DNA of 64,000 nt from Streptomyces sp. NBC_01571 (GTDB lineage: Bacteria; Actinomycetota; Actinomycetes; Streptomycetales; Streptomycetaceae). Shown in pieces: positions 1-64,000 of the stretch. The notes below the pieces were generated by a model, which was given only the letters and a program-made list of their open reading frames with translations, made no database searches and was not told the origin of the DNA. The DNA is taken from contig NZ_JAPEPZ010000001.1 of the NCBI RefSeq assembly GCF_026339875.1, forward strand, positions 2,790,001 through 2,854,000. The letters run 5' to 3'. The position numbers were made by a program, and so were the translations under genes. How positions within the stretch are numbered: position 1 is the stretch's first letter; every line of letters starts with the position of its first letter.

Positions 1-60
1 GGCTTCAAGCAAGACGGGTACGACTACCGGGCAGTGAACATCGTGCCTCGGTCCGCCTGA
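1..60 (+). CDS. C-terminal fragment of a gene starting before the window
   Basis: Frame 1 is open from the first base to a TGA at 58-60 and reads GFKQDGYDYRAVNIVPRSA. Codon use is GC-rich at third positions, which fits a real 3' end. There is too little to assign a family. It would end about 270 bases upstream of the LPMO gene on the same strand. It could also be a chance open frame. Confidence 0.4.
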   Translation, partial: GFKQDGYDYRAVNIVPRSA

Positions 61-329
61 CATCCACACGATCGATCTCGACCCACGCATGCCACGACGG
101 ACGGCCGTGGACGACCACGGGCGGTGCGGCGCTCCGGCGCAGGTGAGACGGCCCTCCCCAACCCCCCACCCTGAGCCCTCCGTTAGCCCCGCCTTAACGC
201 GGCCATAAGGATCTCCCGCACCCGCCTCCAGCAGGCGATTTCACGGTTTCTTGGGGCTAGCTTGCTGATCAACCCCACGTACTCAGGGCTGTTCGCCCGC
301 TCAGGACCGTTCGATCGAGGAGCTCCCCC
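61..329 (+). other. Intergenic region upstream of the LPMO gene
   Basis: No gene is seen in these 269 bases. The stretch is C- and G-rich and presumably carries the LPMO promoter. I could not pick a convincing -35/-10 pair. The ribosome binding site CGAGGAG lies just before the ATG at 330. Confidence 0.4.
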
Positions 330-1415
330 ATGTCCGGTCGCCGAAAGGCCGCCAGCCTCGCCGCCATCGGTGTCGCCCCGCTCGCCCTGACCGCGCTCGC
401 CGCCGCGCCCGCCTCGGCGCACGGTTCGATGGGAGACCCCGTCAGCCGGGTCTTCCAGTGCTACGCGGAGGGGCCCGAGAGTCCCCGGTCCGCCGCCTGC
501 AAGGCGGCCGTCGCGGCGGGCGGCACCCAGGCGCTGTACGACTGGAACGGCATCCGGATCGGCGACGCGAACGGCCGTCACCAGCAGCGCGTTCCCGACG
601 GGAAGCTGTGCAGCGCGGGCGACGACGAGTTCAAGGGCCTGGACCTGGCCCGCCCCGACTGGCCCGCGACGGCCGTGAGCGCCGGCGCGTACACCTTCAG
701 GTACCGCGTGACCGCCCCGCACAAGGGCACGTTCAACGTCTATCTCACCAAGGAAGGTTACGACCCGTCGAAGCCGCTGGCCTGGAGGGATCTGGATCTG
801 GCGCACCCGGTGGCCACGCAGACCGACCCCGCCGCGGTGAACGGCTACTACACCTTCTCCGGCACCCTGCCGAAGCGCTCCGGCAAGCAGCTCCTCTACG
901 CGGTCTGGCAGCGCTCGGACAGTCCGGAGGCCTTCTACTCCTGCTCCGACGTCGCCTTCGGCGGAAGCGGCGGTTCGGGCAACACCGGTTCGGGCGGCGG
1001 CTCCGGCAGCAGTGGTTCCGCCGGTGATGGTCCGGGGAGCGGCGGCACGGGGGGCGGCGTCTCCCCCGCGACGAGCGCGCCCGCGCCGGTCGCCTCCGCT
1101 CCGTCCGAGGAACAGATCGCCGACGGTGCCGACAAGTCGACGGTGCGGCACGACCACCACGACGGTACGGCCACTCCGGCCGCGGGTTCCGCCGCCTCCG
1201 GCACGTCCGGCGGCTCGGACGCGTCCGGCGCCTCCGCCGCTTCGGCCGATCGGCCCGAGACGACCGGTGCCTCGGAGGACCTCGCCGAGACCGGTGGCGA
1301 CTCCAACACCCCGTACCTCGCGATCGGTGGGGCGAGCGCGCTGGCGCTGGGCGCGGCGGCGCTGTTCGCCTCGGTGCGCCGCCGCGCGGTGAACGGTGGC
1401 CGGCACGGCCGCTAG
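330..1415 (+). CDS. Secreted AA10 lytic polysaccharide monooxygenase with sortase anchor
   Basis: A 361-residue copper LPMO of the AA10 (chitin/cellulose-binding) family. A signal peptide (1-30, ending APASA) leaves His31 at the mature N-terminus, the first ligand of the copper histidine brace. His131 in VTAPHKG is the likely second ligand, and Phe202 in SPEAFYSCSDV sits where the axial aromatic residue is expected. The catalytic domain spans about 31-212. It is followed by a Gly/Ser-rich linker and an Ala/Ser/Thr-rich stalk. LAETG at 318-322, a hydrophobic segment and Arg residues at the end form a class-E-type sortase signal. The enzyme is therefore probably covalently wall-attached rather than freely secreted, which is less common for Streptomyces LPMOs. 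Start chosen on CGAGGAG before the ATG. Substrate (chitin or cellulose) cannot be read with certainty. Confidence 0.93.
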   Translation: MSGRRKAASLAAIGVAPLALTALAAAPASAHGSMGDPVSRVFQCYAEGPESPRSAACKAAVAAGGTQALYDWNGIRIGDANGRHQQRVPDGKLCSAGDDEFKGLDLARPDWPATAVSAGAYTFRYRVTAPHKGTFNVYLTKEGYDPSKPLAWRDLDLAHPVATQTDPAAVNGYYTFSGTLPKRSGKQLLYAVWQRSDSPEAFYSCSDVAFGGSGGSGNTGSGGGSGSSGSAGDGPGSGGTGGGVSPATSAPAPVASAPSEEQIADGADKSTVRHDHHDGTATPAAGSAASGTSGGSDASGASAASADRPETTGASEDLAETGGDSNTPYLAIGGASALALGAAALFASVRRRAVNGGRHGR

Positions 1416-1477
1416 GGCCGTGACAGGCGGTGGACCGCACCCGCCTGCTCCTTCTCGTATCGGGCGGGAAGGACCCC

Positions 1478-1512
1478 GGGTCCTGTCCGGCGGCTCAGGC
1501 CGGACAGGACCC
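1478..1512. terminator. Bidirectional hairpin between LPMO and lipase genes
   Basis: A perfect 14-bp inverted repeat, 1478-1491 against 1499-1512, with a 7-base loop. It lies between the convergent LPMO and lipase genes and can serve both. There is no U-tract, as is usual in high-GC actinomycetes. Confidence 0.8.
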
Positions 1513-1528
1513 GTCAGCCGGTCATGGA

Positions 1529-2386
1529 TCAGCTGAACACCGAGGCGCAGTTGGTGGTGGTGGCGTGCGCGGGATCGAGGGCGTTCGCCGCTTCGTGGAA
1601 GGCGATCCGGTCGAGGAGGCCGATCGCCGCGTGCTCGGAGATGTCGACCGGGCACAGGTCCTGCAGCAGCACGTTGTGGACGTCGGATCCGGTGAGGAAC
1701 TGCGAGCGGTAGGGAGTGACCACCTCGTCGTACCTGGTGGCGATCACCGTGTAGTGGACGCCCGGAACGGTGTCGCCGCCGGCGTTGAGCTTGGTCAGGA
1801 ACGCGGACCCGGCGATCTGGTCCGCGAGCGCGGGCGTGGCCGCGGACAGCAGGTCCTCGGCGCCGGGGAAGTACGGCAGCAGCTTGGTGAGGCCGTCGAG
1901 GGTGGTGCCGTGGTTGTCGGGCGCGATGCCGACGAAGGTGTTCACCTTGGCCGCTCCGCCGAGGAACTTGAGGTAGTAGCGGGGCATCATGCCGCCCTGC
2001 GAGTGGCCGACGAGATCGGCCTTGGCGGCACCGGTCGCGGCGAGCACTTTGTCGACGAAGACCTGGAGCTGTCCGGCCGACTTGTCGATGGGGCCCAGGG
2101 CGTTGAAGATCGGGACGCCCGGGAGCTGCCCGTAGTCGAGCGAGTAGACGCAGTACCCGCGGGCCACCAGGTAGGGCGCGAAGGACAGCCAGTTGTCCAC
2201 GGAGTTCGCGAAGGTGCCGTGGACGAGAACTACGGGGCGGGGATGGCCGGCGGAGGGGCGGCAGGAGTAGTCGTTCCAGCCGCTGCTCGGCGCGGCGGCG
2301 TGGGCGGTGGCGGCGGGGACGACCGCGACGGCGGCGGCCAGCAGCAGTGCGACGAGGGGTCTGAGCAGGCGCTTCCAGGGCAGCAT
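1529..2386 (-). CDS. Secreted triacylglycerol lipase / esterase (alpha/beta hydrolase)
   Basis: A 285-residue secreted alpha/beta-hydrolase of the Streptomyces lipase class 2 / EstA type. The signal peptide is about 1-30 (ATAHA). HGTFANS at 56-62 carries the oxyanion-hole HG, and GHSQGG places the nucleophile at Ser129. An acidic residue and a histidine (SDVHN region) near the C-terminus complete the probable triad, and Cys pairs suggest disulfides in the exported enzyme. Expected activity is hydrolysis of short- to long-chain acyl esters outside the cell. Start chosen because it gives a proper signal peptide, with GGAG-like sequence upstream. It shares a terminator with the convergent LPMO gene. 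Confidence 0.9.
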   Translation of the reverse strand: MLPWKRLLRPLVALLLAAAVAVVPAATAHAAAPSSGWNDYSCRPSAGHPRPVVLVHGTFANSVDNWLSFAPYLVARGYCVYSLDYGQLPGVPIFNALGPIDKSAGQLQVFVDKVLAATGAAKADLVGHSQGGMMPRYYLKFLGGAAKVNTFVGIAPDNHGTTLDGLTKLLPYFPGAEDLLSAATPALADQIAGSAFLTKLNAGGDTVPGVHYTVIATRYDEVVTPYRSQFLTGSDVHNVLLQDLCPVDISEHAAIGLLDRIAFHEAANALDPAHATTTNCASVFS

Positions 2387-2459
2387 CGGGTGATCTCCTT
2401 GCGGCTCAAGGGAGTGACGGCGGCGTACGCCCTGTGATCCGGATCACGAGGATGCTGTT

Positions 2460-2502
2460 CACTCGTCAAGTTACGAGTGAGTAGCCCAACTGTGAAGTTA
2501 CG
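2460..2502. promoter_or_regulatory. Inverted and direct repeats upstream of the lipase gene
   Basis: A 7-bp inverted repeat, CACTCGT (2460-2466) and ACGAGTG (2473-2479), overlaps one of two direct copies of AAGTTACG (2468-2475 and 2495-2502, 27 bases apart). They sit 75-115 bases upstream of the lipase start, where an operator would be expected. No regulator can be named from sequence alone. Confidence 0.3.
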
Positions 2503-2557
2503 CGTCAGTAAAAACTTCCACTGGTAGTCGGCCGTGCTGCTATGCGCCGTCGCACCG

Positions 2558-3031
2558 TCACCAGGCAGGCCTGATCGGACCGTAGGGCGCGATCCGCAGC
2601 AAACGCTCCCGCAACACGCCCACTTCACCCTCTCCGAGCAGCTCGACCCACGGCCGGACGGCCTCCGCCGCCGACTCCTCCGCGGCACGCGTGCAGGCCC
2701 AGCCGCGCTCGGTCAGCACGATCAGGCGGGCGCGCGCGTCATCGGGGTGCGGGTGCCGTTCCACGTACCCCTTGCGCACCAGTTCGTCGACGAGCTGGCT
2801 CGCGGCCTGCTTGGTGACCCCGAGGTGCGCCGCGAGGTCGGTGACCGTCGCGCCGTCCGGAGCGAGCCGTGTGAACGCGAAGCCGTGCGCGGGCCGCAGC
2901 CCCTCGAACCCGCGGGCGACGACACCCGCGTGGATGCGCTGCGTCAGCTCACCGGCGACGGCGAGCAGGGCGGCGGACAGGGCCATGGCCTCGGAGTTCT
3001 GCACGGAAGCATTGAAACACTCCCCGCCCAT
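2558..3031 (-). CDS. MarR-family transcriptional regulator
   Basis: A 157-residue winged-helix regulator of the MarR family, usual length. The helix-turn-helix covers roughly residues 65-90 (ATVTDLAAHLGVTKQAASQLVDELVRKGYV). It is followed by the wing with the conserved D-x-R motif (HPDDARARLIVLTERG) and a C-terminal dimerisation helix. It is transcribed away from the cupin gene at 3131. The shared 99-bp intergenic region holds three identical-type palindromes at 3034-3090, so this protein very likely represses itself and the cupin gene. The inducing ligand is unknown. Confidence 0.92.
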   Translation of the reverse strand: MGGECFNASVQNSEAMALSAALLAVAGELTQRIHAGVVARGFEGLRPAHGFAFTRLAPDGATVTDLAAHLGVTKQAASQLVDELVRKGYVERHPHPDDARARLIVLTERGWACTRAAEESAAEAVRPWVELLGEGEVGVLRERLLRIAPYGPIRPAW

Positions 3032-3033
3032 CG

Positions 3034-3090
3034 GTCAAGTGACTTGACTATGCGGTCAAGCACCTTGACCATATAGTCAAGCTGCTTGAC
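3034..3090. promoter_or_regulatory. Three phased MarR-type operators, TCAAG-N3-CTTGA
   Basis: Three palindromes with TCAAG/CTTGA arms and a 3-base centre: 3034-3048 (GTCAAGTGACTTGAC), 3054-3070 (GGTCAAGCACCTTGACC) and 3076-3090 (GTCAAGCTGCTTGAC). Their centres are at 3041, 3062 and 3083, exactly 21 bp (two helical turns) apart, so bound dimers would line up on one face of the DNA. They fill the gap between the divergent MarR and cupin genes. Confidence 0.78.
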
Positions 3091-3130
3091 CATATTCACC
3101 CTGCTCATCCACACGCCACGGAGGCCAGCC

Positions 3131-3505
3131 ATGCCCGTCGTCCACCCGTCCGACGCCGTCGTCCACGAGATCCACGGCGCCCGTTTCGTCTCCTACGCCA
3201 CCCCCCTCAGCGGCAGCAAGGAGCTGTGCGCCTGGCGGGGCGAGATCCCCGCCGGGACGAAGGCCCCTGTACACACGGTCAACCGTGAGGAGATCTTCCA
3301 TCTCCTCACCGGGGAGCTGCTGATCACGCTCGACGGCCGCGCCGAGCGGATCACCGCGGGCGACACGGTGATCATCAACCCCGGCACGGCCTTCGGCGTC
3401 GAGAACCCGACCGGTCGGACCGCGACCTCCTGGGTCACCACGTCCATCGGCCTCCGGGCGGAGCTGGCCGACGGCTCGGTCATCACTCCGCCCTGGGCCA
3501 ACTGA
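3131..3505 (+). CDS. Small cupin-domain protein
   Basis: A 124-residue single-domain cupin. The first cupin box is visible as PVHTVNREEIFHLLTGEL, and the second as GDTVIINPGTAFGVEN. The usual metal-binding His/Glu pattern is partly kept (H-x-x-x-REE), but the second-motif His is replaced, so metal binding is uncertain. The ATG at 3131 is chosen over an upstream in-frame ATG at 3086 because GGAGGCC lies just before it and the upstream one falls in the operator region. It is divergent from and probably controlled by the adjacent MarR repressor. Enzymatic or binding role unknown. Confidence 0.86.
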   Translation: MPVVHPSDAVVHEIHGARFVSYATPLSGSKELCAWRGEIPAGTKAPVHTVNREEIFHLLTGELLITLDGRAERITAGDTVIINPGTAFGVENPTGRTATSWVTTSIGLRAELADGSVITPPWAN

Positions 3506-3612
3506 CCCGGTGGGCGGTTCGGTTCGAGTCGCCGTCGGCGGTCTGCGCGGCCGGCGTCGAGGGGCACGGTCGCCTACGGCCCGAACCCCACCCACGCCCA
3601 CCGGGCCGAAGG

Positions 3613-3641
3613 TCGGCGGCAGGCATGCCACCTGCCGCCGA
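3613..3641 (+). terminator. Hairpin downstream of the cupin gene
   Basis: Perfect 11-bp stem, TCGGCGGCAGG (3613-3623) against CCTGCCGCCGA (3631-3641), with a 7-base loop, about 110 bases after the cupin stop and before the next gene's ribosome binding site. Confidence 0.5.
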
Positions 3642-3709
3642 TTGGCCCGCGAGCCGGAAGACGGGGCCAGGGACACTGGCGCTCCGACACCGCGCTTGGA
3701 GGAGTTGCG

Positions 3710-4318
3710 ATGCAGGTAGCCGTGGTCACTTTCGACGGGTTCAACGAGCTCGACAGCTTCATCGCTTCCGCACTGATCAACCGGTGCCGCAAGGAGGGCC
3801 TCGAAGCCTTCATCACCACGCCGACGCCGATGGTCACCTCGATGAACGGCGTCGAGGTGACCGGGCAACGCCCGATGGAGTTCGTGACCGAGGCCGACGT
3901 CGTGCTGATCGGCAGCGGGGTGAAGGCGCGGGACGTGGTCGCCGACGACCGGCTGATCTCCAGGCTCCGGCTCGACCCGTCGCGACAGCTGATCGGGGCA
4001 CAGTGCTCCGGCGCGCTGGTGCTGGCCCGGCTCGGGTTGCTGGGTGGCATGCCGGTGTGCACGGACGTGAAGAGCCGGCCCTTCGTCGAGGCGTGCGACG
4101 TCACCGTGCTGGACGCTCCGTTCCACGCCGAGGGCAACATCGCCACGGCGGGTGGCTGCCTGGCGTCCCAGTATCTGGCCACGTGGGTGATCACCCGCAC
4201 GCTCGGGGAGGACGCCGCGCGCGGTGTCCTCGACTACGTGGCTCCGGTCGGCGAGAACCAGGAGACGGTCGAACGCGCCCTGCGCGCCGTCCACGCGGGC
4301 GAGGCCGCACTGCACTGA
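3710..4318 (+). CDS. DJ-1/PfpI family protein
   Basis: A 202-residue class I glutamine-amidotransferase-like protein of the DJ-1/ThiJ/PfpI superfamily. The nucleophile-elbow Cys is in GAQCSGALVLARLGLL, about residue 100, with the typical small-residue context. An acidic residue expected near the N-terminus is present (FDGFNELD, about residues 9-16). Members act as glyoxalases, chaperones, isonitrile hydratases or stress proteins, and the sequence does not decide between these. Start supported by GGAGGAG at 3698-3704. It stands alone, followed by a strong terminator. Confidence 0.87.
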   Translation: MQVAVVTFDGFNELDSFIASALINRCRKEGLEAFITTPTPMVTSMNGVEVTGQRPMEFVTEADVVLIGSGVKARDVVADDRLISRLRLDPSRQLIGAQCSGALVLARLGLLGGMPVCTDVKSRPFVEACDVTVLDAPFHAEGNIATAGGCLASQYLATWVITRTLGEDAARGVLDYVAPVGENQETVERALRAVHAGEAALH

Positions 4319-4386
4319 CGGCCCTCGACCGGCCTTGTGGACGCCGACGGTGGCAACGGCCGCCCCCCCTGAGGGGGCTTGCACAG

Positions 4387-4423
4387 CGCTGAGGGCACCC
4401 CTGTGACAGGGGTGCCCTCAGCG
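4387..4423 (+). terminator. Strong hairpin terminator after the DJ-1/PfpI gene
   Basis: A perfect inverted repeat of 17 bp, 4387-4403 against 4407-4423, with a 3-base loop. It lies 69 bases after the DJ-1/PfpI stop codon. Confidence 0.8.
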
Positions 4424-4710
4424 TGTCGTTCATCAGCCGACGCTGCCCTGCTCCACGGGCCGATGTTGAGGTTGTGGGCCACGAGGAACTCCGGGTGGCC
4501 GAGGGGCTCGCCGAGAGCGTTGAAGGCTTTGCGGCGGCTCTCGTCGACGGCCACGAAGTATGCCTTCATGACCCGGAGAAGCAGCCGGAACCCGAGACTC
4601 GCACAGGCTTCGGTGACCACCTGCTCGAGTGCCGGGACCAGACCAGGCGCCGATCCGTCGGCGGCTCGTCGGCCGCTTCTCCCTGTCCCGCCAATGAGCC
4701 TCTCGACCAA
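4424..4710 (-). pseudogene. Degenerate coding remnant of unknown family
   Basis: The gap between the DJ-1/PfpI gene and the Y-family polymerase-like gene (4319-4843, 525 bases) holds no intact gene. On the reverse strand, about 4440-4620, one frame has the third-position GC bias of real genes and reads as a plausible soluble protein (VTEACASLGFRLLLRVMK, then AYFVAVDESRRKAFNALGE, GHPEFLVAHNLNIG). The frame loses this bias upstream of about 4620 and runs on through the terminator hairpin instead of stopping, so the gene looks truncated at both ends. No family is recognised. It could be the remains of an integrated element. Confidence 0.25.
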
Positions 4711-4843
4711 CTTTCAGCGCGTCCTCCGCATATGGCCGAACCAAGATGGATCGTCCATCTCACCCTCGTCCTCATGTCACCCCGGAGGTGCCGAGACAAC
4801 GAAGCTCTTCAGGTCGCCACCCAGGGTACGGAGACGACCGGGG

Positions 4844-5881
4844 CTATTGATGGGTCGAGGTTCTGCGGGTGGAAGCGGTGGCCAGGGTGGCAGGCCGTAC
4901 CGCTTCCGCCCCGAAACGGCGGCGGGCCCGGTCCGCGGCGGCCTCGGTGGCGCGGGCCCGGGTGTCACCCGGGTCCAAGGAGAGCTGGCGGTAGGCGCCA
5001 CCGGCCGGCAGCAGGTCGTCGGCGCGGAGCGCGAAGGCGCGGACTCGCGCTCGCTGCAGCCCCAGGGCGGTCAACAGGCCCAGGGCGGTCGTGGCGAGAG
5101 CCGGTGAGTGGTTGGTGGGTTCCGTCGACGTACGTGAGCGCGTGGTGGAACTGCGGTCGGCGTACCGCACCGTGAGAGTGACCCGGCCGGCGACCTGGCG
5201 TTCGGCGCGCAGGCGCTGACCGATCCGGTCGGCGAGTCCCAGGACGGCTCGGTGATGTTGCGCCGGATCGAGGCAGTCCCGGTCGAGCACGAGGTCGGCT
5301 GTCAGGTAGGCCGCTGGTGCCGTCGGGGTGACCGGGCGGGGATCACGTCCGCGGGCACGTTCGGCCAGCAGTCGGGCCGAGCCGGCTCCGAGCAGCCGCT
5401 GCAGGGTCGCCGCGGGGATGTCGGCGACCTGGCCGATGGTGTGCAGTCCGTATCCGTTGAGCGTGTCCGCCGTGGCGCGGCCGATCCCTGGCAGCGCGGT
5501 GACCGGGCGGGGGCCCAGCCAGGCCGCGGCCTGCCCGTCACGGATCCAGGTGGTGTCACCCGGTGCGGACGCGTCGGCCGCCATGGCCGCCAGCATCCGG
5601 TTGTTCGCCAGGCCGGCGCTGCTGTCGATGTCGTAGAGGGCCTTCAGCCTGATCTTCGCCAGCTGGACCACGTCGTAGGGGGACAGATCGAAGTACCGGA
5701 GCGCCGATGTCAGGTCGAGCTGGACGGCGTCGGGCGGAACGGGCTGGACGTGCGGCGTGATTCCGGACACCAGTTCGATTATGTCGGCATACCGATCCTC
5801 GGTCAGTGAGGCGTGCAGGTGGAGGTGGGCGATGTGCCGCTGACGGGCGGTCGCCCTGCTTGTCGGGTTCATCCCGTTCAT
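4844..5881 (-). CDS. Catalytically degenerate Y-family polymerase-like protein (ImuB-like)
   Basis: A 345-residue protein resembling DNA polymerase IV/ImuB. The helix-hairpin-helix segment LPGIGRATADTLNGYGLHTIGQVADI (about 130-155) and the little-finger region are clear. The palm motifs have changed: the N-terminal Asp motif reads HIAHLHLHAS instead of a hLDxDxFFA pattern, and the SxDE site is replaced by VQLDLTSALRYF, so the metal-binding acids are missing. This matches ImuB, a non-catalytic adaptor linking DnaE2 to the beta clamp. The gene overlaps dnaE2 by 4 bases (ATGA), implying translational coupling. No imuA' homologue is nearby. An active translesion polymerase is unlikely. Confidence 0.84.
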   Translation of the reverse strand: MNGMNPTSRATARQRHIAHLHLHASLTEDRYADIIELVSGITPHVQPVPPDAVQLDLTSALRYFDLSPYDVVQLAKIRLKALYDIDSSAGLANNRMLAAMAADASAPGDTTWIRDGQAAAWLGPRPVTALPGIGRATADTLNGYGLHTIGQVADIPAATLQRLLGAGSARLLAERARGRDPRPVTPTAPAAYLTADLVLDRDCLDPAQHHRAVLGLADRIGQRLRAERQVAGRVTLTVRYADRSSTTRSRTSTEPTNHSPALATTALGLLTALGLQRARVRAFALRADDLLPAGGAYRQLSLDPGDTRARATEAAADRARRRFGAEAVRPATLATASTRRTSTHQ

Positions 5882-8800
5882 CCCGCACTCCCGGGGCTTC
5901 GGTGGCCGAACTTCTTCAGGTCGGCCGAGCGGGTGCCGGCGGGCTGCAGGTCGGCGTACGGGTGCAGCCGAGCGCCCGTGGTGCCGTTCGCCAAGGTGCG
6001 CCGCGGCGGGGCGGGCACCGGCTGCGGCCGCCCCCGGACCGGCTGGGCGGGGGTCGGGTGCGGATGGCCGGCGCCGAGGAGGGCGAGTGCGGCCTCGGGT
6101 CCGTTGTCGCGGCGGGCGGCGGCGATCTCGTCCAGGTCCCAGGCCATGGTGCCGACGACGGTACGGCGGGTGCCGCGCACCTGGACCGTGCCGCGCACCA
6201 GCAGCAGCCCGCTGTGGAAGACGGTGTACGCGCAGGCGGGGTGGGAGTCCTCGAAGAACGCCAGGTCGACCAGGCCGGAGCCGTCCTCCAGGGTGACGAA
6301 GATGACACGCTTGCCGCTGGCGATCGGCGGGGTCTGGGTGGAGGCGCGGACGCCGGCGACCAGGACCTGCTGACCGGCGCGCAGCCCGGCCAGGTGCGCC
6401 GCGTCGGTCGCGCCGATCTCCCGCAGCAGCCGGTGGTGATGCTCCATCAGATGCCTGGAGACGTCGATGCCGAGGGTGCTCAACTCGGCGCTCAGGGCCT
6501 CGCGTCCCGTCATCTCCGGCAGGCCGCTCGGCTCCGCTCCCCCGACCGCGCCCGTGTCGATGGGCAGTTGGCCCGAGCCCGCGGTCCGGTTACGGGACTG
6601 CCGGTGGAGTTCGGCGATCTGCAGCAGCAGGTCGCGGCGCGTGAGGCGGCCGTCGTGCAGGCAGTCAAGGGCGCCGATCCCGGCGAGGCGTTCGGCGACG
6701 GGTCTGCCGGGACGGGCCCGCTGCCAGAAGTCCGACAGGGATCCGTACGGCTGGCCCTCCTCGATCCGCGCGCACTCGTCCTCGCTGATGCCGTGCACCG
6801 CGGACAGCGCGAGCCGTACGCCCCACTGATCTCCGTCTGCCTTCTCCACGGTGTGCTTCACCTTGGAGTGGTTGATGTCGACGGGCAGGATCGGCACACC
6901 GCGCCGGCGGGCGTCGGAGACCAGGACGCGCTTGGGCCACATGCCGGGGTCGTGTTCGAGCAGACCGGCCAGCAGGAACGCCGGATAGTGGGCCTTGAGC
7001 CAGGCACTCTGCAGGGCGGGTACGGCGAAGGCGACCGCGTGGGCGCGGCAGAAGCCGTACGCGCCGAAGGCCTCGACGGTCTTCCAGACCTCGTCCCGGA
7101 CGGCCGCACTGTATCCGCGTGCGCGTGCCAGACCGTGGAACCAGTCCTTGATCTTCGGCAGCCGCTCCTTGTCGCCGAGCGCCCGCCGGGCGATCTCGGC
7201 CAGCGCGCGGTCGCAGCCGGTCATCACCGACAGCGTCTCGATGATCTGCTCGTGCCAGATGGTCACGCCGTAGGTGTCGGCGAGCACCGGCTCCAGGTCC
7301 GGGTGGGCGTAGGCCGGCGTGCCGCCGTGGCGGGCGGCGATGTAGCGCTCGGGCATGCCGCCGGCGACCGGTCCGGGACGGAAGAGGCTGATGTCGGCGA
7401 TGACGTCCTGCGGATCACGGGGCTGGAGGCGGGACAGCAGGTCCTGCTGGCCGGGTGACTCCAGCTGGAACAGGCCCAGCGTCTGGCTCTCCTGGATGAG
7501 CTTGAACGCGAAGACGTCGTCGAGGGGCACCTGCCGCGGGTCGTCCAGCTCGATGCGGTTACCGGTGGTCCGTTCGATCTCGGTGACGGCGTGGGCCATC
7601 GAGGACAGCATCCGGACGCCCAGGACGTCCAGTTTGATATTGCCCAGCGCCTCGACCTCCTCCTTGGCCGCCATCGCCATCGGGTAGTCGCCCTGGGGGG
7701 TGGGTTGTACGGGCAGGCGGTCCAGTAGCGTCGCGTCGCTGATGACCACGCCGCAGGGGTGCATGGCCATGCCGTGGACCAGGGAGTCGAGGCCTTCCGC
7801 GAGCTCCCACAGAGGCCCGTAGCGGTGCGCATCCGCCGCCAGCCGGCGCAGTTCGGGCAGTTCGGCGAGCGCACCGGTGATGTCCGCGGCCCGCAGGTGC
7901 GGGAAGCTCTTGGCGATCCGGTCGACGTCCGCGGGCGCGATCCCGAGGGCGAGGCCGGTGTCCCGCAGGGCCCGGCGTGCCCGGTAGGTCTCGGGCATGG
8001 CGGTGACCGCCACCCGTTCCTTGCCGAACCGTTCGAAGATCACGTCGTAGCACTCCAGCCGACGGGCGGACTCCACGTCGATGTCGATGTCGGGCAGGGA
8101 GGCCCTGCGCACACTGAGGAAGCGTTCGAACAGCAGGCGGTGGTCGAGCGGGTTGGCCGTCGCGATGTCCAGCGCGTGGCAGACCATCGACCCGGCGCCC
8201 GAGCCGCGGGCCGCGACCCGGATGCCCTTGGCCCGGATGTCGGCCACGACCTGGCCGACGGCGAGGAAGTACGAGTCGTAGTTCAGCCGGGAGATCACGT
8301 CGAGCTCCTCGTCCAGCCGGTCGAGCACCGCCCGGTCGTGGTCGAGGCCCCGCCGGGCCAGGCCGGCCTCGCACTGCCTGCGCAGCAGTTCAGCGGCTCC
8401 TCGCGCGCCGGGTTCGGCGCCGAAGATCGACGGCTCCGGGAAGTGCGGGACGCCCAGCCCGAGATCCGCTCGGGGATCGATGGTGCACGTGGCCGCGGTG
8501 TCGGCGGTGTCCGCCATCAGCCGGCGGGCCCGCCGGACGTCCGCTCCGGCGCATTCGGCGACCATGCGCGCGACGACCGTCATCGCCCGCTCGTCCTTGA
8601 GCCAGCGCTGCCCGCTGTCCAGGCGGCGCCGGTCGATCGGCCGCAGCAGCCGGGCCGCGTCCAGGACGTCGGCGAGGCGGTGCTGGTCGGGGTCGGCGTA
8701 GCGGACGGCGTTGGAGAGCACGGCGGTGGTACGGGTGCGGTCGGCCAGGGTGAGGGTGCGGGCGGCCAGGCGCAGCGATCCCGGACCCGTGCCGAAACGT

Positions 8801-9366
8801 TTCTGCGCAACGACTTCCAATCGGACCTCCCTCCCGAAGATCTCCTTCCAGGGCGCCAGCAGCTTCATCGCGACGTCCTCCCTGCCCACCGCCAGCGCCC
8901 GGACCGGCTCCGAGAGCGGCCCGAGCAGCACCGTCAGTCCGGGGCCGCCGTGCTCGCGCAGCGCCTCCCATGGCACCACCGGCGGCGTGCCGGACCCGGC
9001 ACCGGCATGGGCGGCCGAGGTGATGCGGCACAGCCGCGCCCATCCGGCCCGGTTCTGCGCGAGCAGCACGAACCGCAGAGACGGTTCGATCACGTGGGCG
9101 CCGCCGCGCGCCGGAGTGCGGTGGCGCTGAGCGGGTGGCGGGGGCGCCAGGGCCTCCACCGCCAGGTCGACACCGAAGACCGGCCGCACCCCCGCTTCGG
9201 CGCAGGCCCGAGCGAACCGGACGGCGCCGGTGACCGTGTCCCGGTCGGTGAGCGCGAGCGCCGTCATGCCTCGCTCGGCCGCCCGCCGGACGAGCTGCTC
9301 GGGATGGGCGGCGCCGTAGCGGATGGAGTAACCGGACGCGACGTGCAGATGGGCGAAGCCCGCCAT
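5878..9366 (-). CDS. dnaE2: Error-prone DNA polymerase III alpha subunit DnaE2
   Basis: A 1162-residue C-family polymerase of the DnaE2 (ImuC) branch, a little longer than most. The PHP domain is N-terminal (FAHLHVASGYSIRYG at 4-18). The palm carries the catalytic PDIDIDVES motif at about 420-428. A C-terminal OB-fold lies near 1000-1100 (VLVAGVRASTQTPPIASGKR...). It performs mutagenic gap filling at lesions. The downstream ImuB-like gene overlaps its stop by 4 bases, forming a two-gene mutasome operon. A LexA-like box at 9418-9433, 52 bases upstream of the start, predicts SOS induction. Start at the ATG giving MAGFAHLHVASG, as in homologues. Confidence 0.95.
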   Translation of the reverse strand: MAGFAHLHVASGYSIRYGAAHPEQLVRRAAERGMTALALTDRDTVTGAVRFARACAEAGVRPVFGVDLAVEALAPPPPAQRHRTPARGGAHVIEPSLRFVLLAQNRAGWARLCRITSAAHAGAGSGTPPVVPWEALREHGGPGLTVLLGPLSEPVRALAVGREDVAMKLLAPWKEIFGREVRLEVVAQKRFGTGPGSLRLAARTLTLADRTRTTAVLSNAVRYADPDQHRLADVLDAARLLRPIDRRRLDSGQRWLKDERAMTVVARMVAECAGADVRRARRLMADTADTAATCTIDPRADLGLGVPHFPEPSIFGAEPGARGAAELLRRQCEAGLARRGLDHDRAVLDRLDEELDVISRLNYDSYFLAVGQVVADIRAKGIRVAARGSGAGSMVCHALDIATANPLDHRLLFERFLSVRRASLPDIDIDVESARRLECYDVIFERFGKERVAVTAMPETYRARRALRDTGLALGIAPADVDRIAKSFPHLRAADITGALAELPELRRLAADAHRYGPLWELAEGLDSLVHGMAMHPCGVVISDATLLDRLPVQPTPQGDYPMAMAAKEEVEALGNIKLDVLGVRMLSSMAHAVTEIERTTGNRIELDDPRQVPLDDVFAFKLIQESQTLGLFQLESPGQQDLLSRLQPRDPQDVIADISLFRPGPVAGGMPERYIAARHGGTPAYAHPDLEPVLADTYGVTIWHEQIIETLSVMTGCDRALAEIARRALGDKERLPKIKDWFHGLARARGYSAAVRDEVWKTVEAFGAYGFCRAHAVAFAVPALQSAWLKAHYPAFLLAGLLEHDPGMWPKRVLVSDARRRGVPILPVDINHSKVKHTVEKADGDQWGVRLALSAVHGISEDECARIEEGQPYGSLSDFWQRARPGRPVAERLAGIGALDCLHDGRLTRRDLLLQIAELHRQSRNRTAGSGQLPIDTGAVGGAEPSGLPEMTGREALSAELSTLGIDVSRHLMEHHHRLLREIGATDAAHLAGLRAGQQVLVAGVRASTQTPPIASGKRVIFVTLEDGSGLVDLAFFEDSHPACAYTVFHSGLLLVRGTVQVRGTRRTVVGTMAWDLDEIAAARRDNGPEAALALLGAGHPHPTPAQPVRGRPQPVPAPPRRTLANGTTGARLHPYADLQPAGTRSADLKKFGHRSPGSAG

Positions 9367-9417
9367 GCCGCACCTCCATCACTCCACCCCTTTTCGGCCA
9401 TACGCCCGATATCTTCA

Positions 9418-9433
9418 TCGTACGCTCGTTCGA
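9418..9433 (-). promoter_or_regulatory. LexA/SOS box upstream of dnaE2
   Basis: On the reverse strand this reads TCGAACGAGCGTACGA, which differs from the actinobacterial SOS consensus TCGAAC-N4-GTTCGA at one position. Its location 52 bases before the dnaE2 start is right for a promoter-blocking LexA site. Confidence 0.68.
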
Positions 9434-9769
9434 TTACTCTAGCCCCATCAGCCCCGGTCAGCGATTAGATTCGAACACATCAGCGATTCTTTGGCGAGCG
9501 GAGCGGCGGCCGGAACAGGCACCGCCCCGTCACCTCCCCAGCAGGGCGGCGCAGTTGGGGAAAAACACCCCCGCGAAGCGCTCCATACGCCACCGTTCGA
9601 CGGTCCGGGAAGGGCGGGCGGTGCCGGTGTGCGACATAGACGGCACTCTCCGTGACATCGGTACGACGCTCCCGTGCCGACGGGGCGCGGTCCGGGGAAG
9701 CGGACGGTGACGATGCCGGGGGCGTCCTCGGGGTCGGCGAGAGAGCCCTGCTCGTGGGAGCGCGAACGG
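9434..9769. other. Gene-free region between dnaE2 and the S1 protease gene
   Basis: About 340 bases with no supported gene. It includes a lone LexA half-site, TCGAACACAT at 9471-9480. Past that, both flanking genes point left, so this region is upstream of dnaE2 and downstream of the protease. A 35-codon reverse frame (9530-9637) was considered and not accepted. Confidence 0.4.
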
Positions 9770-9810
9770 CAGAGGCCCCGCCCCCCCGCGGTGCGGGGAC
9801 GGGGCCTCTG
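9770..9810 (-). terminator. Hairpin terminator of the S1 protease gene
   Basis: Perfect 11-bp stem CAGAGGCCCCG (9770-9780) / CGGGGCCTCTG (9800-9810) flanking a GC-rich loop, 21 bases beyond the protease stop. Confidence 0.75.
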
Positions 9811-9830
9811 TCGGAGAAGCGGGCGAACGG

Positions 9831-10913
9831 TCAGCCGATCTGGGCGCCGAACGCCGAGAGCGCCTCGGTGACCGGCTGGAAGAAGGTCTCGCCGCCCGAG
9901 GTGCAGTCGCCGCTGCCGCCGGAAGTGAGGCCGATGGCGCTGTCGCCGTCGAAGAGCGAACCGCCGCTGTCACCGGGCTCGGCGCAGACATCGGTCTGGA
10001 TGAGCCCGTTGACGATGTCCCCGTTGCCGTAGTTCACGGTGGCGTCCAGGCCGGTGACCGTGCCGCTGTGCACCTGGGTCGTCGAACCGCTGCGGGTGAC
10101 CTTCTCGCCGACGGTCGCCTCGGCCGCCTTGGTGATGGGCTGCGAGGAACCGTTGTAGAGGTCGACGGCGCTCGGGTGCTCGGTGCTCGCGGTGTACTTG
10201 ACCAGACCGAAGTCGTTGTCCGGGAAGCTGGACTGCTCGTTCGTGCCGATCTGGTTGCCGCTGGAGTCCGACCAGGTGGAGATCGCCTCGGTGCAGTGGC
10301 CGGCGGTGATGAAGTACGGCTGGCCGCCCTTCACGACGTTGAAGCCGAGCGAGCAGCGGCCGCCGGAGCCGGTGATGGCGTCACCGCCCGCGATGAAGGG
10401 CTTGAACTCCCCCTTGGTCCGCTGGAGTTCGGCCTTGGATCCGAGTGAGTCGACGACCTCGGCCAGCTTGGCCCATTCGGCCTTGGAGACCGTACGGTCC
10501 GCGGTGACGACGACCTTGTTGGTCTGCGGGTCGGTCGCCCAGGACGTGCCCGGGATGGTCGCGTCGCTCTTGAGCGTCGTACGGGCGCTCTTGAGCTCGG
10601 CGAGGGAGTTCTCGACGACTCTGGCCCGGGCGCCGGCCGACGTCACGGCCTTGGCCGCGGTCTCGTCGAGCACGTTGACGACGAGGTGCCGGGACTTCGC
10701 GTCGTAATACGTTCCCGCCGCGTCGGCGCCGAGATCCTCGCCGAGGGTCGAGGCGAGCTTTCCGGCCGCCGCGATCGACAGCGTGTGCGGTGCGGGGGCC
10801 TTCGCCGTCTCGCTCGCGTTCGCAGTCTGGAAAGTGGCTCCGGCTGCGACGAGTGCGGCGATGCCCGCACCCGCCATGACGGCACGCCTCGCGGGTATGC
10901 GTCGGTGCTTCAA
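9831..10913 (-). CDS. Secreted S1 serine protease with alpha-lytic-type propeptide
   Basis: A 360-residue preproprotease of the chymotrypsin-like S1 family (streptogrisin/alpha-lytic branch). The signal peptide is at about 1-31 ([11 protein letters not shown]). A long propeptide follows, and the mature catalytic domain starts near [12 protein letters not shown]. The triad is visible: His in FITAGHC, Asp in DNDFGLVKY, Ser in GDSGGSLF. The N-terminal part contains the alpha-lytic protease prodomain pattern ([21 protein letters not shown]) that folds the enzyme before self-cleavage. The TTG start at 10913 is chosen because AGGAGG lies 7 bases before it; a longer frame to 11060 would put extra residues before a good signal peptide. 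It would be an extracellular scavenging protease. Confidence 0.92.
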
Positions 10914-11191
10914 GTCACGTCCTCCTGTGGGGGGTCGGTCAGGGAGGTTGTGGGGACCTCCAGGACCGGAAGGCGTACGGACACACACCCGGCTCACAGC
11001 AAAATGCCGTGTCCATGCCCGTTGTTCGCCGCCCACTATTCCGAGGCGCACAGGGAGCACACAAGGTCGACTTCAGGACGCGCATACGGCAACAGCCCCG
11101 CGCCCCGCACACCTTGACCGTGCGTGGTCACAGCACACGAGTTCCCACTGCAAATACTGTGTGCGAGGAGTCGGAATGCGGCCTGTGAGGT
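10914..11191. other. Intergenic region upstream of the S1 protease
   Basis: No gene seen. It contains the protease ribosome binding site (AGGAGG), its presumed promoter and the 3' flank of the SPFH gene. No clear hairpin was found after the SPFH stop. Confidence 0.35.
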
Positions 11192-12199
11192 CTAGTCCTG
11201 TCTTGAATTCGCCCTCTCGGGACCCTCTTCCAAGAGGGTTTCGGGAAGCTGCGGTTGCTCCCGCACCGATTGCTGGGCGGCGGGAGGCGCCGGTTCCGGT
11301 GCGATCGGATCGGGTGCGATCGGTTCCGGTGCGATCGGTTCCGGTCGCGATGCCGATGCCGATGCCGGTGCGACCGGAACCGGTGCGGGTCCCTGTGCCG
11401 GGGCGACCGGCGCCGGTGCGGCCGGTTCCGGTGCGGCCGGCTGCTGGGCCCGCTCCAGGAACCGCAGCAGTTCGACGGGGAAGGGCAGGACGAGCGTGGA
11501 GTTCTTCTCCGCCGCCACCGCCACCACCGTCTGCAGCAGCCTCAGCTGCAACGCGGCCGGCTGCTCGGACATCACCCCGGCGGCCTCCGCCAGCTTCTTC
11601 GACGCCTGCAGTTCCGCGTCCGCGTTGATGACCCGGGCCCGCCGCTCGCGGTCGGCCTCGGCCTGCCGGGCCATCGACCGCTTCATCGTCTCCGGCAGCG
11701 ACACGTCCTTGATCTCCACCCGGTCGATCTGCACGCCCCAGCCCATGGCCGGGCTGTCGATCATCAGCTCCAGGCCCTGGTTGAGCTTCTCGCGGTTGGA
11801 GAGCAGGTCGTCGAGGTCGCTCTTGCCGATGATCGAACGCAGCGAGGTCTGCGCCATCTGCGACACCGCGAACTGGTAGTCCTCCACCTGGATGATCGCG
11901 TCGGCCGCGTCCACCACCTTGAAGTAGACGACCGCGTCCACCCGCACCGTGACGTTGTCCCGGGTGATGCCCTCCTGCGCGGGCACCGGCATCGTGACGA
12001 TCTGCATATTGACCTTGCGCAGCTTGTCGACGAAGGGCACGACCATCGTGAACCCGGGTCCACGCACCTCCGAGCGCAGCCGGCCCAGGCGCAACACCAC
12101 TCCGCGTTCGTACTGTTTGACCACGCGGGCCCCGGCCATCACATAGACCAGGCCCACCGACGCGACGGAGACTCCCGCCGCCACCAGTTCCTCGACCAT
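11192..12199 (-). CDS. SPFH/band-7 (stomatin-like) membrane protein with Pro-Ala tail
   Basis: A 335-residue slipin/stomatin-type protein. One N-terminal membrane segment (about 5-25, VAAGVSVASVGLVYVMAGA) is followed by the SPFH domain (QYERGVVLRLGRL to about residue 220) and a helical region rich in Ala/Glu/Arg. The last ~75 residues are a proline/alanine-rich tail with PEPIAPEPIAPDPIAPEP-type repeats, absent from ordinary stomatins. SPFH proteins form large ring assemblies organising membrane microdomains. Many partner with an NfeD protein, and none is adjacent here. The ATG at 12199 is preceded by a G-run ribosome binding site; GTG at 12202 is an alternative. It lies between two secreted proteases on the same strand, but with long gaps, so it is probably its own transcript. 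Confidence 0.9.
   Translation of the reverse strand: MVEELVAAGVSVASVGLVYVMAGARVVKQYERGVVLRLGRLRSEVRGPGFTMVVPFVDKLRKVNMQIVTMPVPAQEGITRDNVTVRVDAVVYFKVVDAADAIIQVEDYQFAVSQMAQTSLRSIIGKSDLDDLLSNREKLNQGLELMIDSPAMGWGVQIDRVEIKDVSLPETMKRSMARQAEADRERRARVINADAELQASKKLAEAAGVMSEQPAALQLRLLQTVVAVAAEKNSTLVLPFPVELLRFLERAQQPAAPEPAAPAPVAPAQGPAPVPVAPASASASRPEPIAPEPIAPDPIAPEPAPPAAQQSVREQPQLPETLLEEGPERANSRQD
11281..11440. repeat. Short repeats encoding the SPFH Pro-Ala tail
   Basis: Imperfect repeats built on GGTTCCGGTGCGATCGG and CGGTGCGGCCGGTTCC recur through this stretch and encode the xPIAPEP and xPAAPEP repeats of the SPFH tail. Repeat-length change by slippage would alter tail length in frame. Confidence 0.55.
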
Positions 12200-12301
12200 C
12201 ACGGCCCCCCAGGGTCCGACGTGGCGCATCAGGCGTGTGCCAGACCCTGTCAGGCCTGCCTCACGGGTTCACCTCGACGGTAACCCCGCTACCGGAACAA
12301 G

Positions 12302-12340
12302 GGCGAGCCCCCGCACGCCGGTTGCGTACGGGGGCTCGCC
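12302..12340 (-). terminator. Hairpin terminator of the streptogrisin-like gene
   Basis: Perfect 12-bp stem, GGCGAGCCCCCG (12302-12313) against CGGGGGCTCGCC (12329-12340). It lies 83 bases past the stop of the protease gene at 12423 and ahead of the SPFH gene. Confidence 0.78.
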
Positions 12341-12422
12341 TTCTGCTGGCTGCAGGTCTGGCCGTGCGGGGCACTGTGGGGGTGTGCCGTGGGGGGAGTG
12401 TGCCGTGGGGGGAATCAGTCGG

Positions 12423-13328
12423 TCAGCCGACGCTCACGCCGTAGTAGCTCAGCGCCTCGGTGACCGGCTGGAAGAAGGTCGTACCGCCGGAGGTGCAGTT
12501 GCCACTGCCACCGGAGGTCAGACCGTAGGCGACGGAACCCCCGTAGAGCGGACCGCCGCTGTCGCCGCCCTCGGCGCAGACGGTGGTCTGGATCATCTGG
12601 TACACCACGTCGCCGCCGCCGTAGTTGACCGTCGCGTTCAGCGCGGTGACGCGGCCGCTGTGCGTGCCGGTGGTCGAGCCGCGGCGGTAGACGGTCGTGC
12701 CCACGCTGGGCGTGGCCGCGCTGGTGATGGTCTGGCTGCCGACCGCGCTCGGGTGGGCGACCGAGGAGTTCGTGTAGCGGACCAGCGCGAAGTCGTTGGT
12801 CGGGAAGCTGTAGCTGACGTTCGTGCCCAGCGTGGTGGTGTGACCGGAGTTGGAGTACCAGGTGGAGGCGACCTCACCGCAGTGGCCCGCGGTCAGGAAG
12901 TAGTAGGTGCTGCCGCTGTGCACGTTGAATCCGAGCGAACAGCGGTAGGAGCCGCCGTAGATGGCGTCGCCGCCGGTGATCAGCTTCTTGAACTTGCCCG
13001 GGGTGTGCTTGATCGTGAGGGCCGCCGAGTTGCCGCCCGCGTCCTTCTTGATCTTCGCGATCTCGGCCTGGGAGACCGTGCTGTCGACGGTGACGACGAC
13101 ACGGTTCGTCTTGGCGTCGACCGCCCAGGCGGTGCCCGCGATGTCGGAGTTGAGGACCGACTTGTTCACTGTGCTCAGCTGGGTGGCGCTGAACGTGTGG
13201 ACGTCGGCCGCGTTCGCGGTGGGGGTGGCGAACGCCGCCGCGGCCACGAGTCCGGTGGTCACGGCCATCAGTTTGACGCGTCTCGCTATGCCGCTGCGAG
13301 GAGTGGGGGTGGTGCGCTTGATCCTCAC
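12423..13328 (-). CDS. Streptogrisin A/B-like secreted serine protease
   Basis: A 301-residue preproenzyme very similar in plan to Streptomyces griseus protease B/A. The signal peptide ends in FATPTANA (about 41). The propeptide carries the [10 protein letters not shown] prodomain motif. The mature enzyme begins near [17 protein letters not shown]. Catalytic His is in FLTAGHC, Asp in TNDFALVRY and Ser in GDSGGPLY. Cys pairs (RCSLGF/HC and [14 protein letters not shown]) match the conserved disulfides. The GTG at 13328 is chosen because GGAGG lies 8 bases before it and the product begins VRIKRT, like known homologues; the longer frame from 13418 would break the signal peptide. Broad extracellular protein degradation is expected. 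Confidence 0.93.
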
Positions 13329-13617
13329 TTTTCGTTCCTCCCGAGGGAAGTAGGGGGCCCGCGTGGGGTCGGGGCCCGTGAGGCGCAGCCGGGAGCCGCC
13401 CATCCGGATTCCGGACAAGCCGTGCCCCTGACAAGCGCTGAGGGGGAGTATTCGGCCGCACGGCCGACCGGCGCAAGGGCGCCTTTCGGCCGTGCAGCGT
13501 TCAACTTGCGTACTGCCAAGGGGCGTTGATCTCTCCCGGCACGATGGCGCGGAATCCGTGCGGACCGGGGTGCTGCCCGCTCTCCCGCACCCGCTCCCCC
13601 ATCCCCGCTCCCCCCGC

Positions 13618-14400
13618 TCAGCTCAGCGTGCGCTCCCCCGCCGCGACGGCCGCGCCCAGCGTATTGCCGGGAGGCGGGAAGGGGCAGACGAAGTGGTCGG
13701 CGAACGCGCACGGCGGAAGCACGGCGCGGTTGAAATCCACGGTCGTGCGCCCCTCGCCGTCGGGCGCCGCGGGGCGCAGGAACCGGAAGCGATAACTACC
13801 GTCCTCGCTGGTGGCGTCGGCGAACACGGCCCACAGCGAGCCGTCGCTCTCGACCGACACCTGGAGCGTGAGATCCGCGCCGTCCAGGGTGAAGGCGAGG
13901 ATGCCGCCGAGTTCGAGTCCGCGCGTCTGCCCGTCCGCGTTCTCCACCCGTACGGTGCGCCTCTCGCCGTACGGCGTGAAGTGCCCCGGCACCGACCAGC
14001 GCGGATCGTACGGTGTCGCCTCGATGCCCTTGAACGCCGTCCGCGTCGGAGCGGCGGGGTCGAAGTCGCGTACGCCCCAGACTCCTTCGCGCACCAGGAC
14101 GACGAAGCGGCGCTCGCCGGTCCCGACGCGGGCCCCGGCCGCCGGGCCCACGTCCGCCACCAGCCGGACCTCGCCGGTGAAGGGCTCGCCGTCCACGCTG
14201 AGGCCGTCCTCGGGCGCGGCCGTCAGCACGACGTCCTCCTCCTCGGCGGTCCACCGCCCGGGGATGTCCGGAAGTCGCCCGTCCGGATAATCCTCCAGCC
14301 AGTGCGTGCCGGTGAGCGCCAGCGGGCCGTAGGGCGCCGACACCGTCTCGATGCGGTGCTCGTGCCACTGCTTCCAGTCCTCGGATGCGTCCGTCGTCAT
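13618..14400 (-). CDS. DUF1684 domain protein
   Basis: A 260-residue protein of the DUF1684 family. The signature C-terminal block [16 protein letters not shown] followed by VCPFPPPGN is intact, and the N-terminal part has the family's [21 protein letters not shown] start. No enzymatic function is established for the family. The start is 4 bases beyond the stop of the upstream flavin monooxygenase gene, so it is the last gene of the organosulfur operon (20438 to 13618). This linkage suggests a role in the same catabolic route. Confidence 0.88.
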
Positions 14401-14404
14401 GTGA

Positions 14405-15664
14405 TCAACCTTTCCACAGGGGCCGCACCGACCCGAGGTGTGAGCGGAGCGTCGTACCCGTGTATTCCGTGCGGAAGGCGCCCCGCTCCTGGAGCAGCGG
14501 GACCACCCGGTCGACGAACTCGTCGAGTCCGCCGGGGGCCGGACGGGGGACGAGGACGAAGCCGTCGGCGGCGCCGGCGGTCACGAACGCGTCCAGCTCG
14601 GCGGCGACCGCCTCCGGGGTGCCGACGTACGAGGGCCGTCCGTAGGCCTCGGAAAGAGGGCCGTCGGGGACGTACGGGCCGGTGCGCCGGACCTCCCACG
14701 GCGCGACGGTCGCGTTCCGCGCCGGAATCCCCTGGCCGTGCAGGTCGGCGGCCCGTTCCCTCGCCTCGGCGGCAGTGTCGCCGAGCACCACGGTCACGGC
14801 GGGCATGATCTTCAGGTCGCCGGGAGCGCGCCCGTACGTCGCGAGCCGCCTCTCCATGTCCGCGCGGAACTCCCGGCCCGCCTCCGGTGTCCGGTGCCGC
14901 GTGATGACGACCTCCGCGGTGGACGCGGCGAACTCCCGTCCCCCGTCCGAGTCGTCGGCCTGGATGATCACGGGGTGCCCCTGCGGCGAGCGCGGCACGC
15001 CGAACCCGCTCGCGACGTCGACACGCCGGCGCCGGCGGCCCGAGGGGCGCGGGCCGCCCTCCGGTGGACAGGAGTCCCACAACTCCCGTGCTATCTCGAC
15101 GAATTCGGCGGAACGCCCGAGAGCGGACTCCGCCGTCCGAGGGGGGCGGGAACCTCCTCGGCGACGAGCGGGCGGTTCCGGGACGCCGTCACGCCGGAGG
15201 CCCTCGCCGGGCACGGTGTCGCGGGAGGCGACCGTGGCCCAGGCGGCGCGGCCGGCACTGAGGTGGTCCAGCGTGACGAGTCTGCGGGCGAGCCCGTACG
15301 GCTCGTCGAGGGCCGCGCCGACCGCCGCGGCGAGCCCGAGCCGCTCGGTGACGGCGGCGAGCCCGTGGAGAACGGTCAGCGGCTCCGGGTGTCCGACGAC
15401 ATCCGGATCACAGGTCGTTCCCCGGTGTTCGCGCGGTCGCGGGCTCTCGGCGAGGAGGAGGAAGTCGAACAGGCCGCGCTCGGCGGTGCGCGCCAGGTGT
15501 GCGAAGGAGGCGAAGTCGCTCCGCGGGCCCGCGTACGGATCGATCTGCGGACCCTCGTACGCGCCGGTCCGCCGGCCCTCGTACGCGCCGGTCCCTGCGA
15601 CGAGGCTCCCACCGCCCGGCAGATGCGCCGCCAGATGGATCCTGCCGCGCGTCCGTACGGTCAT
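14405..15664 (-). CDS. LLM-class flavin-dependent monooxygenase (NtaA/SnaA/DszA type)
   Basis: A 419-residue luciferase-like TIM-barrel monooxygenase. FASFAHLARTAERGLFDFLLLAE (near 50-70) and QGHPVIIQADDSDGGREFAAS, which matches the FMN/phosphate-contacting segment of the DszA/NtaA branch, are visible. The C-terminal RTEYTGTTLRSHLGSVRP is also typical. Such enzymes use FMNH2 and O2 to oxidise or cleave C-S, C-N or sulfone bonds. A flavin reductase is not adjacent, though the FAD/NAD(P) protein upstream could help. Residues about 22-45 contain an 8-residue duplication (GAYEG repeats; DNA repeat 15552-15570 / 15576-15594). It overlaps the upstream monooxygenase by 4 bases. Substrate inferred only from context. 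Confidence 0.9.
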   Translation of the reverse strand: MTVRTRGRIHLAAHLPGGGSLVAGTGAYEGRRTGAYEGPQIDPYAGPRSDFASFAHLARTAERGLFDFLLLAESPRPREHRGTTCDPDVVGHPEPLTVLHGLAAVTERLGLAAAVGAALDEPYGLARRLVTLDHLSAGRAAWATVASRDTVPGEGLRRDGVPEPPARRRGGSRPPRTAESALGRSAEFVEIARELWDSCPPEGGPRPSGRRRRRVDVASGFGVPRSPQGHPVIIQADDSDGGREFAASTAEVVITRHRTPEAGREFRADMERRLATYGRAPGDLKIMPAVTVVLGDTAAEARERAADLHGQGIPARNATVAPWEVRRTGPYVPDGPLSEAYGRPSYVGTPEAVAAELDAFVTAGAADGFVLVPRPAPGGLDEFVDRVVPLLQERGAFRTEYTGTTLRSHLGSVRPLWKG

Positions 15665-16713
15665 GACGCTCCCCCGGTCACGGCGTACCGGCCTGCGGGC
15701 CGGGCCAGTCGAAGGTGCTCCCTGAGCGTGCTTCCCGGATAGAAGGTGCGGAACAGACCGCGGTGCTGGAGCAGCGCCACCGTTCCGTTCACGAGCCGTT
15801 CCAGGTCACGGCGTGGCTCGACCGGGGTCAGGTGGAAGCCGTCGACGGCCTCGGACTCGTGCCAGACGGCGATGAGTTCGGCGAGGCCGACGGGACCGCC
15901 CCGGTACAGCGGGCCCTGCGGGGTGTGCCGGGGACCGCCGCCGCCGTGGCCGGGCTCGGCCGCGCGTTCCCCGTCACCGAGGTCGACGGTGAGCGCGCCG
16001 AGGACTCTCAGCGTGCCGGGGGCGCGGCCGGACTCAGCCGCGGCATCGCGGAGTTCGGCCCTGAGGGCGCGGGCCTGCGCCGGACCGGTGACCCGCAGGA
16101 GTGCCACGTCGGCGTACCGGGCCGCGGTCCGGCGGGTGGAGCTCCCGGTGGCGTCCACGACCCGGACGGGGTGGCCCTGCGGAGGGCGCGGCTCGATCGA
16201 GGGACCCGTCACGGAGAACGTGCTGCCCCGGAAGTCGACGCGGTGCGGCCCGTCCCGGCCGCCGAAGCCGCCGGTCACGCCGTCACCCGCGCCAACGCCA
16301 GTGCCCGCGCCGGCGTCGCCTTCCCCGTCGGCCCGGAACCGGGCCTCATCCTCATCCTCGTACGCGTCGTACGCGTCCTCGTACTCGTCCGTGGGCCCGC
16401 CGGACTGCCAGCCGGCCCGGCCGCGGCTGATCCAGTCGAGGGTCGCCACCGCCTCGTGGACATGGCAGGACTCGGTGCGGGTGCCGGACACGGTCGGTAC
16501 GAGACCGATCCGGCGGGTGGCGGGCGCGACCCGGGCGAGCACTCCGAGCGTGTCGGGGCCGGGGTGCGCGAAGGCTCCGCCGAGCGTCACGAAGTCGAGC
16601 GCGCCACGCTCCGCGAGTCGCGCCGGCTCGACGTACGCGGCGGCGTCGAAGGACCCCCGCTGATCGACGGCGGCGGCCAGGTGCAGCAGCCCCCGGCCGT
16701 GCGGTGCGGTCAT
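15661..16713 (-). CDS. LLM-class flavin-dependent monooxygenase, second copy
   Basis: A 350-residue luciferase-like protein of the same branch as its downstream neighbour, though shorter. It ends with the same family C-terminus (RTFYPGSTLREHLRLARP). It carries the PQGHPVRVVDATGSS FMN-site segment. The middle has an acidic, low-complexity insertion (DEYEDAYDAYEDEDEARF, about 113-130) followed by a Gly-rich stretch, replacing part of a normal barrel loop. This suggests either a relaxed function or a partner role. The stop overlaps the start of the next monooxygenase (ATGA). The ABC ATPase gene ends 87 bases upstream. The paired architecture resembles two-enzyme systems for S-substituted cysteine breakdown in Bacillus. 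Confidence 0.88.
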   Translation of the reverse strand: MTAPHGRGLLHLAAAVDQRGSFDAAAYVEPARLAERGALDFVTLGGAFAHPGPDTLGVLARVAPATRRIGLVPTVSGTRTESCHVHEAVATLDWISRGRAGWQSGGPTDEYEDAYDAYEDEDEARFRADGEGDAGAGTGVGAGDGVTGGFGGRDGPHRVDFRGSTFSVTGPSIEPRPPQGHPVRVVDATGSSTRRTAARYADVALLRVTGPAQARALRAELRDAAAESGRAPGTLRVLGALTVDLGDGERAAEPGHGGGGPRHTPQGPLYRGGPVGLAELIAVWHESEAVDGFHLTPVEPRRDLERLVNGTVALLQHRGLFRTFYPGSTLREHLRLARPAGRYAVTGGAS

Positions 16714-16800
16714 ATGAATGACACCTTCCCTTACCCGAATCCATGCGTGGCCATAAAGAGATCAGAAGGCTCAAATAGCCCTGAAATAGCTCGAAAGACA

Positions 16801-17598
16801 TCAGAGGACCTTGGAGAGAAACGCCCGGGTCCGTTCCCGCCGCGGCCGGTCCAGTACGTCGCCGGGGGTGCCCCGCTCGACGATCCGTCCGTCGTCCATG
16901 AAGACGACGGTGTCGGCGACCTCGCGCGCGAAGCCGATCTCGTGCGTGACGACGATCATCGTGGTGCCCCGGTGCGCCAGGTCCCTGATGACGTCGAGGA
17001 CCTCCCCGACCAGCTCGGGGTCGAGCGCCGAGGTCGGTTCGTCGAAGAGCAGCAGCTTCGGCTCCAGGGCGAGCGCCCGTGCGATGGCGACCCGTTGCTG
17101 CTGTCCGCCGGAGAGCTGCCCGGGGTAGGCGTCGGCTCTGTCGGCGAGCCCGACCCGGTCGAGGAGCCCCCGTGCCGCCTCGACGGCGTCCTCGCGCGGA
17201 CGCTTCAGCGCGGAGACCGGCGCCTCGACGATGTTGTCCAGCACCGTGAGGTGCGGGAAGAGGTTGAAGTTCTGGAAGACGAAGCCGATCCGGGTGCGCT
17301 GTCCGAGGATCTCGCGCTCGCGCAGTTCGTACAGTCTGTCGCCGGAGCGCCGGTAGCCGACGAGCGCGCCGTCGACGGTGATCACACCCCGGTCCGGTTT
17401 CTCCAGGTGGTTGATCGTGCGCAGCAGGGTGGACTTGCCGGAGCCGGACGGTCCCAGGACGACGGCGACCTCGCCGGCGCGCACCTCCAGGTCGACGCCT
17501 TTGAGCACCTCCAGCGAACCGAAGCTCTTGTACACGGCCTTGATGTCCACCATGAGGCGGCCGGCGGCCGGCTCGTCCTTGCCGGGCAATGCGCTCAT
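16801..17598 (-). CDS. Polar amino acid ABC transporter ATP-binding protein
   Basis: A 265-residue ATPase of the HisP/GlnQ type. Walker [10 protein letters not shown] is at 49-57, the signature LSGGQQQR is near 160, Walker B is [14 protein letters not shown], and the switch His is in [12 protein letters not shown]. It energises import of an amino acid-like solute with the permease encoded at 19587-20438 and the lipoprotein at 20875-21840. It lies between the FAD/NAD(P) protein (78 bases upstream) and the monooxygenases in one operon. Confidence 0.93.
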
Positions 17599-17676
17599 CG
17601 GGCGTTTCCTGACGGGTGGGAGGGGACGGATGGGAAGACACGGACGGGAAGGAACGGGGAAGAGGGCGGGACGGGG

Positions 17677-19590
17677 TCAGGAGACGGGGCGGCAGGCGAG
17701 GTCGCGCAGGAACACCAGCGCGGCCCGGGCCGTCGCGTCGTTCTGCCGGAACGCCGGGCCGCCGGTACGCGGCCGGGTGAACGCGCCCGAGCCCCGGGCG
17801 TCGGTGTGCGGGCCGAGCGCGAAGCGCCGGGGGTGCGGGACACCGGAGCGGTCCAGGACCCTGCCGTCGGCGGGGTCGACGGCGAGCAGCCCCTCCGGGG
17901 TGGCCGCGGCCCCTTCGGCGTACAGCTCGCGCAGCAGCGTGTCGCGGGTCCGCTCGACCGTGGGGTGCGGCAGTCGCGCCTCGACGAGGGCCCGGGCCTC
18001 GACCGTCGCGCCGGGCACGGTGGCACTGCCCGCCCGGAAGACGCCCTCGGCGGCGGTGACGGTCATGTCAGCGCCCAGGAACCGCAGGATTCCGGCCCGT
18101 GACAGGGCCCGCATCTGGCGCAGCCGCGGTCCGGGCGGCCCCGAGGCGAGGAAGCTGAAGAAGCCGTGCCACCAGGAACCGATGTCACCGAGCCTGACCA
18201 ACTGCCCGTAGACCGAGAGCAGTCCGAGGAAAACCGCCGAGTCGGCGCTGTGCGCGGGGTCGTGACGTCTGGTCAGGTCGTCCTCGATGTAGGCGCGCAG
18301 TCCGGCCTGGAGTGCCTCGTACGAGGTGTGACGCACTCCGTCCAGCGGGCGGTCCAGTGCGGCGAGGTCGAGCCGGTCGGCGGGGTCGGGCACGGCGGAG
18401 GCCACCAGGGCCTGGATCTCGGGGCCGTCCCCGGTCCCGTACTTCTCCTCGAAGTCGGTCCAGGTGATCCGCGTGCGCTCGGGGTGGGCGGTGAACAGCC
18501 GGTGGTAGTGCGCGAACCCCAGCTCCTTCTCGACCAGCGGCCACACATCCCGCCGGAAGTCGAACCCGCCGGGGCGGGCGAGCAGTTCACCGACCTGGGC
18601 AGGCCCGAAGTACCGTGGCAGCGGCGGCCGTTCGCCCGTCCAGGCGTAACCGATCTTGGAGTGGTAGGGGACGCCGCGCCGGGAGCCGACGTACAGAACG
18701 GGCTCGCGTCCGGAGGGCAGATAGGTCTCCCCTTCGTACCGTCCGCCGCGCCCCTCGGTGAGCAGCACCATCAGGTCGACGAAGGCGAGCCCGAAGCCGC
18801 GGACGAGAACCGGTTCGCCCGGTCTCAGCGCCGCGAGGTCGCTGTCGGCGGTGAAGTCCGGCGGCAGGTGGACCAGGTCGTGCGCGCGGGCGTACGCGGC
18901 CAGTTCCCTCTGTTCGGCGTCGAGTTCGGCGTCGAGGTGACCGAGGGTGAGGACGACGAGGTCGGCGCGGAGCGGGTGCGTGCGGCCCTCCAGCCACACC
19001 GGTTGACGCCCGTCGTGTCCTTCGTCGACCCGCAGGGCCCGGCACGGATGGTGGTGGACCGTGATGCCCGGCGGCAGGGCGGCCACCGTTCGCTCGTACA
19101 CCCAGCGCAGGTACGCGCCCTGCCGCTGCCGGTCGGCGAAGACCCGTCCGTCGAGGGCGGCCCACTCGTGCAGCGTGGGGCCGGCCAGGACCGGCCCCGC
19201 CATGTCCACCGTCTCGTCGGTGAACATCGTGACGTCCTGGGCCTCGGAGTTCATCCACAGCAGCGGCGACTGCTCCTCGCGCCAGATACGGCCGCCGCCC
19301 GGCGGATACGGGTCGACGAGATGGATGTCGAGGCCCGAACCGGCGTACAGCTCCGGTGCGTTGGCGGCTATCCGCTCCAGGAGACCGGTCCCGCGGGGAC
19401 CGCCACCCACGATCACCAGCGCGGGACGCCCCGCGTTCTCCGGGTGCGTGGTCCCCGGGTGCGTGCCGGTCGGATGCGTGCCGGCCGGGTGCGCGGTCTC
19501 CGGCTGGGCGGTCGCCGAGGGCGTGGCCGTCGGACGCGCGGTCGCCGAGGGCGTGGCCACCGGATGCGTGGTCGCCTGACGCGTGCTCAT
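17677..19590 (-). CDS. FAD/NAD(P)-binding oxidoreductase
   Basis: A 637-residue protein of the FAD-NAD(P)-binding (NAD_binding_9) type. The dinucleotide-binding motif VIVGGGPRGTGLLERI lies at about 60-75, after an N-terminal Thr/Pro/His/Ala-rich low-complexity stretch. A second Rossmann-like element (DLVVLTLGHLD) and RGFGLAFVDLMVLL follow. Homologues are found beside LLM monooxygenases and amino acid ABC transporters in actinobacteria. A role in supplying reduced flavin or oxidising the imported thioether is inferred. The ATG at 19590 overlaps the permease stop (ATGA). The reading frame continues far upstream, but that part is the shadow of the permease gene. Confidence 0.86.
   Translation of the reverse strand: MSTRQATTHPVATPSATARPTATPSATAQPETAHPAGTHPTGTHPGTTHPENAGRPALVIVGGGPRGTGLLERIAANAPELYAGSGLDIHLVDPYPPGGGRIWREEQSPLLWMNSEAQDVTMFTDETVDMAGPVLAGPTLHEWAALDGRVFADRQRQGAYLRWVYERTVAALPPGITVHHHPCRALRVDEGHDGRQPVWLEGRTHPLRADLVVLTLGHLDAELDAEQRELAAYARAHDLVHLPPDFTADSDLAALRPGEPVLVRGFGLAFVDLMVLLTEGRGGRYEGETYLPSGREPVLYVGSRRGVPYHSKIGYAWTGERPPLPRYFGPAQVGELLARPGGFDFRRDVWPLVEKELGFAHYHRLFTAHPERTRITWTDFEEKYGTGDGPEIQALVASAVPDPADRLDLAALDRPLDGVRHTSYEALQAGLRAYIEDDLTRRHDPAHSADSAVFLGLLSVYGQLVRLGDIGSWWHGFFSFLASGPPGPRLRQMRALSRAGILRFLGADMTVTAAEGVFRAGSATVPGATVEARALVEARLPHPTVERTRDTLLRELYAEGAAATPEGLLAVDPADGRVLDRSGVPHPRRFALGPHTDARGSGAFTRPRTGGPAFRQNDATARAALVFLRDLACRPVS
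19508..19558. repeat. Direct repeat within the FAD protein N-terminus
   Basis: The 21-bp unit GCGGTCGCCGAGGGCGTGGCC occurs at 19508-19528 and again at 19538-19558 (period 30 bases, 10 codons). It encodes the duplicated Thr/Ala/Pro-rich N-terminal repeat of the FAD/NAD(P) protein. Confidence 0.7.
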
Positions 19591-20438
19591 CGGCTGCGCT
19601 CCGTACCGCGCGCGTAGTGCCTCTCGACGTGGAACTGGCCGAAGGAGAGCACCGAGGTGACGACGACGTACCAGAGGGTGGCCACCGTGAGCAGCGGGAT
19701 GACCTGGTAGGTGCGGTGGTAGACGAGCTGCGTGGAGTAGAGCAGGTCCTGCACGGCGATGACGCTGACGATGGAGGTGCCCTTGAGGGTGCCGATCAGC
19801 ATGTTCCCGGCCGGCGGCACGATCGAGCGCATCGCCTGCGGGAGCACGATCCGCCACCAGCGGCGCCACCGGCTCAGACCCAGCGCCTGTGCGGCCTCGA
19901 TCTGGCCGCGGTCGACGGAGAGGATGCCGCCGCGCACCACCTCGGCGGCGTACGCGGCCTCGTGCAGGGTCAGTCCGAGGACGGCGACGGTGACCGGACC
20001 GAGCAGGTTCACCGTCCGCACGCCGAGTATCTGCGGGTACAGCGCCCCGATGTTGAACCAGAACAGCAGCTGCACCAGGATCGGCATCGACCGGAACAGC
20101 CAGACATATCCCCAGCCGACCGCCCGCAGGACGGGGTTGGCCGACAGCCGGCACATGGCGAGCAGGGTGCCCAGCGCGAAGCCGAGCACCATCACGACCG
20201 CGGTCAGCCAGAGGGTGAGCCACAGGCCCCGCAGCACGGAGGCGGAGGTGAAGTAGTCGCCCACGACGCCCCATTGGAACGCCTCGTTGCGGGCGACGGA
20301 GTCGAGAGCGAGTCCGAGCAGGACCAGGACGACGACGGCGGCGGTCCACTGGCCGAGACGGCGCCGCGGGACGATGCGCAGGGACGCCGTGTCGTCCGGT
20401 ACGGCTTCGGGAATCTTGGTGAGGGTGTCCGAGGACAT
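19587..20438 (-). CDS. Polar amino acid ABC transporter permease
   Basis: A 283-residue membrane permease of the HisMQ/GltK family. Several transmembrane helices are evident (about 28-48, 65-90, 105-130, 160-180, 240-260). The EAA cytoplasmic-loop motif reads EAAQALGLSRWRRWWRIVLPQAM. It forms the channel for the ATPase at 16801-17598. It is the first gene of the reverse-strand operon. The binding-protein gene is divergent, 436 bases away, separated by a region containing the cysteine leader peptide. Confidence 0.92.
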   Translation of the reverse strand: MSSDTLTKIPEAVPDDTASLRIVPRRRLGQWTAAVVVLVLLGLALDSVARNEAFQWGVVGDYFTSASVLRGLWLTLWLTAVVMVLGFALGTLLAMCRLSANPVLRAVGWGYVWLFRSMPILVQLLFWFNIGALYPQILGVRTVNLLGPVTVAVLGLTLHEAAYAAEVVRGGILSVDRGQIEAAQALGLSRWRRWWRIVLPQAMRSIVPPAGNMLIGTLKGTSIVSVIAVQDLLYSTQLVYHRTYQVIPLLTVATLWYVVVTSVLSFGQFHVERHYARGTERSR

Positions 20439-20626
20439 GCGGAGGCTCCGTGATGCATCGAGTCGAGCACGGGTGCCTTCACACAGGTCAACGCGGGTGA
20501 CGCGAGGCGCGTACGGCCGAGCCCCTCAGCAGGGCCGTGCACCGAGAGTACGGGGACGTTTCCCCTCACTGTCAAGGCTGTCCACACTATGAGCCGTTCG
20601 TCTCAAGTCAGTTGACGCGGAAACGG
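20439..20626. promoter_or_regulatory. Divergent promoter region of the organosulfur cluster
   Basis: No gene in this stretch. It should carry the promoter of the permease-led operon (reverse) and that of the leader peptide/binding-protein transcript (forward). The permease frame stays open upstream of its ATG (including TRVDLCE on the reverse strand), but no better start or separate leader was accepted there. Confidence 0.35.
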
Positions 20627-20647
20627 ATGCCTGTTCCACTTGGGTCC

Positions 20648-20719
20648 ATGCATTCGCAGCAGTGGCTGGTCACGCGCTCCCACATCGACTTCGGTCGAGT
20701 GTGGTCCTCTTCCTGTTGA
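20648..20719 (+). CDS. Cysteine-type attenuator leader peptide
   Basis: A 23-codon frame ending VTRSHIDFGRVWSSSC-stop. This matches the actinobacterial putative leader peptide pattern R-x-H-x-D-x-x-R-x-x-S-x-x-C, found upstream of sulfur-metabolism genes with the Cys codon at or near the end. Known members act as ribosome-stalling sensors: when cysteine is scarce, stalling at the Cys codon changes the downstream RNA and allows expression. The stop lies 155 bases before the binding-protein gene. An in-frame ATG at 20627 is an alternative start; neither has a strong ribosome binding site, and leaderless translation is possible. Confidence 0.72.
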   Translation: MHSQQWLVTRSHIDFGRVWSSSC

Positions 20720-20874
20720 GCTGACCCCCTGCGCGACCGCCCGAATCGGGCGCCCTCCGCGTTTCCCCGCTCCCCCTCAGGCCTTCACACGCGCACCCCT
20801 CCCCTCTCCGTACCCCTCCCCTCTCCGTACCCCTCCGCGCTCCTTCGCTCCCCGCCTCCAGGAGACCCCACACC

Positions 20875-21840
20875 ATGCGTACGTTCACGCGTACCCGCAA
20901 CAGGCGTTTTGCGCCCTTTGCCCTTCTCGCCTCCACGACTCTGCTGCTCACGGCCTGCGGCTCCGGTACCACCGGTTCCGGCGACGGCGGCGGGGGAGGC
21001 ACCGCCCAGGCCGCGGCCGGGAGCGACGCGATCCCCACCGCGGACGTCGTCTCGGCCGTCAAGAAGGACGAGGCGGCGGCCAGGTTGCTGCCCGCCGGGG
21101 TCACCGGCCTCACCGTCGCCGTCAGCGTCTCCGGCCAGCCGCCCGGCACCGCGTATCTCAAGGACGGGAAGACGCTCGCGGGCCAGGACGTCGACTTCGC
21201 GGACGCGGTCGCGAAAGCCCTCGGCATCGGCCTGAAGCACGAGTCGGCGAGTTTCGAGGCGATCCTGCCGGCGCTCGACAGCGGCAAGTACGACTTCGGG
21301 GCCAGCAACTTCGGCGTCACCGACGAACGCCGCAAGGTGATCGACTTCGTCACCTACATCAACGACGGCCAGGGCTTCGCCACCCGCGCGGACAGCGGGC
21401 TGAAGGCCGTCACCGACCTGCGGCAGCTGTGCGGACTGAACGTCGCGACCGGCGCGGGGACGACGTTCGAGGCGACGCTCGAGGACAACAGGAAGGTCTG
21501 CGCGGACGCGGGCGAGAAGGCGTACAAGGTGCAGACCTACAGCGAGCAGGGCGCGATCTGGTCCTCGCTCCAACAGGGCCGCAGCGACATCGTGATGTCC
21601 ACCATCAACGGACTGCGCTACGCCGTCGCGCACCAGACGGGCGTCAAGTTCCTCAACGAGTACCACCGTCTGGACGTCGGCTTCGCCTTCAAGAAGAACA
21701 CCGCGCTGGCCCCCGCCTTCCAGGCAGCGGTGAACAGGCTGATCGCGGACGGCACGTACGCGAAGATCCTGAGGAAGTGGGGAACGACGGGGTCGGCGAT
21801 CGACACGTCCCGGATCTCACCGCCGGAACAGAAGAACTGA
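20875..21840 (+). CDS. ABC transporter substrate-binding lipoprotein
   Basis: A 321-residue extracellular solute-binding protein of family 3 (polar amino acids). A lipobox ending LTAC places the lipidated residue at Cys28. After a Gly/Ser linker the two-lobed binding domain shows KTLAGQDVDFADAVAKALG and GKYDFGASNFGVTDERRKVIDFVTY. The latter is the conserved segment that in amino acid binders grips the alpha-carboxylate (Arg in DERR). It is the likely substrate sensor for the transporter encoded on the other strand. The long 5' region (20720-20874) follows the Cys leader peptide, so expression is probably cysteine- or sulfur-responsive. Confidence 0.92.
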   Translation: MRTFTRTRNRRFAPFALLASTTLLLTACGSGTTGSGDGGGGGTAQAAAGSDAIPTADVVSAVKKDEAAARLLPAGVTGLTVAVSVSGQPPGTAYLKDGKTLAGQDVDFADAVAKALGIGLKHESASFEAILPALDSGKYDFGASNFGVTDERRKVIDFVTYINDGQGFATRADSGLKAVTDLRQLCGLNVATGAGTTFEATLEDNRKVCADAGEKAYKVQTYSEQGAIWSSLQQGRSDIVMSTINGLRYAVAHQTGVKFLNEYHRLDVGFAFKKNTALAPAFQAAVNRLIADGTYAKILRKWGTTGSAIDTSRISPPEQKN

Positions 21841-21859
21841 GACACACTGCGCCGCCCCC

Positions 21860-21891
21860 GCGGCGGACGAGCCCGCGCGGTCGTCCGCCGC
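21860..21891. terminator. Hairpin between binding-protein and DUF5685 genes
   Basis: 11-bp stem GCGGCGGACGA (21860-21870) / TCGTCCGCCGC (21881-21891), 10-base loop, 20 bases after the binding-protein stop. It can serve both convergent genes. Confidence 0.6.
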
Positions 21892-21953
21892 CGGGGCACC
21901 GCGCGCCCCTTCCCGCCACGGGGGGCCCGGGTCCGCGGTCGCGGCCCGCGCCC

Positions 21954-23186
21954 TCAGATCCCGCAGTCGCAGCAACTGCAGCATTCACAGCACTCGCAGG
22001 CCTCGCAGCAGTCGCAGCAGGAGCAGTCGCAGTTGCCGCACCAGCCCTCGCGCCGCTGCCGGGACCACGGCCCCTCGAACTCGTCGGCGCAGCACACCTT
22101 GCAGGTGCAGCAGAGTCCGATCGCGGCGGCGCACCCGGCCCAGAAGCCGCGCCCACCGGGCCCCGGCGGCCGGAAGGAGGGCCCGCCGCCGAGAGGGTCG
22201 CCCCCGCCGACGTAGGGATTCCGCCCGTCGTACGGACGCTGCGGCTGCTGCGGGTTGTACGGGCCGCCCTGCCCCGGTGGCCCGAAGGCGCCCGCCGCTA
22301 CCGGACCGTCGTGCTCCCCGTGCCCGCACCCCGACGTCCCGAAGGCCCGGTCCACCGAACGCGACAGCTCGTGCGCGAGCAGGACGTGCGCCAGCCTGCC
22401 GTCCGTGAACGCGACCTCGCGCAGCGCCAGCCGTATCCCGTGCAGCGCGTCGTCGGCGAGCCGACGGGCCTCGGTGAGTGGCGTCCCGGTTGCCGTCAGT
22501 GGGTTCCAGGCTCCCGACGCGGCGTCAGTTTCCCTGTCCTCCACGGCGTCCAGCAGGTGCGCGAGCCGTCCGAAGAGCCGGCCGGCCTCGGCGAGCGGTG
22601 CGGCGTTGCCCGGCCGGCCGGCGAGGACGGCGGTGTGGGCGAAGGCGGCCGCGGTCGCGGACTCGGTCGGCTCGGTGACGGTCAGCAGCGGTGTTCCCGG
22701 CCCGGCGAGCGTCTCGATGCCGATCTGCCGGTCCACGGCGTCGACCAGGACGGCGGTGTCGAAGCCGACCTCGGATCCGGTGCGGGCCCCGGCGCGCCCC
22801 CAGCTCGCGGCGACCCGGCGCGCGGCGAGCGCCACCGGCCTGCGGGCCAACAGACCGTCCCCGTCGGCCACGTGGTCGCGCACCTTGGCGGAGGCCAGTA
22901 CCAGTGAGACGGCGGCGGCGAGCCGGGCGCCGTCGCCCTGCGCGACGGACGCGGTCCGCATGCCGCGCAGGGGGCAGGGGCCCGCCGTACGCCGGCCCCC
23001 GCCGGCGCGCTCGACCTGAGCCTCCGTCAAAACCGATATCAGCAGACCGTCGTAATTGGTGACGATCCGAGCGAACTGCCCGTGGTCCCCGCGCAACGCG
23101 AGGCAGAGCCCGCACAGATGCGCCATCCACTGGGTCTTGAGCCCTTCACCGAGCCGGTGGCTGCAGGGCCTCACGATTCCGAACAC
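21954..23186 (-). CDS. DUF5685 family protein with Cys-rich tail
   Basis: A 410-residue protein starting MFGIVRPCSHRLGEGL, the typical DUF5685 opening, with HLCGLCLALRGDHGQFARIVTNYD as a further conserved block. The N-terminal ~290 residues look helical and soluble. A Gly/Pro/Tyr-rich linker (about 295-350) follows. The C-terminus is extremely Cys-rich, with 14 Cys among the last 25 residues plus CCTCKVCCADEF and WCGNC just before. This could bind zinc, copper or an Fe-S cluster, or be a lipid/thiol-modified anchor. Family function is unknown. It is convergent with the binding-protein gene and divergent from sepF. Confidence 0.85.
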   Translation of the reverse strand: MFGIVRPCSHRLGEGLKTQWMAHLCGLCLALRGDHGQFARIVTNYDGLLISVLTEAQVERAGGGRRTAGPCPLRGMRTASVAQGDGARLAAAVSLVLASAKVRDHVADGDGLLARRPVALAARRVAASWGRAGARTGSEVGFDTAVLVDAVDRQIGIETLAGPGTPLLTVTEPTESATAAAFAHTAVLAGRPGNAAPLAEAGRLFGRLAHLLDAVEDRETDAASGAWNPLTATGTPLTEARRLADDALHGIRLALREVAFTDGRLAHVLLAHELSRSVDRAFGTSGCGHGEHDGPVAAGAFGPPGQGGPYNPQQPQRPYDGRNPYVGGGDPLGGGPSFRPPGPGGRGFWAGCAAAIGLCCTCKVCCADEFEGPWSRQRREGWCGNCDCSCCDCCEACECCECCSCCDCGI

Positions 23187-23475
23187 GACACTCCCCCGTG
23201 ACTCGTGCGACGTTGAGCTGCGGCATCGTATCGACCACCCTGTTCACCCGTACGCCCCGCGCGTCACCCGAACGCCGTCGAGAATCATATTTCACTCTTA
23301 GTCAGCAGCCGTATACGGCAGGGCCCTTGGGAGACGCGGGCTCTCGACGAATTCGCTGTGCACCAGTACCGTCACGAAACCCCCGCGCGGCGTCTATCCA
23401 CTTGGCGCGACATCCGCATCATGGACGACCATGGGGATGCGGAAGCAAGAAAGACCGCTGTGAGAGGAGGCGTCC

Positions 23476-23916
23476 ATGGGATCGGTGCGCAAGGCGAGTG
23501 CCTGGCTTGGCCTCGTCGACGACAACGATGACGAGCGTTACTACGACGACGACAACTACGCCGAGGGGCAGGAGCCCGGCGATGCCTGGGTCACCGACCC
23601 GCGCGTGAAGGTCGCGTCCGAGACGGCGGAGGAGAAGGGCCGCCGGATCGGCACGGTCACCCCGGACAGCTTCCGGGACGCACGCGGCATCGGTGAACTC
23701 TTCCGGGACGGTGTCCCGGTCATCATCAACCTCACGGCCATGGAGCCCTCCGACGCCAAGCGCGTGGTGGACTTCGCGGCCGGTCTGACCTTCGGCCTGC
23801 ACGGCACCATCGAGCGGGTCGCCACCCGGGTCTTCCTGCTGACCCCCGCCCACACGGAGATCGTCAGCGGCGAGGCCGCCGGTCGCCAGACGGACGGCTT
23901 CTTCAACCAGAGCTGA
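23476..23916 (+). CDS. SepF-like cell division protein (paralogue outside dcw)
   Basis: A 146-residue SepF-family protein. The short N-terminal amphipathic segment ([14 protein letters not shown]), an acidic Asp/Tyr-rich linker (about 16-40) and the SepF core ([22 protein letters not shown], then [17 protein letters not shown] and [11 protein letters not shown]) are all present. SepF anchors FtsZ to the membrane at septa. Here it is not with ftsZ, so it corresponds to one of the additional SepF proteins of streptomycetes, possibly acting in sporulation septation. GAGAGGAG lies upstream of the ATG. Confidence 0.9.
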
Positions 23917-23955
23917 GGCAGGGCCGCTCACCGGCCCCGCCCTGCGGTGCTCGGT

Positions 23956-25149
23956 TCACCGGAAGGCGTCGAGTCCGGTGAGCGCCTTGCCCAGTACCAG
24001 CTGATGCATCTCCACGGTGCCCTCGTAGGTGAGCACCGATTCGAGATTCGTGGCGTGCCGCATCACGGGATATTCGAGCGAGATCCCGTTGGCGCCGAGA
24101 ATGGTCCGGGCGGTCCGGCAGATCTCGATCGCCTCGCGCACGTTGTTGAGCTTGCCGAAACTGACCTGCTCGGGACGGAGCCGTCCCGCGTCCATACGCC
24201 GGCCGAGATGGTGGGCCAGCAGAATTCCCTTGTGCAGTTCGACGGCCATGTCGGCGAGCTTGGCCTGGGTGAGCTGGAAGCCGCCGATGGGCCGGCCGAA
24301 CTGTTCGCGTGTCTTCGCGTAGGAGACGGCGGCCTCGAAACTGGCCCGTGCGGCGCCCATCGCACCCCATACGATGCCGTACCGCGCGTGCGAGAGGCAG
24401 CTGAGCGGCCCCTTGAGCCCGCGCACCCCGGGCAGTACGGCGTCGGCGGGCAGCCGGACGTCGTCGAGGACCAGCTCACTGGTGACGCTGGCCCGCAGGG
24501 ACCACTTGTGCTTGATCTCGGGCGCGGAGAACCCGGGCACGTCGGTGGGGACCGCGAAGCCCCTGATCCCGTCGTCGGTCTGCGCCCAGACGACGGCGAC
24601 CCCGGCGACCGAACCGTTCGTGATCCACATCTTCCGCCCGTTGAGAACCCAGTCGCCCCCGGCGTCGCGCTTGGCGAAGGTCCGCATGGCGCCGGGGTCG
24701 GAGCCGTGGTCGGGCTCGGTGAGCCCGAAGCACCCGATGACCTCACCGGAGGCCATAGAGGGCAGCCACCGCTGCTTCTGCTCCTCGGAACCGAAGCGGT
24801 GGATGGCGTACATGGCGAGCGATCCCTGCACCGAGACGAGGGACCGGATCCCCGAGTCGGCGGCTTCGAGCTCCAGACAAGCGAGCCCGTACTGCACCGC
24901 ACTGGCCCCCGCGCACCCGTAGCCCTCCAGCGACATCCCGAGCGCCCCGATCCCGCCCAGCTCCCGCGCCAGCTCGCGGATCCCGGGCAGCTCCCCCTTC
25001 TCGTACCACTCGGCCACGTACGGCAGCACGCGGTCCGCGGCCCAGGTCCGGACGGTGTCGCGGATCGCGAGGTCCTCCGCGTCCAGCAGGTCGTCGATGC
25101 CCAGTGGATCGGCGGGGTCGAAGGGCGGCAGCTTCGAGGACGCGGACAT
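23956..25149 (-). CDS. Acyl-CoA dehydrogenase, glutaryl-CoA dehydrogenase-like
   Basis: A 397-residue flavin dehydrogenase. FAD-contact and substrate motifs include IGCFGLTEPDHGSDPG, KMWITNGSVAG and the C-terminal ANGISLEYPVMRHATNLESVLTYEGT motif, where the Glu of TYEGT is the catalytic base of the glutaryl-CoA branch. It would oxidise glutaryl-CoA to crotonyl-CoA (lysine/tryptophan breakdown) or a related acyl-CoA. A 15-bp palindrome lies 24 bases upstream of the ATG and probably binds a TetR-type repressor encoded elsewhere. Confidence 0.92.
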   Translation of the reverse strand: MSASSKLPPFDPADPLGIDDLLDAEDLAIRDTVRTWAADRVLPYVAEWYEKGELPGIRELARELGGIGALGMSLEGYGCAGASAVQYGLACLELEAADSGIRSLVSVQGSLAMYAIHRFGSEEQKQRWLPSMASGEVIGCFGLTEPDHGSDPGAMRTFAKRDAGGDWVLNGRKMWITNGSVAGVAVVWAQTDDGIRGFAVPTDVPGFSAPEIKHKWSLRASVTSELVLDDVRLPADAVLPGVRGLKGPLSCLSHARYGIVWGAMGAARASFEAAVSYAKTREQFGRPIGGFQLTQAKLADMAVELHKGILLAHHLGRRMDAGRLRPEQVSFGKLNNVREAIEICRTARTILGANGISLEYPVMRHATNLESVLTYEGTVEMHQLVLGKALTGLDAFR

Positions 25150-25172
25150 GGCAGTACCTCCGGCACACTAAA

Positions 25173-25187
25173 ACTAGCAGTGTTAGT
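25173..25187. promoter_or_regulatory. Palindromic operator upstream of the acyl-CoA dehydrogenase
   Basis: ACTAGCAGTGTTAGT fits the symmetric pattern ACTA-n-CA-n-TG-n-TAGT with only the spacer bases unmatched. Another ACTA lies at 25167-25170. The position, 24 bases before the start codon, suits a repressor site; TetR-family regulators commonly use palindromes of this kind. Confidence 0.55.
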
Positions 25188-25292
25188 CACAACGGCTCCG
25201 GGGCCGACGCTACGACGCGGTGTCCCGTACGTCCAGGGTCCACCGGCGCGCGAGCGGGGGAACCCCGCGAGACCCGGCGAAACCTGACGGAG

Positions 25293-26903
25293 CTACGCGG
25301 AGACCCGGGACCCGGACGCTTGCCGGGGCGCGGGAATCTCGGCCGAGCCCGCCGCCGCGGGCGTCTCGCACTCCATGACCCGGGGCAACCGCAGCGCCAT
25401 CACCGCGCCCAGCAGCAGCAGTCCCGCGCTGACCAGCAGCGTCACATGCAGCCCGTGCACGAAGGAGTCGCGGGCCGCGTGCCGCAGGGCGGCCCCCCGT
25501 GCCCCGCCCAGGCGCGCGGCCACGTCGTAGGCCTCGCCCAGCGAGTGGCCCGCCGCGGCCGAGTCGCCCGCCGGGACCCCCCGCACGGACGACAGCCCGG
25601 GGGCGTACGCCGCGTTCATCACACTCCCCAGGAGTGCTATCCCGATCCCGGCGCCCAACTGGTACGAGGTCTCCCCTATCGCCGCGGCCCCGCCGGCCTG
25701 CGCGGGCGGTGCCTCGCTCAGCATCGACTCGTACGCCCCGAAGAGCGTCGTCTCCAGCCCGAACCCGAGCAGCACGAACCCGACGAGCAGCAGCCCGGCG
25801 TTGTCGTCGCCGCCCATCGCGGTGAGCGTGACCACCGCCGCCGCGGTGACGCAGAACCCGGAGCAGACCATCACGCGCGGCCCGAACCGGCGCAGCATCC
25901 GGGCCCCGACGAGCCCCGCGGCCATCGCCGCGAAGGTGAGCGGGAGCAGTCGCAGCCCGGTCTCCAGCGGCGAGAGGCCGAGCACCAGCTGCAGGTACTG
26001 CGCGGCGATCAGCTCCAGGCCGACCAGCGCCAGCATGGCGAGCACGATGCATCCCACCGAGGTGCTGAACGCGGGCCGCGAGAACATCCGCAGATCGACC
26101 AGTGGATGCGCGCGCCGCCGCTGTCGCCGTACGAATCCGAACATCAGCGCGGCGCCGAGGAGCAGGGGCGCCAGCGTGAACGGGCCGAAGGGTGCCTCGC
26201 CCCCACCGAGCTGCTTCACCCCGAGGACCAGCCCGAAGAGTCCGGCGGCGGCCATCAGGGCCCCGGTCACATCCCAGGGTCCGTTGCGCGCGCCGCGCGA
26301 CTCGGGCAGCAGCAGCCGCCCGATCGGCAGGCTGATCAGCATCAGCGGGATGTTGATCAGGAATACGGATCCCCACCAGAAGTGTTCGAGCAGGAAGCCG
26401 CCCAGCAGCGGCCCGACGGCGGCACCGACCGCGGCGACCGCGCTCCAGATGCCGATCGCGAGCGCCCGCTCGCGCCGGTCGGGGAAGACCTGGCGCAGGA
26501 TCGACAGCGTGGCGGGCATGATCATCGCGCCGCCGACGCCGAGCAGGGCACGGGCCCCGATGAGGAGCTGGGCGCTGTCGGCGAGGGCGGCGACGCCCGA
26601 GGCGACGCCGAACAGCGCGTATCCCAGCAGGAGGACACGTCTGCGGCCGATCCGGTCGCCCAGCGTGCCGAAGAGAATGAGGAGCGAGGCACAGACGAGC
26701 GGGTAGACGTCGACGATCCAGAGCAGCTCTATCGCGCCGGGCTTGAGGTCCTCGGTGACGGCGGGCACCGCGACGTGCAGCACGGTGGCATCGAGAGCCA
26801 CGAGGAGCAGGCTGACGCACAGCACCACAAGGACGACCCAGCGGTTGGCACCGGCCCCGGTCTCCCGACGGCGACACGTGTCGGCCGTGGTCGTCCCGGA
26901 CAT
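25293..26903 (-). CDS. DHA2-family MFS drug efflux transporter
   Basis: A 536-residue, probably 14-helix major facilitator of the EmrB/QacA (DHA2) group. Helix 1 carries the VLLVALDATVLHVAVPAV-type motif (LDxTVxxVA). Motif A reads GTLGDRIGRRRVLLLG, and motif C is in AVGAAVGPLLGG. Such pumps export drugs or natural products by proton antiport. The ATG at 26903 is chosen because GGGAGG lies just before it; the frame extends to 27908 only as a shadow of the next gene on the opposite strand. No regulator is adjacent. Confidence 0.93.
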   Translation of the reverse strand: MSGTTTADTCRRRETGAGANRWVVLVVLCVSLLLVALDATVLHVAVPAVTEDLKPGAIELLWIVDVYPLVCASLLILFGTLGDRIGRRRVLLLGYALFGVASGVAALADSAQLLIGARALLGVGGAMIMPATLSILRQVFPDRRERALAIGIWSAVAAVGAAVGPLLGGFLLEHFWWGSVFLINIPLMLISLPIGRLLLPESRGARNGPWDVTGALMAAAGLFGLVLGVKQLGGGEAPFGPFTLAPLLLGAALMFGFVRRQRRRAHPLVDLRMFSRPAFSTSVGCIVLAMLALVGLELIAAQYLQLVLGLSPLETGLRLLPLTFAAMAAGLVGARMLRRFGPRVMVCSGFCVTAAAVVTLTAMGGDDNAGLLLVGFVLLGFGLETTLFGAYESMLSEAPPAQAGGAAAIGETSYQLGAGIGIALLGSVMNAAYAPGLSSVRGVPAGDSAAAGHSLGEAYDVAARLGGARGAALRHAARDSFVHGLHVTLLVSAGLLLLGAVMALRLPRVMECETPAAAGSAEIPAPRQASGSRVSA

Positions 26904-27161
26904 GTACGTACCTCCCAGATGTTCCCTCGCGTTCGGCGATCCGCTGGGTGGGGACTCCCTGCGGCTGCGGCGGGAGGAACGGCTTTCCCGGGCGCACGCG
27001 ACCAAGGCGAGTGAGCGGCCAGCGTACGCGAGTTCCCCTTCGCTCCACGTGGCGGACCTCTCACGTTCCCCTGGCCTGGCATGTGGCGTACGCCACGCCC
27101 GCCGTGCCGACCCACGCCCCGGGAGGACGGCCGGTTCCGTGAGCCGTCGATAATCGAGCCC

Positions 27162-28331
27162 GTGACCGATCTTGAGACGCCCGCCGCGGCGCCGCCCCGT
27201 GCGGGCGCGCTGCGCCGCGCCGCACCAGCCCTCCTCGGGTACGCGGGCGTCCGCGCCCTGGGCCTGATCGCCCTCTTCCTGTGGAGTGCCGCGAACGGCA
27301 AGAGCGCCCACACGCTGCTGACGGCACGCTGGGACTCGCTCTGGTACACCCGGGTCGCCTCGTTCGGCTACGGCTGGCAGGTCCGGCTGCCCAACGGCGA
27401 CGTGCACTCCAACCTCGCGTTCTTCCCGCTGCTGCCCTGGCTGGAGCGGTTCGTCGCGGCTCTGTCCCCCCTGTCGTACGCGGACGCGGGCCTGCTGGTC
27501 GCCACGCTCGCCTCGTTGGCCGCGGCCTGGGGGATCTTCGCGGTCGCGGACCATGTGTACGGACGGCGTGCCGGTGTGTGCGCCGCGCTCGTGTGGGCGG
27601 TGCTGCCCGTCGGCATCGTGCAGTCGATGGCGTACAGCGAGTCCTTGTTCACGGCGCTGGCCGCCTGGTCGCTCTACGCGGTGCTGACCGGTCGCTGGGT
27701 GACGGCGGGTCTGCTCGCCTCGCTCGCCGGGCTGACCCGCCCGGTGGGCGCGGCGGTGGTCGCGGCGCTCTGGGTGGCGGCGATCACCTCGTTCGTGCGG
27801 GAGCGGAGCACGCCTTCCGCGCAGGGCGCCTCCCGGTGGCGACGCGCCCTCGGCATGCTCCTCGCGCCGCTCGGCGCCGCCGGCTACGTCCTGTGGGTCG
27901 GCCACCACACGGGCAGGGGCCCGCTGGGGTATCTCGACATCCAGGGGCAGTGGGGCAACGGATTCGACGGCGGATACGCCTTCGCGCGCTTCGTGGGCGA
28001 CAAGTTCACGTCATTTCCGTCGGCCCTCGCCGGCGTCGGTCTGATCGTCGGGGTCGCCCTGGTGATCTGGCTGTACGTCACCTGTGTGCGACAGGGACAG
28101 CCTCTGGCGCTGCTGGTGTACTCGGGGATCGTCACCGCGCTCGCCCTGTGCGCTTCGGGCTACTTCGGCTCGAAACCACGCCTTCTGCTGCCCGCCTTCC
28201 CTCTGCTGCTGCCCCTCGCGGTGGCCCTGGCCAGGCTGCGTAAGTCCAGGTCAGCGGCGATTCTCGGCGTCGTGGCCGCGGCTTCGGCGGCCTACGGCGC
28301 CTTCTGGCTGAACGGCTCAGGACCGCCATGA
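27162..28331 (+). CDS. Integral membrane PIG-V-like mannosyltransferase family protein
   Basis: A 389-residue multi-spanning membrane protein resembling the PIG-V / GT-C glycosyltransferase families. After helix 1 the extracytoplasmic loop has ARWDSLWYTRVASFGYG, where WDS-W-Y is the conserved GT-C loop, followed by NLAFFPLLPWLERF. Ten or more further hydrophobic segments follow. These enzymes transfer a hexose, usually mannose, from a polyprenyl-phosphate donor at the outer membrane face. The GTG at 27162 gives the start VTDLETP. The next gene is a PAP2 phosphatase, a sensible partner for polyprenyl carriers, though 240 bases away. Confidence 0.82.
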   Translation: MTDLETPAAAPPRAGALRRAAPALLGYAGVRALGLIALFLWSAANGKSAHTLLTARWDSLWYTRVASFGYGWQVRLPNGDVHSNLAFFPLLPWLERFVAALSPLSYADAGLLVATLASLAAAWGIFAVADHVYGRRAGVCAALVWAVLPVGIVQSMAYSESLFTALAAWSLYAVLTGRWVTAGLLASLAGLTRPVGAAVVAALWVAAITSFVRERSTPSAQGASRWRRALGMLLAPLGAAGYVLWVGHHTGRGPLGYLDIQGQWGNGFDGGYAFARFVGDKFTSFPSALAGVGLIVGVALVIWLYVTCVRQGQPLALLVYSGIVTALALCASGYFGSKPRLLLPAFPLLLPLAVALARLRKSRSAAILGVVAAASAAYGAFWLNGSGPP

Positions 28332-28571
28332 CCGACCCCCGGACGGCCGGTGAGCAGCCGGAAAATTCCAGTCAAGCATTCGGTGAACGAATTAATAAGC
28401 GCCATATAACCGGCCCCGGAACCGACCAATGGAATTACAGGACCGCCCCCCTCGAGGATTAGCGAATCATTAGAAATAAACATCGCCCTGAGAGGAATCC
28501 CACATCACATCGTCATCACAAAGCGAGTGATTCGGCCTGGAACGCAGCTCACTCGCTGTAGCGTCGATTGG

Positions 28572-29615
28572 GTGCGTACCGAACGAAACCTCACCCGTCT
28601 GGACCGGGTCTTCGCCCGGCTGGACCGTGAGCCGGAACGACCGGCCCACATCGATGTGCCGAGGATGAGCAGGCACAGGGTTGTGCTCTTCGGAGCCACC
28701 CTGGCCTTCTACGTGGCCATCGTGTGGGCCGTGGCGATCACTTCGTGGCTGGTCCGGTTCGACTGGCAGGTCATGTTCTTCCGGCCGTATCAACAGTGGC
28801 CGGAGATCCACGCGTTCCTCGACTACTACGTGGTGCTCGGCCAACGCGGCCCCACCGCCGTGATGGTGGCGGCCTGGCTCGGCTGGCGCTCGTGGCGGCA
28901 GCACACCCTCCGCCCGCTGCTGACACTGGGCGCCTCGCTGCTGCTCCTGAACATCACGGTCGGCGCCGCCAAGCTCGGCATGGGCCGCCTCGGTCCGCAC
29001 TACGCCATCACGATCGGCTCGAACGAGATGGGCCTGGGCGGCGATATATTTCCTTCGGGTCACACCGCGAACGCCGTGGTGACCTGGGGGATTCTGGCCT
29101 ATCTGGCCTCGACCCCGGGGGCGCGGCGCTGGCTGTCCGCGCTGTCCGCCGTGACCTCGCTCGGGGTCGGCCTCACCACCGTCTATCTCGGTACGCACTG
29201 GCTGAGCGATGTGCTGCTGGGCTGGGCCGCCGGCCTGCTGATCCTGCTGGCACTGCCCTGGTGCGAGCCGTTGATCGCCCACGCCGAGACCGGGATCTTC
29301 ACGCTGCGCGACGCCTGGCGTTCCCGTCGCGGCCGCACGGCGCCCGCTCCGGCCGACGTCCCCGTCGGCGCCCCGGTCGGCGCGCCCGTCCTGGTCAAGC
29401 AGCACAGCCCCGCGGACGAAGAGGTGCCGGCGCGCGAGACCGTGGCCGCCGCGCGTTCGTCCCGGGGACCCGCCTACCTGGCCCCCGGACCGCACTTGGC
29501 CCGCTCGGAGCGCACCCCGGTCACCCCGGCCGGCAGCCGCCGGCCGCCGCACGCGGACCGCGCGGCACGCTCCGCGACCACCACGGCCTCGGCCCGGCCC
29601 GCCGCCGGCGGCTGA
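28572..29615 (+). CDS. PAP2-superfamily membrane phosphatase
   Basis: A 347-residue protein with about six membrane helices and the PAP2 phosphatase signature. It has the first motif KLGMGRLGP (Lys and Arg kept), the central FPSGHTAN, and the third motif TTVYLGTHWLSD with catalytic His and Asp. It would dephosphorylate a lipid phosphate such as undecaprenyl pyrophosphate or phosphatidate. A long Pro/Ala/Arg-rich cytoplasmic tail (about 250-347) is unusual. The GTG at 28572 is chosen: the bases just ahead (TAGCGT) suit a -10 box of a leaderless transcript, and there is no ribosome binding site. Confidence 0.87.
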   Translation: MRTERNLTRLDRVFARLDREPERPAHIDVPRMSRHRVVLFGATLAFYVAIVWAVAITSWLVRFDWQVMFFRPYQQWPEIHAFLDYYVVLGQRGPTAVMVAAWLGWRSWRQHTLRPLLTLGASLLLLNITVGAAKLGMGRLGPHYAITIGSNEMGLGGDIFPSGHTANAVVTWGILAYLASTPGARRWLSALSAVTSLGVGLTTVYLGTHWLSDVLLGWAAGLLILLALPWCEPLIAHAETGIFTLRDAWRSRRGRTAPAPADVPVGAPVGAPVLVKQHSPADEEVPARETVAAARSSRGPAYLAPGPHLARSERTPVTPAGSRRPPHADRAARSATTTASARPAAGG

Positions 29616-29657
29616 GCCCGGGAACACGGCGGGGCCGGTACGCACGACCTCCCCGCA

Positions 29658-29697
29658 CGCGAAGGCCCCCGGCTCACCCGAGCCGGGGGCCTTCGCG
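29658..29697. terminator. Hairpin between PAP2 and I78 inhibitor genes
   Basis: Perfect 17-bp inverted repeat, 29658-29674 against 29681-29697, with 6-base loop, 43 bases after the PAP2 stop. The remainder of the gap (29698-29909) is a C-rich, low-complexity stretch with many GGGCCCCG-like words and no gene. Confidence 0.82.
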
Positions 29698-29909
29698 CGA
29701 TCCGGTTCCCGGGCCCTACGGCCTTCGGGTTCCCCGGTCCTGTCGATCCCTCAGGACCCTTTTGACTCTTTTGCGGCTTTCGCCCTCCTGGACCTTCGGG
29801 ATCTCGGGTGCCCGGGTCCCCAGCTCCCCGGGCCCCGGGCCCCGAGCTCCGGGCCCCGGATCCACCGGGGCGAGGTGTCCGCAGCCATGGAGCCGGGACC
29901 GGCCTGGTC

Positions 29910-30125
29910 TCAGCCCTTCCAGCAGCGGGTCACCCGACCGTCGCCGACCTCGAAGTTCAGCCGCCCCACGCGGTACTCCATGGTGATGATCGCGCCGGGC
30001 GGGAGCGAGCGCACCGAGGACCAGCCGTGTTCACGGGCACGGCGCTCGGCGCTGCTCGCCTCCATCCCGACATAGGTCTCCGGGCTGTCCTCGGGTTCCG
30101 CGGGCGGGGTGGGAATGGGTGCCAT
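29910..30125 (-). CDS. I78-family peptidase inhibitor-like small protein
   Basis: A 71-residue protein matching the I78 peptidase inhibitor family. The core YVGMEASSAERRAREHGW is followed by SVRSLPPGAIITMEYRVGRLNF and ends EVGDGRVTRCWKG, the expected inhibitor fold. No signal peptide is visible, so it may act inside the cell or be an unclassified relative. Characterised relatives inhibit serine proteases. The ATG at 30125 is chosen over 30155 because it starts just before the Pro/Glu-rich linker typical of homologues. Confidence 0.8.
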   Translation of the reverse strand: MAPIPTPPAEPEDSPETYVGMEASSAERRAREHGWSSVRSLPPGAIITMEYRVGRLNFEVGDGRVTRCWKG

Positions 30126-30456
30126 GACCGCCACGTTAGGCGGCCCGCCCCTCACGGGGAAGCGCGAACCGGGGACCTGGTGTCACCCGTACCCCTCCGG
30201 TCACACTTCTGTCACAGGATCACGACACGCGTTTCGGCCGAACTCCGTCACACGTACGAGCGGTTCGGTAGATGAACCGCACGCCTTCGAACGTAATTCG
30301 GGACCGTCCTGGCCCCGTTCCGAATAACACGGAGGAAAGTGCGCGCACCAGCGCCGGGCCCGCACTTTGTATTCCGATTCCACCGCGTGCCACGGAAGCC
30401 GGTGCCGCATAGGAAATGCACGGTTCCGACACAGAACCCCCGCACATCCCGGGCCG
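30126..30456. other. Gene-free region upstream of the I78 gene
   Basis: 331 bases with no supported gene. It presumably holds the I78 promoter and the 3' flank of the WYL regulator gene. No convincing hairpin or operator seen. Confidence 0.35.
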
Positions 30457-31494
30457 TCACGCCGCCCCGGATCCGCCCCCGGTCCCCGGTGTTCGGCCCG
30501 TGCCGTCCCCCGTCCGGGGCGATTCCCCGGGAGCCCGCTCCAGCGCCCGGGACAGCCGGCCTTGCGCCGTTCTGATCGCCTCGGTCAACGCGGCCGGTTC
30601 GAGCACCTCGAACTCGAAGCCCATCAGCATCACGTGGACCACCATCACGTCGAGGCTCGCGGCTCCGGTACGCAGGACGCAGTTGTCGTCGCCCTCGGCC
30701 TCCAGCGTGCCCGCCGACGGTGAGATCCGCGCGGCCGCCTCCGCCAGGGGTACGAACAACCGCACCACCGCCCGTGCGGCGTACGCGCCCGTGGAGACGC
30801 CCCGGGAGACATAGGCGGCCAGGTCGTCCGCGGGCGGGGTACGCGGTGGGCACCGCGGTCCGTGCGGCGGCGTGGGCCTGACGCGGTCCACCCGGAACGT
30901 GCGCCAGTCGTCGCGGTCGACGTCCCAGGCGACCAGGTACCAGCGGCGTTCGGTGCACACCAGGCGGTGCGGTTCGACGGTGCGGCGGGTCGGGGAACCG
31001 CCGTGGTCGAGGTACTCGAAGCGCAGCCGCTCGGAGTCCCGGCAGGCGTTGGCGAGTTCCGTGAGCACGGCCGGGTCGACATCGGAGGGCTGCGGGCCGC
31101 GCAGCATCGGCACGGTGAAGGCGTTGAGGGTGCTCACCCTGCGGCGCAGCCGGTTCGGCAGCACCTGTTCGAGCTTGGCGAGGGCCCGTACGGACGTCTC
31201 GCCGATGCCCTCGATGCCCTGTCCGGCGGCCGTGCGCAGTCCGACCGCGACGGCCACCGCCTCGTCGTCGTCCAGGAGCAGCGGCGGCAGCTCGGCGCCC
31301 GCGCCGAGCTGATAGCCGCCTCCGGTGCCCGGGCTGGCGTTCACCGGATAGCCGAGCTCGCGCAGCCGGTCCACGTCACGGCGCACCGTGCGGGGTGTCA
31401 CGCCGAGGCGGTCCGCCAGGTCGGCACCCGACCAGTCGCGGTGGGCCTGCAGCAGCGAGAGCAGCCGCAGCAGTCGTGCCGATGTCTCCAGCAT
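30457..31494 (-). CDS. WYL-domain transcriptional regulator
   Basis: A 345-residue regulator of the YafY/WYL group. The N-terminal winged HTH reads LLSLLQAHRDWSGADLADRLGVTPRTVRRDVDRLRELGYPV (about 10-50). The WYL domain follows (RTVEPHRLVCTERRWYLVAWDVDRDDWRTFRVDRV), with R-x-W-Y-L as its core. WYL domains are thought to sense nucleic acid or nucleotide ligands and often control defence or DNA-damage genes. Nothing of that type lies adjacent. The Pro/Gly-rich C-terminal ~25 residues look disordered. Confidence 0.9.
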   Translation of the reverse strand: MLETSARLLRLLSLLQAHRDWSGADLADRLGVTPRTVRRDVDRLRELGYPVNASPGTGGGYQLGAGAELPPLLLDDDEAVAVAVGLRTAAGQGIEGIGETSVRALAKLEQVLPNRLRRRVSTLNAFTVPMLRGPQPSDVDPAVLTELANACRDSERLRFEYLDHGGSPTRRTVEPHRLVCTERRWYLVAWDVDRDDWRTFRVDRVRPTPPHGPRCPPRTPPADDLAAYVSRGVSTGAYAARAVVRLFVPLAEAAARISPSAGTLEAEGDDNCVLRTGAASLDVMVVHVMLMGFEFEVLEPAALTEAIRTAQGRLSRALERAPGESPRTGDGTGRTPGTGGGSGAA

Positions 31495-31582
31495 GGCGTC
31501 GAGTCTGCCAGCCCGCGCGGGCGGCCACCGTCCGCAGGGCGGTCCCCGGGGGACGGGAGCCGGTGGCGCGTGCGGGAGGTGT

Positions 31583-32452
31583 TCAGTCCGCCGGGGTGAC
31601 CGTCACGGAGAGGTCGTTGTCCCGCGTGTAGTAGGGGCCCGCCACCAGCGGGCCGTGCGGCGTCCGCACGGTGGTTCTGGGATGGAGGAGGACGGTCTTC
31701 TTGTCGGCGATGTCGTCGAGCAGCCGCGCGACGCGCACCCGGGGCCCCCGCTCCCCCGTCGGCCGCAGCCAGAGGTCCCAGACGCCGGGCCGCAGGGCGT
31801 CGTACGCCACCGTGAATCCGAACCCGGTCTGCTCCACCGCCACTTCGGCGCGCAGCGGGGCCTCGGTGACGTCCCGGTGGCACACCTCGGCGTACGCGTC
31901 CGGCGCGAGCCCGACGCCGTACACGCGGCCGCTCACGCCCAGGCCCCGCTCCCCGCCGCTCAGTTCGACCGCCTCCGCGTGCGGGGCGCGCAGCCAGCTG
32001 CGGACGATGAGGCGGCCGTGCCGGGGCGAGGTTCTCTCCTGTCCGGGCGGAGCCGGGAAGCCGGAGGCGTAGGGGATACGGACGGCGACGTGGCCGAGCG
32101 CGCCGCCGGGGACTCGGGCGACGAGTGAGCGCAGGTCGTTGACGCCGGGGGCCAGGCGGCGCGGTTCACCGCCCGCCACCTGCGCGTACGCGTCCCAACG
32201 GCCCTCTGGCAGCGGGACGCTGCTGGGCAGGGCGGCACGCAGCCGGCCGTCTCCGGCGGGGGTCAGCGGCAGCCTGACCTCCTCGTGGCCCACGCGGCGG
32301 CGCAGCACGAGGTGCGCGGCGCCCGGCTCGCCGGTGTCGGTGACGTCGAAGGTCAGCCCGCCGGCGGAGTCGGCGATGCAGTCGGCGGTCGGGGGCACGG
32401 CGATGTCCGCGTCGGCGCGCCGTCGCGCGGCCCGCGGGACCGGCGTCATCAT
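31583..32452 (-). CDS. Conserved Streptomyces protein of unknown function
   Basis: A 289-residue soluble protein without signal peptide or membrane segment. It looks beta-rich, with three similar segments (LVLRRRVGHEEVRLPL, DAYAQVAGGEPRRLAPGVND and AYDALRPGVWDLWLRP). Each resembles a strand-turn-strand unit, suggesting repeated Ig-like domains. Sequences of this sort occur at the C-terminus of Streptomyces cell-wall glycopolymer transferases, but no catalytic domain is present. ATG at 32452 or 32449 are equally possible; the weak GGGACG upstream does not decide. It lies 88 bases upstream of the WYL gene on the same strand. Confidence 0.7.
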   Translation of the reverse strand: MMTPVPRAARRRADADIAVPPTADCIADSAGGLTFDVTDTGEPGAAHLVLRRRVGHEEVRLPLTPAGDGRLRAALPSSVPLPEGRWDAYAQVAGGEPRRLAPGVNDLRSLVARVPGGALGHVAVRIPYASGFPAPPGQERTSPRHGRLIVRSWLRAPHAEAVELSGGERGLGVSGRVYGVGLAPDAYAEVCHRDVTEAPLRAEVAVEQTGFGFTVAYDALRPGVWDLWLRPTGERGPRVRVARLLDDIADKKTVLLHPRTTVRTPHGPLVAGPYYTRDNDLSVTVTPAD

Positions 32453-32571
32453 GCGGGGCGTCCCTTGCTCGCGTGGACCTCTTGGGTGATGAGACCGCGG
32501 ACCCTGCCGAATGGTTGCCTCCCAGCGGCACATCAGGGCTCAGGGAACAGCTGCGGCCCCACGGGAAGCAG

Positions 32572-32623
32572 CCGGGCACGGGGCCCCGTCCGGTCGGACG
32601 ACCGGACGGGGCCCCGTGCCCGG
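32572..32623 (-). terminator. Very long perfect hairpin after the Rpf gene
   Basis: An uninterrupted 24-bp stem, 32572-32595 against 32600-32623, closed by a 4-base loop. It starts 19 bases past the stop of the rpf-like gene. Among the longest perfect terminators in the window. Confidence 0.85.
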
Positions 32624-32641
32624 GGTCGGGACAAGCGGTGC

Positions 32642-33885
<1,244 letters not shown>

Positions 33886-34659
33886 GTGCCGCGCATGCTC
33901 GACGTCAGCGACGACGTACGCGCCGAGATCGGCGACGAAGAAGCCGACCGGCTGCTCGCCGGAGAGAACACCCCGGGCAGTTACGACTGCACGTCCTGCC
34001 GCACACCGGGCGACTCGGAACAGGAGCGCACCAGCACCGTCCTGTTCGTCGGCGACGAGACCGCCGTCCTCGCCTTCGCCCACGCCACCTGCCTGCCCTC
34101 GCAGGTCGTGCAGGTCACCGAGGAGCAACTGCAGGGCGCCGTCCGCTCGATCAACCCCGACGGCGCGCCCGGCCAGGCCGCCCCGGAGCAGGCCGTGCTC
34201 GGCGTCACCAGCGGACTCGTCCTGCTGGGCGGCGAGTTGCACCCGGCGCTCGTCGTCGAACCGACCGGCCCCATCGTGCGCCCCGGTTCGACCGACATCG
34301 GCGACGACTTCCTGCCGCTCCTGATCGAGCAGGGCTTCATGCCGGTGACCCAGCTGCACTCGGTCCCGCCCGTGCTGTACGGCTGGTCGGTGCTGCTCGC
34401 CATGGGCCAGCTGCACGCCGTGCTCCAGCCGGGGACCGGCGGCGGCTCGCCCGTCGCCTGGTGGCAGGCGCACCAGGCGCTCCAGGTCGCCGAGAGCTGG
34501 CGGGCGGCCGCCAACAAGCACCAGCAGGTGCTGCTGTTCGCGGCTCCGGTCGGCTCGATCGGCCGGCAGCCCCGCGAGGACCTGCTGCGCGACGCGCTGG
34601 ACAAGGCCGCGGCCAACGGGAAGCTGGTGGCCGCGGCCATGCCGCTCGCCGGTACGTGA
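33886..34659 (+). CDS. Conserved Streptomyces protein of unknown function
   Basis: A 257-residue soluble protein, no signal peptide or membrane helix. The N-terminal part contains a Cys pair (YDCTSCRTPGD) and a nearby HATCLPS, which may hold a metal or form a small zinc-ribbon-like site. The remainder resembles a mixed alpha/beta protein with GLVLLGGELHPALVVEPTG repeats. GTG at 33886 is chosen for GAGGAG 6 bases before it; the frame upstream of it is Arg/His-rich and unlikely to be coding. I do not recognise a family. Confidence 0.75.
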   Translation: MPRMLDVSDDVRAEIGDEEADRLLAGENTPGSYDCTSCRTPGDSEQERTSTVLFVGDETAVLAFAHATCLPSQVVQVTEEQLQGAVRSINPDGAPGQAAPEQAVLGVTSGLVLLGGELHPALVVEPTGPIVRPGSTDIGDDFLPLLIEQGFMPVTQLHSVPPVLYGWSVLLAMGQLHAVLQPGTGGGSPVAWWQAHQALQVAESWRAAANKHQQVLLFAAPVGSIGRQPREDLLRDALDKAAANGKLVAAAMPLAGT

Positions 34660-34866
34660 GCACTCCCCCAGGGGTGCGGGCAACCGCGGTCGTGCCGACC
34701 GCCCCGGTCACCTGGCCGGCGCCGGCCGTCCATGGCTGAGCAGTCGGCCGCCCGCACCCTCCGAGTGGCGTCGAGCGTCCCCCGGATGCGGCATCCGGGT
34801 CCCCGCTGACCTGCGAAAGCGACGCGGCGGCCGCATCCGTTGGGCGGTGGGGTCGTTGGCACATAC

Positions 34867-35283
34867 GTGCACACCTACGACGCCCCCCGCCGCCGCCAGT
34901 CCCTCCAGCCGATCCCGCCCGCGCGAGCGGCCCAGGACCCGCAGGGCAACCCCTCGGCCACGCCGATCTACGACGCGCTCTACGCCGAGTGGGCCAGATC
35001 CTTCAGGGCGCTGCCCGGCGACCGGCACGGCGAGGAGGAGCTCGGCTTCACGGCTTTCGGGACTCTGACGCACGGCACGGGCGGGTACGGATCGTCCTCG
35101 TACACCTCGTCGTTCAGCTCCTACAGTGCGGGGGCCTACTCCGCGCGCCACGGCGGTGTGACGCCGGGGCACACCACGACGGCGACCGCCGTCTGGCAGC
35201 CGGGCGGGCGGCAGCAGGGCACGGGCATGCACCACGTCCACGTCCCGGCCGCCCTGCCGCCCGCGCCACGCCGGGGGCTCTGA
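34867..35283 (+). CDS. Small conserved Streptomyces protein of unknown function
   Basis: About 138 residues. It has an N-terminal Pro-rich part, a helical segment ATPIYDALYAEWARSFRALPGD that looks conserved, and a Gly/Ser/Tyr/His-rich tail. No signal peptide or known domain. The frame is open from 34840 (TTG), and the GTG at 34867 was chosen as the more usual codon. Neither has a good ribosome binding site. It ends just before a strong terminator shared with der. Confidence 0.6.
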   Translation: MHTYDAPRRRQSLQPIPPARAAQDPQGNPSATPIYDALYAEWARSFRALPGDRHGEEELGFTAFGTLTHGTGGYGSSSYTSSFSSYSAGAYSARHGGVTPGHTTTATAVWQPGGRQQGTGMHHVHVPAALPPAPRRGL

Positions 35284-35296
35284 GCGGAAACGAGCG

Positions 35297-35340
35297 AACG
35301 GGTGAGGGGCGGCTCCCGAAGGAGCCGCCCCTCACCCGTT
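35297..35340. terminator. Bidirectional hairpin between the small protein gene and der
   Basis: A perfect 20-bp inverted repeat, 35297-35316 against 35321-35340, closed by the loop CGAA. It sits exactly between the convergent stops at 35283 and 35357. Confidence 0.88.
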
Positions 35341-35356
35341 GTCGCCGCTGTCGCGA

Positions 35357-36844
35357 CTACTTCTTCTTGTTGGCGCCGCGCTTCTCGCGCACCCGGACCG
35401 AGATGTGGATCGGCGTCCCCTCGAAACCGAACTCCTCACGCAGCCGGCGCTCGATGAAGCGACGGTAGCCGTGCTCGATGAAGCCGGAGGCGAAGAGCAC
35501 GAACCGCGGGGGCTTGGTGCCCGCCTGCGTACCGAAGAGGATGCGGGGCTGCTTGCCGCCACGGACCGGGTGCGGGTGGGCGGCGACCAGCTCACCGAGG
35601 AAGGCGTTCAGACGGCCGGTCGGAACCCGGGTCTCCCAGCCGTCCAGCGCGGTCTCGATCGCGGGGACGAGCTTCTCCATGTGCCGGCCGGTGTGCGCCG
35701 AGACGTTCACCCGGGGTGCCCACGCCACCTGGAGGAGCTCGGTCTCGATCTCCCGCTCCAGGTAGTAGCGGCGCTCCTCGTCGAGGGTGTCCCACTTGTT
35801 GAAGGCGAGGACGATCGCGCGGCCCGCCTCGACGGCCATCGTGACGATGCGCTGGTCCTGCACGGAGATGGTCTCGGACGCGTCGATCAGGATGACCGCG
35901 ACCTCGGCCTTCTCGACAGCGGCGGCGGTACGCAGCGAGGCGTAGTAGTCGGCGCCCTGCTGGAGGTGGACGCGCTTGCGGATGCCCGCCGTGTCGACGA
36001 ACTTCCAGGTGATACCGCCGAGTTCGATGAGCTCGTCGACCGGGTCCCGGGTGGTGCCCGCGACCTCGTTGACGACCACGCGGTCCTCGCCCGCCACCTT
36101 GTTCAGCAGGGAGGACTTGCCGACGTTCGGGCGGCCGATGAGGGCGATGCGGCGGGGGCCGCCCACCGCGGTGCCGAAGGTCTGCGCCGGGGCCTCGGGC
36201 AGCGCCTCCAGGACGGCGTCCAGCATGTCGCCGGTGCCACGGCCGTGCAGCGCGGAGACGGGGTGCGGCTCGCCGAGACCGAGGGACCAGAGGTACGAGG
36301 CGTCGGCCTCGCCGCTCGGGCCGTCGACCTTGTTGGCGCACAGCACGACCGGCTTGCCGGCCTTGCGCAGCAGCCGCACGACCGCCTCGTCGGTGTCCGT
36401 CGCGCCGACCTTGGCGTCCACGACGAAGACGACCGCGTCGGCCGCCTCGATCGCGTACTCGGCCTGCGCGGCGACGGACGCGTCGATGCCGAGAACGTCC
36501 TGCTCCCAGCCGCCGGTGTCGACGAGCTTGAAGCGGCGGCCCGCCCACTCGGCCTCGTAGGTGACGCGGTCGCGGGTGACACCGGGCTTGTCCTCGACGA
36601 CGGCCTCGCGGCGGCCGATGATCCGGTTCACCAGGGTCGACTTGCCGACGTTCGGGCGGCCGACGACGGCGAGGACGGGCAGTGGGCCGTGGCCCGCCTC
36701 GTCGATCGCGCCCTCGACGTCCTCGATGTCGAAGCCCTCTTCCGCGGCGAGCTCCATGAAGTCCGCGTACTCGGCATCGCCAAGCGCCCCGTGCTCGTGC
36801 CCGGCCGGGCCGGCCGAGCCGTCGGGCTGGATGTGGTCGTTCAT
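35357..36844 (-). CDS. der: Ribosome biogenesis GTPase Der (EngA)
   Basis: A 495-residue double GTPase essential for 50S subunit assembly. Two G domains are seen, each with G1 [10 protein letters not shown] (about 62-70 and 230-238). Switch/G3 is DTGGWEQD and DTAGIRK, and G4 is ANKVDG and FNKWDT. The KH-like C-terminal domain follows, ending in a Lys-rich tail. About 55 acidic N-terminal residues precede the first G domain, as in other actinomycetes. It lies downstream of cmk and plsC on the same strand, 79 bases away, a normal arrangement in actinobacteria. Confidence 0.96.
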
Positions 36845-36922
36845 GAAGTCCGTACCTCGTCGTTCATTCGTGGTGATCGGTGGACCGCCCGCACATCGGG
36901 TGATCCACTACTCAAGTGTCGC

Positions 36923-37597
36923 CTAGTGCCCCGTGGGGCGCCCGGCGGTTTCCGGGCGTCCGGTCAGACGCCTGGCGTGGTCCAGGTGGGCGCTCAACTG
37001 CTTCTGGATGCGCGTGGTCGCCTCGTCGAGCGCCCTGCGCGTACGTCGCCCGCTGCCGTCGCCCGCCTCGAAGGGGTCTCCGAAGACGACGTCGACCCGG
37101 CTGCGCAGCGGCGGGAGCCCCTTGGTCAACCGGCTGCTCTTCTCGGAACTTCCCAGAACCGCCACCGGGACGATCGGGGCGCCGCTGCGGACCGCGAAAT
37201 AGGCGAGCCCCGCGCGCAGCGAGGCGAAGTCGCCCTCGCCGCGGGTGCCCTCCGGGAAGATGCCGAGCACCCCGCCCGCCGAGAGGACACCGAGGGCCTG
37301 GGTGATCGCGGTGCGGTCGGTGGTCGTGCGGTCGACCTTGACCTGCCCGATACCGAGCAGGAAGGGGTCGAGGGGGCCGATGAACGCTTCCTTCTTGATC
37401 AGGAAGTGCGTGGGCCGGGGTGCCACGCCCATGACCATCGGGCCGTCGATGTTGTGCGAGTGGTTCACGGCGAGGATCGCCGGGCCGGTCGCGGGGACCT
37501 TCCAGGCGCCGAGCACGCGCGGCTTCCACAGCCCGTACATCAGGCCGACGCCGATACGGCGCCCGATCTCGGCGCCTCTCACGGAGGGTGCGGTCAC
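36923..37597 (-). CDS. 1-acyl-sn-glycerol-3-phosphate acyltransferase-like protein
   Basis: A 224-residue PlsC-family acyltransferase. The H-x4-D motif appears as NHSHNID (about 45-51) and the phosphate-binding FPEGTRG near 115-121. It transfers an acyl group to lysophosphatidate in phospholipid synthesis. The GTG start at 37597 overlaps the cmk stop (GTGA), so the two are translationally coupled. This cmk-plsC-der order is well conserved in actinobacteria. No membrane anchor apart from the usual amphipathic surface. Confidence 0.92.
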   Translation of the reverse strand: MTAPSVRGAEIGRRIGVGLMYGLWKPRVLGAWKVPATGPAILAVNHSHNIDGPMVMGVAPRPTHFLIKKEAFIGPLDPFLLGIGQVKVDRTTTDRTAITQALGVLSAGGVLGIFPEGTRGEGDFASLRAGLAYFAVRSGAPIVPVAVLGSSEKSSRLTKGLPPLRSRVDVVFGDPFEAGDGSGRRTRRALDEATTRIQKQLSAHLDHARRLTGRPETAGRPTGH

Positions 37598-38289
37598 TTG
37601 GCGGCCCGCTTCTCCTCGACGAGGGTGACGACGCACTCTATGACCTGCTGGAGCGTGAGGTCGGAGGTGTCCACCTCGACCGCGTCGTCCGCCTTGGCGA
37701 GCGGGGAGGTCTTGCGGCTGGAGTCGGCCGCGTCCCGCTTCAGCAGGGCCTCGCGCGTCGCCTTGACGTCGGCGCCCTTCAGCTCGCCGCTGCGGCGGGC
37801 GGCACGCGCCTCCGGGGAGGCGGTGAGGAAGATCTTCAGGTCGGCGTCGGGCAGCACCGTGGTACCGATGTCCCGTCCCTCGACGACGATGCCGTCCTCC
37901 GCGCCCGCGGCGATCGAACGCTGCAGCTCGGTGATCCGGGCCCGCACCTCGGGCACCGCGCTGACCGCGCTGACCTTGGAGGTGACCTCCTGGGTACGGA
38001 TCGGACCCGCGACGTCGGTCCCGTCGACCGTGATGGCCGGCGCGGACGGGTCGGTGCCGGAGAGGATCTCCGGCTTGCCCGCCACGGCGGCGATCGCCGT
38101 CGGGTCCGTGAGGTCGATGCCGTTGCTCACCATCCACCAGGTGATCGCCCGGTACTGCGCGCCCGTGTCCAGGTAGCTGAGGCCCAGCTGCGCGGCCACT
38201 GCCTTGGAGGTGCTCGACTTGCCCGTGCCGGAGGGGCCGTCGATGGCGACAATCACTGCCGGGGCGGTCCGGGCGGCGCCGTTTTCCAC
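37594..38289 (-). CDS. cmk: Cytidylate kinase
   Basis: A 231-residue CMP/dCMP kinase. The P-loop is DGPSGTGKSS (about 18-27). VVEGRDIGTTVLPDADLKIFLTA is the conserved CMP-binding block, and RRSGELKGADVKATREALLKRDAADS is the lid region. GTG at 38289 with an AGGAAGG upstream was chosen; the frame extends to 38442 without good start context. It phosphorylates CMP with ATP and overlaps plsC by 4 bases. Confidence 0.95.
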   Translation of the reverse strand: MENGAARTAPAVIVAIDGPSGTGKSSTSKAVAAQLGLSYLDTGAQYRAITWWMVSNGIDLTDPTAIAAVAGKPEILSGTDPSAPAITVDGTDVAGPIRTQEVTSKVSAVSAVPEVRARITELQRSIAAGAEDGIVVEGRDIGTTVLPDADLKIFLTASPEARAARRSGELKGADVKATREALLKRDAADSSRKTSPLAKADDAVEVDTSDLTLQQVIECVVTLVEEKRAAK

Positions 38290-38454
38290 GGTGGAGACAC
38301 CTTCCTGGTGCGGGGTGGAGGTCTGTGCGGGACGCGAACGCGCCCCGCACAAGGTTACTGGCTCCCAGGGCCCCGTATTACTGGCCCTGTCGCCGCTCCC
38401 CGCCACCGGCCCCCTCCGGCGCGCGCCGCGAAGGCCCCGCACCCGGCGGTCGCC

Positions 38455-39540
38455 CTACTGCCGCAGCGCCCAGCCCCGGTCCCGCAGCGCCGCGCTCAGC
38501 ACGGGCACCGCCTTGGGCTCGACCATCAGCTGGACCAGACCGGCCTGCCGGCCCGTCGCGTGCTCGATGCGTACGTCCTCGATGTTGACGCCGGCCGCTC
38601 CGGCGTCGGCGAAGATGCGGGCCAGCTGGCCGGGCTGGTCGTCGATGAGGACGGCGACCGTCTCGTACGTCAACGGGGCGGCGCCGTGCTTGCCGGGGAC
38701 CCGTACCTGGCCCGCGTTGCCGCGGCGCAGCATGTCCTCGATGCCGCCGGCGCCCTCGCGGCGCTTGGCCTCGTCGGAGGACTGGAGGGCACGCAGCGCC
38801 AGGACCGTCTCGTCGAGGTCGGCGGAGACGTCCGCGAGGAGGTCGGCGACCGGTCCCGGGTTCGCGGAGAGGATGTCGATCCACATCCGGGGGTCCGAGG
38901 CCGCGATCCTCGTCACGTCGCGGATTCCCTGCCCGCAGAGCCGTACCGCCGCCTCCTCCGCGTGCTGCAGACGCGCGGCGACCATGCTCGACACCAGGTG
39001 CGGCATGTGCGAGACGAGCGCGACCGCGCGGTCGTGGGCGTCGGCGTCCATGACGACGGGGAGGGCGCGGCAGAGCGACACCAGTTCCAGCGCGAGGTTC
39101 AGGACCTCGGTGTCCGTGTCCCGGGTGGGTGTCAGGACCCAGGGGCGGCCCTCGAAGAGGTCACCCGTCGCGGCCAGCGGGCCCGACTTCTCGCGGCCCG
39201 ACATGGGGTGCGAGCCGATGTACGCGGAGAGGTCGAGGCCGAGGGCCTCCAGCTCGCGGCGCGGGCCGCCCTTGACGCTCGCCACGTCGAGATAGCCGCG
39301 CGCCGCCCCGCGCCGCATGGCGTCCGCGAGCGTCGCCGCCACGTGCGCGGGCGGGGCCGCGACGATCGCGAGGTCCACGGGCCCGGTGGGCGGCTCGTCG
39401 GTGCCGGCGCCGAGCGCGGCCGCCGTTCGGGCCTGATCCGGGTCGTGGTCGGTGAGGTGGACGGCGACGCCCCGCTGGGCGAGCGCGAGCGCCGCCGACG
39501 TGCCGATCAGACCGGTTCCGATGACGAGTGCGGTTCTCAC
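38455..39540 (-). CDS. tyrA: Prephenate dehydrogenase
   Basis: A 361-residue NAD(P)-dependent enzyme of tyrosine synthesis. The N-terminal Rossmann motif is VIGTGLIGTSAALAL (5-19). Substrate-site blocks include GSHPMSGREKSGP and WVLTPTRDTD, followed by HDRAVALVSHMPHLVSS. An ACT-like regulatory domain (ETVAVLIDDQPGQLARIFADAGAAGVNIEDVRIEH) forms the C-terminus and probably allows tyrosine feedback. It overlaps the upstream aroH by 4 bases. Confidence 0.95.
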   Translation of the reverse strand: MRTALVIGTGLIGTSAALALAQRGVAVHLTDHDPDQARTAAALGAGTDEPPTGPVDLAIVAAPPAHVAATLADAMRRGAARGYLDVASVKGGPRRELEALGLDLSAYIGSHPMSGREKSGPLAATGDLFEGRPWVLTPTRDTDTEVLNLALELVSLCRALPVVMDADAHDRAVALVSHMPHLVSSMVAARLQHAEEAAVRLCGQGIRDVTRIAASDPRMWIDILSANPGPVADLLADVSADLDETVLALRALQSSDEAKRREGAGGIEDMLRRGNAGQVRVPGKHGAAPLTYETVAVLIDDQPGQLARIFADAGAAGVNIEDVRIEHATGRQAGLVQLMVEPKAVPVLSAALRDRGWALRQ

Positions 39541-39899
39541 TGGGCGATGTCCTTGCGCAGGGCGCCCGCGGTGCCCAGGTAGACGTGCGCGATGTCGGCA
39601 CGGGGCTTGTCGGACTCGATGTGCGCGAGGATCCGTACGACGCGGGGCATCGCGCCCTCGATGTCCAGCTCCTGCGCGCAGATCAGCGGTACGTCGACGA
39701 TACCCAGCTTGCGGGCCGCGGCCGCCGGGAAGTCGCTGTGCAGATCGGGCGTCGCGGTGAACCAGACGCTGATCAGGTCGTCCGCGGTGAGACCGTTCCG
39801 CTCCAGGACGGCGGTGAGCAGCTCGCCGACCTGCTCCTCCATGTGGCCGGCCTCGTCCCGTTCCAGTTGGACGGCGCCCCGGACCGCTCGTACCGCCAC
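39537..39899 (-). CDS. aroH: Chorismate mutase, AroH type
   Basis: A 120-residue monofunctional chorismate mutase of the trimeric AroH class, the same fold as the Bacillus subtilis enzyme. Catalytic Arg residues lie at VRAVRGA (Arg7) and in PRVVRILAH, with the conserved RGAVQLERDEAGHM start and SVWFTATPDLHSDFPA. It converts chorismate to prephenate, which TyrA, encoded next (4-base overlap), then oxidises. Confidence 0.94.
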   Translation of the reverse strand: MAVRAVRGAVQLERDEAGHMEEQVGELLTAVLERNGLTADDLISVWFTATPDLHSDFPAAAARKLGIVDVPLICAQELDIEGAMPRVVRILAHIESDKPRADIAHVYLGTAGALRKDIAQ

Positions 39900-40028
39900 G
39901 ACAATGCTCCTCGCTGATCTGCGTACACGTCTGTCACACCAGCGTAGTCAGCCCGCCGCCGCGCCGGTGCGCGGCGCCCGCCTGACGAGACGGGCACCGC
40001 GCACGGGCCACCGGCCACCGGCCACGGT

Positions 40029-40526
40029 TCAGAGCGACCGCTGCTTGACGGGGTCCTCCAGGGAGGCGCCGGACCGCGGCAGCTCGCCGCCCGGGGTCAG
40101 CTTGTCGACCGCCCGCGGCAGGTACCGGGCGATCTGGTCCGCGGCCTCCTCCGAGCTGACGCCGGTCCGGGCGGCGACCTCCTGGAGGGTGTCGGCGGGC
40201 AGCGCCTGCGCGACCTGTTCGGCGGAGACGGGCTTGTTCTCGCCGGTGCCGATCCACGACTGTGCCCGGTCCGCCGGCCCCGACTTCGTGAGCATGTCCA
40301 TCAGCCCGCCCAGCGGGTTGCCGCCGCCGCCCTGGCCGTTGGTCAGGGACCGGGGCAGCGAGCCCAGGATGTCGCCCCCGCCGGAGGCACCGCCCTGCCC
40401 GCCTCCGAGGGGACTGCCGGGCAGGCTGCCGAGATCGTTGTCCGCCGTGGGACGACGCCTTTCGGAGAGTGCGGCCGGGGGTGGGACACCTCCGGCCTCG
40501 GACTCGGCCAATGTCACTTGAATCAT
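40029..40526 (-). CDS. YidB/DUF937-like protein
   Basis: A 165-residue protein with the YidB-family core DRAQSWIGTGENKPVSAEQVAQALPADTLQEVAARTGVSSEEAADQIARYLPRAVDKLTPGG (about 84-150), predicted all-helical and homodimer-like. The N-terminal half is Gly/Pro-rich and low in complexity. Family role unknown; YidB in Escherichia coli is also uncharacterised. The ATG at 40526 has GGAATGGG ahead of it. It is divergent from the gene at 40626. Confidence 0.78.
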   Translation of the reverse strand: MIQVTLAESEAGGVPPPAALSERRRPTADNDLGSLPGSPLGGGQGGASGGGDILGSLPRSLTNGQGGGGNPLGGLMDMLTKSGPADRAQSWIGTGENKPVSAEQVAQALPADTLQEVAARTGVSSEEAADQIARYLPRAVDKLTPGGELPRSGASLEDPVKQRSL

Positions 40527-40625
40527 CCCATTCCGCTACTTGTGGTGAGAATGCGCCCGTGCGCCTCTGGACGCCGCGGCGCCGGTCCGCTCTGATGGCA
40601 GAAGACCGCCTCGGGGGAGGCCCGT

Positions 40626-41300
40626 ATGAAGCGCCCAGGACCCCTGCTCACCCTTCTCGCCGGACTGCTTCTCGCCGTGTTCATGCTGTCGCTCAACGCG
40701 ACGACGGGGGTGAGGAACGCGTCGTCGTCCCGTCCGCGGACGCCCGCCGCCGCGCCCCCTGCGAGCGCGACGCCCGAGAAGTCCACGTCACCGCCGAGCC
40801 CGTCACCGTCGGCGTCGCCGTCCGCGAGCCCCCTGCCGAACGCCGACTACGCGGGCCGCACCGACGACGACTCCTCGGCCGTCGCCGTCTCGCTGCGCGA
40901 CGGCCGCGCGATCGCGTACTTCTGCGACGGCCATGACAAGGAGTCGTGGCTCAAGGGCGACGTCGAGGACGACGGCACGATGAGACTCACCGGAAAGAAC
41001 GGCGCGGAACTCGACGGCACACTGCGGGACGGCAGGCGGATCCGCGGCACCGTCCACCTCGGCGGGCAGCGCTACGCCTTCACGGCCGACAAGGCGGTCA
41101 AGCCGTCCGGGCTCTACCGCGCGACGGCCACGGTGCGCGGCGCCGAGCTGGACGGCGGCTGGATCGTGCTGCCCGGCGGCAGGCAGGTCGGCATTCTCGA
41201 CCGCGACGGCGAACCCTCCGCGGCACCCGTGATCGACCCGGAGACCGGCGCCGTCACGGTCGACGGAAAGAAGCTCACCGCACGCCCCGTCACGCCGTGA
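40626..41300 (+). CDS. Secreted or anchored protein of unknown function
   Basis: A 224-residue protein with an N-terminal hydrophobic segment (LLTLLAGLLLAVFMLSL, about 7-23) acting as signal or anchor. A Pro/Ser/Thr-rich stalk (about 34-70) and an extracellular beta-rich domain follow (AGRTDDDSSAVAVSLRDGRAIAYFCDG, later GGQRYAFTADKAVKPSGLYRATA). Only one Cys is visible in the exported part. A short run of imperfect repeats follows its stop. No family recognised. Confidence 0.75.
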   Translation: MKRPGPLLTLLAGLLLAVFMLSLNATTGVRNASSSRPRTPAAAPPASATPEKSTSPPSPSPSASPSASPLPNADYAGRTDDDSSAVAVSLRDGRAIAYFCDGHDKESWLKGDVEDDGTMRLTGKNGAELDGTLRDGRRIRGTVHLGGQRYAFTADKAVKPSGLYRATATVRGAELDGGWIVLPGGRQVGILDRDGEPSAAPVIDPETGAVTVDGKKLTARPVTP

Positions 41301-41364
41301 CCGCTCGACGCCGTGCCCCGCTCGACGACTCCATGACCCGCTCGACGCCGTGACCCGCTCGACG
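41301..41364 (+). repeat. Four-copy tandem repeat between two genes
   Basis: The word CCGCTCGACG starts at 41301, 41318, 41338 and 41355 (spacing 17, 20, 17 bases), followed in each case by variants of CCGTGAC or similar. It begins at the stop of the preceding gene and ends 64 bases before the DUF6529 start. TTCCCGACCAGG also occurs twice just downstream (41369 and 41409). Confidence 0.7.
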
Positions 41365-41427
41365 CCCCTTCCCGACCAGGAACCCATCCCCGCCCCTTCC
41401 CGGCCCTTTCCCGACCAGGGAGCCGAT

Positions 41428-42012
41428 ATGACCGCGGATCCGAACGCCGCCACGCAGGGCTACCCCGCTCCCCCGCCCGCCCACCGCCGCCCGCACCCGG
41501 CGCGCTATCTCGTCCCGGCCCTGGTGGCCGCGGCCGTCGCGGTCGGCCTCGGCGCGTACGGCAGGACGCACCACCCGACCGGGACCGCCTTCAATCTCGC
41601 GGGGTTCAGCAGCACGAGCGCCGTGAAGTCGTGGCTGGCCAGCACGGCGTTCGCCTTCGCGCTCGTCCAGTTGGTCTCGGCGTTCATGGTGTACGGGAGA
41701 CTGCCGGGCCCGGGCTGGGCTCCGGCCCTGCACCGCTGGTCCGGGCGGGTCGCTTTCCTGGTGGCGGTCCCCGTCGCGGTGCACTGCCTCTACGCGCTGG
41801 GATTCCAGACGTACGAGCCGCGCGTGCTGTGGCACTCGCTCCTCGGATGCTTCTTCTTCGGGGCATTCAGTGCCAAAATGCTCCTGCTCCGCTCGGAGCG
41901 ACTGCCCGGCTGGCTGCTGCCCGTGGCCGGAGGACTCGTCTTCGCGGTCCTCACCGTCATCTGGCTGACGTCGGCTCTCTGGTTCTTCCGTACGTTCGGA
42001 GTGACGACATGA
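41428..42012 (+). CDS. DUF6529 integral membrane protein
   Basis: A 194-residue protein with about five membrane helices (31-50, 68-90, 105-125, 135-155, 165-190). Two conserved histidines, in ALHRWSGRVAF and AVHCLYALGF, are spaced as in b-type haem membrane proteins (ferric reductase/cytochrome b561-like). ATG at 41428 is preceded by AGGGAG. The stop overlaps the Rieske gene start by 4 bases, so the two are coupled. Together they look like a membrane electron-transfer unit. Confidence 0.8.
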   Translation: MTADPNAATQGYPAPPPAHRRPHPARYLVPALVAAAVAVGLGAYGRTHHPTGTAFNLAGFSSTSAVKSWLASTAFAFALVQLVSAFMVYGRLPGPGWAPALHRWSGRVAFLVAVPVAVHCLYALGFQTYEPRVLWHSLLGCFFFGAFSAKMLLLRSERLPGWLLPVAGGLVFAVLTVIWLTSALWFFRTFGVTT

Positions 42013-42446
42013 CCAACCCCCCGGCGCGGCGCACCGTTCTCGGCACGGGCGCGGCCGCCGCCCTGCTCGTGGGGTGCAGCAAGTACGGCGACAGCGGCGG
42101 CAGTTCGCAGGCGTCCGCCTCGCCGGCCGCCTCAGCACCCACGTCCGGCGCCGCCGGTGGCGCCGAGCTCGCCAGTACGAGCGACATCCCGGTCGGCGGC
42201 GGCAAGATCTTCAAGGACCGCAAGGTCGTGGTCACCCAGCCCACGAAGGGCGAGTTCAAGGCCTTCTCGGCGATCTGCACCCATCAGGGCTGCACGGTGA
42301 GCACGGTCGCCGACGGCACGATCGACTGCCCCTGCCACGGCAGCAAGTACCGCATCACCGACGCCTCGGTGGTGGCGGGCCCCGCCCCGAGGCCCCTGCC
42401 CGCCGAGCGCATCACCGTGGAGGGAAACTCGATTCGCCTGGCCTGA
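42009..42446 (+). CDS. Rieske 2Fe-2S lipoprotein
   Basis: A 145-residue Rieske protein. The N-terminus carries a twin-arginine motif (ARRTVLGTG) and a lipobox ending LLVGC (Cys23), so a folded cluster protein is exported and lipidated. The cluster motifs CTHQGC and CPCHGS (Cys-x-His and Cys-x-x-His) hold the 2Fe-2S centre. It would accept or donate electrons at the outer face of the membrane for the coupled DUF6529 protein. It ends 22 bases before the next gene. Confidence 0.93.
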   Translation: MTNPPARRTVLGTGAAAALLVGCSKYGDSGGSSQASASPAASAPTSGAAGGAELASTSDIPVGGGKIFKDRKVVVTQPTKGEFKAFSAICTHQGCTVSTVADGTIDCPCHGSKYRITDASVVAGPAPRPLPAERITVEGNSIRLA

Positions 42447-42468
42447 ACCACCCCGTAGGCTCCCGGAC

Positions 42469-43233
42469 ATGCGATCCGAGGCCCTGGTGCGCGACCACAC
42501 GATCTACTCCTGCGTGATGGGATCGCGCGCCTTCGGCCTGGCCACCGACGACAGCGACACGGACCGTCGGGGCGTGTTCCTCGCCCCGACCCCGCTGTTC
42601 TGGCGCATCGAGAAGCCGCCGACACACGTCGAGGGCCCGGCCGAGGAACAGTTCAGCTGGGAGCTGGAGCGGTTCTGCGTCCTCGCGCTGCGCGCCAACC
42701 CGAACATTCTGGAGTGCCTCCACTCCCCCCTCGTCGAGTACGCCGACGAGACGGGCCGCGCACTGCTCACCCTGCGCGACGCCTTCCTCTCCCGCCGGAC
42801 CCACGAGACGTTCGCCCGCTACGCGCAGGGCCAGCACAAGAAGCTGGAGGCCGACGTCCGCCGGTACGGCGCCCCGCGCTGGAAGCACGCGATGCACCTC
42901 CTCCGCCTCCTCATGTCCTCCCGCGACCTGCTGCGCACCGGCACCCTGACCATCGACGTCGGCGAGCAGCGCGAACCGCTGCTCGCCGTGAAGCGGGGCG
43001 AGGTCCCGTGGAGCCGGGTGGAGACGTGGATGAGCCGACTGGCGGCGGAGGCCGACGAGGCCGACGCGCGCAGTCCGCTGCCGGCCGAGCCGGACCATGC
43101 CCGCGTCGACGACTTCCTGGTCGGCGTCCGCCGCGCCTCAGCCCGTCGCGCCGACCCCGGCGTCCGCCAGGCGCACCCGGACGACGAACGCGTGCAGGGC
43201 GTCGTGCACGGACGGGGTGTCCGGCAGCGCTGA
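42469..43233 (+). CDS. RlaP-like nucleotidyltransferase (polymerase beta superfamily)
   Basis: A 254-residue minimal nucleotidyltransferase. The signature is YSCVMGSRAFGLATDDSDTDRRGVFL (about 13-38): G-S followed by D-x-D acids for metal binding. The helical part after it (NILECLHSPLVEY, then HAMHLLRLLMSSRDLL) fits the RNA-repair-associated polymerase beta (RlaP) family. Nucleotide transfer to RNA or a small substrate is likely but unproven. The 3' 96 bases overlap the convergent paralogue, so the last ~30 residues, which are Arg-rich, may be partly spurious. Confidence 0.84.
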   Translation: MRSEALVRDHTIYSCVMGSRAFGLATDDSDTDRRGVFLAPTPLFWRIEKPPTHVEGPAEEQFSWELERFCVLALRANPNILECLHSPLVEYADETGRALLTLRDAFLSRRTHETFARYAQGQHKKLEADVRRYGAPRWKHAMHLLRLLMSSRDLLRTGTLTIDVGEQREPLLAVKRGEVPWSRVETWMSRLAAEADEADARSPLPAEPDHARVDDFLVGVRRASARRADPGVRQAHPDDERVQGVVHGRGVRQR

Positions 43234-43911
43234 GGCCTGCTGCGCCTCGTCCAGCAGAGCGTGCAGCCGCTCCACGTCGTCCGCCACGCGCGCGTGGTCG
43301 ACCTCCGCGGCTCCGTGCTCCCGCTCCGCCTTCGCCGCCATCAGATCCCGCAGGTACGAGGGAGCGCCCGCCTCCTCGGCGAGCGCGCGCAGATCGGCCT
43401 GCACCTCGCCGCTGCGCATCAGATGGACGCCGGTGAGCAGCACCCGGAACGTGTAGAGCAGCGGCTTGAGTTCACCGGTCTTCCCGAAGAGCCGCCACTG
43501 TGTCGTGGCGAACCCCCGGTAGTGGTGGGCGTGATGACGGGTGAGGACCCCCGGGGCGAGCGAGACCAGCTCTCGGTGGGCCTCACCGGTGCGCACGACC
43601 AGGGGCGAGAGCAGCTGCTCCAGCACATAGCCGTTGCGCCGCAGCATCAGCCGTACGAACTTGCGCAGGTCGTGGGTGACGAGGTCCATCTCGACACCGT
43701 CCCGGTCCCACATCCGCGACCGGGTCTCCTCCGGCTCGCGCAGCCCGACCAGTTCGGCCGCCGGCAGCAGGTGCACACCCCGCAGGTCGACGTCCGAGTC
43801 GCGCGAGGGGAAGCCGTACAGGTGTGCCCCGGAGACGGTGGCGAACAGCACGGGGTCCGGCTGCTCCGCCACCACCGCGGAGAGGTCGATGCCCAGGACG
43901 TCGTCGATCAT
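43138..43911 (-). CDS. Second RlaP-like nucleotidyltransferase
   Basis: A 257-residue paralogue of the preceding gene. The signature reads VSGAHLYGFPSRDSDVDLRGVHL: the D-x-D acids are present but the G-S of the nucleotide-binding loop is G-A. The RlaP-like helical region follows (LVTHDLRKFVRLMLRRNGYVLEQLLSPL). It overlaps the other nucleotidyltransferase gene tail-to-tail by 96 bases. The stop of the ADP-ribosylglycohydrolase gene is 3 bases upstream of its ATG, so these belong to one transcript with the Nudix gene. Confidence 0.85.
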   Translation of the reverse strand: MIDDVLGIDLSAVVAEQPDPVLFATVSGAHLYGFPSRDSDVDLRGVHLLPAAELVGLREPEETRSRMWDRDGVEMDLVTHDLRKFVRLMLRRNGYVLEQLLSPLVVRTGEAHRELVSLAPGVLTRHHAHHYRGFATTQWRLFGKTGELKPLLYTFRVLLTGVHLMRSGEVQADLRALAEEAGAPSYLRDLMAAKAEREHGAAEVDHARVADDVERLHALLDEAQQASALPDTPSVHDALHAFVVRVRLADAGVGATG

Positions 43912-43914
43912 CCG

Positions 43915-44940
43915 TCAAGCATCCCAGAGCGCTCCCAGCGACATGAGGTCGCTCTGGTATTCGATGCGGTCGGCCCACTCGGTCGGCCAGATGTCCGAGC
44001 CGTGGTGGGCACCCGCGAACGCGCCCGTCAGACAGGCGATGGAGTCGGAGTCGCCGGAGGTGCAGGCCGCCCGGCGCAGCGCGGTGACGGGCTCGTCGAC
44101 GAAGAGCAGGAAGCAGAGCAGGCCGGTGGTGAGCGCCTCCTCGGCGATCCAGCCCTCCCCGGTGGCCAGGCAGGGGTCGGTCTCGGGCGAGGGCGCGCGC
44201 AGGGCGTCCCGGAGCCGGTCCAGCGCGCCCAGGCAGTCGTCCCAGCCGCGCTGGATGAAGTGCTCCGGCGTGGGGTCCTGGCTGCGGGTCCACAGATCGC
44301 CGAGCCACCGGGCGTGGTAGTGCCCGCGGTTCTCCTCGGCGTACGCGCGCAGCAGCCCGACCAAGTCCGCGGGCTCGGCACCCTGCACGAGGAGCCGGAC
44401 GGCGTGGGCGGTGAGGTCGGAGGCGGCGAGCGCGGTGGGATGGCCGTGGGTGAGCGCCGCCTGCAACTGCGCCGCGCCCGCCCGCTGTTCGTCGCTCAGC
44501 CCCGGAACGAGACCCACGGGAGCCACCCGCATGTTGGCGCCGCATCCTTTGGAACCGATCTGGCTGGCGTCCTGCCAGGGGCGGCTCTCGTCCTTCAGGA
44601 GGTTGCAGGCGACGAGGCAGGTGCGGCCGGGCGCGCGGTTGTTCTCCGGCGACTGGTACCAGTCCACGAACTCCTCGCGCACCGGCCGTTCCATCCGCAG
44701 CGGTCCGAGCAGGCCGCGGTCCATGGCCGTGCGCAGGCCCCGCCCCAGCGCCAGCGTCATCTGGGTGTCGTCGGTGACGATCGCGGGCCTGGGCAGTGCC
44801 ATCTCCCGCCAGGGGCCGCACTTGACGAGGATCGACGGTATGTCGTTGAACTCGGTCGGGAAGCCCAGCGCGTCGCCGAGGGCGAGGCCCAGCAGGGACC
44901 CGGTGGCGGCGTGCTTCGCGAGCGTCGGGATGGTGGTCAT
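43915..44940 (-). CDS. ADP-ribosylglycohydrolase family protein
   Basis: A 341-residue all-helical DraG-like hydrolase. Conserved acidic and Gly sites include GSLLGLALGDALGFPTEF, then VTDDTQMTLALGRGL and the C-terminal SGDSDSIACLTGAFAGA, where Asp residues bind the two metal ions. It removes ADP-ribose from proteins, nucleic acids or other acceptors. It overlaps the Nudix stop by one base (TGATG) and precedes the nucleotidyltransferase by 3 bases, so all three are co-transcribed. The internal NNRAPGRTCLVACNL is unusual. Confidence 0.9.
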   Translation of the reverse strand: MTTIPTLAKHAATGSLLGLALGDALGFPTEFNDIPSILVKCGPWREMALPRPAIVTDDTQMTLALGRGLRTAMDRGLLGPLRMERPVREEFVDWYQSPENNRAPGRTCLVACNLLKDESRPWQDASQIGSKGCGANMRVAPVGLVPGLSDEQRAGAAQLQAALTHGHPTALAASDLTAHAVRLLVQGAEPADLVGLLRAYAEENRGHYHARWLGDLWTRSQDPTPEHFIQRGWDDCLGALDRLRDALRAPSPETDPCLATGEGWIAEEALTTGLLCFLLFVDEPVTALRRAACTSGDSDSIACLTGAFAGAHHGSDIWPTEWADRIEYQSDLMSLGALWDA

Positions 44941-45701
44941 CAGGGCCGTCCTTCCGAAGGGGGGCGCAGCAGGGGCGGGTGCAGGGCGGTGGCGCCGCCC
45001 GCGCGGTAGAGCGCGGCGGGTTTGCCGCGGCCTCCGGTGAGGCGAGCGGCCCCGGGAATCGGTTCGACGAAGCCCGGCGTGGCGAGGACCTTGCGCCGGA
45101 AGTTGGGCCGGTCGAGCGCGGTGCCCCACACCGTCTCGTAGACCCGCTGCAGCTCCCCGAGGGTGAACTCGGGCGGGCAGAAGGAGGTGGCGAGACAGGT
45201 GTACTCGAGCTTGGCGCCGACGCGTTCGTGGGCGTCGGCGAGGATGCGGTCGTGGTCGAAGGCGAGCGGACCGGACGTGCCGTACGGCTGCCACCGGGCC
45301 TGCGCCGCGTCACCGCCGCCGTGCGGCTCCGGAGGGTCGGGGAGCAGCGCGGCGAACGCGACGGAGACGACGCGCATTCTCGGGTCGCGGCCGGGGTCGC
45401 TGTAGGTCCGCAGCTGCTCCAGGTGCAGCCGCGAGTCGTCCGACAGGCCGGTCTCCTCGGCGAGCTCGCGCCGGGCGGCCGTCTCCGCGGACTCGGCCGG
45501 CAGCACGAATCCGCCGGGCAGTGCCCAGTGGCCCGCGTACGGCTCCTGCCCCCGCTCGACCAGCAGCACCTCGAGCGCGTCGGAACGGATCGTCAGGACG
45601 GCCAGGTCCACGGTCACCGCGAAGGGTTCGAACGCGTACTTGTCGTAGCCCTCGGGCGCGCTGCCGCCGGACGAGCGGCCCTGCCGCACGTGCACACCCA
45701 C
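44940..45701 (-). CDS. NrtR-like Nudix hydrolase/regulator
   Basis: A 253-residue Nudix protein. The Nudix box reads GGFVLPAESAETAARRELAEETGL (about 69-92), with the EE pair intact. The C-terminal third (TLGELQRVYETVWGTALDRPNFRRKVLATPGFVEPI) is the winged-helix-type domain seen in NrtR, the Nudix repressor of NAD metabolism that binds ADP-ribose. Because the box is intact, some catalytic activity is also possible. It leads an operon with an ADP-ribosylglycohydrolase and a nucleotidyltransferase. A perfect palindrome 73 bases upstream is a probable autoregulatory site. Confidence 0.85.
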   Translation of the reverse strand: MGVHVRQGRSSGGSAPEGYDKYAFEPFAVTVDLAVLTIRSDALEVLLVERGQEPYAGHWALPGGFVLPAESAETAARRELAEETGLSDDSRLHLEQLRTYSDPGRDPRMRVVSVAFAALLPDPPEPHGGGDAAQARWQPYGTSGPLAFDHDRILADAHERVGAKLEYTCLATSFCPPEFTLGELQRVYETVWGTALDRPNFRRKVLATPGFVEPIPGAARLTGGRGKPAALYRAGGATALHPPLLRPPSEGRP

Positions 45702-45773
45702 CCGTCCCCGCCTCCACGTCCACGCGACTCACGGCGGCCCGAGCGACGGATCCCCTCGGCGCGACCACGAGTA

Positions 45774-45790
45774 ATAGTCACTACGACTAT
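45774..45790. promoter_or_regulatory. Palindrome ATAGTC-N5-GACTAT upstream of the Nudix operon
   Basis: Six-base arms at 45774-45779 and 45785-45790 match perfectly, in an AT-rich island within GC-rich DNA, 73 bases upstream of the Nudix ATG. The Nudix protein looks like NrtR and so is the natural candidate to bind it. Confidence 0.62.
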
Positions 45791-45846
45791 AAAGAGCGCG
45801 GGGCGACGGCCACAACCCTCCGGTCACCAGTGGCCCACCCCGTTTC

Positions 45847-45886
45847 GAGCCGGGCGCACGACGGCCCGAGCCGGGCGCACGACGGC
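45847..45886 (+). repeat. Two-copy 19-bp direct repeat
   Basis: GAGCCGGGCGCACGACGGC occurs at 45847-45865 and 45868-45886. It lies in the 411-base gene-free stretch 45702-46112, which also holds the Nudix promoter and the rluB terminator. Nothing else was recognised there. Confidence 0.75.
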
Positions 45887-46033
45887 GCGCGTCCGTGATG
45901 GAGCCGCTGCGGCTCCTGGCGCCCTGCTGACGGCCCGTGGAGCCGGGAGGCGGGAAAGAGTGCCCGTGCACCGCTCCAGGGCCGTCAGGGCCTCCCCAGG
46001 CGTGGAAGCACCCCGGCCGCGGGCGGAAACGCG

Positions 46034-46068
46034 TCGGCCGGCCCCGGGGCACTCCCGGGACCGGCCGA
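46034..46068 (-). terminator. Hairpin terminator after rluB
   Basis: A 15-position stem (46034-46048 / 46054-46068) with one C/A mismatch and a 5-base loop, 45 bases past the rluB stop, at the end of the parA-scpA-scpB-rluB run. Confidence 0.72.
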
Positions 46069-46112
46069 AACGACGGGGTCGCGAACGAAGGGTGTCGCGA
46101 GCGACGGACGCT

Positions 46113-47219
46113 CTAGAGGTCGACCTCGTTCATGAGCATGCCGACCTCGGTGTTCGACAGTCGGCGCAGCCAGCCCGACTTCTGGTCGCCGAGGGTGATC
46201 GGGCCGAAGGCGACGCGTACGAGCTTGTCCACCGGGAAGCCGGCCTCGGCGAGCATGCGGCGCACGATGTGCTTGCGGCCCTCGTGGAGGGTCACCTCGA
46301 CCAGGTAGTTCTTGCCGGTCTGCTCGACGACACGGAAGTGGTCCGCCTTCGCGTACCCGTCCTCCAGCTGGATGCCGTCCTTGAGCCGCTTGCCCAGGTC
46401 ACGAGGGATCGGGCCCACGATGTGCGCGAGGTAGACCTTCTTCACGCCGTACTTCGGGTGGGTCAGCCGGTGCGCCAGCTCGCCGTGGTTGGTGAGCAGG
46501 ATGACGCCCTCGGTCTCGGTGTCGAGCCGCCCGACGTGGAAGAGCCGCGTCTCGCGGTTCGTCACGTAGTCCCCGAGGCACTGCCGGCCCTCGGTGTCCT
46601 CCATGGTGGAGACGACACCGGCGGGCTTGTTCAGCGAGAAGAACTGGTACGACTGCGTGGCGACGGTCAGACCGTCGACGCGGATCTCGTCCTTCTCGGG
46701 GTCGACGCGCAGCCCCTGTTCCATGACGATCTCGCCGTTGACCTCGACCCGGGCCTGCTCGACGAGCTCCTCACAGGCACGCCGGGAGCCGTAGCCCGCG
46801 CGCGCCAGCACCTTCTGCAGACGCTCGCCCTCCTGCTCGGCGCCCGGGAAGGTCTTGGGCACCTTGACGTCGGGCTTGCCCGCGTACCGGTCCCGGTTGC
46901 GCTCCTCGGCCCGCGTCTCGTACTCACGGGAGCGCGCGGGCTCCGTACGGCCGCCGCGCTGCTGGCCCTGCTTCGGGCCGCCCTTGGCGCCGCCGCGGGC
47001 CGCGTTGCCGCGCCCGGACTTCGGGCCCTCCTTGGAGGCGCCGGGACCCACGTCGTAGCGGCGCTCCTCGGGACGGGGCTTGCTCTCGCGCTTCGGCTTG
47101 TCGTCGCGCCCTGCCCCGGCCTTCGGCCGTCCGGCGCCCCCGCCGTCTCCGCGGTAGTTGCCGCGCCCGCCGCTGTTCCTACCGCTACCGCTACCGCTAC
47201 CGCTGCCGCTGCTTCGCAT
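46113..47219 (-). CDS. rluB: 23S rRNA pseudouridine synthase RluB-like
   Basis: A 368-residue pseudouridine synthase of the RsuA/RluB family. An S4 RNA-binding domain (ERLQKVLARAGYGSRRACEELVEQARVEVNGE, about 130-165) precedes the catalytic core, with Asp in the motif GRLDTETEGVILLTNHGELAHRL. It modifies 23S rRNA. About 125 basic, Gly/Ser/Arg/Lys-rich N-terminal residues are an added RNA-binding tail, starting with an SG repeat. The ATG at 47219 overlaps the scpB stop by one base (TGATG); the TTG at 47222 is an alternative. Confidence 0.93.
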   Translation of the reverse strand: MRSSGSGSGSGSGRNSGGRGNYRGDGGGAGRPKAGAGRDDKPKRESKPRPEERRYDVGPGASKEGPKSGRGNAARGGAKGGPKQGQQRGGRTEPARSREYETRAEERNRDRYAGKPDVKVPKTFPGAEQEGERLQKVLARAGYGSRRACEELVEQARVEVNGEIVMEQGLRVDPEKDEIRVDGLTVATQSYQFFSLNKPAGVVSTMEDTEGRQCLGDYVTNRETRLFHVGRLDTETEGVILLTNHGELAHRLTHPKYGVKKVYLAHIVGPIPRDLGKRLKDGIQLEDGYAKADHFRVVEQTGKNYLVEVTLHEGRKHIVRRMLAEAGFPVDKLVRVAFGPITLGDQKSGWLRRLSNTEVGMLMNEVDL

Positions 47220-47884
47220 CAAAGTTCCGTCTGGTCGTCTGCGTCGTCGTCTGTCCCCGGAGCGTCAGGAGCATCCGGGTCGAACGACGGAACGCCTTCC
47301 TGCGTCTCGGCCTCGATCGCGTCCGCTTCCGGAAGGAAGGGTGCGAGCTCCGGGAGCTCGTCCAGACCGCGCAGGCCCATTCGCTCCAGGAAGTAGTTCG
47401 TCGTCGTGTACAGGATCGCACCTGTTTCGGGTTCCGTGCCCGCCTCCTCGACCAGACCGCGCTGCAGGAGGGTGCGCATCACCCCGTCACAGTTCACTCC
47501 GCGGACCGCCGAGACCCTGGAACGGCTGACCGGCTGGCGGTACGCGACGACCGCCAGGGTCTCCAGCGCGGCCTGGGTGAGCCGGGCCTGCTGGCCGTCC
47601 AGGACGAAGCGTTCCACGGCCGCCGCGTACGCGGGCCGCGAGTAGAAGCGCCAGCCGCCGGCGATGAGCCGCAGCTCGAAGCCCCGGCCCTGGACGGTGT
47701 ACTCGTCGGCCAGCTCCCGCAGCGCGTCCCTGACCTGTCGCTTCGGCCGCTCCAGGATCTTCGCGAGGTGCTCCTCGGTCGCGGGTTCGTCCACGACCAT
47801 GAGGACGGCCTCCAGGGCGGGCCGGAGATCGAGGTCGGCGACGGTGTCCCGGCCCGCCGGGATCCCGCTGGTCTGCTCGCTCAC
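47219..47884 (-). CDS. scpB: Segregation and condensation protein B
   Basis: A 221-residue ScpB. Two winged-helix domains are visible (TEEHLAKILERPKRQVRDALRELADEY and ALETLAVVAYRQPVSRSRVSAVRGVNCDGVMRTLLQRGLVEE). A homologue-typical C-terminal acidic tail follows. With ScpA and SMC it forms the condensin complex. The start overlaps the scpA stop by 4 bases. Confidence 0.95.
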   Translation of the reverse strand: MSEQTSGIPAGRDTVADLDLRPALEAVLMVVDEPATEEHLAKILERPKRQVRDALRELADEYTVQGRGFELRLIAGGWRFYSRPAYAAAVERFVLDGQQARLTQAALETLAVVAYRQPVSRSRVSAVRGVNCDGVMRTLLQRGLVEEAGTEPETGAILYTTTNYFLERMGLRGLDELPELAPFLPEADAIEAETQEGVPSFDPDAPDAPGTDDDADDQTEL

Positions 47885-49164
47885 GCCTTCTCCTTCCTGG
47901 CGTCTTCCTTCGCCGTCTCGGGCGGCCGGTCGAACTCGTCCGTCACCCTGGGCTCCTCGGCGCTGTCCCCACCCGTCCAGCGCACCACCAGGTCCCCCAG
48001 CGCCTCCTCCTGGTCGAGGGCGACCGCCTTCTCCCGGTAGAGCTCGAGCAGGGCCAGGAAACGGGCCACGACGGTGAGGGTGTCGGCGGTGTCCGCGACG
48101 AGGTCACGGAAGCTGGCTTCCCCGCGTTCGCGCAGGAGCGCCACCACGATCTCCGCCTGTTCCCGCACGCTGACCAGCGGAGCATGGATGTGGTCGACGT
48201 ACACCTGCGGCTTGGGCCTGGGCTGCATCGCCTTCACGGCGAGCCGGGCGAATCCCTCCGCCCCGATGCTGATGACGACCTCGGGCAGCAGTTCGGCGTG
48301 GTGGGGTTCGAGACCGACGGTACGGGGATAACGGCGGGCCTCCTCGTCGAGGCGGGCGTTGAAGATGTCCGCGATCCGTTTGTACGCGCGGTACTGCAGC
48401 AGCCGGGCGAACAGGAGGTCCCGGGCCTCCAGCAGGGCCAGGTCGGCCTCGTCCTCGACCTCGGCGGCAGGCAGCAGCCGCGCGGCCTTGAGGTCGAGCA
48501 GGGTCGCCGCGACGACCAGGAACTCGGTCGTCTGGTCAAGGTCCCAGTCCGGCCCCATCCCCCTGATGTGCGCCATGAACTCGTCGGTCACCCGCGACAG
48601 CGCCACTTCCGTGACGTCCATCTTGTGCTTCGAGATCAACTGCAGCAGCAGGTCGAAAGGCCCCTCGAAGTTGGCCAACCGCACTTTGAAGACCCCGTCA
48701 CCGTCACCGGCTTCGGCTTCGGCTTCGGCTTCGGCTTCGGCTTCGGCTTCGGCTTCGGCTTCGGCGAGAATCCCCGAATCGGCGGCGGTGACGGCTTCCG
48801 GGTCCGCGGCGAACCGCGTCCCGGCGGGGCGCTCCGGCCCGCCGGGGGTTCCGTGCTCGGCGGACGTCCCGGATGTGACCGAGATCTCGGCTCCGGCTCC
48901 GGCTTCCGGGCTGTCGGGAGCGGGAGGAGAGTCCCGAGCGGGAGAGGACCCGGGGTCGGGACGCGCCGTCGGACCGGTCGTTGGTTCGGGCTCCGCGGGA
49001 ATCGCCGGCTCGGCGGACTCCTCGGCGGCTTCGTCGGCCGGTTCCCCGGCGGGCGGTGCGGCCGGCGGTGCGGCGGGAGCCGGACCGGCCCCCGGTCCTC
49101 GGCCGAGCACACGTCGGCGACCGGCGGAGCCGGCGGCGGGGACGGGGGCGTCGTTCGAGGTCAT
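47881..49164 (-). CDS. scpA: Segregation and condensation protein A with low-complexity N-terminus
   Basis: A 427-residue ScpA kleisin. The conserved core begins at FKVRLANFEGPFDLLLQLISKHKMDVTEVALSRVTDEF (about 158) and ends in the winged-helix domain (ASFRDLVADTADTLTVVARFLALLELYREKAVALDQE). About 155 N-terminal residues precede it, far more than in standard ScpA (~250 residues): Pro/Ala/Glu-rich, finishing in a run of Glu-Ala pairs encoded by a hexanucleotide repeat. This extension is presumably disordered. It is part of the parA-scpA-scpB-rluB cluster. Confidence 0.93.
   Translation of the reverse strand: MTSNDAPVPAAGSAGRRRVLGRGPGAGPAPAAPPAAPPAGEPADEAAEESAEPAIPAEPEPTTGPTARPDPGSSPARDSPPAPDSPEAGAGAEISVTSGTSAEHGTPGGPERPAGTRFAADPEAVTAADSGILAEAEAEAEAEAEAEAEAEAGDGDGVFKVRLANFEGPFDLLLQLISKHKMDVTEVALSRVTDEFMAHIRGMGPDWDLDQTTEFLVVAATLLDLKAARLLPAAEVEDEADLALLEARDLLFARLLQYRAYKRIADIFNARLDEEARRYPRTVGLEPHHAELLPEVVISIGAEGFARLAVKAMQPRPKPQVYVDHIHAPLVSVREQAEIVVALLRERGEASFRDLVADTADTLTVVARFLALLELYREKAVALDQEEALGDLVVRWTGGDSAEEPRVTDEFDRPPETAKEDARKEKA
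48709..48762 (+). repeat. Nine-copy hexanucleotide tandem repeat in scpA
   Basis: GGCTTC is repeated nine times without interruption. On the coding strand this is GAAGCC (Glu-Ala). Copy-number change by slippage would lengthen or shorten ScpA in steps of two residues without a frameshift. Confidence 0.95.
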
Positions 49165-49182
49165 AGCCGTCGCAGGCTACCG

Positions 49183-49752
49183 CTACCGCCCGCGGAGCCG
49201 TCGTACGAGAATGCTCGCGTCCCCACGGGATTCGAGATCGGCGAGCACGACCGCGACCGCCTCACGCACGATCCGCCCGCGGTCGACCGCGAGCCCGTGC
49301 TCCCCGCGCAGCACCAGACGGGCGTGTTCGAGGTCCATGAGCTCCTCGGCGGACACGTACACCGTGATCTTCTCGTCGTGCCGCTCCCGCCCGCTGGGCC
49401 GCCGGTTGGCGGCACGCTGACGCTTGCGGGACTGCTGCTGGGCGGCAGCGGAGCCGCCGGCAGAACCTTCCTGCGTCGCCTGGCGTCGCGCCGAGCGCTC
49501 CGGAGCCGTACCCCTGCTGCGCGACTCCCCCGCGTCGGCGTCGGAGTCGGCCGCGACGTGTTCGTCGCCCTCGCCGTCGCCGCCTTGGACGGGCACCGCG
49601 TGCGGCGCGTCCTCCGCCGCGGCGGCCGGGTCGCTCTCGCCGGCCGGAGCCGGCACCCGGGCCTCACCGTTGGCCCGGCGAGTGGGACTGGAGGCCTGGA
49701 GCGCCATGCCCCCGGTGGTGCGGAACAGTTCGTCGGCCCCCGGCAGACTCAC
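49183..49752 (-). CDS. Small protein with RHH-like C-terminus, ParA neighbour
   Basis: A 189-residue protein. The first ~125 residues are low-complexity and charged (Asp/Ala/Gly/Gln). The last ~60 (EKITVYVSAEELMDLEHARLVLRGEHGLAVDRGRIVREAVAVVLADLES) begin with a beta-strand and continue as two helices, the pattern of a ribbon-helix-helix DNA-binding domain. Start set at GTG 49752, which overlaps the parA stop by 4 bases; GTG at 49764 is an alternative. It may be the DNA-binding partner of the orphan ParA. Confidence 0.75.
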   Translation of the reverse strand: MSLPGADELFRTTGGMALQASSPTRRANGEARVPAPAGESDPAAAAEDAPHAVPVQGGDGEGDEHVAADSDADAGESRSRGTAPERSARRQATQEGSAGGSAAAQQQSRKRQRAANRRPSGRERHDEKITVYVSAEELMDLEHARLVLRGEHGLAVDRGRIVREAVAVVLADLESRGDASILVRRLRGR

Positions 49753-50918
49753 TCGGCGTGACACCGGGCGAGCACCTCCCTGGCGAGCTGGCGATAGGCG
49801 GCGGCACCGACGGAGTTGGAGGCGTACGTGGTGATCGGCTCACCGGCGACGGTGGTCTCCGGGAAGCGGACGGTCCGGCCGATCACGGTGTGGTAGACGT
49901 GATCGTCGAAGGCCTCGACCACTCGCGCGAGCACCTCACGGCTGTGCACCGTACGGGAGTCGTACATGGTCGCGAGGATGCCGTCGAGCTCCAGCTCGGG
50001 GTTGAGCCGCTCCTGGACCTTCTCGATGGTCTCGGTGAGCAGCGCGACACCACGCAGCGCGAAGAACTCGCACTCGAGCGGCACGATCACCTTGTGCGCC
50101 GCCGTCAGGGCGTTGACGGTGAGCAGGCCCAGCGAGGGCTGACAGTCGATCACGATGTAGTCGTAGTCGGCCATCAGCGGCTTCAGGGCGCGCTGCAGCG
50201 TGGACTCGCGCGCGACCTCGGAGACCAGCTGCACCTCGGCGGCGGACAGGTCGATGTTGCTGGGCAGCAGGTCCATGTTCGGGACCGCCGTCTTCAGGAG
50301 CACCTCGTCGGCCGCCATGCCCCGCTCCATGAGCAGGTTGTAGACGGTGAGGTCGAGCTCCATCGGGTTGACGCCGAGACCGACCGAGAGCGCGCCCTGC
50401 GGGTCGAAGTCGACGAGCAGGACCCGGCGTCCGTACTCCGCGAGCGCGGCACCCAGGTTGATGGTCGACGTCGTCTTGCCGACGCCGCCCTTCTGGTTGC
50501 ACATCGCGATGATCTTCGCGGGGCCGTGGTCGGTCAGCGGGCCAGGGATCGGGAAGTACGGCAGCGGGCGTCCGGTCGGGCCGACGCGCTCACGGCGCTG
50601 GCGGGCCGCGTCGGGCGCGAGCGTGGCCGCGTACTCCGGATCGGGCTCGTACTCGGCATCGGGGTCGTAGAAGTGCCCCTCGGGCAGTTCGTCGTAGTCG
50701 GCGAAGTGGGTGCGGTTCTCGCCACTTCCGTTGCCGGCCATGGCGTTCACGTGATGGCCATCCATGCTCGGGTGTGCAGTCTGAGTCATCCGGGGACTCT
50801 GATGGGCTGCGAAGGTTCGGACAGCGACGGAGCCGACAGCCTCGAGCCCCGTGGGGCCGTGGCCCCGCGTCGGCATTCCTGGTTGACCACCCCCGGGAGT
50901 AAATGTCGACTCATTCAC
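49749..50918 (-). CDS. ParA-family ATPase with N-terminal extension
   Basis: A 389-residue Walker-type ATPase. The deviant P-loop is CNQKGGVGKTTSTINLGAALAEYG (about 138-160), followed by LLVDFDPQGALSVGLGVNP and DYIVIDCQPSLGLLTVNALTA. About 130 N-terminal residues, acidic and Pro-rich, precede the ATPase and are not part of classical ParA. No parB is adjacent and no parS-like site was seen, so this is not the oriC partition ParA. The downstream RHH-like gene, overlapping by 4 bases, may replace ParB. Neighbouring scpA/scpB imply a chromosome-organisation role. Confidence 0.9.
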   Translation of the reverse strand: MNESTFTPGGGQPGMPTRGHGPTGLEAVGSVAVRTFAAHQSPRMTQTAHPSMDGHHVNAMAGNGSGENRTHFADYDELPEGHFYDPDAEYEPDPEYAATLAPDAARQRRERVGPTGRPLPYFPIPGPLTDHGPAKIIAMCNQKGGVGKTTSTINLGAALAEYGRRVLLVDFDPQGALSVGLGVNPMELDLTVYNLLMERGMAADEVLLKTAVPNMDLLPSNIDLSAAEVQLVSEVARESTLQRALKPLMADYDYIVIDCQPSLGLLTVNALTAAHKVIVPLECEFFALRGVALLTETIEKVQERLNPELELDGILATMYDSRTVHSREVLARVVEAFDDHVYHTVIGRTVRFPETTVAGEPITTYASNSVGAAAYRQLAREVLARCHAE

Positions 50919-51175
50919 AAGTCGTCTTACCTCCTTGGTGACCAGGAAACTTCTCGATAGGTCAGCGTGGCACCATGCCGACGGTTGGCGACTCTATGGC
51001 GTGTCACCGCTCCGCAGCAACACAATCCGCCGGACCCGACCCGATGTGTCGGCAACCGAACACCCCTCTGTCAAGGGCGTAAGGCCGTCGCACAGCAGGT
51101 TTCACCGGTGTGCGAATCGGTCGAAGAGTTACGTTCGTGGCGAGTTGAACGAGTGTCGCAAAGTGACCCGACACA
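50919..51175. other. Region upstream of parA
   Basis: No gene seen. It should contain the promoter for the parA-scpA-scpB-rluB run. No parS consensus and no clear operator. Confidence 0.35.
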
Positions 51176-51214
51176 CATCCGGCCGGACCTTGCTGGGCAA
51201 GGTCCGGCCGGATG
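51176..51214 (-). terminator. Strong hairpin terminator after ald
   Basis: A perfect 17-bp stem, 51176-51192 against 51198-51214, extended by one more inner pair to a 3-base loop. It lies 88 bases past the ald stop and before the parA promoter. Confidence 0.85.
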
Positions 51215-51301
51215 CGGGACGTTGACGACCTGTGTTGACGTATCGCCTTTTGCTCGGCGGCCGGTCCGCGACCGCGCGTCGGCGGGCCGGCCGGGCGCGG
51301 G

Positions 51302-52426
51302 TCAGCCGAGCAGGGACTCCAGCGCCACGTGCTCCAGACCGTGCGCCTCGGCGACCTCGCGGTAAACGACCTTGCCCTCATGCGTGTTGAGGCCCTTGGC
51401 CAGCGCGGGGTCGCGGCGCAGGGCCTCGGCCCAGCCGCGGTTGGCGAGCTCCACGATGTACGGCAGCGTCGCGTTGGTCAGCGCGTACGTCGAGGTGTTC
51501 GGCACGGCGCCGGGCATGTTGGCGACGCAGTAGAAGACCGAGTTGTGGACCGGGAAGGTCGGCTCGGCGTGCGTGGTCGGACGCGAGTCCTCGAAACAGC
51601 CGCCCTGGTCGATCGCGATGTCGACAAGGACACTTCCCGGCTTCATCCGCGACACGAGTTCGTTGGTGACCAGCTTGGGGGCCTTGGCACCCGGGATCAG
51701 GACGGCGCCGATGACGAGGTCGGCCTCGAGGCAGGCCTTCTCCAGCTCGAAGGCGTTGGAGACGACGGTCTGGATCTTCGTGCCGAAGATCTTGTCCGCC
51801 TCCTTGAGCTTGTTGATGTCGCGGTCGAGCAGGGTCACCTGGAAGCCCATGCCGATGGCGATCTGCGCGGCGTTCCAGCCGGAGACGCCGCCGCCGATGA
51901 CGACGGCCTTGGCGGGCAGCACGCCGGGAACGCCGCCCGGCAGCACCCCGCGGCCCCCGTTGGCGCGCATCAGCTGGTAGGCGCCGACCTGCGGGGCGAG
52001 CCGGCCCGCGACCTCGGACATCGGGGCGAGCAGGGGCAGGGCGCGGTTGGGCAGCTCGACCGTTTCGTACGCGATGGCCGTGGTGCCGGACTCCAGGAGC
52101 GCGTCCGTGCACTCCTTGGAGGCGGCCAGGTGGAGGTAGGTGAAGAGCGTCTGGTCCTTGCGGAGGCGGTGGTACTCCTCCGCGATGGGCTCCTTGACCT
52201 TCAGCAGCAGGTCGGCCGTGGCCCACACCTCGTCGGCGGTGGCGAGGATCTGCGCACCGGCGGAGACGTACTCGACGTCCGTGATCGAGGAGCCGACACC
52301 GGCGTTCTGCTCGACGAAGACCTGGTGGCCGTGGCGCACCAGCTCGTGGACGCCGGCCGGGGTGATGGCCACCCGGAACTCGTTGTTCTTGACCTCGCGG
52401 GGGATACCGACCTTCACGTCGATCAC
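51302..52426 (-). CDS. ald: Alanine dehydrogenase
   Basis: A 374-residue NAD-dependent L-alanine dehydrogenase. KVGIPREVKNNEFRVAITPAGVHEL starts the protein. The nucleotide fold is AVVIGGGVSGWNAAQIAIGMGFQVTLLDRD (about 168-198), and the block SVLVDIAIDQGGCFEDSRPTTHAEPTF is conserved. It interconverts alanine and pyruvate plus ammonia and is often induced by amino acids or low oxygen. GTG at 52426 is listed; GTG at 52417 lies at a better distance from AAGGA and is a good alternative. Confidence 0.95.
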   Translation of the reverse strand: MIDVKVGIPREVKNNEFRVAITPAGVHELVRHGHQVFVEQNAGVGSSITDVEYVSAGAQILATADEVWATADLLLKVKEPIAEEYHRLRKDQTLFTYLHLAASKECTDALLESGTTAIAYETVELPNRALPLLAPMSEVAGRLAPQVGAYQLMRANGGRGVLPGGVPGVLPAKAVVIGGGVSGWNAAQIAIGMGFQVTLLDRDINKLKEADKIFGTKIQTVVSNAFELEKACLEADLVIGAVLIPGAKAPKLVTNELVSRMKPGSVLVDIAIDQGGCFEDSRPTTHAEPTFPVHNSVFYCVANMPGAVPNTSTYALTNATLPYIVELANRGWAEALRRDPALAKGLNTHEGKVVYREVAEAHGLEHVALESLLG

Positions 52427-52589
52427 GGTCCTTGACTCAGAGGGTTCTGGGGCTATGCACGGCCGGGGCGACGCAAGCCGGGGCAATGCATGTCATACCC
52501 GGATGCACGGGCGCGCCGGGAGACACCACGAAAGAACGCAGCGGAGCCAGTCTAATGAAGGGATTCTCTCTGTCTAGCCTTTCAATGCA

Positions 52590-54671
52590 TCAATCTTCTG
52601 CGGATGTACTGCGGATTTCGCAGGCGTTAGCGCCCTGTTCCATGGCCATCGCGCCCTCCGGTAGCTCATCACCCAGCATGCGCTCGGCCGCGCCGCGGTG
52701 CAGCCGGGCCGCGGCGGGGTCGCCGAGCCGGTCCAGGGTGTCGGCGAGCCTGAGCTGCAGCGCGGCCTGCAGCCGCAGGTCCTCCGCGCGGCGGGCCCAC
52801 TCGACGGCGTCCTGGCAGGTGCGCAGCGACTCCTCCGGCCGCCCCGCGTACTCCTGCACCCGCGCCAGCTCGCTCAACGCCCGTGCCTGGGCCGCCACAT
52901 CGCCGTTCCTGCGGTGTCCGGTGACGGCGGCGCGCCAGTTGCGCAGCGCCTCGCCGTAGCGGCCCGCGTAGGTGTGCGCGGTGGCGATCCGGCCGTAGAG
53001 CCGGGCGGCGTCCAGCCGCTCGTCGCGTGCCAGGCGCTGGGCGAGCGCCCGGCCGTACCAGTCGGCGGCCCGGTCGAAGTCCCCGAGCTCCAGGTGGGCG
53101 CCGCCTACGGATTCCATCGCCCGGCCGGTCGCGTACGGGTCGTTCGCCTCGCGCGCGGCGTCGAGCGCGGCCCGGTAGCGGGCCAGGGCCGCCGCCGTGC
53201 GGCCGGTGCGTTCGTCCAGGTCGGCCAGGTTCAGCAGGGCCGCGGCCCGCTCCCGTGGCAGCCTGCGGCGCTCGGCGACGTCGAGGACGAGCCGGTGGAT
53301 GCCGTAGAGCTCGGGGGCCGCGGCCCGGGTGCCGAAGTGGACCACCAGCGCCCGCACCAGCGCGGCCATCAGGCGGCGGGCCAGGGTGTCCAGCTCGCCG
53401 TCGGCGACCGCGAGCCGGGCGGCGGCCAGCAGCGCGGGCTGCCGGATGCGCAGCCAGTCCTCGGCCGCCCTGGGGTTCGGGAAGCGCAGCGCGCGGGGCA
53501 TTCCGGCGAGCTTCTCGCGGGCCGGCGAGCTGTCGGTCTCGGTGATCGCGCGGCAGGACACCAGCAGCCGCACGGTCCGCTCCAGCATCCGGGCGCGGGC
53601 CAGCTGCAGCTCGGCCGGGCGGTCCTCGCTCTCGGTGAGGGCGCGCAGCAGCGGCAGCAGGAAGCCGGGGACCTCGTACTGCGGCAGCGGCGACTCGACG
53701 GGCCGCAGGAGCCCGAGCGCGGCGAAGTCGTCCAGCGTGCTGCGGGCGGCGTCGACCGAGCAGCCGGCGAGCGCGGACGCGGTGTGCGGGTCGACGAGCC
53801 CGGCCGGCGCGAGCGAGAGCAGTCGCAGGGTCCGCGCGGCGGCGGCGGGCAGCCCGGCGTACGTGAGCCGGAAGATCCGCGCGGACGGCGAGCCCTCCTC
53901 GCCGTCCGCGCGCAGCTGCTTGGCGAGGTCGGCGACGGCCGAGGTGGGGCGGGCCGCGAGCCAGCCGCCCGCCAGCACCAGGGCGCTGGGCTGGCCCGCG
54001 CACTCCTCGACCAGCCCCTCGGCGGCGAGCGGGTCGACGGTGATGCGGACCGAGCCCGCGAAGCGCTCCAGGAGTTCCAGCGCGGACTTGGTGTCGAGGC
54101 CGCCCAGGGTGCAGGGGCGGACGTCCGCGATGCCGGTCAGCGGCCCTCCGGAGACGGCGACCACCAGGCACTCGGGGGTGTCGGGCAGCAGGACGTCGAC
54201 CTGCTCGGCGTCGGCCGCGTCGTCGAGCAGGAGCACGGCGCGGCGGGTGGCGAGGGCGTCGCGCACCGCCGCGCTCAGGTCCTCGGCGCCGGCCCCGGGC
54301 GGCGCGGGCAGTTCCAGGGCCGTGAGAAGGTCCCGCGCGGTGCGCTCGGTGGGCACCGGGGTGCCGTCGGGTTCGGCGAGCCGGGCCCGCAGCACCGCGT
54401 CCGGGTAACTCTCGGCGACCTGCCGGACGAGTTCCTCGGCGAGCGCGGTGCGGCCCGAGCCGGGCTTGCCGGCGATCAGCAGAACCCGTGCGCGAGGGGC
54501 TTTGCGGCCCGCGAGGGTGTCCAGTCCGGCGCGTTCGATGTCGGCCCGGAGTTCCTTCAACTCTCTTGTACGGCCGAGGAACTGACCCTTGGTAGGAGCG
54601 GACCCGGCAGCCGGTCGCTGCCCTGCCGACGACACTTTCGCGCCGTCCGTGTCCACCGCCTGATCTGTCAC
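52590..54671 (-). CDS. STAND-family ATPase with TPR repeats
   Basis: A 693-residue signal-transduction ATPase. The P-loop is IAGKPGSGRTALAEELVRQ (about 65-85) and Walker B is AVLLLDDAADAEQVDVLLP. The NB-ARC-like middle part (about 85-330) is followed by a helical region and tetratricopeptide repeats (about 475-660), e.g. ALARYRAALDAAREANDPYATGRAM and DFDRAADWYGRALAQRLARD. It resembles AfsR without the SARP DNA-binding domain, so it probably senses a partner through the TPRs rather than binding DNA. GTG at 54671 is chosen for its GGGAG at the right distance. Ligand unknown. Confidence 0.86.
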   Translation of the reverse strand: MTDQAVDTDGAKVSSAGQRPAAGSAPTKGQFLGRTRELKELRADIERAGLDTLAGRKAPRARVLLIAGKPGSGRTALAEELVRQVAESYPDAVLRARLAEPDGTPVPTERTARDLLTALELPAPPGAGAEDLSAAVRDALATRRAVLLLDDAADAEQVDVLLPDTPECLVVAVSGGPLTGIADVRPCTLGGLDTKSALELLERFAGSVRITVDPLAAEGLVEECAGQPSALVLAGGWLAARPTSAVADLAKQLRADGEEGSPSARIFRLTYAGLPAAAARTLRLLSLAPAGLVDPHTASALAGCSVDAARSTLDDFAALGLLRPVESPLPQYEVPGFLLPLLRALTESEDRPAELQLARARMLERTVRLLVSCRAITETDSSPAREKLAGMPRALRFPNPRAAEDWLRIRQPALLAAARLAVADGELDTLARRLMAALVRALVVHFGTRAAAPELYGIHRLVLDVAERRRLPRERAAALLNLADLDERTGRTAAALARYRAALDAAREANDPYATGRAMESVGGAHLELGDFDRAADWYGRALAQRLARDERLDAARLYGRIATAHTYAGRYGEALRNWRAAVTGHRRNGDVAAQARALSELARVQEYAGRPEESLRTCQDAVEWARRAEDLRLQAALQLRLADTLDRLGDPAAARLHRGAAERMLGDELPEGAMAMEQGANACEIRSTSAED

Positions 54672-54850
54672 GGGCCACACTCCCGTCCCACTGCACGCGC
54701 AAGCCCGCCGGGACTCCGGTTCGGGCGTTTCCAGAGCCTAGTTCACGCTCTGCGACGAACCGTGCGGAGCACGGCGGAGAGATCCCCCGATCGGATCAGC
54801 CGATCGTAGGACCGGATGGGTGCGCTGTGGGACACCGGAGGAGCCCGGAG

Positions 54851-54896
54851 GGCGCCGAGGACACCGGAGAGCCCCGGAGGCGGTGTCCAGGGCGCC
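54851..54896 (-). terminator. Hairpin after the Nudix gene
   Basis: Arms GGCGCC (54851-54856) and GACACCG (54860-54866) pair with CGGTGTC (54881-54887) and GGCGCC (54891-54896) around a 14-base loop, leaving small internal loops. It lies 13 bases beyond the Nudix stop. Confidence 0.55.
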
Positions 54897-54908
54897 GCGG
54901 CGGGCCTG

Positions 54909-55535
54909 TCAGGCCTCGAAGGGACGCGCCGGCCAGGGCGCCTCGGCCGGACGCAGCGCGTCGAGTCCGTCCCCGGCGCGCGCGGCGAGCAGGGAGAGGA
55001 CGCCGACCACGAGGCAGTTGTTGTGCAGGTCGCCGTCGAGGACCCCGCGGACGAGTTCGTCGACGGGGACCCGCGCCAGCTCCATGTCGGCCTCCTCGTC
55101 CTCGACCTCGAAGCGCTCCCCCACCGCCTCGGAGAGGTCCCGGGCGAGGAAGACGCGCACGGCCTCGGAACAGCCGCCGGGGGTGGTGTACACGTCGGTC
55201 AGCACGCGCCAGTTCTCGGCCTTGACGTGCGCCTCCTCGTACAGCTCGCGCTGGGCGGCGTGCAGCGGGTTCTCGCCGGGGACGTCGAGCAGGCCGGCCG
55301 GGATCTCCCAGAGCTTCTGGCGCACGGGGTGGCGGTACTGGCGCAGCACCAGCACCCTGTCCTGCTCGTCGAGGGCGACGACGGCGACGGAACCGGGATG
55401 GACCTGGTAGTCGCGCCGGGCGACCGACCCGTCGGGCATGACCACGTCGTCGGTACGGACGGAGGTCTTGTTGCCGACGAAGGGGGTCGCGGTGGCCCTG
55501 ACCTCCCACTCCTCGGCGGTGTCCTTGATCGTCAT
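54909..55535 (-). CDS. ADP-ribose pyrophosphatase-type Nudix hydrolase
   Basis: A 208-residue Nudix enzyme. The box is GLLDVPGENPLHAAQRELYEEAHV (about 98-121), and the VVMPDGSVARRDYQVHPGSVAVVALDE-QDRVLVLRQYRHPVR core matches ADP-ribose/GDP-mannose pyrophosphatases (NudF-like). It hydrolyses nucleoside diphosphate sugars such as ADP-ribose. The ATG at 55535 is preceded by GGAGG; the frame upstream is the pyrG 3' flank. Likely independent of pyrG because a terminator lies between. Confidence 0.92.
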   Translation of the reverse strand: MTIKDTAEEWEVRATATPFVGNKTSVRTDDVVMPDGSVARRDYQVHPGSVAVVALDEQDRVLVLRQYRHPVRQKLWEIPAGLLDVPGENPLHAAQRELYEEAHVKAENWRVLTDVYTTPGGCSEAVRVFLARDLSEAVGERFEVEDEEADMELARVPVDELVRGVLDGDLHNNCLVVGVLSLLAARAGDGLDALRPAEAPWPARPFEA

Positions 55536-55592
55536 GCCCTGTCCTCCCACACGTGCAAAAGAAACCGGTCCCGGTGACGAAAACGACCGAAA

Positions 55593-55626
55593 CCGGGGTG
55601 CGTGCCCCGCAAGGCACACACCCCGG
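55593..55626 (-). terminator. Hairpin terminator after pyrG
   Basis: A 14-position stem (55593-55606 / 55613-55626) with one mismatch and a 6-base loop, 20 bases beyond the pyrG stop. Confidence 0.72.
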
Positions 55627-55645
55627 CCACCGTACAACCCTGGTG

Positions 55646-57313
<1,668 letters not shown>

Positions 57314-57785
57314 GGCCAAGAGGGGGCTCCCGTGGTCGCGGTCTGGGGTGCGTACCGGCGTGGTTTCCGAGAATTCTTCGGAGGTGCCGTCGCTGCGGTT
57401 CGGGGGTTTCTTGCCCACCGGTCCACGGGCTACCAGGGTATCAGCGACCCGGCGAGGCCGCTTCCGGCCACGCTCCGCACACACGTCGACACGAACCCCG
57501 CACGCCACTCACTCGATCAGCCCACCCGGGATACCGGGAGCGGCACGCGGATCTTCCACGTGCGTCGTATCCTGCTCGGACACTCGCTGCCGAGCCCGGC
57601 CGACACACGGCACCATCCCCGCCCGTATCCCGGAACAACGAGGGCTCGTCAGTTCGTTTCGCAACGACAATCGGACCAATAATTGACGTTCCGCAGCGAC
57701 GCTTTACCAACGTTCTTACATTCAACCTTCTAACGTTTTGAACGTTCCCTTGACCGCAGAGCGACCGCCCCTCGTGGGGGGCGAC
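57314..57785. promoter_or_regulatory. Divergent promoter region with AACGTT cluster
   Basis: 472 bases between the divergent pyrG and GH15 genes, no gene seen. AACGTT occurs at 57709-57714, 57732-57737 and 57741-57746, with a related GACGTT at 57685-57690. The last two AACGTT words are separated by TTG only. Such self-palindromic words in tandem suggest an operator of the GH15 gene. The TTG at 57738 would overlap them, which favours a downstream start. Confidence 0.45.
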
Positions 57786-59612
57786 GTGGCCGTTCGACTG
57801 GAGATGCACGTGGCCGGGCGCATCGAGGACTACGCACTCATCGGAGACATGCAGACCGCAGCGCTGGTCTGCCGGGACGGCACAGTGGACTGGCTGTGCC
57901 TGCCCCGCTTCGACTCCCATGCCATCTTCGCGGGACTGCTCGGCACGGAGGAACACGGATTCTGGCGGCTCGGCCCGGCCCACGCGGCCGACGCCGAACC
58001 GCCGACGGCGGCACGCCGCTCGTACCGCGGCGACTCGCTGATCCTCGAATCCGAGTGGGACACCCCCCGCGGCACGGTCCGCGTGACCGATTTCATGCCA
58101 CCGCGTGACGGCGCGCCGCAGCTCATCCGCATCGTGGAAGGCGTCACGGGCCGCGTCCCGATGCGCTCCGCGCTGCGGATGCGGTTCAGCTACGGGCGGG
58201 TGGTGCCCTGGGTGCACAAGCACGAGGGACGCACGGTCGCCGTGGCCGGACCGGACTCGGTCTGGTTCGACACCCCCTGCGAGACCTACGGCAAGGCGTT
58301 GACCACGTACGCCGACTTCACGGTGGCACCGGGTGACCGGATCGCGTTCACCATCTCGTGGGAGCCCTCGCACAAGCAGCCCCCCGCGCTGCCCGAGCCC
58401 GAGCAGGCCCTGGAGGCCACCGAGGAGTTCTGGCGCGACTGGGTCGACCAGTGCACGTACCACGGCCCCTACCGCGAGGCCGTCGTCCGCTCGCTGATCA
58501 CCCTCAAGGCCCTCACGTACGCGCCCACGGGCGGCATCGTCGCGGCGCCCACCACCTCCCTGCCGGAGGAGATCGGTGGCGTACGCAACTGGGACTACCG
58601 CTACACCTGGCTGCGCGACGCCGCGATCACCCTCTCCTCCCTGCTGCGCACCGGCTACCGCGAGGAGGCCCGGGCCTGGCGCGAGTGGCTGCTGCGCGCG
58701 GTCGCGGGCGACCCGGAGAACCTCCAGATCATGTACGGCATCGCGGGCGAACGGGAGTTGGGCGAGGCGGAACTCGACTGGCTTCCCGGATACGAGAATT
58801 CGGGCCCGGTCCGGGTCGGCAACGGCGCCGCGCACCAGCTCCAGCTGGATGTGTACGGAGAGGTCACCGAGGCCCTGCACCTGGCCCACATGACCGGTCT
58901 GTCCCGCAACGACTACGCCTCGCTGCTCCAGTTGAAGCTGATCCGCTATCTGGAGGACCACTGGGACCAGCCGGACGAGGGCATCTGGGAGGTCCGCGGC
59001 CCGCGCCGGCACTTCGTGCACTCCAAGGTGATGGCCTGGGTCGCCGTCGACCGCACCATCAAGCTCATCGAGTCGGGCGACGCGGACGGCCCGCTGGAGA
59101 AGTGGCGCGAACTGCGCGACGACATCCACCGGGACGTGTGCGAGAAGGGCTACGACAAGGAGCGCAACACGTTCACGCAGTCGTACGGCTCCAGGGAGCT
59201 GGACGCCTCGCTGCTCCTGATCCCGCAGATGGGCTTCCTGCCGCCCGACGACAAGCGCGTGATCGGCACCATCGAGGCGATCCAGCGCGAGCTGTCCACC
59301 TCCGACGGCTTCATCCTGCGCTACCCGACCTCCGGCGAGGACGCGGGCGTGGACGGGCTGGAGGGCGACGAGGGTGCCTTCCTCGCGTGCTCGTTCTGGA
59401 TGGCGGACGACCTGGCGATGATCGGCCGGGTCGACGAGGCCCGCAAGCTCTTCGAGCGGCTGCTGGCGCTCCGCAACGACCTGGGTCTGCTGGCCGAGGA
59501 GTGGGACCCGCGCCTGCAGCGCCAGGTGGGCAACTTCCCGCAGGCCTTCAGCCACGTGCCGCTGATCGACACGGCACTGAGGCTGACAGCCAGCGGGGCG
59601 TACGGCGGCTAG
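57786..59612 (+). CDS. GH15 glucoamylase/trehalase-like enzyme
   Basis: A 608-residue glycoside hydrolase family 15 protein. AGRIEDYALIGDMQTAALVCRDGTVDWLCLPRFDSHAIFAGLLG opens the N-terminal domain. The (alpha/alpha)6 barrel has EEIGGVRNWDYRYTWLRDAA, then WLPGYENSGPVRVGN and LAEEWDPRLQRQVGNFPQAFSH, which holds the expected catalytic acid residues. It cleaves alpha-glucosidic bonds; bacterial members of this subgroup act on trehalose or oligosaccharides. No signal peptide is seen, so it acts inside the cell. GTG at 57786 has GGGGGGCG before it; ATG at 57804 is an alternative. Confidence 0.92.
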   Translation: MAVRLEMHVAGRIEDYALIGDMQTAALVCRDGTVDWLCLPRFDSHAIFAGLLGTEEHGFWRLGPAHAADAEPPTAARRSYRGDSLILESEWDTPRGTVRVTDFMPPRDGAPQLIRIVEGVTGRVPMRSALRMRFSYGRVVPWVHKHEGRTVAVAGPDSVWFDTPCETYGKALTTYADFTVAPGDRIAFTISWEPSHKQPPALPEPEQALEATEEFWRDWVDQCTYHGPYREAVVRSLITLKALTYAPTGGIVAAPTTSLPEEIGGVRNWDYRYTWLRDAAITLSSLLRTGYREEARAWREWLLRAVAGDPENLQIMYGIAGERELGEAELDWLPGYENSGPVRVGNGAAHQLQLDVYGEVTEALHLAHMTGLSRNDYASLLQLKLIRYLEDHWDQPDEGIWEVRGPRRHFVHSKVMAWVAVDRTIKLIESGDADGPLEKWRELRDDIHRDVCEKGYDKERNTFTQSYGSRELDASLLLIPQMGFLPPDDKRVIGTIEAIQRELSTSDGFILRYPTSGEDAGVDGLEGDEGAFLACSFWMADDLAMIGRVDEARKLFERLLALRNDLGLLAEEWDPRLQRQVGNFPQAFSHVPLIDTALRLTASGAYGG

Positions 59613-59625
59613 CAGGTCGACGGCC

Positions 59626-59675
59626 ACATACGACGACGCGACATACGACGACGCGACGTCCGGCGGCCGCCGGAC
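59626..59675 (+). repeat. Tandem repeat and perfect palindrome after the GH15 gene
   Basis: ACATACGACGACGCG is repeated exactly twice (59626-59640 and 59641-59655), followed by the perfect 18-base palindrome GTCCGGCGGCCGCCGGAC (59658-59675), which can act as a terminator hairpin. Confidence 0.7.
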
Positions 59676-59825
59676 AGTGGCCGCCGTGGGCGCTCCGCGA
59701 GGTGCGCGGACCGTGGGTCACGGACGGAGCACGGACGGTGCGGCGCGGGCCTCGGCCCGGCCGGCGCCCGGCGGCCCCGGCCTCGGAGGTGCCCGCGCAC
59801 GGGGTGCACGGGTAGCGTCCGCAGC

Positions 59826-61466
59826 ATGGACAGCCGTACGGACAGCAGCTTCGACACCCAGGGCGCCGGAATCACCGTGCAGCGGGCGCTGGAGCTGCCC
59901 GGGCTGCGCAGCGGACTGCCGGAGATCCTCGCGGGAGCCGACCGGCTGCAGCGCACCGTGCGCTGGGTGCACGCGGGCGAGGTCCCGAACATCGCCTCAC
60001 TGCTCAAGGGCGGCGAACTGCTCCTGACCACGGGCTACGGCCTCGGCACCCGCCCGGCCGACCAGCGGGCCTTCGTCCGGACACTGGCCGAGCGCGGCAT
60101 CGCGGCGCTCGTCGTCGAACTCGGCCCGCGTTTCGCACGGCTGCCCGCGGCCCTCGTCGAGACGGCCCGCTCGGCCGGCCTCCCCCTCGTCCAGCTCCAC
60201 CGGGAAGTGCCCTTCGTCGCGGTCACGGAGGAGATCCACACCGAGATCGTCAACGGCCACTACGCGCTGCTCCAGCAGGCCGAGGAGGTGCACCGGCGCT
60301 GCACCGAGGCCCTTCTCGGCGGCGGCGGTGTCCCCCAGGTCCTGCGCATCCTGGCCGACTTCAGCGGCAACCCGGTCTTCCTGGAGACCGCGGACGGACA
60401 GCTCCTGTACGCCGCCGGGTCCGGCTCCGCGGGCGCCGATCCGCTCCAGGTGTGGGAGGGTCTGCGCGGCCAGCACAAGGAACAGCCGCCCGCCGGCACG
60501 ACGCTCGTGGACGTGCCCGGCGGCGGCCCCGGTACCGGCGCGGTACGGGCCCGGCTGGTCCTGCTGCCGGTGGGCGCCCCGATCACCCCCGTGCACCGGA
60601 TCGCGGCGGAGCGGGCCGCCGGCATCCTGGCCGTCGTCCTGATGCAGGCCCGCCAGGAGGAGGAGCTCGCCGCGCGCGGGCGCGGCGACTTCCTGACCGA
60701 CCTCGCGGAGGGCCGTATCCAGGCGGAGGACGCTCCCGCCCAGGCCCGGGTGCTCGGTTTCAAGCCGGGCAGGAGCCCGCTCCTGCCCGTCGTGATGCGG
60801 CTCGCCGACGGTCTGTCCCCCGGCGGAGGCTGGGCGGTCCTGGCCCGGGCCGTCGCGGAGGAACTGGCTTCGGTGGGGGTACCGGTCCTGCTCGGCGTAC
60901 GGCCCGTCGAGGGCCGTGTCCCGCTCCTGCTCGGCCTGCGTTCGGAGTCCGAGCGCCAGGCGGTCGCCGACCGGGTGGCGCTGGCGCTGCGGGCGGGCGT
61001 GGAGCGCGCGGGGATGCAGCGGCCCGGTGCGCTGCCACCGGTGGTGGTGGTCGGCGTCGCGGGCGGCTGGGCAGCCGCCTCGGCGGGTCTGCGGCACGCG
61101 GCGGAGACGGCGACCGCCGCGCAGGGCCTGTCGGACCGCCCCTGGTACGACGCCCGCCGCCTCGACATCGACCTGCTCCTCTGGCGTCTGCGCGACCACC
61201 CGGACCTGGCGGCCTTCGTGGACCGCGCCATCGGCCCCCTCCGCGACCACGACCACCGCTCCAGGCCTCCGCTGCTGCCCACCCTGGAGACGTACCTGGC
61301 GCACGCGGGCCGCAAGGCGGAGACGGCCCGCGAGCTGCATCTCAACCGGCAGACCCTCTACAACCGCCTTGCCAGGATCGGGGAGTTGCTGGGCACGGAC
61401 CTGGACGACCCGCAGACGGTACTGGCGTTGAGCCTGGCACTGCGCGCACGAAGGCATGTTTCCTGA
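59826..61466 (+). CDS. PucR-family transcriptional regulator
   Basis: A 546-residue regulator. The N-terminal PucR domain starts ITVQRALELPGLRSGLPEILAGADRLQRTVRWVHAGEVPNIASLLKGGELLLTTGYG. The CdaR-like middle follows. The C-terminal helix-turn-helix is TYLAHAGRKAETARELHLNRQTLYNRLARIGELLGTDLDDP. These regulators control purine catabolism or other nitrogen use. It is convergent with the glycosyltransferase gene, with only 24 bases between stops. Confidence 0.93.
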   Translation: MDSRTDSSFDTQGAGITVQRALELPGLRSGLPEILAGADRLQRTVRWVHAGEVPNIASLLKGGELLLTTGYGLGTRPADQRAFVRTLAERGIAALVVELGPRFARLPAALVETARSAGLPLVQLHREVPFVAVTEEIHTEIVNGHYALLQQAEEVHRRCTEALLGGGGVPQVLRILADFSGNPVFLETADGQLLYAAGSGSAGADPLQVWEGLRGQHKEQPPAGTTLVDVPGGGPGTGAVRARLVLLPVGAPITPVHRIAAERAAGILAVVLMQARQEEELAARGRGDFLTDLAEGRIQAEDAPAQARVLGFKPGRSPLLPVVMRLADGLSPGGGWAVLARAVAEELASVGVPVLLGVRPVEGRVPLLLGLRSESERQAVADRVALALRAGVERAGMQRPGALPPVVVVGVAGGWAAASAGLRHAAETATAAQGLSDRPWYDARRLDIDLLLWRLRDHPDLAAFVDRAIGPLRDHDHRSRPPLLPTLETYLAHAGRKAETARELHLNRQTLYNRLARIGELLGTDLDDPQTVLALSLALRARRHVS

Positions 61467-61490
61467 TCCCCACGCAGGGGCGGGCACGGC

Positions 61491-62627
61491 CTAGACGAGG
61501 GGCCAGGCCTGGGTCAACTCGTCGTAGACACTGAGCACTTGCTCCACCGTCTCGTCCTCGGTCGGCCAGCCGGCGGCCTGCCGCACTCCCCTTTCGCTGA
61601 GTTGCTCCCGGCGCACCGGATCACCGAGAAGGCGCACCACGGCCTCAGCGAGCGCCTGCGCGTCCGCGTACGGGACGAGCTCGGCGGCGTCACCGACCAG
61701 TTCGGGGATGCCGCCGACCGCGGTCGCCACCAGCGGGACGCCCGCGTGCAGGGCCTCCTGGGCGAGGACGGAACGGGATTCCCAGCCGCTCGGCAGCAGC
61801 GCGAGATCGGCCGCGGGCAGCAGCTCGGAGACGTCCTCGCGCCGGCCGAGCAGCCTGACGGGCAGTTCCTCGTCCTCGACACGTCCCTGGAGGACGGTCC
61901 GCAGCGGACCCTCGCCGGCGATCACGAGGAGCGGCACGGGATCGAGGTCCCGCCACGCGCGCGCGGCGTCCAGCAGGGTGCCGTATCCGCGGTGCCGGTC
62001 GAGGGAGCCCACCGCCATGAGCAACGGGCGCTCGGTGGCGCCGAGTTCGGCCCGCGCCTTGTGACGCAGCCGGTCGGGGTCCCCGTACTCGACGGCCTTG
62101 CGCGGCGCCGGAATCGCGACGGCGGAGAGCCGGGCGTCCCGGGCCCCGCGGCGGCGGGCGCGATCCACCAGGTCCGAGGAGGTGGCGAGGACGACGGAGG
62201 CGGCCCTGGCGACGCGCCGCTCCAGCAGACGCAGCAGATGGGCCCGGGCCCCCTCGGCATGCGAACGGGTGTGCCACGTGACGACGAGTGGGGTGCGCCG
62301 CCCGCTGAGCGCGAGCGTGGCCCGCAGCGCGGCGTGCAGCCCGTGCGCGTGCACGAGGTCGGCGTCCGCGCAGGCGATCCGCAGCGCGGCCACGGAGGCG
62401 GGGTCACCGCTGCGCGGCACCGGGACGTGCTGGGCGCCCACACCGGTGAATCCGTACGCGCGGTCGGCCTCGGCAGGAGCGCAGACGGTGACCCGCACAC
62501 CACGGGCGACGAGGCCCGAGGCCAGCGACCGCACATGCGCGCTGCTGCCCGCGCTTCCGCCGCCGAGCACCTGCACGGTGCGCAGCGGCGACTGGCCGTG
62601 CGGTGAGTGGCTGCTCACGTGGCTCAC
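61491..62627 (-). CDS. GT4-family glycosyltransferase
   Basis: A 378-residue GT-B glycosyltransferase. The N-terminal domain begins RTVQVLGGGSAGSSAHVRSLASGLVARGVRV; the donor-binding domain has LLMAVGSLDRHRGYGTLLDAA and the E-x7-E block ESRSVLAQEALHAGVPLVATAVGGIPELV. It transfers a sugar from a nucleotide donor to an unknown lipid or polymer acceptor. GTG at 62627 (CAGGAG at 10 bases) is used. The downstream gene on the same strand, MraY-like, starts further left; the pair is often found together in actinomycetes near recN. Confidence 0.9.
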   Translation of the reverse strand: MSHVSSHSPHGQSPLRTVQVLGGGSAGSSAHVRSLASGLVARGVRVTVCAPAEADRAYGFTGVGAQHVPVPRSGDPASVAALRIACADADLVHAHGLHAALRATLALSGRRTPLVVTWHTRSHAEGARAHLLRLLERRVARAASVVLATSSDLVDRARRRGARDARLSAVAIPAPRKAVEYGDPDRLRHKARAELGATERPLLMAVGSLDRHRGYGTLLDAARAWRDLDPVPLLVIAGEGPLRTVLQGRVEDEELPVRLLGRREDVSELLPAADLALLPSGWESRSVLAQEALHAGVPLVATAVGGIPELVGDAAELVPYADAQALAEAVVRLLGDPVRREQLSERGVRQAAGWPTEDETVEQVLSVYDELTQAWPLV

Positions 62628-62839
62628 GTGGCCGGGGCTCCTGGTTCGGCGTCGGACGGTCACGGAGAAACGTACAGAAAGGTCTGCAGAGGGGGGTGTA
62701 CCGCACGTCGTGCTCCGCGTACTACGCCAAGGATGCCAGGCCGTACGGGTGTTCCGGGACCGCCATCGGAGCGCGCTGCGCGGCACACCGGCCGACTCGA
62801 CCACACCTGTCACCCACACGGGTGAGCAGTCCCCTGCCC

Positions 62840-63703
62840 TCAGGCCGGGTCGGCGGGGCTCGGCGGGCCTTCGTGGGGCCCGTGGGGGCCGGGGGCCAAG
62901 GGGCGGAGGTGCTGGGGGGCGCGGGAGGCCCGGGCGGGCGCGGAGGGCCGGGCCGGGCGCGGGTGCCGTCCGGCTCGCGCCGCCGCGCTGACCCGCTCCC
63001 CGCACACCGTCGCGGCCACCAGCGCCACGGCGTGGGCGAGAAGTCCGGCCCGCCCGTTGCCCGCGACGACGGCGGTACCCAGTGCGGCGCCGAGCGCGTG
63101 GGCCCCGGTGTCGCCGATCATCACGCGCTCGCCGAGATCGTCGGGGAGGACGGCGGCCGCGGCTCCCGTCGCGGCGGCGGCGAGCCGCCCGGCGTGCCCG
63201 CCCCGCAGCAGTCCGGGCGCCCCCAGCGCCAGCACCGCGCCCGCGGCCCGCCCGGGGCGCACATCCACGAGGTTGACGAAGTGCGCGCTCCCGGCGATCA
63301 CCACTCCCGCGAGCAGCCGGTCCAGGGGCCGCTCCTTCAGCAGCGCCCCCGCCATCAGCCCCGCGGCCGAGATCCCGAACAACTTGACGGCGCCACTGGT
63401 GACTTCGCCGCCCCGCAGCGCCCCGAGATGCGCCCGGAACCCACGCCGCGGGTCACCGGCCCCGGCGATGTCGTCGTACGCGCCGCACGCACCGGCCGCC
63501 AGGACGGCGAATCCGGCTCCGCGGTGGGCCAGGCCGGCTCCGAGCGCCGCCCCCACGACCACCGCGGGACCCGCGTACAGCTCGACGGTGCGGCCGGCGT
63601 GGTTCTCGCGTTCCCAGCGACCGGGACCGCCCGGGGGCTTGGCCCGCAGCGCGGCGAGAAGGGTGCGGGTGGTCGCGGCGGCGGTACCGAACACAGTGAT
63701 CAT
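62840..63703 (-). CDS. MraY/WecA-like integral membrane protein
   Basis: A 287-residue multi-helix membrane protein. Segments comparable to polyprenyl-phosphate N-acetylhexosamine-1-phosphate transferases are seen: GAYDDIAGAGDPRRGFRAHLGALRGGEVTSGAVKL, the NLVD of FVNLVDVRPGRAAG and MIGDTGAHALGAALG. The standard MraY NxxDGLDGLA motif is changed to NLVDVRPGRA. It may be a diverged transferase or a scaffold. The ATG at 63703 has GGAG upstream; the longer frame is Arg/Pro-rich and not part of the protein. Its last ~50 residues are Pro/Ala/His-rich. Confidence 0.78.
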   Translation of the reverse strand: MITVFGTAAATTRTLLAALRAKPPGGPGRWERENHAGRTVELYAGPAVVVGAALGAGLAHRGAGFAVLAAGACGAYDDIAGAGDPRRGFRAHLGALRGGEVTSGAVKLFGISAAGLMAGALLKERPLDRLLAGVVIAGSAHFVNLVDVRPGRAAGAVLALGAPGLLRGGHAGRLAAAATGAAAAVLPDDLGERVMIGDTGAHALGAALGTAVVAGNGRAGLLAHAVALVAATVCGERVSAAARAGRHPRPARPSAPARASRAPQHLRPLAPGPHGPHEGPPSPADPA

Positions 63704-64000
63704 GCAGGCCACTCCAGGGGCCCGCGGAGCGGGCCCGGGACGGGGCGCGAGGCGCCGAGAGGGACGGGCGGGGAACTGGCGCGGAGCCACAAGGGCGGAG
63801 CGGCTCTCCGCGGACCGCGCGGAGTGACGCCCACGGCGCGACACGGCCGAGGCCCACGAAACGGCCGTGCGGGCCGCGGGGCCGGAGCCTGGTGGTTTCG
63901 CGGAGAGGGCGGTGCGCGCCCGGGCACGGGGGGCCGGAGCGGGGCCGGGGCGCGGAGCCCGGCCGAGGTGCGGGGCCAGAACCCGACCAAGGCGCGGGGC
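63704..64000. other. Low-complexity region at the right edge
   Basis: No gene seen. A G/C-rich stretch with repeated CGGGGCCGGAGC- and GGCGCGGGG-like words, presumably the promoter side of the MraY-like gene. Confidence 0.35.

Follow-up and report, generated by a model that had tools for sequence, protein, structure and literature searches.

The 64,000-nucleotide stretch of Streptomyces sp. NBC_01571 DNA analyzed here (the window) contains a short leader ORF ending in cysteine, which is real and strongly conserved. It lies ahead of a substrate-binding protein (SBP) gene and faces away from a sulfur operon on the opposite strand. We think it somewhat probable that this is a leaderless, cysteine-sensing leader with two outputs, attenuation of the SBP gene in cis and release of the start site of the divergent operon in trans. 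Judged from sequence comparisons and folding models, this combination is the best-supported mechanism for the locus.

A conserved cysteine-terminated leader ORF

The leader ORF, MHSQQWLVTRSHIDFGRVWSSSC*, occupies 20648..20719 on the forward strand, with an ATG start and a TGT TGA end. A preliminary description of the interval 20627-20874, within which the leader feature indeed falls, had reported a 23-codon, Cys-terminated frame with the pattern R-x-H-x-D-x-x-R-x-x-S-x-x-C, placed 155 bases ahead of an ABC lipoprotein gene. Frame, pattern and distance were all borne out, the SBP gene starting at 20875. In nucleotide form the pattern matches only once in the whole window, compared to a mean of 0.06 matches in shuffled sequence (at least one match in 6 of 100 shuffles).

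For comparison, we fetched the best 80 of 341 loci by SBP protein similarity (titles Streptomyces, with one Kitasatospora), which together with the window make up the 81 SBP loci. The leader frame is present at all of these best 80 of 341 loci as well as in the window, and the residue spacing ending in Cys is kept in 81/81 orthologues. The terminal Cys codon (20714..20716, +) is the rare codon TGT in 81/81; Cys codons of the SBP genes at the same loci are 241 TGC vs 1 TGT. TGA follows the last Cys in 80/81 SBP loci, the frame of L073 continuing for a few codons more, and 27/81 leaders have a second Cys two codons before the invariant one.

Many synonymous positions of the ORF are invariant among the 81 SBP loci as well. 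These frozen positions fold as a hairpin, CCACAUCGAC-UUCG-GUCGNGUGUGG, which is represented in the window by hairpin P1 (20680..20704, +; CCACAUCGAC-UUCG-GUCGAGUGUGG). P1 lies in the low tail of synonymous codings: it ranked in the lowest 3% for 43/43 distinct leader DNAs (median 0.0135, maximum 0.026). The same search in seven paralogue leaders gave ranks of 0.09-0.72, with none below 0.09. A sample of 197 genomes from across the order contained a 26-base hairpin core of the leader in 104 cases, spread over 3 of 6 genera. The exact core was also seen within the ORF at L206-L212, from another family of the order, and at L208 it is followed by a monooxygenase-like start (by eye).

Upstream of the ORF are a -35-like TTGACG (20612..20617, +) and a -10-like TCCACT (20635..20640, +), a putative leader promoter. 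TTGAC is found in 81/81 SBP loci and the -10 block TGTTCCACT in 80/81, separated by a spacer of 17 nt in 79 loci and 18 nt in 2. Because the -10-like box sits 6 nt (73 loci) or 7 nt (8 loci) before the ATG, the transcript is probably leaderless, with its start at or near this codon.

The preliminary description had placed the leader among actinobacterial Cys attenuator peptides. Support for this kinship comes from a weak match to NCBIfam NF042936 (Ms4527A Cys-rich leader; 21.7 bits, E 1.1e-4, curated cut-off 45 bits), a family that in our own reading of the match is defined by R.H.D..R..S..C-type spacing, and from sulfur-type genes behind paralogous leaders. A search of the same genome with NF042936 gave 12 candidate places, 0 of them above the cut-off. 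Besides the leader studied here, six paralogues in this genome carry R.H.D..R..S..C, and in a seventh (L088) the S is replaced by G; the motif Cys codon is TGT in 7/7. Pfam domains of the genes behind six paralogues are 2OG-FeII_Oxy, NIR_SIR, BPD_transp_1, Bac_luciferase, ThiS followed by PALP, and Flavin_Reduct. Of these, BPD_transp_1 and 2OG-FeII_Oxy do not by themselves imply sulfur specificity, and the pair of ThiS and PLP enzyme is, in our reading, CysO and cysteine synthase. Since genes of sulfite-reductase, cysteine-synthase-like and monooxygenase type lie behind paralogous leaders of this genome, the best reading of the leader is that it would sense cysteine.

One further leader-like frame of this genome (L089, C1:8323515-8323553) ends in LTRRLHIDLQRVSSAY-stop; its last residue is Tyr, and Cys is lacking. 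It is possibly decayed or of other specificity. The string GAGAC was observed in five of six sulfur-leader upstream regions inspected by eye (L081, L084, L085, L086 and L087), and L082 has GAGAT.

Genes that accompany the leader

The presumed cis target is the SBP_bac_3 lipoprotein gene (20875..21840, +; PF00497). On the opposite strand, the divergent operon comprises genes for an ABC permease (PERM, 19587..20438, -; PF00528), an FAD-NAD(P)-binding protein (FADNAD, 17677..19590, -; PF13454, start chosen by reading), an ABC ATPase with TcyN as its closest NCBIfam model, below cut-off (16801..17598, -), and two luciferase-like monooxygenases, LLM1 (15661..16713, -) and LLM2 (14405..15664, -), both matching PF00296 and, below cut-off, TIGR03860.

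An exact 32-base leader core was found in 81 of 199 Streptomyces genomes. In 58 of these 81, an SBP orthologue (accepted up to E 1e-80 in this core-selected set) starts 128-949 bases past the core, and there is none in the other 23, here called orphans. As this set had been picked by the leader core, we re-anchored the comparison on the divergent FADNAD, keeping 103 Streptomyces loci from 114 listed, down to E 3.3e-119. A leader DNA match was present at 102/103 of these loci; 101 of the matches are divergent and one shares the strand of FADNAD, and their positions range between 0.5 kb inside FADNAD and 4 kb upstream. SBP follows the leader within 3.5 kb in 72 and is absent there in 30; at nine class-2 loci it is about 1.9 kb away. 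The earlier interpretation is supported as to the type of leader; that control of the SBP gene is what the leader is for is not supported as worded, with the leader at 102/103 loci and SBP behind it within 3.5 kb in only 72. Judged by this distribution, the evolutionary partner of the leader is the divergent sulfur operon, more than the SBP gene behind it.

The orphan loci had been selected by the 32-nt leader core alone. When all 23 were searched by tblastn with the proteins of the locus, no SBP was found behind the leader, except for a remnant in L103. All 22 divergent orphans keep TTGAC, TGTTCCACT and TGTTGA; CTCCCCTC is found in 21 and GCCTTCA on both sides in 18. Further diverged loci without an SBP match (among L168-L181) also keep their leaders and, by eye, mostly keep related repeats.

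What follows the leader in the orphans varies. In 15/23 a convergent DUF5685 gene is found at a distance of 185-1007 bases from the core, and in 5 at 2.3-4.2 kb; among the 23 it is absent behind the leader in L149 and L153, and L152 is rearranged. The frame listing gave a convergent GTPase-like frame in L137 and L148 and a convergent long frame in L143, and L142, L145, L149 and L153 may have a different gene downstream of the leader. The window itself encodes a convergent DUF5685 protein with a very Cys-rich tail, CGNCDCSCCDCCEACECCECCSCCDCGI, at 21954-23186 (-), which is often the convergent neighbor of the leader. At four loci (L157, L158, L160 and L162), a forward-strand frame starting MTFALSVHRTTTTDPLARPLLDELA, translated by eye, was observed between leader and SBP; L159 and L161 have similar frames.

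A repeat pair and the start site of the divergent operon

The string GCCTTCACAC occurs at 20475-20484 and 20781-20790 in the window. In the 81 SBP loci (1.18 Mb) it was found 75 times on the left, 73 times on the right and 0 times elsewhere, always in + orientation. The right copy would be transcribed in the leader RNA as element E1 (GCCUUCACAC; 20781..20790, +), which is the exact complement of E1' (GUGUGAAGGC; 20475..20484, -) in the presumed 5'UTR of the divergent mRNA, a proposed anti-RBS element.

Loci altered in one copy tend toward an altered other copy. With kinship ignored, left/right similarity was 10.64 for cognate vs 9.93 for permuted pairs over all 127 loci (0/20000 permutations), 11.11 vs 11.01 for the 88 canonical loci (p 0.034) and 9.56 vs 8.38 for the 39 non-canonical loci (0/20000); controls with the right side reversed gave p 0.66 and 0.37. 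Distinct differences between E1 and E1' showed no G-U bias (15 G-U compatible vs 26 incompatible transitions, chance flanks included), and full duplex energies did not separate cognate pairs (p 0.11 for 127 loci, p 0.09 for 39 loci). For trans pairing of the kind described for rnTrpL, complementarity and co-variation were observed; the duplex-energy and G-U tests gave no support.

Single exceptions were L154, where the left copy is absent, and L161, where it is changed. At the class-2 loci L183, L184 and L187, a different repeat pair around GTCGTCACGC was observed in the same places (L184 by eye), with a paralogous SBP about 1.9 kb on. A search for other E1 targets in the same genome gave 20 GTGTGAAGGC sites, 2 of them the known copies; among the 18 others only L191 has an RBS-like string within 85 nt, which we judged to be a chance match.

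For the divergent operon, a conserved block and its position suggest a promoter with -35-like TTGACA (20570..20575, -) and -10-like TACTCT (20545..20550, -). Hairpin H_L (20514..20537, -), with the loop UGAGGG, lies close to where this mRNA is presumed to begin. Its arms pair better in cognate than in permuted combinations (231 vs 213.1, sd 4.1; 0/5000; 38 distinct arm pairs, kinship ignored). The leader RNA holds an element complementary to this loop, E2 (CCUCCCCUC; 20798..20806, +, with a second copy at 20815-20823), which was found in 97 of 112 E1-bearing loci, compared to 1.8 expected from shuffles.

In most loci, E1' is complementary to the segment of RBS and start codon of the divergent operon (20436..20452, -), which in the window reads CACGGAGCCUCCGCAUG and has one mismatch. 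Pairing of E1' with the RBS at 118 distinct loci scored 8.60 for cognate and 8.41 for permuted combinations (p 5e-5, kinship ignored); split by RBS, and again with kinship ignored, p was 0.005 for 55 non-standard and 0.09 for 63 standard sequences. A control with reversed wobbles had a mean of 5.83 and p still 0.04, and the gap of 8.60 vs 5.83 is largely due to two G-U positions common to most loci. At class-2 loci the RBS has no match to E1'. In folding models, blocking E1' freed the RBS more than blocking any window more than 10 nt off in 85 of 116 UTRs, with a median RBS gain of 5.6 kcal/mol. E1' is thus predicted to be inhibitory to the divergent RBS.

Between the leader ORF and E1 lies a weak terminator-like hairpin, T (20738..20752, +). 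Of the hairpins in this region it scores best, with a median z of -1.67 across 110 distinct loci, and the 10 nt behind it contain 3.5 U on average; as a terminator it is predicted to be only moderately strong. An Rfam search of 20380-20900 gave 0 matches. E1 is predicted to be open whether or not a ribosome occupies the Cys codon (median over 105 RNAs, 1.94 vs 1.95 kcal/mol). Since the modeled Cys stall leaves E1 accessibility unchanged, cysteine would have to act via termination before E1. We rejected a switch in which E1 pairs with CGNGUGUGG, an arm of the leader ORF: the predicted pairing was near zero and E1 accessibility was unmoved by the stall.

Proposed mechanism, alternatives and related systems

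In the mechanism that we favor, a ribosome translating the leader would halt at the terminal UGU when cysteine is short, transcription would proceed past the attenuator, and RNA containing E1 and E2 would be made. The cis output would be attenuation of the SBP gene by the Cys leader. In trans, E1 of the leader RNA would pair with E1' of the divergent mRNA, which would otherwise lock the RBS and start codon, and the start site would be freed; E2 may dock on the H_L loop. We infer a positive sign of control, such that SBP would be switched on together with the transporter, flavoprotein and monooxygenase genes of the divergent operon. That a single sensor of cysteine controls two operons, one on each strand, by an RNA that is made only at low cysteine and unlocks the divergent start codon, is a tentative proposal to which we give slightly less than an even chance. 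In such a two-operon arrangement, the sensor would persist after the gene behind it is lost because RNA is now what it produces.

The leader could instead be a plain cis Cys attenuator of SBP, the orphans being recent SBP losses and E1 and E1' having nothing to do with RNA pairing. An SBP no more than 3.5 kb past the leader in 72/103 loci, the likeness of the paralogues to cis leaders of sulfur-type genes and the short SBP remnant in L103 would all agree with this. However, we hold it to be unlikely: 22/22 core-selected divergent orphans retain the promoter boxes and UGUUGA, 21 of them CTCCCCTC and 18 the two-sided GCCTTCA, and the diverged SBP-less loci keep their leaders and mostly the related repeats (by eye).

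Co-variation of the two repeat copies and differences without G-U bias would also be expected of double-stranded DNA operators, bound by a shared regulator and flanking the divergent promoters. We regard such operators as distinctly unlikely, given that E1' resembles the RBS too and tracks its changes, that variable-length hairpins are seen by eye inside the right element at several loci, and that the presumed starts are upstream of both copies. Antisense pairing close to a start codon often represses, so that the leader RNA might shut the divergent operon down, by an antisense block or RNase III, rather than activate it. This appears very improbable, as E1' is itself predicted to be inhibitory and covering it should therefore release the RBS.

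Release of a start site in trans has precedents in DsrA-rpoS and RNAIII-hla, in which a small RNA covers an anti-RBS segment and translation is freed. To our knowledge, these systems have neither a leader ORF nor amino-acid sensing, and the target is no divergent neighbor.

The closest known systems are mycobacterial Cys leaders and rnTrpL (PMC7298713). For the mycobacterial polycysteine leaderless leaders, PMC13236596 and PMC9094748 cite Canestrari 2020 as the source. The Streptomyces leader resembles the Ms4527A leaders (NF042936) in being short and Cys-terminated, in residue spacing and by the weak HMM match; it differs in scoring below the family cut-off, in having one invariant Cys instead of a Cys run, and in its in-ORF hairpin, E1/E2 and persistence without a downstream gene. 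In Sinorhizobium meliloti, the attenuator RNA rnTrpL has its 5' end at the leader ATG and destabilizes trpDC mRNA in trans (PMC7298713). The RNA proposed here would, like that of rnTrpL/peTrpL, start at the leader ATG and act in trans; unlike rnTrpL, its target would be the divergently transcribed neighbor and its predicted effect start-site release. Ribosome-mediated transcription attenuators, as presented in PMC13236596 and PMC8079986, have a regulatory codon in a leader ORF and hairpins after it. The Streptomyces leader would share this layout; in contrast to the attenuators presented there, it has no clear U-run intrinsic terminator and is kept without a downstream gene. In the open-access literature searched, we recognized no report on this locus or on a divergent mRNA as the target of a Cys leader.

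Leader peptides have mostly been treated as cis devices. If true, our proposal would illustrate the conversion of an attenuator into a trans-acting RNA and the way in which one amino-acid sensor keeps a two-strand transporter in step. Two one-strand versions of the locus provide natural material that makes the idea directly testable. In L168, leader, E1, E1', RBS and FADNAD are all on one strand, and TGAGGG and CCTCCCCTC are absent from the stretch inspected. In L152, the leader is followed on its own strand by an E1'-RBS unit, a short frame and LLM1, the E1-like match being short (by eye). At two other loci, L062 and L069, the RBS is GGAGUCCCGCAUG, CCCGCACTC forms part of the left element, and CCGCACTC has been gained on the right, where a GCCTTCACGC also remains; as these loci are similar, the changes probably represent one event.
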